Source: a virus. Taken from it: a stretch of 21,581 bases of DNA. The notes under the pieces are model-generated. The model worked only from the letters and a program-made list of their open reading frames with translations, ran no database searches and was not told the origin of the DNA. Positions 1-21,581 of this stretch are shown piece after piece. Every line of letters starts with the position of its first letter. Position 1 is the stretch's first letter. Where the stretch lies: positions 1 through 21,581 of the IMG/VR virus record IMGVR_UViG_3300008107_001742, one strand, 5' to 3'. The position numbers and the translations under genes are program-made.

Positions 1-1
1 A

Positions 2-1108
2 TTCGGCGCACAAAAGGTGTTGTTTTGCACAAAGAAGAAAGCCATTGATGATATTATTGAGCAAGCTAAAAAGATGGGTTATGACATGGAGATATATATA
101 ACCAATTTTGAGCAACTACATAAAGTAGAGTACGGATGGGATGTGGTAATAGTAGATGAGGCGCATGGACTCGGTGCTTTTCCAAGGCCTAGTAAAAGAG
201 CTAAAGAGCTTAAAAGGATTTGTGCAGCTACGCCAATTATCTTTTTAAGTGGCACACCTACACCAGAGTCTTACTCACAGATTTACCACCAGTTATACAT
301 ATCTAGTTACTCGGTATATAAAAAGTATAAGACCTTTTACCAGTGGGCAAATGATTATGTAATAGTGCAAAAGAAATATGTATTTAACCGAGCGATTAAT
401 GATTACTCACTTGCATACGAAGAAAAAATTATGGAAGATATAAAGCCAATTATGATCACATTTACTCAAGCCCAAGCAGGATTCGAAGGCCTAATAGAAG
501 AGAACATATTATACGTAAAAATGGAGGATAGCACGTATAAGCTAGCTGAAAAGATACGTATAGATAAAATGGTAACCAATAAGGACGGCGAGACTGTGAT
601 GGGAGATACGGCGGTAAAGCTCATGAATAAGCTACACCAAATATATAGCGGGTCAGTAATTGTTGATGAGCCAAAGCGAGTGGCAAAGGCATTTGACTAT
701 ACAAAAGCGGAGTTTATAAGAGATAAGTTTGCGGGTAAAAAGATAGCTATATTTTATAAGTTTCAAGCGGAGTATGCAGCACTACTATGGGTGTTTGGTA
801 GTAGGATTGAGATAGATGCGGCGGCATTTAATAAGGCGGGTAATGATGCCGTATTTGTATCGCAAATAGTGAGCGGGAGAGAGGGGCTTAATCTAAGTTC
901 GGCCGATGCTCTTATCTTTTACAATATTGACTTTTCGGCTACAAGTTATTGGCAAAGTAGAGCAAGAATACAGACAAAAGATAGAACGGAAACGGCGCAG
1001 ATTTATTGGGTATTTAGCTACAATGGAATAGAGGATAAGATATATAAAGCCGTAATGGATAAGAAAGATTATACTTTAAATCACTTTAAGAATGACTATT
1101 TAAAATGA
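2..1108 (+). CDS. SNF2-like DNA helicase, C-terminal part (5' end outside window)
   Basis: This is a superfamily 2 helicase/translocase of SNF2 type, expected to move along duplex or forked DNA during phage replication or recombination. The frame is open to the window edge (F-G-A-Q-K-V-L-F-C upstream of the GTG at 17), so the gene starts outside and the Walker A motif is not visible. Counting from the codon at 17, motif II is DEAH (residues 47-50), motif III is SGTP (78-81), motif V is GREGLNL (287-293) and motif VI is QSRAR (313-317), all in the correct order. The stretch GREGLNL followed by ADALIFYN is typical of the SNF2 C-terminal lobe. The stop overlaps the next start as ATGA. It opens an operon with a VRR-NUC nuclease and a primase-helicase, which supports a role in DNA replication. 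Helicase identity is secure; the exact role is inferred. Confidence 0.9.
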   Translation, partial: FGAQKVLFCTKKKAIDDIIEQAKKMGYDMEIYITNFEQLHKVEYGWDVVIVDEAHGLGAFPRPSKRAKELKRICAATPIIFLSGTPTPESYSQIYHQLYISSYSVYKKYKTFYQWANDYVIVQKKYVFNRAINDYSLAYEEKIMEDIKPIMITFTQAQAGFEGLIEENILYVKMEDSTYKLAEKIRIDKMVTNKDGETVMGDTAVKLMNKLHQIYSGSVIVDEPKRVAKAFDYTKAEFIRDKFAGKKIAIFYKFQAEYAALLWVFGSRIEIDAAAFNKAGNDAVFVSQIVSGREGLNLSSADALIFYNIDFSATSYWQSRARIQTKDRTETAQIYWVFSYNGIEDKIYKAVMDKKDYTLNHFKNDYLK

Positions 1109-1269
1109 AAATTATGATTGCACTACTAAAAATCTCTGCATGGGCAGTCTATTGGGTTGCCTTTTGTGTACCTTTTACACTATGCTTCATGTTTATTATA
1201 ACCATAAATTATTTAATCAAAAAGCTATACAATGACACAAAAAATTATCTCGACTCTATTTACTATTGA
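1105..1269 (+). CDS. 54-aa small membrane protein, unknown function
   Basis: A short frame starts with ATG at 1105, inside the helicase stop codon (ATGA overlap), and runs to TGA at 1267-1269. It begins MKIMIALLKI and has one long hydrophobic stretch (about residues 4-38, rich in A, V, F, C, I and aromatics) followed by a basic, polar tail ending DSIYY. It is therefore predicted to be a single-pass or hairpin inner-membrane peptide. No family is recognised. The ATGA coupling to the helicase and the clean hydrophobic profile are the reasons to call it a gene. Its last codons lie inside the first copy of a 29-bp tandem repeat, but its reading is the same with one or two copies. Confidence 0.6.
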   Translation: MKIMIALLKISAWAVYWVAFCVPFTLCFMFIITINYLIKKLYNDTKNYLDSIYY

Positions 1270-1303
1270 GTGTGTATCTCGACTCTATTTACTATTGAGT
1301 GTG
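1246..1303 (+). repeat. Perfect 29-bp tandem duplication (two copies)
   Basis: Positions 1246-1274 and 1275-1303 are identical (unit begins TATCTCGACTC and ends TTGAGTGTG). The match stops exactly at both ends (1245/1274 and 1275/1304 differ), so there are exactly two copies. Because 29 is not a multiple of three, the duplication changes the reading frame between an ATG at 1232 and the body of the following gene. Confidence 0.97.
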
Positions 1304-1686
1304 AGCATTTACATTATGCCTTGGGTTTGCCGCATACAACCGAGATTGACTGGTGGCACCAAAAGACTGACAATAAAATACACTGGAGCGTAGAAATATT
1401 TTTTTCTAGTGAGGGCATAAGCTATATTCGTGGTTTGGCTGACGAGGTTACGGCAATCATTACATTTCGAATCCACGAAGATGATCTAAGAGCGAAAGAT
1501 ATTGTAAGGCTTGGAGAAGATAACCAACTTTACAAGACGGGTGATTTTTACGAAGGCCTGGTGCATTTGAACACACTCAGAGATCGTGCATGGCAGACCG
1601 TATTTGAGGTAGAGTGCGAGAACGGGATAATGATGCCAAGCAAAGTGATTATAAATTTTATGGATAAAAATATTTTGATTCTTTGA
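1270..1686 (+). CDS. Unknown phage protein, start disrupted by 29-bp duplication
   Basis: The open frame from GTG 1270 gives 138 residues with no recognised family. It has an N-terminal EHLHYALGLPHTTEIDWW region and alternating beta-like segments. The GTG directly follows the TGA stop of the upstream peptide, so reinitiation is possible. The natural start is more likely ATG 1232: if one copy of the 29-bp repeat at 1246-1303 is removed, that ATG reads MTQKIISTLFTIECEHLHYA and continues in frame to 1686 (141 residues), overlapping the upstream gene as its neighbours do. In the sequence as given, the ATG 1232 frame ends early at a TAG. The gene is therefore either frameshifted at its 5' end, rescued by GTG 1270, or affected by an assembly artefact. 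It ends with TGA overlapping the next start. Confidence 0.6.
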   Translation: MCISTLFTIECEHLHYALGLPHTTEIDWWHQKTDNKIHWSVEIFFSSEGISYIRGLADEVTAIITFRIHEDDLRAKDIVRLGEDNQLYKTGDFYEGLVHLNTLRDRAWQTVFEVECENGIMMPSKVIINFMDKNILIL

Positions 1687-1904
1687 TACTAGAACTTAAA
1701 AATAAAATCCCAGTCCATACTCCGCATGGCTATGGAGATGCAATGTTTATCATTGATTATGGGCTAGAGATAAATAGCGTGTGGGTTGTGCGACTTAAAG
1801 GAGGAGATGTTAAGCATTACTACTCCGATGATATAAGGATGTACGACAACCCAATGAACGGAAATAAATTTGATATTGAAATACCTAAAACTTGGAAAAA
1901 ATGA
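1683..1904 (+). CDS. Small unknown phage protein (73 aa), TTG start
   Basis: The frame starts at TTG 1683, overlapping the upstream TGA as TTGA. The first ATG is about 20 codons further in and would remove the PVHTPHGYGDA segment, which looks like the start of a compact fold, so TTG is preferred. The protein is rich in aromatic and beta-forming residues (VHTPHGYG, FIIDYG, WVVRLKGG, YYSDDIR) and suggests a small SH3-like beta barrel. Such small domains in phage replication operons often bind nucleic acid or proteins, but no function can be assigned. The stop overlaps the next start as ATGA (1901-1904). Confidence 0.65.
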   Translation: MILELKNKIPVHTPHGYGDAMFIIDYGLEINSVWVVRLKGGDVKHYYSDDIRMYDNPMNGNKFDIEIPKTWKK

Positions 1905-2173
1905 GAGAAGCAGAACTGCAAAAGAAGATCGTTGATAGATTGAATAGACATGGGTGGTCGTGCATTAAATTGATCCAGACCAACATGAACGGCATACCAG
2001 ACTTAATGTGTATACGAAAAGGATTTGTTATGTTCCTAGAAGTAAAAACAGAGAAAGGAGTAGTTGCACCACTACAAGAAAAAAGAATAGCTGATCTGAA
2101 TAAGCATGGAGTATTTGCAAGAGTAGTAAGATCACTAGATGATATTGATATATACTGTTATAAGAATATTTAA
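1901..2173 (+). CDS. VRR-NUC domain nuclease
   Basis: This is a 90-residue stand-alone VRR-NUC protein, a PD-(D/E)XK-fold nuclease that in this family cuts branched or structured DNA. Visible motifs are an N-terminal REAELQKKIVDRL helix with the conserved Glu, GIPD (residues 31-34, metal-binding Asp34), EVK (47-49) and the PLQ Gln (Gln59). The length matches the compact phage type. The start is set at ATG 1901, which overlaps the upstream stop as ATGA; a TTG nine bases earlier only adds three residues and is less likely. It lies between a helicase and the primase-helicase, as in many phage replication modules, and may process replication or recombination intermediates. The family call is firm; the substrate is inferred. 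Confidence 0.9.
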   Translation: MREAELQKKIVDRLNRHGWSCIKLIQTNMNGIPDLMCIRKGFVMFLEVKTEKGVVAPLQEKRIADLNKHGVFARVVRSLDDIDIYCYKNI

Positions 2174-2181
2174 AATGTACT

Positions 2182-4689
2182 ATGAACTACCTAGAACTAG
2201 GACTAAATGTAATTGCTATAAATGAAAACAAAGCAGCCATCTTTCCTTGGAAAGTTTACCAAACGCAGAAAATTACACAAGCGGAGCTTGATGTACAAAT
2301 GGCCGACCCTAGAGCCAAAGGAGTGGCAATTATTTGTGGGTCTGTATCTGGAGGCTTGGAGGTTATCGACATTGACACAAAATACCAGACCTACGAGCTT
2401 TGGGATGAAATTAGAAGAAGAATCAGACAAGAGTTTTATGATAAATTGCATATTGTCAAAACTAGAAGTGGAGGGTATCACCTCTACTATAAATGTGAGG
2501 AGATTGAGGGGAATCAAAAGTTGGCAAGTAGGCTACCAACAAATGATGAATTTAAAAGCAATCCTCACATCAAATTCTACTGTGTCATTGAGACACGCGG
2601 TGAGGCTGGTTATGTTGCGGCACCGCCTTCGAGTGGCTATGAGGTCTTGCAAGAAGGCATCAATGTTATTACAATCGAGGAGCGGCAAGAGTTACTCACG
2701 CTTATGCGATCCTTCAATGAAGTTGTCGAAGAACATATCATTGAAGCTCATCACAAGCCTTCTGCTAAAGACTATGGACTTTCCCCATTTGATGACTATA
2801 ATAGCAGATGCGACTTCACTGCGCTCATGGAAGAGTGCGGATGGCAAAAGGTTAAAAATGGAGGCCATAGAATTTACTACCGCAGACCAGGCTCGACAAG
2901 TGAACATAGTGGGTCGTATAATACCGAGATGGGACTATTTTCCGTATTCTCAACGAACACGCCATTTCAAGTTGGTAGGGGTTATAAACCAGCAGCAGTG
3001 TATGCCATCCTCAAATGCAACTCGGACTTCAAGATGGCGGCCAGAGCTTTACTTGAATCGGGGTATGGAGAGCGCAAACAAAACTTCGGAGGTAAATTAG
3101 AAAAAGAAGTATTTGAAAAAAAGAAAAGTGGAGTGGCAAAGGATGAGATCGTTACATACCTTGTTCGTAAGCATGACAAGAGCGTAGAAGAGGCTAGTGA
3201 AATTGTAGATAAGCTAGATGGGGAGTTTGGCCCAGAGATAAAAGAGTTTTGGGAAACTAGAGAAAAGAACGGCGTTGTAACACCTATTATACAACTAGAT
3301 AAGCTAGAAAGATTTTTGCATGAGAAAGGTGGGTTCTCGTTATATTTTTACGATTCTAATAGTGTAATATATAGACTTATTCGCATACAAGACGGTATGG
3401 TCGAAGAGAGTAGCACCGAACAAATTAAGAAATTTATTAAGGGGTTTATCAATAGGTTGCCTAGTTCGTTTGACATGGGGCTTGACCCACAGATGCTCAT
3501 GGAGACGATTTATAAAGGGTCTAACACTTACTTCTCGGATAATTTCTTTGAGTTCTTTGATCGGGCGAAGATTCTGTTTTTGGAAGATACAAAAGAGGTG
3601 TGCTATTTCCCCTTTACCAATGGAGTTGTAAGGGTTACTAAGGATGGCATGAAGCTGATGAATTACGGAGAGGTTGGAAAAGTGATCTGGAAGTCGCAAG
3701 TGCTAGATCATAAGATATATATAGAGGATGACTTTAAAATAGAGAACTGCGAGTACTTTAAATTTTTGGATAAGATAAGTGGAGGAGATAATGCGAAGCT
3801 GGTGTATTGCCTTAGTTTGATCGGTTATCTACTGCATAAATATAAAGACCCCGCTCGGCCGTTTGCGGTTATTCTAGCCGAGGAGACAGAGAACGAGGCC
3901 AAAGGTGGGGGAACGGGTAAGGGGATTTTTGTGAAGGCATTGGGGTATATCAATAACCTAGTGGTAGTGGATGGCAAGAATTTTAAGATAGACAAGAATT
4001 TTGCCTTTCAAAGGGTTGATTTGGACACTAGGCTTATAGCCATTGAAGATACTCGTAAGAACGTTGATTTTGAGGGTTTTTACTCGATCATAACCGAAGG
4101 TATTACGGTCGAGAAAAAGAACAAGGATGAGCTTAGAATCCCTTATAAGGACAGTCCAAAGGTAATCTTCACCACTAACTATACTATACCTAATAGCGGA
4201 AACCATGCTAAGAGAAGGCAAAAGATATTTGAATTTGCGCCTTACTTTTCGCCTAAGCATACCCCAGAAGATGAGTTTGGTCATAAGCTATTTAATGATT
4301 GGGATAAGGATGAGTGGAATAGGTACTTTAATTTGATGTTTCATTGCGTGTCGGATTACTTGGAAAATGGGGTTAGTGATATGCCAATGAGCGAGAGTTT
4401 AAGCCGTAAGCAAATTAGGGTTCAATTCGGTGAAGAGTTCTTGGATTATTTTATGACACTGGAAGGCGAGAGTGGGTTGACCATTACACTAGAAAGATTA
4501 TATAATGACTACCTAACTTTTACGGGTTATGATAAGAAAGATTACTCGTTAAAGAGGTTCAATAAGGCGATAGAAGAGACGTGCGGGATTTTGAAAATGG
4601 ACTACAAAGTTGTGCGAGATCGGGGTCAAAACAACAAAAAATGTTACGTTATTAACTTTAAGAAGGAATTGTCTGATGATTTCTTTTAG
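2182..4689 (+). CDS. Bifunctional primase-polymerase / SF3-like helicase
   Basis: This 835-residue replication protein joins an N-terminal prim-pol domain to a C-terminal helicase. The primase part (about residues 1-165) has the metal-binding IDID motif (62-65), RSGGYHLYY (95-103) and the closing ETRGEAGYVAAPPS stretch (137-150), typical of the bifunctional DNA primase/polymerase family. The middle (about 200-520) is less conserved. The helicase part has a Walker A GGGTGKG (575-581), a Walker B LIAIED (618-623), a sensor-like KVIFTTNY (660-667) and a candidate arginine finger in AKRRQKIFEF (676-685). This is the arrangement of D5/SF3-type phage and plasmid primase-helicases. It should synthesise primers and unwind DNA at the fork, probably acting at the repeat region immediately downstream. 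It starts at ATG 2182, eight bases after the nuclease stop. Confidence 0.93.
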   Translation: MNYLELGLNVIAINENKAAIFPWKVYQTQKITQAELDVQMADPRAKGVAIICGSVSGGLEVIDIDTKYQTYELWDEIRRRIRQEFYDKLHIVKTRSGGYHLYYKCEEIEGNQKLASRLPTNDEFKSNPHIKFYCVIETRGEAGYVAAPPSSGYEVLQEGINVITIEERQELLTLMRSFNEVVEEHIIEAHHKPSAKDYGLSPFDDYNSRCDFTALMEECGWQKVKNGGHRIYYRRPGSTSEHSGSYNTEMGLFSVFSTNTPFQVGRGYKPAAVYAILKCNSDFKMAARALLESGYGERKQNFGGKLEKEVFEKKKSGVAKDEIVTYLVRKHDKSVEEASEIVDKLDGEFGPEIKEFWETREKNGVVTPIIQLDKLERFLHEKGGFSLYFYDSNSVIYRLIRIQDGMVEESSTEQIKKFIKGFINRLPSSFDMGLDPQMLMETIYKGSNTYFSDNFFEFFDRAKILFLEDTKEVCYFPFTNGVVRVTKDGMKLMNYGEVGKVIWKSQVLDHKIYIEDDFKIENCEYFKFLDKISGGDNAKLVYCLSLIGYLLHKYKDPARPFAVILAEETENEAKGGGTGKGIFVKALGYINNLVVVDGKNFKIDKNFAFQRVDLDTRLIAIEDTRKNVDFEGFYSIITEGITVEKKNKDELRIPYKDSPKVIFTTNYTIPNSGNHAKRRQKIFEFAPYFSPKHTPEDEFGHKLFNDWDKDEWNRYFNLMFHCVSDYLENGVSDMPMSESLSRKQIRVQFGEEFLDYFMTLEGESGLTITLERLYNDYLTFTGYDKKDYSLKRFNKAIEETCGILKMDYKVVRDRGQNNKKCYVINFKKELSDDFF

Positions 4690-4731
4690 TGTCGTGAAGT
4701 TTTTGTCTAAATAATGTAGTCCATTTTGGCA

Positions 4732-4764
4732 AAATGTAGCGCAAATGTAGGGCAAATGTAGCGC
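4732..4764 (+). repeat. Three 11-bp iterons (AAATGTAGSGC)
   Basis: AAATGTAGCGC (4732-4742), AAATGTAGGGC (4743-4753) and AAATGTAGCGC (4754-4764) lie head to tail with no spacer. A decayed unit, AGATGTCGTTG, follows at 4765-4775. The 11-bp period is close to one helical turn, so a protein binding each copy would sit on one DNA face. Confidence 0.85.
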
Positions 4765-4775
4765 AGATGTCGTTG

Positions 4776-4839
4776 ATAATCAGTCTTGTAGTCCATGTAG
4801 TCCATTTATAATCAGTCTTGTAGTCCATGTAGTCCATTT
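4776..4839 (+). repeat. Perfect 32-bp tandem repeat with GTAGTCCAT sub-motifs
   Basis: Positions 4776-4807 and 4808-4839 are identical and adjacent, with the match ending exactly at both borders. Each unit starts ATAATCAGTCTT and contains two abutting GTAGTCCAT copies (4788-4796, 4797-4805; 4820-4828, 4829-4837). A further copy is at 4716-4724. An inverted 13-bp copy (AAAATGGACTACA) is at 4594-4606 in the end of the primase gene. Confidence 0.95.
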
Positions 4840-4968
4840 TTTTAATATTTTAGCCAGGGGGTATTTATTTTTATATTTTTTAATAGGGTGGGGTATATAG
4901 AGAATTGAGGGAAAATGGGAAAATGGTATTTGGTAAACAATGGGATTTTTAAACTTTAAATATTAACT

Positions 4969-5370
4969 ATGGAATTGGTCAACGTACTGGAAGGAGTTTG
5001 CTTTGTCATGGGTCAGGAGATTGATAGGGTTAAGAAAAAAGATAGGTATAGGGAGCTTGTAGTTTGTAGGCACTTGTTCTACTACCTCGCAAAATATTTC
5101 TATGGAGCTAAACTAAAAGATATTGCCAAGGTAACTGGAACGGATCACACTAGCGTTATTCATGGTATATCCGTAATAAACGATTTGATTAGCATTAAAG
5201 ATCAAGATGTGATGAACGCGGTTGAGCAATGCCAAACCTATATAAGGGAAAAGTACCAAGCCGATAAGAAGATAAGTGTATATGTACCCTACGATGTCAA
5301 CATAACGACATTTAGCGAAATGCTGACCAAAATCTATAAATGTAGGGTAATCATCTCACCGCTAAGCTAA
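4969..5370 (+). CDS. Stand-alone DnaA domain IV (DNA-binding) protein
   Basis: This 133-residue protein contains the C-terminal DNA-binding helix-turn-helix domain of DnaA without the AAA+ ATPase part. The domain covers about residues 25-95: a basic N-terminal helix (RYRELVVCRHLFYYLA), a turn with LKDIAKVTGTDHTSVIHG (49-66), and a closing helix up to REKY. The DHT triplet (59-61) matches the residues that in DnaA contact the 9-mer box. The ATG at 4969 follows an A/T-rich leader (TTTAAATATTAACT). With no ATPase it cannot act as a full initiator. It more likely binds specific DNA, and the iteron region directly upstream is the obvious candidate target, for initiation or for autoregulation. The domain call is strong; the target is inferred. 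Confidence 0.85.
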   Translation: MELVNVLEGVCFVMGQEIDRVKKKDRYRELVVCRHLFYYLAKYFYGAKLKDIAKVTGTDHTSVIHGISVINDLISIKDQDVMNAVEQCQTYIREKYQADKKISVYVPYDVNITTFSEMLTKIYKCRVIISPLS

Positions 5371-5398
5371 ATGCCAAATTTGGGGCTTAAAATGGCTT

Positions 5399-5488
5399 TT
5401 AAAGGCAATGTTGGTCTTGTAGTAATCCTATTATGATTGCTCCAATGATTAAGGCAAGAATTAGGTTGATGAATTGCTTTGATTTCAT
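5399..5488 (-). CDS. 29-aa small membrane peptide
   Basis: On the minus strand, ATG at 5488-5486 begins MKSKQFINLI, continues through a clean hydrophobic helix (LALIIGAIIIGLL) and ends QDQHCL, stop 5401-5399. A short basic N-terminus followed by one transmembrane helix is the pattern of a small membrane peptide. The leader before the ATG (TTTAAACCAACTACC) resembles that of the upstream minus-strand gene (TTAAAACCAACGTT), supporting translation. No homologue is recognised. It is short, so it could be spurious, but composition and leader argue for it. It is probably transcribed from the promoter at 5792-5762, beyond the hairpin at 5502-5519. Confidence 0.5.
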   Translation of the reverse strand: MKSKQFINLILALIIGAIIIGLLQDQHCL

Positions 5489-5501
5489 GGTAGTTGGTTT
5501 A

Positions 5502-5519
5502 AAGGGGCTTGCGCCCCTT
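5502..5519 (-). terminator. GNRA-capped hairpin between two minus-strand genes
   Basis: In the minus-strand transcript a perfect 7-bp stem (AAGGGGC/GCCCCTT) is closed by GCAA, a very stable C(GCAA)G tetraloop. It lies just after the stop of the 66-aa gene and before the start of the 29-aa gene. It is flanked by two copies of TTGGTTTAAA (5494-5503 and 5518-5527, plus strand). Only three T follow the stem, so it is a weak terminator at best and may instead be an attenuator or an RNA-stabilising element. Confidence 0.55.
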
Positions 5520-5522
5520 GGT

Positions 5523-5723
5523 TTAAAAATTTGCTTTGAATCTGTTACCATTCGAAAGATCAACCCAAACTTCACCTTTTAGATCATCAGCCATCTTTCT
5601 TGTTTTGAATACTTTTCTCAAGGCATCACCATGTGCTTCCTCAACTGATTTACCTGTTTCCAATGCAAACTCATAAGAGAATTTGTAGAGTACTTGTTCT
5701 GTTCTTGTTAATTCTAAATTCAT
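5523..5723 (-). CDS. 66-aa unknown protein, opposite strand to all virion genes
   Basis: The minus-strand frame from ATG 5723 encodes 66 residues beginning MNLELTRTEQ, with a predominantly helical first half (EQVLYKFSYEFALETG, then VEEAHGDALRKVFKTRK) and a short beta-like end (GEVWVDLSNGNRFKANF). No family, membrane helix or clear helix-turn-helix is recognised. In-frame ATGs further upstream (5750, 5753, 5759) lie at or before the expected transcription start, so 5723 is preferred; it has a leader with TTAAAACCAACGTT directly before it. A perfect Bacteroidota promoter sits at 5792-5762. It is the first gene of a small leftward unit in an otherwise rightward genome, so it is likely expressed on a different schedule, for example early or during lysogeny. 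Confidence 0.65.
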   Translation of the reverse strand: MNLELTRTEQVLYKFSYEFALETGKSVEEAHGDALRKVFKTRKMADDLKGEVWVDLSNGNRFKANF

Positions 5724-5761
5724 AACGTTGGTTTTAATTGTGTTTGTCATCATTGACATCA

Positions 5762-5792
5762 CAAATATACACAACATTTTTATTCCACCAAA
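5762..5792 (-). promoter_or_regulatory. Bacteroidota sigma-ABfr-type promoter, leftward
   Basis: Read on the minus strand, TTTG (5792-5789) is followed after exactly 19 bases by TATATTTG (5769-5762). This matches the known Bacteroidota consensus TTTG-N19-21-TANNTTTG without mismatch. Transcription should begin near 5755, giving a leader of about 30 bases before the ATG at 5723. Confidence 0.8.
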
Positions 5793-5836
5793 TTTATTTA
5801 CAAATATTTTTTAGATATTTATTTTTCAACATCGTG

Positions 5837-5865
5837 TTGACCCGCGTCCTAAATGTAGCTAAAAT
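5837..5865 (+). promoter_or_regulatory. Possible rightward promoter before the packaging genes
   Basis: TTGACC (5837-5842), a 17-base spacer and TAAAAT (5860-5865) resemble a sigma-70 promoter, 22 bases before the ATG at 5888. The Bacteroidota-type TANNTTTG is not met (nearest is TAACTTTA). The location, at the start of a long rightward gene set, is suitable, but the match is weak for this host group. Confidence 0.3.
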
Positions 5866-5887
5866 ATAGTCTAACTTTATTCGTATA

Positions 5888-6097
5888 ATGAAGCGAAAAG
5901 GTTTCTATATAAAAAAGGGTAAGGATAGTTCGGTATATATTCATATATACGTTACTGATTTTCAACAATATATAGCAGATTTAAAAGGAGATGACGGCTG
6001 GGTAACCTTCCGTTTATTTGAGCGTAATGAGGTTGACGAGAAAGGTCATACCCATAATTTAGAAGCAATAAAACAAAACAAAAGTGCAAATGACTGA
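5888..6097 (+). CDS. Unknown 69-aa phage protein upstream of small terminase
   Basis: The 69-residue protein starts at ATG 5888 with MKRKGFYIKKGKDSSVYIHI. It has two beta-strand-like segments (SVYIHIYVTDFQQYI and GWVTFRLFERNEV) and a polar C-terminus (HTHNLEAIKQNKSAND). It is soluble, basic at the start, and without a recognised family. It overlaps the small terminase start by eight bases, so the two are probably translated together, and it is the first gene of the rightward packaging/structural series. A role in packaging control is possible from context only. Confidence 0.65.
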   Translation: MKRKGFYIKKGKDSSVYIHIYVTDFQQYIADLKGDDGWVTFRLFERNEVDEKGHTHNLEAIKQNKSAND

Positions 6098-6446
6098 GGT
6101 CGAGAATAAACAAAAAGAAATCACAATTGCCGCCAAGCCGGTAAGGTTGAGGAAGAATGGAGAGCCATACAAACCAGTCGGAGGCGCAAGGCCTGGAGCT
6201 GGTAGGCCTAGACGAATGGACGAGCAACAGATCATTGAGAAGCTACAACCTATGGCAGATACAGCTTTCCGCATATTGCATGAGAAAGTAGCGCAAGGAG
6301 ACATGAAGGCGATACAACTGTATATGCAATACTTCATAGGGCTGCCGACCCAAAAGGTTGAGTCAAAGATTGAGGGGCAATTGAATCAAGTACAGATAGA
6401 GGTGATCAAGCCAAATGTTCAGATGTTGGAAGAGGCGACAAATTAG
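6090..6446 (+). CDS. Terminase small subunit (putative)
   Basis: The small terminase recognises the phage DNA end or packaging site and loads the large subunit. The 118-residue protein has the proline/glycine-rich GGARPGAGRP motif (31-40) that precedes the DNA-binding region in many small terminases of this type. This is followed by a helical part (QQIIEKLQPMADTAFRILHE) and the segment MKAIQLYMQYFIGLPTQKVE (72-91), common in Bacteroidota phage small terminases. ATG 6090 is chosen over GTG 6084, which adds only two residues. It overlaps the upstream gene by eight bases. Its position before the large terminase supports the call, although a 265-bp gap separates them. Sequence conservation in this family is low, so identity rests on motif plus order. 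Confidence 0.8.
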   Translation: MTEVENKQKEITIAAKPVRLRKNGEPYKPVGGARPGAGRPRRMDEQQIIEKLQPMADTAFRILHEKVAQGDMKAIQLYMQYFIGLPTQKVESKIEGQLNQVQIEVIKPNVQMLEEATN

Positions 6447-6711
6447 CAGTTTGTTTAACCTTTTCTATTTAACATAATACTAGTTATTAGTACATCGCAA
6501 TTTTGTTTAAGCAAAATTGTATGACAAAGTGGCAAAGAGGCGCAGAATTAATGGGGGGGACTTAAAGTTTTTACTTTTCGTGGGTGGCGGGGGCAAGAAA
6601 CATTTTTGGTAGCACTAAAACCATTGTCTAAATAAAATTAATGACCCCACTTTTATACCCACTTTTCAACTTGGTTTACCTTTACTAAATTTTTAGAAAA
6701 TCACTAAAACT
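6447..6711. other. 265-bp non-coding gap between terminase genes
   Basis: No gene is supported here; all frames are broken by stops and the longest candidate is 14 codons. The gap holds an inverted repeat (6498-6519), a run of seven G (6553-6559), a G-rich patch (GTGGGTGGCGGGGGC, 6580-6594) in otherwise AT-rich DNA, and an AT-rich leader to the large terminase ATG. Such a gap is unusual inside a tightly packed operon. It could contain a packaging site (cos or pac), a promoter or an RNA element; none is proven. Confidence 0.45.
6498..6519. repeat. Inverted repeat CAATTTTG/CAAAATTG
   Basis: Eight-base arms CAATTTTG (6498-6505) and CAAAATTG (6512-6519) surround a 6-base loop TTTAAG. It can form an RNA hairpin or be a dimeric protein site. 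No T-run follows, so it is not a classical terminator. Confidence 0.6.
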
Positions 6712-7854
6712 ATGGACGCTAAACTTCAGACTAATAAGATCTTTGAAATATTGCAAGACTCAAAAAAGCGTATTACGGTCATGCAAGGAGGTTCCAGATC
6801 TGGAAAGACTTACAATATTCTTATTTGGTTTATTGTAAAGCTACTCCAAGAGAATGGCAAGACATTAACAATAGTAAGACAATCTCTTCCAAGTATAAAG
6901 GGTTCAGTCCTACGCGACTTTGTGGACATACTTTCACGCTTAGGAATATATTCAGAGGATAATCACAATAAAACGGAGCAAATATATCAGCTTAATGGTA
7001 ACGTGGTCGAGTTCGTTAGTGCTGATCAGCCACAAAAGATTCGAGGTAGGGCTAGAACCTATTTATTTTGCAATGAGGCCAATGAACTTAGCTACGAAGC
7101 ATGGATGCAACTTATCATGCGTACAGAAGGTAAGATAGTGATTGACTATAACCCATCGGACATCTCCTCATGGATTTACGATGATGTGATTCCAAGAGAC
7201 GATGCTGATTTTTATATTACTACTTTTAAAGACAATCCCTTCCTACCGAAAGAACTGGTTGACGAATTAGAGCGTCTGAAAGATGCAGACCCTAACTATT
7301 GGCAAATCTATGGCCTTGGTGAGCGTGGACTCTCTCAAGACCTCATCTATACGCACTATCGCACTACCGAAACAATGCCCGAAGGCGAGACGGTGTATGG
7401 CTTAGACTTTGGATTCAACGTGCCGAGCGCAATGGTGAAAGTTGTATTCTATGAAAATGCAGCGTATGTACAAGAGTTGATCTACGAAACAAAACTTACT
7501 ACAAATGACTTAGTGGAAAAAATTGTAGCTTTGGGCATAGATAAGTTTGATGAAATTTATTGCGATGCCGCAGAGCCAAAAACTATTGAAGAGTTGGTAA
7601 GACAAGGACTAAATGCGAAGCCAGCTAATAAGGATGTACTTGAGGGAATACGTTCCGTTAAGGCTACTCCACTATACATTCATCAAGATTCCGTAAATTT
7701 ACTTAAAGAGGTAAAAAATTACCGTTGGAAAACGGATAGGAATGGTAATAAACTTGATCAACCGGTCAAGTTCAATGACCACATCAGTGATGCTATGAGA
7801 TATGCAATATTTTCTAAATTAACAATCCCAAGTGTTACTTGGGGAGCAATATAA
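6712..7854 (+). CDS. Terminase large subunit (ATPase and nuclease)
   Basis: This is the packaging motor, which uses ATP to pump DNA into the prohead and cuts the concatemer. The 380-residue protein has Walker A GGSRSGKT (26-33), a Walker B with catalytic Glu in YLFCNEAN (117-124, Glu122), and a C-terminal RNase H-like nuclease with acidic residues in YGLDFG (Asp232), IYCDAAEP (Asp285) and NDHISDAMRYA (Asp356/Asp360). Length and motif order fit the Terminase_3 family. The DHISDAMRYA ending is a classic signature. It starts at ATG 6712 after the non-coding gap and ends five bases before the portal start. Confidence 0.95.
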   Translation: MDAKLQTNKIFEILQDSKKRITVMQGGSRSGKTYNILIWFIVKLLQENGKTLTIVRQSLPSIKGSVLRDFVDILSRLGIYSEDNHNKTEQIYQLNGNVVEFVSADQPQKIRGRARTYLFCNEANELSYEAWMQLIMRTEGKIVIDYNPSDISSWIYDDVIPRDDADFYITTFKDNPFLPKELVDELERLKDADPNYWQIYGLGERGLSQDLIYTHYRTTETMPEGETVYGLDFGFNVPSAMVKVVFYENAAYVQELIYETKLTTNDLVEKIVALGIDKFDEIYCDAAEPKTIEELVRQGLNAKPANKDVLEGIRSVKATPLYIHQDSVNLLKEVKNYRWKTDRNGNKLDQPVKFNDHISDAMRYAIFSKLTIPSVTWGAI

Positions 7855-7858
7855 CAAC

Positions 7859-9370
7859 ATGGGATTATTTGATGTTTTTAAGAAAAAAGGTATCAATCCT
7901 TACCCTACCAATGTAGTGCAAATGGTAGGCACAAATACAAGTGCGATTCAAAATTATACGGGACTTAGCTATGTGAACGAAGGATACTTAGGCAATGCCG
8001 ATGTATATTCTATCGTTAGCTTTTTGGCTCGTAAGAGTGCATCTATTCCTTGGTATGTTTATCAATTGAACCCAGGCGAGAAGGCTCGTACAAATTTAAT
8101 GCGTTATAAGCAACTATCAAAAGGTGTTGCTAATCGTGGCGCATACGAGCAAGCATTGATCGCACGTAAAAACGCATATAGTGAGAACATCATCATGGGT
8201 ACTCCACTAGCCAGACTTTTGGAGAAGCCAAATAATTACCAATCTCAAGACCAATTCTTTGAAAACTTATTTGGTTATCGCTATTTAAGTGGAGAGGGTA
8301 ATGTTTATGGCAATGATGGCAACTTTGGAGGCACTTTTTCGGAGCTTAATATTTTACCAACGCAATATTTAGAGATTTATCCAGATCCTAAGGATGTATA
8401 TAACATTTTAGGTTACAAATTGCAAGTTGGAGGCGGTGTTGATTTACCTAAGGAGAAAGTAATGATGTGGAAGAGTTGGAATCCCGATTTTGATGTAACA
8501 ACTCGCACACATTTAAGAGGTTTATCGCCACTTCGTGCCGCTTATAAGACACTTCGCATGAGTAATAACGCGGCGGATGCAAGTGCAACAATGACGGGTA
8601 ATGGAGGAGCAAAAGGAGCGATAACTCCTAGACCACTAGGTAATATCGTGCCATCTTTCACTATTGAGCAAGCAAATGACATAAAAAGAGCCGTTAATGA
8701 GAATTTAAACGGCGTTGATAACAAGGGAAAGGTTGCGGTACTTCAAACTCCATGGGATTACATGAATTTTGGATTATCAAGCGTTGATATGGAGCTAGTA
8801 AATACACTTCGTATGTCAATGCACCAATGGTGTAGGGTGTTCGGCCTTCCCGCGGTTTTGTTTGATGTTGATACATCATCATACAATAACTATCAAAACG
8901 CAATGCGTGATCTCATTACCAACACAATTATTCCGATGTGTTGCCAACTTCGTGATGAGTTAAATAAATTCCTCGTTCCTCGGTACGGAGAGGATGTATT
9001 TATTGACTTTGATATAACGGCGTTACCCGAAATGCAACAAGACATGGAGAGAATGGTTCGTTCACTTCGTGATGCCAATTGGTTGACGTTTGATGAGAAG
9101 CGCGTAGCAATGAATTACCAAGAGAAAGAGGGTGCATTTGAGTACGCATATATTAACCAAGGTCTAATACCAATAGAACAAGCGGTAATGGACTTGACTA
9201 TCCCACCAAGCGAAAATATTGAAGATGGCATGGATAATGGAATGGATAACATCTCAAACAACAGACGAGGAGATAACGCAGAACGTGATGACGAAGTATC
9301 CCAAGCAGAGGAGCGAGCGGAATTGCGAGCGAGAAGCGAAGATGATGACATCATTGAGGATAGCATATAA
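7859..9370 (+). CDS. Portal protein (HK97/phage_portal family)
   Basis: The portal forms the dodecameric ring through which DNA enters and leaves the capsid and to which the connector binds. The 503-residue protein begins MGLFDVFKKKG and shows the conserved N-terminal segment ADVYSIVSFLARKSASIP (47-64) with following WYVY. A stem region contains LRMSMHQWCRVFGLP, VLFDVDTSSYNNY and the helical AMRDLITNTIIP. The C-terminal 50 residues are acidic and low in complexity (GMDNGMDN, then EDDDIIEDSI), as in many portals. ATG 7859 is preferred over a GTG at 7832, which would extend it into the terminase gene. It lies between large terminase and the MuF-type gene, the standard order. Confidence 0.93.
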   Translation: MGLFDVFKKKGINPYPTNVVQMVGTNTSAIQNYTGLSYVNEGYLGNADVYSIVSFLARKSASIPWYVYQLNPGEKARTNLMRYKQLSKGVANRGAYEQALIARKNAYSENIIMGTPLARLLEKPNNYQSQDQFFENLFGYRYLSGEGNVYGNDGNFGGTFSELNILPTQYLEIYPDPKDVYNILGYKLQVGGGVDLPKEKVMMWKSWNPDFDVTTRTHLRGLSPLRAAYKTLRMSNNAADASATMTGNGGAKGAITPRPLGNIVPSFTIEQANDIKRAVNENLNGVDNKGKVAVLQTPWDYMNFGLSSVDMELVNTLRMSMHQWCRVFGLPAVLFDVDTSSYNNYQNAMRDLITNTIIPMCCQLRDELNKFLVPRYGEDVFIDFDITALPEMQQDMERMVRSLRDANWLTFDEKRVAMNYQEKEGAFEYAYINQGLIPIEQAVMDLTIPPSENIEDGMDNGMDNISNNRRGDNAERDDEVSQAEERAELRARSEDDDIIEDSI

Positions 9371-9384
9371 ACAAAGATGCATAG

Positions 9385-10239
9385 ATGAACGCGAAGCAAA
9401 GAGGAGAATACTTTCGGAAGGTTGAAATGTTGCGTAGGCAACTTGATACTAAATACTATAATAAGTTCAAAGAATCCATTACAAAGCAATTCAATAACTT
9501 TGCTAATAGGATACAAAGAAATGGAGTGGCGGCGGCGAGAGCGCAATTAGGATTGGATTTGTGGGAGAAAGATTTAATAAAGCTCTTTGAATCGTTATAT
9601 AAGGAATCCGCGGTACTTTTTGGCAATAGTGTATATCGTGCTTTAAAGATTGAGGCTAACCGCAAAGCAATGACTTTTGGCTTTAATAGAGAATGGACAG
9701 ATCAAATGATGGACTTTCTCATGGCGCAAGGATTTGTTTTGGTTAGCGATATTACAAGCACTACAAAAAAGAAATTATTATCTATTGTTCAAAAAGGAAT
9801 AGAAGAGGGATTAAGCGTTGATGAAATTGTGAGAATTATAAAAAGCGATGAGCAATTAGCTTACGCGGCTTTTAGAGCTAGACGAATAGTAAGAACGGAA
9901 GTGATGAGGTCTAGCAATATGGCAAGCATGATGGCCGCCGATAAGCATGATTTTTACGTTGACAAGCAATGGATAAGTGCGAGAGACAATAGAACGAGAA
10001 GAATACCGCGTGATCAATTTGATCATGTTGAGCTTGATGGAGCAATTGTGAGATATGACGAGACTTTTAACGAGACTGGTAAGGATGGCGAGCCAGTTGC
10101 AGCAATGCAACCAGGCGATATAAGCGCACCTCCAGGATTTACTATTAATTGCCGTTGTACGGTGGCTTTTATACCTAGAAGAGACCGCAATGGGAATTTA
10201 CTACTAAAACCAAAATTAAACGAAGCAACAATTTACTAA
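9385..10239 (+). CDS. MuF/SPP1 gp7-like head morphogenesis protein
   Basis: This minor head protein is a portal-associated component of procapsid assembly. In 284 residues it has a long helical N-terminus (about 1-110) and a C-terminal phage_Mu_F domain (about 115-262). Motifs include ARRIVRTEVMRSSNMA (165-180), KQWISARDNRTR (194-205) and the cysteine pair INCRCT (254-259), all typical of this family. The ATG at 9385 is 14 bases after the portal stop; the prohead protease start follows immediately at 10241. No toxin domain, which some MuF proteins carry, is fused at the C-terminus. Confidence 0.9.
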   Translation: MNAKQRGEYFRKVEMLRRQLDTKYYNKFKESITKQFNNFANRIQRNGVAAARAQLGLDLWEKDLIKLFESLYKESAVLFGNSVYRALKIEANRKAMTFGFNREWTDQMMDFLMAQGFVLVSDITSTTKKKLLSIVQKGIEEGLSVDEIVRIIKSDEQLAYAAFRARRIVRTEVMRSSNMASMMAADKHDFYVDKQWISARDNRTRRIPRDQFDHVELDGAIVRYDETFNETGKDGEPVAAMQPGDISAPPGFTINCRCTVAFIPRRDRNGNLLLKPKLNEATIY

Positions 10240-10240
10240 T

Positions 10241-11065
10241 ATGCCTATATATGCTTGCGAAAATGGGAAATTTAGAATAGGAGAAGGTGAGTGCATATAC
10301 ACATCACGTGATAGTGCGGAGCGTGCGTATGCGGCTTATTTGGCTCAAGAAAATAATAATAAAAAAAGCATGATATACAATTACAAATCATTTAACCTAG
10401 AGGTTAAAGATGTTGATACAAAGCAAGGAGTAGTAACTGGATATTTTTCCGCATTTGGTAACGTAGATAGCGATGGCGATATTATGATGCCAGGCGCATT
10501 TAAAAGATCAATCCAAGATTGGGGGCCAGAAGGGAAAGGGAGAATTAAGCATCTATTAAACCATGATCCATCTAAACCACTTGGTAAAATACAAGTGCTT
10601 AAAGAAGATGAGTATGGACTTTATTACGAAAGTAAAGTTGGTAAACATAATTTAGGTCAAGATTATATTAAGATGATTGAGAGTGGGCTTATTGCCGAAC
10701 ACTCAATCGGATTTAAAACATTAAGAGAGCAAAAAAGTGGAGATGCAAACCAAATCCATGAGGTAATGCTTTTTGAAGGTTCAAGCCTTACCGCGTGGGG
10801 AGCAAACGAAGCGACTCCATTATTAGGCATGAAGAATATGAATAACATTGAGCAAATACAAGATCAAATCAAATCTTTTGAGAAATTTATCCGCAATAGT
10901 GATGTAACGGATGAGACAATTGATTTGTGTATGTTAAAAGTGAAACAACTCGCTGAACTGATTGAACGTATGAGTAGCACAAAGGCAGTTGATGAGACAC
11001 CTTTGCAGCAAAAAGAAGAAGAGGTTCCAGTTGAGTCTTTAATAAATATTATAAACAAATTTTAA
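10241..11065 (+). CDS. HK97-type prohead protease with N-terminal add-on domain
   Basis: The protease removes the scaffolding part of the capsid protein during prohead maturation. The catalytic core (about residues 44-200) has the expected GYFSAFGNVDSDGD start, a catalytic His in LLNHDPS (His108) and a catalytic Ser in AEHSIGF (Ser155), followed by FEGSSLTAWGANEATPL. Before the core sits an extra 36-residue element (FRIGEGECIYTSRDSAERAY, 11-30), a small KFRIG..C.Y.S...AERAY motif seen at the ends of other phage head proteins. After the core is a helical, Glu-rich tail (about 203-274). A second ATG at residue 44 (MIYNYKSF) would give a core-only enzyme. The start at 10241 is one base after the upstream stop. 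Capsid protein follows directly. Confidence 0.92.
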   Translation: MPIYACENGKFRIGEGECIYTSRDSAERAYAAYLAQENNNKKSMIYNYKSFNLEVKDVDTKQGVVTGYFSAFGNVDSDGDIMMPGAFKRSIQDWGPEGKGRIKHLLNHDPSKPLGKIQVLKEDEYGLYYESKVGKHNLGQDYIKMIESGLIAEHSIGFKTLREQKSGDANQIHEVMLFEGSSLTAWGANEATPLLGMKNMNNIEQIQDQIKSFEKFIRNSDVTDETIDLCMLKVKQLAELIERMSSTKAVDETPLQQKEEEVPVESLINIINKF

Positions 11066-11074
11066 ATTAACAAA

Positions 11075-12250
11075 ATGAGCGACATTAAATCATTCGAAGC
11101 TGCTCTTGAGGCTAAAATGGCCGAGCAGAAAGCTGAAGTAGCTCTCGCAACTGAGAAAGCTGCTAAAGCATTTGAAAGCAAAGTTGAGGAAATCAACGAG
11201 CAAATTGCTAAGAACAACAAGACAATTGCTGAAGCAAGAGAAGAAGTTCTTTCTGCTAAAGCTGCATTTGGTAAAATCTCTGCTGCTGAAGATAAGAAGG
11301 TAGCTCAATCTTACAATGAGCATATCTCTGAAATCAAATCTGCGATCGGAGATGCAATCGTTAAGGGTTATTCTTCTATCAAAGAAGCTGCAAGAACAAA
11401 CGGTAAAGGTTTCAATTTTGAACTTGACCTTAAAGCAGTTGGTGTAATGACCGAAGGTGCTAACCTTACTGGTAATCCTTACACTTCTTATATCAATTCT
11501 CCAGCTTTACGTTCTTTCGTAAACCCACACTTGAGAAGCGTATTTAACATCATTCCAGTTTCAACTGGTTCAGTATCTTTCCCTAAAGGAAATACTCCAG
11601 TAGGTGAAGGTTCTTTCGGTAAGCAAACTGAAGGTTCTGGTAAAGCACAATTGGATTACGATGTAACAGTTGTAAACAAAGTGTTGCAATTCATAGCTGG
11701 TTATGTAAAGGTATCTCGCCAAATGGTTGACGATCTTCCTTTCTTGAATAGCTATTTGCAACAATCTTTGATCGAAGATTTCCAAAGAGCTGAAGATACA
11801 TATTACTTGAATGACTTGGCTTCTGGCGCAACAGTTGGTTCTTCTTCTGGTGCTAATACTGCCGAGAAATTCGTAGATTATGTGGCTCAATTGGGCGCAC
11901 TTAACTGGCAGCCAAACTTGATCCTTACCACATTTGCTGGTTGGAGCAACGTATTGAAAACCGTTCCTTCTGGTGGTTCTTACTCTGTTCCTGGTGGTAT
12001 CACAATTGATGCTCAAGGTAACATCAGAATGATGGGTATTCCAGTTATTCCACATAGCTTGGTTACTGCGTCTAAGGCTTATGTTCTTGACACAACTAAG
12101 TTTTCTATTGCTCAACAGAGCGGACTTGCAGTTCGTTCTACAGAGTTCGACCAAGACGATTTCGTGAAGAACTTAATTACGTTCAGATGCGAAGCACGTT
12201 GCGACCTCATGAGCTTCCAGCCTACAGCTTGTTTGTATGGCAACATCTAA
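11075..12250 (+). CDS. Major capsid protein (HK97 fold)
   Basis: This protein forms the icosahedral shell. The 391 residues comprise an N-terminal helical, Ala/Glu/Lys-rich part (about 5-105) that is the likely scaffolding delta domain, and the HK97-fold body from about 120. Family features include LRSFVNPHLRSVFNIIPV, YDVTVVNKVLQFIAGYVKVS and the C-terminal RSTEFDQDDFVKNLITFRCE region. Codon choice differs from neighbours: ATC is common for Ile where other genes use ATA, and GCT/TCT/GGT are frequent. This fits strong expression. It has its own A-rich leader (TTAAATTAACAAA, 11062-11074) instead of an overlapping start. A strong terminator follows the stop. The cleavage site by the encoded protease cannot be fixed from sequence. 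Confidence 0.94.
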   Translation: MSDIKSFEAALEAKMAEQKAEVALATEKAAKAFESKVEEINEQIAKNNKTIAEAREEVLSAKAAFGKISAAEDKKVAQSYNEHISEIKSAIGDAIVKGYSSIKEAARTNGKGFNFELDLKAVGVMTEGANLTGNPYTSYINSPALRSFVNPHLRSVFNIIPVSTGSVSFPKGNTPVGEGSFGKQTEGSGKAQLDYDVTVVNKVLQFIAGYVKVSRQMVDDLPFLNSYLQQSLIEDFQRAEDTYYLNDLASGATVGSSSGANTAEKFVDYVAQLGALNWQPNLILTTFAGWSNVLKTVPSGGSYSVPGGITIDAQGNIRMMGIPVIPHSLVTASKAYVLDTTKFSIAQQSGLAVRSTEFDQDDFVKNLITFRCEARCDLMSFQPTACLYGNI

Positions 12251-12271
12251 GATTTATTAATCTTAAATATT

Positions 12272-12299
12272 GGGAGTCCCGTAAGACTCCCTTTTTTTT
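12272..12299 (+). terminator. Intrinsic terminator after the capsid gene
   Basis: A perfect 7-bp stem GGGAGTC (12272-12278) / GACTCCC (12285-12291) with loop CCGTAA is followed by eight T (12292-12299). It is the clearest terminator in the window. The next start codon is only three bases after it, so downstream genes need read-through or a promoter inside the capsid gene. Confidence 0.92.
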
Positions 12300-12302
12300 A
12301 CT

Positions 12303-12812
12303 ATGCCTTATTCATACAATTACTTTAAAGATGATTTTAGAGATCATCTTATAAAAAATTTCTCATCCGATATTAAAATATTGGATGTCGGCCCAGGTTC
12401 GGGTAGCTATTACGATTTGCTTTGCAAAGATTTTACAAATATTGATGCGGTTGAGGTTTACGAGCCTTACATAGATCAATTTAATTTAAGAGATAAGTAT
12501 AAAAACGTTTACAATCAAGATATACTAGAGTTTAATTATAACTCTTACAACTATTTAATACTTGGGGATGTACTAGAGCATTTGAGCATAAATGATGCAC
12601 AAAACTTACTTGCAGATTTAACATTTAAAAATATATATTCCATGGTTGCAATACCTTATGAAATGGAGCAAGATGCAGTAGGAGGCAATATATACGAAAT
12701 ACATAAACAATCTGATTTAACAATATATAACTTTACTGAAAAATATCCATTGATGAGATCATTCAAATTTAATGGTTATTATGGCTTATACTTAAATTAT
12801 AATTTTATATGA
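12303..12812 (+). CDS. Class I SAM-dependent methyltransferase
   Basis: A 169-residue Rossmann-fold methyltransferase. SAM-binding motif I is KILDVGPGSGSY (25-36); the acidic residue after the second strand is in DAVEVYEPY (Glu51 region); a motif III-like QDI follows (72-74), and motif IV-like LGDVLEHLS is at 87-95. The C-terminal half is short and its substrate domain is not recognisable, so the target (sugar, protein, nucleic acid or small molecule) is unknown. DNA methyltransferase motifs such as DPPY or PCQ are absent. It starts three bases after a terminator and overlaps the glycosyltransferase as ATGA. Pairing with a GT4 enzyme suggests it may methylate a sugar or a glycan-bearing protein. 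Confidence 0.85.
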   Translation: MPYSYNYFKDDFRDHLIKNFSSDIKILDVGPGSGSYYDLLCKDFTNIDAVEVYEPYIDQFNLRDKYKNVYNQDILEFNYNSYNYLILGDVLEHLSINDAQNLLADLTFKNIYSMVAIPYEMEQDAVGGNIYEIHKQSDLTIYNFTEKYPLMRSFKFNGYYGLYLNYNFI

Positions 12813-13765
12813 ATATAGTTTGCTCAATACATCTTTATCCTCCGCAGCACAATTGCGGTGCAGAATGGATGTTACATCACATTAACAAAGATTTGATTAG
12901 CAAAGGACACAATGTAAGAGTGCTTTTGCATCAAGCCAATCATTATAAGATTAAAAATAATTATGTGTTTGATGGCGTGGATGTTTTCCCACCAAGCGAT
13001 AACGTAATAGATAATTTGATGCGTTGGAGTAATGCCGTAATTACGCATTTGGACTATACTAGATGGACAATTAGTGCGGCTAAACTTTATAGAAAACCCG
13101 TTTTTCATTTAATACATAATAGCCATCCTTACCCCGAAATCATTGACGCAAACACCAATCAACACGTTGTGTATAACTCTTTTTGGCTAAAAGAGAAATT
13201 GCAATATAATTGGGATAACTTTATACTAACGCCTCCCGTTGACTATCGATACTACGATCTAAAGATTGACCCCGCGAAGAATGAATATATTACTCTAATT
13301 AACACCAACGAGAACAAAGGCGGTAAGATATTTGAACAAATTGCTCGTGCATTGCCAAATAAGCGGTTTTTAGGCGTTTTAGGGAGTTATGATCCTCAAA
13401 TGGATTTAAAATTAGTGCCTAATACACCAGATATTGCGCAATACTACAAGCAAACTAGGATACTATTAATGCCAAGTGATTACGAGAGTTGGGGAAGAAC
13501 GGCAACCGAGGCTTATTGCTCTGGGATTCCAGTTATAAGCACAATGGCCGAAGGACTCGTAGAGAATTGCGGAAAGGCTGGCATATTCATAAAAGATAGG
13601 AATGATATTAAAAGCTGGGTTAAGGCAATTACTGAACTGGATGATGCCAAAAAATATAGTGAGGCATCCAAAAAAGCAAAAGAGAGATCAAGAGAGCATG
13701 ATCCGAGAAAAACGCTTGATGAATTTGAGGTCTGGTTCCGAGAAATGGTTAATAAATATAAGTAA
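12809..13765 (+). CDS. GT4-family glycosyltransferase
   Basis: A 318-residue GT-B fold glycosyltransferase. The N-terminal half begins MNIVCSIHLYPPQHNCGAEW with the Gly-Ala loop after the first strand (PPQHNCGAEWMLHHI), typical of GT4 acceptor domains. The C-terminal donor-binding half has a basic NENKGG segment (167-172) and the family EX7E motif (Glu226 in SDYESWGRTATEAY to Glu234), which binds the nucleotide sugar. The closing region ends in a helix over the cleft. The acceptor could be a virion protein, host surface glycan or other. Its position between the capsid and connector genes, where tailed phages normally have none, marks it as an inserted gene. It is coupled to the methyltransferase by ATGA and ends two bases before the connector. 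Confidence 0.9.
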   Translation: MNIVCSIHLYPPQHNCGAEWMLHHINKDLISKGHNVRVLLHQANHYKIKNNYVFDGVDVFPPSDNVIDNLMRWSNAVITHLDYTRWTISAAKLYRKPVFHLIHNSHPYPEIIDANTNQHVVYNSFWLKEKLQYNWDNFILTPPVDYRYYDLKIDPAKNEYITLINTNENKGGKIFEQIARALPNKRFLGVLGSYDPQMDLKLVPNTPDIAQYYKQTRILLMPSDYESWGRTATEAYCSGIPVISTMAEGLVENCGKAGIFIKDRNDIKSWVKAITELDDAKKYSEASKKAKERSREHDPRKTLDEFEVWFREMVNKYK

Positions 13766-13767
13766 GT

Positions 13768-14331
13768 ATGGCGATATATATAAACGGGATAACGGTACTC
13801 GCTGATGGCGTAGTAGAGCCGGTTTCCCTACCCGATGCTAAAGATTGGATGAAAATAGATTATAATGATGAGGATGGGCTTATAAAAGATTTGATTAGTG
13901 CATCTAGGGTACATTTAGAGAAAATAAGCGGTGTGGCTTTGGTAAATAAGTTATTGAAAGTTAATCTACAAACTACGGGAATAGCTCCAGGTGTTTGGAT
14001 GATTGATTTACCTTATAGCCCTTTATTATGTGTTGATAGTGTAGCCATTAAAACTGGTATAAATACTTACACTACTTTGGTAAAAAATGAGGATTATGAA
14101 GTAATTGGTGGGAAATTATGGTTATATTCACAAGGGACTTTTAATGTTCAATATCAGTGCGGTTATGGCTCAATTCCAGAGGACTTGGCAAATGATATAC
14201 TTGCTTTGACTTCATGGCAATTTGAGAATAGAGGCAAAAAGATGAACGCTGACAAATCCTCTTTACTTAGCCAATATCCTAATTGGGATGGCCTTAACTA
14301 TCATCAATACAAAAAAGTATTTATAGTATAA
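13768..14331 (+). CDS. Head-tail connector (gp6-like)
   Basis: This protein sits under the portal and forms the adaptor ring between head and tail. The 187-residue protein has the typical opening PVSLPDAKDWMKIDYNDEDG (18-37), then LIKDLISASRVHLEKISG (38-55), characteristic of the phage gp6-like head-tail connector family. Beta-rich segments and a final helix (PEDLANDILALTSWQFENRG) that resembles the C-terminal helix of the family complete it. It is longer than HK97 gp6, in line with the YqbG/gp15-type adaptors. It starts at ATG 13768 and overlaps the next gene by one base (TAATG). Confidence 0.87.
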   Translation: MAIYINGITVLADGVVEPVSLPDAKDWMKIDYNDEDGLIKDLISASRVHLEKISGVALVNKLLKVNLQTTGIAPGVWMIDLPYSPLLCVDSVAIKTGINTYTTLVKNEDYEVIGGKLWLYSQGTFNVQYQCGYGSIPEDLANDILALTSWQFENRGKKMNADKSSLLSQYPNWDGLNYHQYKKVFIV

Positions 14332-14789
14332 TGCCGAGTGGATTCCGTTTAGAAGTTAATGATTATAAGTTCAACAAAATGCTTACCAAGCTCAAGCAAA
14401 CGGTTGACGAAACGAGCGCAACGGTTGATCGTGAGTTAGCGGCTAGCGGTGAGGACATGGTCAGAAGTGCCAAGAATATATTATCTAGTAGGGGTGCGGT
14501 TGATACGGGTAGGCTACTAAATAGCATATCCTTTAAAAAGGATCAATTCCTTAGTTATCAATTTGTTGCACAGACTGACTATGCGGCTTATATTGAGTTT
14601 GGTACTGGCGATTTATTTGTAAATCCAGAGAAACAAGGTTGGGTACAATTAGCAGAACAATTTAGAGGTAAAAACATTAAAAAGGTTAATTTACCGCCTA
14701 GGCCTTATATGCGTCCAAGTATTTTGGCTTATTGGCCTATATACCAAAAGCGAGTTAGGGACTTTTTAAGAAAGAAAAGACAAGCGTAA
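14331..14789 (+). CDS. HK97 gp10-like head-tail joining protein
   Basis: A 152-residue neck protein of the HK97 gp10 family, which acts at the head-tail interface. Family motifs are visible: DTGRLLNSI (58-66), the YAAYIEFGTG stretch (84-93) and the PPRPYMRPS element (122-130), followed by a basic C-terminal helix (YQKRVRDFLRKKRQA). It overlaps both neighbours by one base (TAATG at each end), so translation is likely coupled. Order (connector, gp10-like, tail terminator, tail tube) is the standard one for long non-contractile tails. Confidence 0.9.
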   Translation: MPSGFRLEVNDYKFNKMLTKLKQTVDETSATVDRELAASGEDMVRSAKNILSSRGAVDTGRLLNSISFKKDQFLSYQFVAQTDYAAYIEFGTGDLFVNPEKQGWVQLAEQFRGKNIKKVNLPPRPYMRPSILAYWPIYQKRVRDFLRKKRQA

Positions 14790-15220
14790 TGAAGGATAGT
14801 GCAAATAACGTAAGGAATATATATGTAAACGCTTTGAACGGCAACATTACTTACAATGGTAAGAATGTACCAGTTTATGGGCAACCTCCATTTGTAACTA
14901 CTCCAGATAGGTATGTAATTATAAATAATATAGTAGAAGTAGCTAATAATACCAATGATAGCTTTGACAATGAGGTTGAGGTAACAATAGAGATTTATAG
15001 CGAGCAAAACAAGAATAACAACGTAAGCCAGGTTGACAATATTGCGGGTCAAATCCTTAATATTTTGATTCCAGATACGAAAATCAATGGGTTTAGTGAT
15101 ACTGACTTTTACGTATTCCCGATGGCTCGAACAAGTTCAAATTATTTACCTTTGTGGGAAGGGGATAATTATATAGCAAGAAAAGTAATAACAATTAGAA
15201 ATCTAGTAAATCAAAAATAA
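14789..15220 (+). CDS. Putative tail terminator / tail completion protein
   Basis: The 143-residue protein lies where the tail terminator (lambda gpU/DUF3168-like) is found, between the gp10-like and tail-tube genes. It starts with a helix (MKDSANNVRNIYVNALNG) and a strand pair around VPVYGQPPF, then shows VEVTIEIYSEQNKN and a helix (VSQVDNIAGQILNIL). This is the alpha/beta order of tail terminators, in which the tube is capped and joined to the head. No diagnostic motif fixes the family, so the call rests on order, size and predicted fold. It starts by TAATG overlap and is followed six bases later by the tube gene. Confidence 0.65.
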   Translation: MKDSANNVRNIYVNALNGNITYNGKNVPVYGQPPFVTTPDRYVIINNIVEVANNTNDSFDNEVEVTIEIYSEQNKNNNVSQVDNIAGQILNILIPDTKINGFSDTDFYVFPMARTSSNYLPLWEGDNYIARKVITIRNLVNQK

Positions 15221-15226
15221 ACAAAA

Positions 15227-15658
15227 ATGGCAAAAATTCAAGGTTCTACCCAAAGCGTAGATATTAGCACAGACAATGGTTCTACTTGGAAATCGCTTAT
15301 TTGCTTGCGCACTTCAAGCGTAAACGGTACAGTTGATTCAACCGTAGAACAAACAAACTGCGGAACTTTCACATCTATTGGTAAGCCCAATATGACTGTT
15401 GATTTTGATGCAATTTGTGAAACCGCTCCTGGAGGTTCAGAGGTTAGTTACTCATCTTTATTGGGTTACTTTAACGCAGGTACTCAAATTGCGGTAAGAG
15501 TTCAAAGTCCAGTTTTTTCTGGATCAAGTGCTGGTGCTGCATATTATCAATCATTTGATGGTTACATCACTTCTTTAACTCTTAATCAATCAACTACTGA
15601 ATTTATCAATTTCTCTGGTACAATTTCATCAAACGGACTTATTGATATTACTGCATAA
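15227..15658 (+). CDS. Major tail (tube) protein
   Basis: The 143-residue protein should polymerise into rings forming the tail tube. It is almost all beta, with the pattern of TP901-1/lambda-type tube proteins: a start MAKIQGSTQSVDISTDNGST, a loop TVDSTVEQTNCGTFTSIG, a central strand pair, and closing strands SLTLNQSTTEFINFSGTIS. It stands immediately before the tail-chaperone genes and the tape measure, the canonical place for the tube gene. It has a separate A-rich leader (CAAAAATAAACAAAA before the ATG) similar to that of the capsid gene, and a relative preference for GGT and TCT, consistent with high expression. A second tube-like gene lies at 20629. Confidence 0.82.
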   Translation: MAKIQGSTQSVDISTDNGSTWKSLICLRTSSVNGTVDSTVEQTNCGTFTSIGKPNMTVDFDAICETAPGGSEVSYSSLLGYFNAGTQIAVRVQSPVFSGSSAGAAYYQSFDGYITSLTLNQSTTEFINFSGTISSNGLIDITA

Positions 15659-15660
15659 TT

Positions 15661-16020
15661 ATGAACTACACTACTATTACTATTAACAACGAAACTATTG
15701 GACTAAAATTTGGGATGGCGTCTTTTAGATACCTTCAAGACAAATTCTCAAAAGACAAGACATTTGATATATCAATATTAAGTGAGATTACAATATCTCA
15801 CATTATATATAGTGGATATTTTAATAATTGTCTTGTTAAGGAGGTTGATCCTAAATATAGCTTTGCGGACATTGTCGAATGGGTTGAGCAAACTTTGCTT
15901 AAAAATCAAGAGGACAATGAGATTGCAAAAGCTATAAAAGTTTGGTCGGAAAGCGATTTTATTCGTAGCGAACAAAAAGCCGAAGAGCCAAAAAAAAAGA
16001 CCTCTCGTGGGAAGAAATAG
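15661..16020 (+). CDS. Tail assembly chaperone, short form (gpG-like)
   Basis: The 119-residue protein corresponds to the short tail-assembly chaperone, which coats the tape measure and recruits tube subunits. Its start MNYTTITINNETIGLKFGMA matches the usual beginning (a small strand pair, then a helix FRYLQDKF). Helices follow (SFADIVEWVEQTLLKN) and a Lys/Glu-rich end (KAEEPKKKTSRGKK) that contains the A9 frameshift site. It starts two bases after the tube gene stop and is followed by the gpT-like frame and the tape measure, the usual order. Most product should be this form; a fraction should shift into the next frame. Confidence 0.85.
   Translation: MNYTTITINNETIGLKFGMASFRYLQDKFSKDKTFDISILSEITISHIIYSGYFNNCLVKEVDPKYSFADIVEWVEQTLLKNQEDNEIAKAIKVWSESDFIRSEQKAEEPKKKTSRGKK
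15993..15999 (+). promoter_or_regulatory. -1 ribosomal frameshift slippery site A AAA AAG
   Basis: A run of nine A followed by G (15990-15999) is read in the gpG frame as CCA AAA AAA AAG. The last seven bases form A AAA AAG, a canonical -1 slippery heptamer. A slip moves the ribosome into the frame that continues with GAC (Asp) at 15999 and is open to 16301. A weak stem CCTCT/AGAGG (16001-16005/16019-16023) lies just downstream. Confidence 0.85.
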
Positions 16021-16301
16021 AGGCGTTTGCGTTTGGAGAGTTGGGACTCATGCCTAATCAATTTTACTCTTTAAGCCCTAAGCATTACTCTTTAATGATG
16101 AAAGGGCATGAAGATAAAAAGATAGATAGTTACAAACAAACTAGACTACTTATGTTCACAATGGTAAGGTTAATGGCCGATCCAAAGAGTGCGCCAAAAA
16201 CACCAGAGCAATTGTGGCAATTACCAGGGGATGACGATACAACTAAAATAGACGAAGAGGAATATAGAGAATTAATAAATAGATATAGGAATGGCAAGTA
16301 A
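15999..16301 (+). CDS. Tail assembly chaperone, frameshift extension (gpT-like part of gpGT)
   Basis: This frame has no good start of its own: it is open from before the A9 run and reads DLSWEEIEAFAFGELGLMPN from 15999. It is best read as the C-terminal extension made by -1 frameshifting from the gpG-like gene, giving a fusion of about 213 residues (113 from gpG, 100 from here). The segment WEEIEAFAFGELGLMPNQFY, then SLSPKHYSLMMKGHEDKK, is typical of the gpT domain, which contacts the tube protein and tape measure during assembly. The end (EEEYRELINRYRNGK) overlaps the tape-measure start by 11 bases. A TTG or ATG (16041/16050) could give a separate protein, but would lose the conserved SWEEIEAF part. 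Confidence 0.85.
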   Translation, partial: DLSWEEIEAFAFGELGLMPNQFYSLSPKHYSLMMKGHEDKKIDSYKQTRLLMFTMVRLMADPKSAPKTPEQLWQLPGDDDTTKIDEEEYRELINRYRNGK

Positions 16302-18153
16302 CCAAGATTTCATATTTACGTTAGGTGCGGATATAAGCCAATTCACTAAATCTATAACTGAGGTAGAAAGAGAGCTAAAAGATGTTCGTAATTCTCTTAA
16401 AAACCAGACTGGTCAAGCAATTGTTGAAACTAATAAATATATTCAACAATTAGAAGGCAGTCTAACTAATTTAAGAAAAACTGGATTAGACAAATTACCA
16501 CAAGCAGCTCAAGGCGGTAGCGCTGCACTTTTTTCACTTAGCCAAGTTGCTAGGGATGCGCCATTTGGATTTATAGCTATTCAGAACAACTTACCGCTAG
16601 TAGTTGATCAATTTAGTGCTTTAGCTAAAACAAGTAATGGATTAGGAGGAGCATTAAAGCAAGTTGGTGCAAGTTTAGCTGGCCCAGCCGGTATTGCATT
16701 TGCTTTTGGTGCCGTAATTTCTGCGGTTACTGCACTTGTTCAAAAGTATGGCAGCTTATCAGCCGCTTTTGATGCAATAGTAAGCGGACAAAGAACATTA
16801 ACAAAAGAGCAAAAAGATTTTGCAAAAAGTTTAGCTGACGAGGCAACAGAAGTTATATCACTTGCTACTTTATATCCAAAATTCGAAAAAGATAGACAAA
16901 AGCAATTTGATATAATTAAAAAGTTAAATCAAGTAGCTCCAGAATACTTTGGTAATCTTAAAGCAGAAAAAACATCAATTGATGAAGTAACTGCTAGCTT
17001 AGATAGATACATTGATTCATTTATTGGAAAGATTTATATAGAATCTCAACAAAAAAAGATAAATGAATTATTTACTAAATATGCGGAACAAATAACTAGA
17101 TTAGTAGATGCTGAATTAGAGAGAAAAAAGAATATTAAATCTACTAAGCAAGATGTTGATAATTTAAATAAATCAACATCTCAATTGTTTAAAGATGCTG
17201 TGAAAGCAAGTAAAACTCCGCTTGTAGGAGATATTGCTTTAAATGTAAATCCAGTATTTCCAGTTACAACAACTCAAGCTGCTATAGATAATTTAAAAGC
17301 AGAATTAAGATCACAATTAACTGGTGTATTTAGTGAAATAGATGTTTTTAAGGGTTTTATAAACATAGATGGTTTAAAACAACTAAAAACAAAAACAAAA
17401 GAAGTAGAAGGATTATGGTCTGGGTTTGCTCCTGCTGCGGTTATAGCCGGTGATGATTTTAATAATGCAGTTAAAAAGAGTGCAAAGAATTTAGAAGGTT
17501 GGAGATACATTATAGAGCAAGTTGCTATAAAATCTGCTGAGTTAAAGACTAATTTGGATGGCGTTGCAAATACGGCAATTAAAATATCAAATACATCTTT
17601 TGATCAGTTATTTGAGAGTTTGCAAAATCAAGACATGCTTTTTGGCATACAAGAAGTGCAAAGAGGTGTTAATAAGGTATTTAAGGGGATGGATGATGAT
17701 ATGAAAGCAAATCAACAAAGATTTGAAAATTATAAATCAGTAATAGAAAATTTCATAACTGCACCTTTAGATTATTTATTTAACACAGTATTGGAAGGTG
17801 GCAAATTTAGTTGGAAAGAGTTTGGAAATGTAGTGTTAAGAGTTTTGGCAAATATTATAAGTTCAATTATTGCAACTACGGCTGCGGCTGCAATTGCCAA
17901 CGCAATTGTACCTGGAGCGGGAACGGCTGGTGTAAATGCTTATAATCAAAGCAGTAGATTGTTTGGAAGAAATATGCAAGGTGGAATGAGTCCCTCTCTT
18001 GGTTATACTCCAAGAGGGTTAGGAGGAGCGGCTAATTTTGGTGGCCTTAGTGGAGGAATAGGATTGAGTGGCCAAGTAGTATTTGTACAAAGAGGTAGTG
18101 ATTTAGTAGGAGTATTAAATAGATCAAACGCAACAATTAATAGAGTTGGCTAA
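16291..18153 (+). CDS. Tape measure protein
   Basis: A 620-residue protein that sets tail length and passes into the host envelope at DNA injection. The start MASNQDFIFTLGADISQFTK leads into a coiled-coil region (about 15-65). A segment GFIAIQNNLPLVVDQF (93-108), common in Bacteroidota phage tape measures, follows, with a hydrophobic stretch (AGIAFAFGAVISAVTALV, 133-150). A long helical middle leads to a second hydrophobic stretch (about 513-543, LANIISSIIATTAAAAIANA) and a Gly-rich end (GLGGAANFGGLSGGIGLSG). At roughly 0.15 nm per residue, the tail would be about 90 nm. No lysozyme or peptidase domain is visible. It overlaps genes on both sides. Confidence 0.92.
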   Translation: MASNQDFIFTLGADISQFTKSITEVERELKDVRNSLKNQTGQAIVETNKYIQQLEGSLTNLRKTGLDKLPQAAQGGSAALFSLSQVARDAPFGFIAIQNNLPLVVDQFSALAKTSNGLGGALKQVGASLAGPAGIAFAFGAVISAVTALVQKYGSLSAAFDAIVSGQRTLTKEQKDFAKSLADEATEVISLATLYPKFEKDRQKQFDIIKKLNQVAPEYFGNLKAEKTSIDEVTASLDRYIDSFIGKIYIESQQKKINELFTKYAEQITRLVDAELERKKNIKSTKQDVDNLNKSTSQLFKDAVKASKTPLVGDIALNVNPVFPVTTTQAAIDNLKAELRSQLTGVFSEIDVFKGFINIDGLKQLKTKTKEVEGLWSGFAPAAVIAGDDFNNAVKKSAKNLEGWRYIIEQVAIKSAELKTNLDGVANTAIKISNTSFDQLFESLQNQDMLFGIQEVQRGVNKVFKGMDDDMKANQQRFENYKSVIENFITAPLDYLFNTVLEGGKFSWKEFGNVVLRVLANIISSIIATTAAAAIANAIVPGAGTAGVNAYNQSSRLFGRNMQGGMSPSLGYTPRGLGGAANFGGLSGGIGLSGQVVFVQRGSDLVGVLNRSNATINRVG

Positions 18154-20629
18154 AGCAGAAAAATATAGAATAAATTTTAAGACTCTACAAGGCCAAGAAG
18201 CCCGAGTAGAGTTTTATTTTGAGGGATTTACGGGTGCAACTACGGAACTTCGTGGAGGCATTAAGCCATTTGTATTAAAAGAGTTTAATACGAATGATGA
18301 CTTATTTAAGCCTATTAGACCACAAATGGCCGAGATTGAAATAATAGGTAGTGCAAGTGGAGTGAGTATTGATAATTTTTTAATGGATAAGGATAACGAT
18401 ATTGAGGTTATCTTTTATTATGATAGCCTTATTACACCTTATTGGAGAGGATGGCTTTTGCAAGATGACTTCCAAGAGATTTGGGAGGACACTAATCACA
18501 TTTTAATAATAATAGCCATAGATGGCCTTGGATATAATAGAGATTTTCCATTATCAAATGCGGGTGCGGAAGTAACCGCAAAAACAACGCCTTTGCAATA
18601 TATTGAGTATTGTACGGCAAATGCGGTCAAAGATTGGAATAAGTTTTATTGTTTTAATAACTTGTTTCATCCATTAATGACCGATAGTGCAACTTATACC
18701 TCACTTGATCAATGCACTATTGATCCTAAGACCTTCCAAATACAAAGCACCGAGTACGAATCATCTTTAGAAGTTCTTGACAAAATAAATAGAGGTTTTA
18801 ACCAAAATTTATTTATGTATAATGACAATTGGTGGCTAATGAGAATGGAGGAGCTTTACATTCCCAAAACGGAGAACTTAAGAGGATTTGTTGAGAATAG
18901 TAGCGTTAGAACGGCTATTAACACAAGATATGATATTAACGTAGGCAATAACGAGGATATTAAGTTAATCTCTCCTAGTGCTATTAGAAATATAAATAGA
19001 AGAACAAAAGAGAATAGTGTAACATTTAATTACGAGCAAATTGGCGAGCTAATTACCAATGGTACATTCTCAAGAGGTAGCTTACTTACTACAACGGCTA
19101 TACTTAAGCAATATAATTTAAATAGTTTCGATTATAAATATACGGCTACTCCTAACCCCGATTATTGGGGATTTGGTGGGACAACACCTCCAACGGGTAG
19201 TGTAACAAGAAACGAAGAATGGTCAAATACCTCTTATGGTTATTTGGAGGATAATTATGTGAGGGTGCCAGGCGAGCAAGTTATAACAACGGGTTACGAT
19301 TATTATTTAAGAAGCCAAGAGGTTAAAGTATTTACGGGTGAGAAATTGGTAATTGGAGTGGATTATAAATTTGAGACCGATTTTACCGAGGATGGCTTTT
19401 TTAGACAAATGGTAGTAATGCTTGATGGCGCGGCTAACAATTATTTCCTTGGTCAAGATGGCAAGTGGTATTTAACAACAAGCACTTTTACCATAAATAC
19501 AAATACCGATCAAGAATGGTTTATTGGTACAAAGTATAATCAAGCGGGTAGTCCCGAGCCTACGGAATATGTGAGCTTAAATGTGGAGAGTGAACCAATA
19601 CCAGATAACGGAGTTATTAAAATAGCTTTCATTTTAGATTACCACGCATTACTTGACTCTACAAACGAGATGCACATAAAGGCTCTTAATTTTGAAATTA
19701 TTGAGCAATTTAACGGAATAAGTGCGCAACCATTGGTAGGTGTTAAAACGGCATTTACTAAAACGGACACTTTATATAATAAGCAAGAGAATGACATTTT
19801 TTTACAAGATGGCTTTTCTTGGAATTATAAAGGCACTATATTAAATAGTGGCGGAACATCAATTTTAGATAGTACATGGTATCGTTATAGATTCCCAACG
19901 GAAGAAATGAGTTTTCGTAAAGAAAATAATATTGCTTATTGGGAGAATACAAGGTATAATCGTACAAAGTTAGATGCTAATTTTTATGGCATTTTAAATA
20001 ATGGCGATCGCATTGGGTTACACAATACGGTAATATTTGTGGACGATGACCCCGATAAAGTGTACGCAATAGTAAATCTTAAAGAAATAGATTTTGCAAG
20101 TGCTACATGGAGTGCAACTTTACTTGAGGTATGGGATGAGAATAAAGATGGGTTAGATTTAACCGATAAAACATTTGATGCCGATGTAACTACCGGTACT
20201 TACAACAACCCCGTAAATGTACCTTGGACTGTTGTAACGGCGGCCGATTTCTCAATAGTTGGAGGTTATCAAATAACTTACAATGGCGTAGTAAGTATTA
20301 ACGAGCCTATTGTAATAAGTTTGGCGGGTAACATTAATACAACTAGCCCCGCTCCATTACCTCCCGTTTCTACTACGTTTAGAGTAAAACAAAATGGAGT
20401 AACGATAAAAACACAAACGTATCCCGTTAGTACAAATCCACAAGCGTTTACGTTTAACTTATCTCCTAGCGGTACAATTACAATAAATCCAAGTGATGTA
20501 TTTACCGTAGAGGTTAGTAATAACATAACTCAAATACAATATACTAGCGGATCATTTACTATTGACTATCAATATCCTGGTACTCTAACTTATGACACAT
20601 TTAGTGAAAAATATATATACAACAAATAA
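18146..20629 (+). CDS. Large distal tail / hub-like protein with inserted carbohydrate-binding-like region
   Basis: An 827-residue protein directly after the tape measure, in the position of the distal tail/hub protein. It begins at TTG 18146, eight bases inside the tape-measure gene; the frame MAKAEKYRINFKTLQGQEAR is conserved-looking from this point, and no early ATG exists. Residues about 1-130 (FEGFTGATTELRGG, ITPYWRGWLLQDD) resemble the N-terminal domain of Bacteroidota phage distal-tail proteins. ELITNGTFSRG at 301-311 marks the start of a jelly-roll-like segment (to about 520), as in CBM4/9-type carbohydrate-binding modules. The C-terminal part (about 690-815) is Thr/Ser/Pro-rich and beta, resembling a fibronectin-like or receptor-binding domain. 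Likely role: tail tip and first host contact. Domain borders are inferred. Confidence 0.72.
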   Translation: MAKAEKYRINFKTLQGQEARVEFYFEGFTGATTELRGGIKPFVLKEFNTNDDLFKPIRPQMAEIEIIGSASGVSIDNFLMDKDNDIEVIFYYDSLITPYWRGWLLQDDFQEIWEDTNHILIIIAIDGLGYNRDFPLSNAGAEVTAKTTPLQYIEYCTANAVKDWNKFYCFNNLFHPLMTDSATYTSLDQCTIDPKTFQIQSTEYESSLEVLDKINRGFNQNLFMYNDNWWLMRMEELYIPKTENLRGFVENSSVRTAINTRYDINVGNNEDIKLISPSAIRNINRRTKENSVTFNYEQIGELITNGTFSRGSLLTTTAILKQYNLNSFDYKYTATPNPDYWGFGGTTPPTGSVTRNEEWSNTSYGYLEDNYVRVPGEQVITTGYDYYLRSQEVKVFTGEKLVIGVDYKFETDFTEDGFFRQMVVMLDGAANNYFLGQDGKWYLTTSTFTINTNTDQEWFIGTKYNQAGSPEPTEYVSLNVESEPIPDNGVIKIAFILDYHALLDSTNEMHIKALNFEIIEQFNGISAQPLVGVKTAFTKTDTLYNKQENDIFLQDGFSWNYKGTILNSGGTSILDSTWYRYRFPTEEMSFRKENNIAYWENTRYNRTKLDANFYGILNNGDRIGLHNTVIFVDDDPDKVYAIVNLKEIDFASATWSATLLEVWDENKDGLDLTDKTFDADVTTGTYNNPVNVPWTVVTAADFSIVGGYQITYNGVVSINEPIVISLAGNINTTSPAPLPPVSTTFRVKQNGVTIKTQTYPVSTNPQAFTFNLSPSGTITINPSDVFTVEVSNNITQIQYTSGSFTIDYQYPGTLTYDTFSEKYIYNK

Positions 20630-21255
20630 TGGCTGAAGTAGTAACTGCGCAAGGCTTAGTAATAGCGGTAACAAATGCCGATGGGAATGTTTACCCATTT
20701 GCTTGTACTACAACCGCATCCATAACCATAAATAGGGACTTTATAGAATTAGCACCTAAAACAAATGGCGTTTTTCGTGAATATATAAAAGGCCGTAGTG
20801 GGTATAGTGTTAGTGGAAGCGGTCTAGTAAAAATGGTTGAAAGTTATACGCAACCTATAACTTTTTTTGATACCTTTATTGAGGGTACGGATAGTGAGTT
20901 TATTGGTTATTTAGACATTATTGATGCAAGTGGTAATTATAAAGTTTATAAGTTTTCTTGCATTGTTCAAGATTTAACTCTTACTAACGCAACGGGGCAA
21001 AACGCCTCATATAGCTTTACTTTACAAGGTACTGGGCCTATAACCGAGATAAGTGTAGTTGATAGCTATACGGTAACAAGTGGAAAGATTACCTCAAGAA
21101 GTACGGCATCCTACAAATTAATAGGTGTTGCAATTGATGGGGTATGGTATTATAATTATTCGGTAACGGACGAAGGAGGTGGCGTTTTCACTATAACTAT
21201 TGGTGCGGCATATAATGGGGAAACGGTTAAAGCGGCATATTTACAGTTATTTTAA
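20629..21255 (+). CDS. Second tail-tube-like protein with C-terminal extension
   Basis: The 208-residue protein begins MAEVVTAQGLVIAVTNADGN and has the core pattern of TP901-1-type tail-tube proteins: SITINRDFIELAPKTNGVFR, YIKGRSGYSVSGSGLVK, then FFDTFIEGTDSEFIGYLDII and closing strands TGQNASYSFTLQGTGPI (residues about 25-138). After it comes a separate beta-rich extension (about 142-208, SYTVTSGKITSRS to YLQLF). A second tube fold downstream of the hub gene suggests a tail-tip ring or a decorated tube subunit, rather than the main tube, which is encoded at 15227. It starts by TAATG overlap with the upstream gene. The fold call is by motif pattern; function is inferred. Confidence 0.72.
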   Translation: MAEVVTAQGLVIAVTNADGNVYPFACTTTASITINRDFIELAPKTNGVFREYIKGRSGYSVSGSGLVKMVESYTQPITFFDTFIEGTDSEFIGYLDIIDASGNYKVYKFSCIVQDLTLTNATGQNASYSFTLQGTGPITEISVVDSYTVTSGKITSRSTASYKLIGVAIDGVWYYNYSVTDEGGGVFTITIGAAYNGETVKAAYLQLF

Positions 21256-21277
21256 AATTTAGTAATTTTAATAGCAA

Positions 21278-21499
21278 ATGGAATCAAATTTTTGGGTAGT
21301 TATTGGGTTTCAAACAATTGGCCTAGCTGGCATTGGAATTAAGATATATACCGACATGAAGGTAAAGTTTCGTGAACATGATTTAAGGCTTAAGACTTTA
21401 GAGAAGAAAGAAGATGAGACTGCAATACAGTTCAAAGAAATTATGCAAGCTCTTAATGAGATCAAATTAGAATTAAAAGATAAAGCCGATAAATTATGA
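21278..21499 (+). CDS. Small membrane coiled-coil protein (possible lysis or anchoring protein)
   Basis: The 73-residue protein has one N-terminal transmembrane helix (about residues 4-24, FWVVIGFQTIGLAGIGIKIY) and a charged coiled-coil tail (about 29-72, heptad-like RLKTLEKKEDET, IMQALNEIKLELKD). This topology occurs in phage lysis proteins (holin or spanin-like) and in small tail-associated membrane proteins, but no specific family is recognised. It is preceded by an A/T-rich leader and its stop overlaps the next start as ATGA. No endolysin is visible nearby in this window. Confidence 0.7.
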   Translation: MESNFWVVIGFQTIGLAGIGIKIYTDMKVKFREHDLRLKTLEKKEDETAIQFKEIMQALNEIKLELKDKADKL

Positions 21500-21581
21500 T
21501 AGGTGAATTAAACATGAAGCCCATTAAAAAGGGTGATACATACGTTATAAGTTACTCTTTTTACGAGGATGAATGTGAGAC
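21496..21581 (+). CDS. Start of a probable baseplate/tail protein (3' end outside window)
   Basis: The frame starts at ATG 21496 (ATGA overlap) and is open to the window end, 28 codons. It reads MIGELNMKPIKKGDTYVISY and continues SFYEDECE. The pattern of a short strand, then K-x-G-D-T-x-x-x-x-x-x, is common at the N-terminus of phage baseplate upper-protein-like (BppU type) domains. The call is weak because so little is visible, but order (after tail-tip genes) supports it. Confidence 0.5.
   Translation, partial: MIGELNMKPIKKGDTYVISYSFYEDECE

Follow-up and report, generated by a model that had tools for sequence, protein, structure and literature searches.

The window analyzed here, a virus record of 21,581 nucleotides, holds the replication and morphogenesis module of a tailed phage. 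Within its head genes, an intrinsic terminator and two enzyme genes lie between the capsid gene and the connector gene:

11075..12250, plus strand: HK97-fold major capsid protein gene (Pfam Phage_capsid, 5e-15; phrog_10 major head protein, 4e-28), to which the enzyme cassette is linked
12272..12291, plus strand: stem-loop of an intrinsic terminator, with its T8 at 12292-12299 and the methyltransferase start codon 11 nt past the hairpin end
12303..12812, plus strand: slot gene, a minimal class I SAM methyltransferase (MT) of 169 aa with an ATG start and the motif ILDVGPGSG; other enzymes take its place in relatives
12809..13765, plus strand: core gene, a GT4 (GT-B fold) glycosyltransferase (GT) of 318 aa with an ATG start (phrog_26352, 6e-64; Pfam match)
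13768..14331, plus strand: gp6-like head-tail connector gene (Pfam Phage_connect_1, 3.9e-7), by synteny always directly 3' of the GT gene

The MT and GT open reading frames overlap via ATGA. A sequence-only reading of this DNA had placed a SAM methyltransferase and a GT4 glycosyltransferase, coupled in this way, between the capsid and connector genes, and the open reading frames, Pfam matches and AF2 models bear this out. Elsewhere in the window, two phrog_1407 tail-tube-like proteins are encoded apart from each other within the tail module (15227-15658 and 20629-21255), and a small protein resembling a stand-alone DnaA domain IV (TGTDHTSVIHG) is encoded at 4969-5370, as it is in the relatives L194 (11708) and L196 (12312).

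The GT matches Pfam Glycos_transf_1 (3.4e-13), and its EX7E motif (E226-x7-E234) is invariant in 29 sequences; the NENKGG loop is likewise invariant in the alignment of relatives. An AF2 model built from that alignment (pLDDT 90.4) shows a GT-B fold, with MshA (3c4q) as the closest fold in the PDB (TM 0.79) and with MshA, BshA and BGluT among the fold matches at ~8-17% identity. The top PDB sequence match is the tetrahydrobiopterin glucosyltransferase 9v0l (E 1.3e-12, nearly full length). Fold, domain and motif together identify the protein as a retaining glycosyltransferase of family GT4. A prediction of the acceptor from structure was rejected, as the model matches generic GT4 enzymes and names no substrate. 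The window copy is without five residues (ANLPN) after D199 that are present in 204 of the 205 other near-full-length copies, the sole exception being a shortened match in the relative L158; the loop concerned has lower confidence, and the gap reflects either a 15-nt deletion private to the window or an error of assembly.

The MT has Pfam matches to Methyltransf_23 (5e-5) and Methyltransf_11 (5e-4), both slightly under the curated cut-offs. Residues D28, G30, G32, G34 and E51 are invariant in 28 sequences, as is the GD..EH segment in the alignment of relatives, and the AF2 model from that alignment (pLDDT 91.9) has a class I fold matched by many class I methyltransferases. A Rossmann-like fold, a DxGxGxG motif I and the acidic residue that closes strand 2 make this a class I SAM-dependent methyltransferase; so generic a fold led us to reject a substrate assignment from structure here as well. 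A hydrophobic segment was looked for in both proteins and found in neither. Against close relatives, and counting only pairs with dS of at least 0.1, the GT has a dN/dS of ~0.03-0.10 and the MT one of 0.07-0.21; these low values point to purifying selection, and hence to the maintenance of both genes. In one relative otherwise close to the window (L100/G001, 7482-8494) a TAA near the start breaks the GT reading frame, and the gene may therefore be dispensable.

The terminator announced by the sequence-only reading holds up on calculation. Its stem, GGGAGTC/GACTCCC, is followed by T8 and has a minimum free energy of -13.4 kcal/mol (z -3.3): a GC-rich hairpin ahead of a U run, as expected of an intrinsic terminator. 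By strict criteria, a hairpin with a T-run lies 3' of the capsid stop codon in 118 of 129 distinct loci; of the other 11, most carry a shorter or bulged hairpin when inspected by eye; the same strict test at eight other gene ends gave 0/806. The stem sequences diverge widely, with changes in both arms, as in GGGAGTC/GACTCCC versus GGGAGAC/GTCTCCC. A promoter between terminator and MT was rejected, since only 11 nt separate the hairpin from the start codon. The motif TANNTTTG occurs in the window at a frequency not above chance, and has no plus-strand match from the capsid stop to the MT start. The simplest reading is that the terminator guards and limits the capsid message, leaving the enzymes and the connector to read-through. 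Phage T7 also carries an intrinsic terminator, T-phi, behind its capsid gene, gene 10. Both terminators separate a very highly expressed capsid gene from genes behind it that are expressed less; unlike T-phi, that of the window group doubles as the left edge of a slot in which enzymes are swapped.

The 129 loci were gathered by scanning viral contigs with GT, capsid and MT queries, removing identical sequences and requiring at least 1.7 kb 3' of the capsid gene. The GT gene lies behind the capsid gene in all 129, and directly before the connector gene wherever the connector is reached. Because a GT query selects for the GT, the count was repeated on loci found by capsid query alone, and the GT is again located between capsid and connector in 96/96. 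Both figures count distinct sequences, many of them closely related, and not independent events. Capsid identity to the window falls to ~57% across the loci. The closest cultured capsid relatives (~29%), Flavobacterium phage 11b and Cellulophaga phage phi10:1, have a similar order of head genes, but their capsid-connector interval holds small hypothetical genes only, with no annotated GT or MT. The constancy of the gene in both counts, together with its absence from the interval in these cultured phages, marks the GT as a fixed gene of the phage group and not a recent insertion; the earlier description of the pair as inserted is wrong for this group, and the synteny in 129/129 loci rules out chance or a single insertion.

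Acquisition of the GT from a bacterial genome finds no support either: a scan of 84,980 bacterial and archaeal genomes (GTDB) with the GT alignment, which reaches fairly close relatives only, returned none. Among cultured phages, the only relative is found in Streptomyces phage TurkishDelight (31% identity over 87%). Its gene, gp20, likewise has the capsid gene on one side and the tail genes on the other, but encodes a 678-aa double GT4, stands two genes from the capsid gene and has no adjoining annotated methyltransferase. A scan with TerL gave distant relatives only (36-45%), in Bacteroidota and Cloacimonadota metagenome-assembled genomes, and a host named on this basis would be a guess.

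The gene preceding the GT is far less constant. The slot between terminator and GT holds an MT in 50 of the 129 loci, a protein with an invariant EDD motif in 41, an FkbM methyltransferase in 25, the EDD and FkbM proteins together in 7, and an extra HNH-like endonuclease gene, assigned by eye, in 6; it is empty in none and always contains an enzyme of a glycan type. The FkbM protein matches Methyltransf_21 (1.5e-10). The EDD protein (185 aa) has no weighty match in Pfam, NCBIfam or the PDB, and its hhalign comparison with GT25 proteins is not significant; its one motif makes it a putative GT-A glycosyltransferase.

Slot type changes at least 20 times on a capsid tree of 85 rows, and the well-supported branches alone force at least 6 changes for the MT and at least 11 for the EDD protein. 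Two relatives with identical capsid proteins, L155 and L158, carry EDD and FkbM slots, respectively. In another pair (L008 and L022) the capsid DNA is 97-98% identical and the GT genes are 96-98% identical outside their first 150 nt, and yet the slots are non-homologous. The exchange junctions fall at the terminator on the left and, on the right, inside the GT gene within its first ~150 nt, showing that recombination between these points swaps the slot. The 5' end of the GT shows a small linkage with slot type, in pairs that are not independent. HNH-like endonucleases have entered the slot at differing places (L090 5152, L139 2365, L151 3664, and also L261, L269 and L270), and homing endonucleases may drive the exchange. 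Beyond what the sequence-only reading described, then, the GT is the core gene of the cassette, the MT is interchangeable and the terminator is part of the layout.

Relatives of the MT also recur beside glycosyltransferase genes in phages with other head genes. Among distant relatives taken at E <= 1e-26, one locus (L184) has the order portal (phrog_156), capsid (phrog_267), MT, GT2-GT4 fusion and SU10-like adaptor, the stretch from capsid to adaptor being 3404-6499, and another (L187) has a GT4-GT2 fusion, an MT with overlapping start, scaffold and capsid; the head genes of both differ from those of the window group. In three further contigs (L183, L186 and L188; 21-158 kb) the MT is fused, as the N-terminal portion, to an HtrL_YibB domain in a protein of ~780 aa, located inside glycosyltransferase arrays (in L186 at 83-301 and 6001-8331). 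Thr/Pro-repeat proteins, perhaps mucin-like glycosylated fibres, are encoded nearby in L186 and L188. The MT is also homologous to gp78 of the mycobacteriophage prophiGD91-2 (hhalign E 1.5e-19), a phage of the Che8 subfamily in which gp78 neighbours annotated glycosyltransferases, another methyltransferase and an HNH gene.

Virion glycosylation is described for the mycobacteriophages Che8, Corndog and Myrna (Freeman et al. 2023, as cited in PMC12619734, PMC11256854 and PMC12363180). Che8 encodes a GT2-O-methyltransferase fusion (gp108) and a GT25 protein (gp110), the latter reported to be essential for capsid glycosylation (PMC12363180). As in the window group, glycosyltransferases are phage-encoded in these systems and have methyltransferase and HNH genes nearby, and through the homology of its MT to gp78 the window shares their combination of phage glycosyltransferase genes with homologous tailoring enzymes. 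The arrangement differs: in Che8 the glycosyltransferase cluster lies at the far genome end and the adaptor gene directly 3' of the capsid gene, whereas the cassette of the window group is fixed between capsid and connector and has a GT4 as its core enzyme. In mycobacteriophages, glycans reportedly sit at the C-termini of the capsid and tail-tube subunits (PMC12619734). The window capsid, which ends in ..QPTACLYGNI, and its relatives (..YGNI or ..YGAI) have no terminal Ser/Thr, unlike Che8 (..KTGS), and the S/T near the capsid end is G in some relatives. A C-terminal Ser/Thr acceptor of the mycobacteriophage kind accordingly finds no support in the window group, which suggests that another site on the capsid or another virion protein would be modified. 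An S/T-rich stretch at capsid residues ~250-262 was weighed as acceptor and was not separable from other sites. The capsid of L184 has a terminus, ATGSL, that resembles KTGS of Che8, and a glycosylated Ser/Thr at the very end might well be sought there.

We consider it probable that the cassette serves virion glycosylation, with the GT as core enzyme and a swappable tailoring enzyme beside it. This reading is based on the linkage to the capsid gene, the recurrence of such genes beside other capsid genes and the homology of the MT to a gene of a mycobacteriophage glycosyltransferase cluster; that GT and MT showed no membrane segment, and 12 larger relatives no integrase match and no thymidylate-synthase-type base modifier, also favours it. 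Transcripts of the very highly expressed capsid gene that pass its terminator would yield small amounts of two cytoplasmic enzymes. The GT4 enzyme would move a sugar from a host nucleotide-sugar onto a virion protein during particle assembly, with the capsid protein as the likeliest acceptor, and the slot enzyme would tailor it: by methylation, which caps the sugar, in the window; in relatives, by extension through the putative GT-A enzyme, by capping through the FkbM methyltransferase, or by both. Decoration of the virion with a methylated glycan had been proposed from the sequence alone. The decoration remains the best-supported reading, despite a capsid without the C-terminal Ser/Thr; the methylation would be confined to phages whose slot holds a methyltransferase, the MT being one of several interchangeable partners there.

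A protein acceptor is not what the matches of the GT in the PDB suggest: by sequence and by fold they are mostly small-molecule or lipid GT4 enzymes (tetrahydrobiopterin glucosyltransferase, MshA, BshA). They could instead reflect synthesis by the GT of a soluble glycoconjugate of the pterin or malate kind, as made by BGluT, MshA and BshA, which the slot enzyme would methylate and which would serve in takeover or counter-defence. The low identity of the fold matches is typical of any short GT4, however; such a product leaves the strict linkage to the capsid gene unexplained, and swaps of the tailoring enzyme better fit an exposed structure, so we regard this explanation as very unlikely. Glycosylation of modified bases in the phage genome, as a protection against restriction, is yet a little less probable. 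DNA-modifying phage glycosyltransferases are well known, diverse virus-encoded ones included (cited in PMC12619734), but here the GT sits in the head module and recurs with methyltransferases and another putative glycosyltransferase. PF00303, a thymidylate-synthase-type base modifier, was not found by a search with working controls among 12 larger relatives, some of which may be incomplete records, which weakens the case for a phage DNA glycosyltransferase system. The least probable explanation is that the two genes are morons, passengers without a virion role that are retained as harmless. The preceding terminator resembles the layout of a moron insertion and the GT is broken in one relative; morons, however, are patchily distributed, and the GT is present in every counted locus under strong purifying selection.

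Modification of the host surface late in infection, resulting in superinfection exclusion or in less progeny sticking to debris, deserves more weight, although we judge it unlikely; of the readings considered, only decoration of the virion ranks above it. Serotype conversion is the role of many phage glycosyltransferases, the weaker GT matches fall under the PHROGs label 'moron, auxiliary metabolic gene and host takeover', and swapped tailoring enzymes also fit receptor arms races. Yet neither GT nor MT has a membrane segment, and the cassette has a fixed position in the head module and recurs beside other capsid genes. The same 12 larger relatives have no match to Glycos_transf_2 (GT2/GtrB-like) and none to Phage_integrase, and surface conversion is mainly a trait of lysogens. 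With membrane parts missing from GT and MT and a GtrB-like part from the 12 relatives, serotype conversion of the Gtr type is disfavoured.

If virion glycosylation is the function, recombination in the slot, which is observed, would give close relatives different glycan types. We tentatively propose, as a possibility short of an even chance, that near-identical aquatic phages switch serotype in this way, showing different coat glycans through a fixed core GT and a recombined tailoring enzyme. If true, this would be the phage counterpart of bacterial O-antigen switching, kept by selection on the particle surface through grazers, host lectins, or adsorption to other cells and particles.

In the literature accessible to search, the demonstrated cases of virion glycosylation in tailed phages come mainly from mycobacteriophages. 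Phage virion glycosylation itself is already known; new here, on the best reading of these genes, would be a capsid-linked, partner-swapping form of it outside actinobacteriophages. The capsid-linked GT is carried throughout a large and diverse group of uncultured aquatic phages, and the closest cultured capsid relatives of that group infect Flavobacteriia. If the reading is true, sugar coats would be common on the virions of aquatic phages, a single gene would reveal which glycan type they carry, and the role of phage glycans in nature, where antibodies are absent, would become testable.
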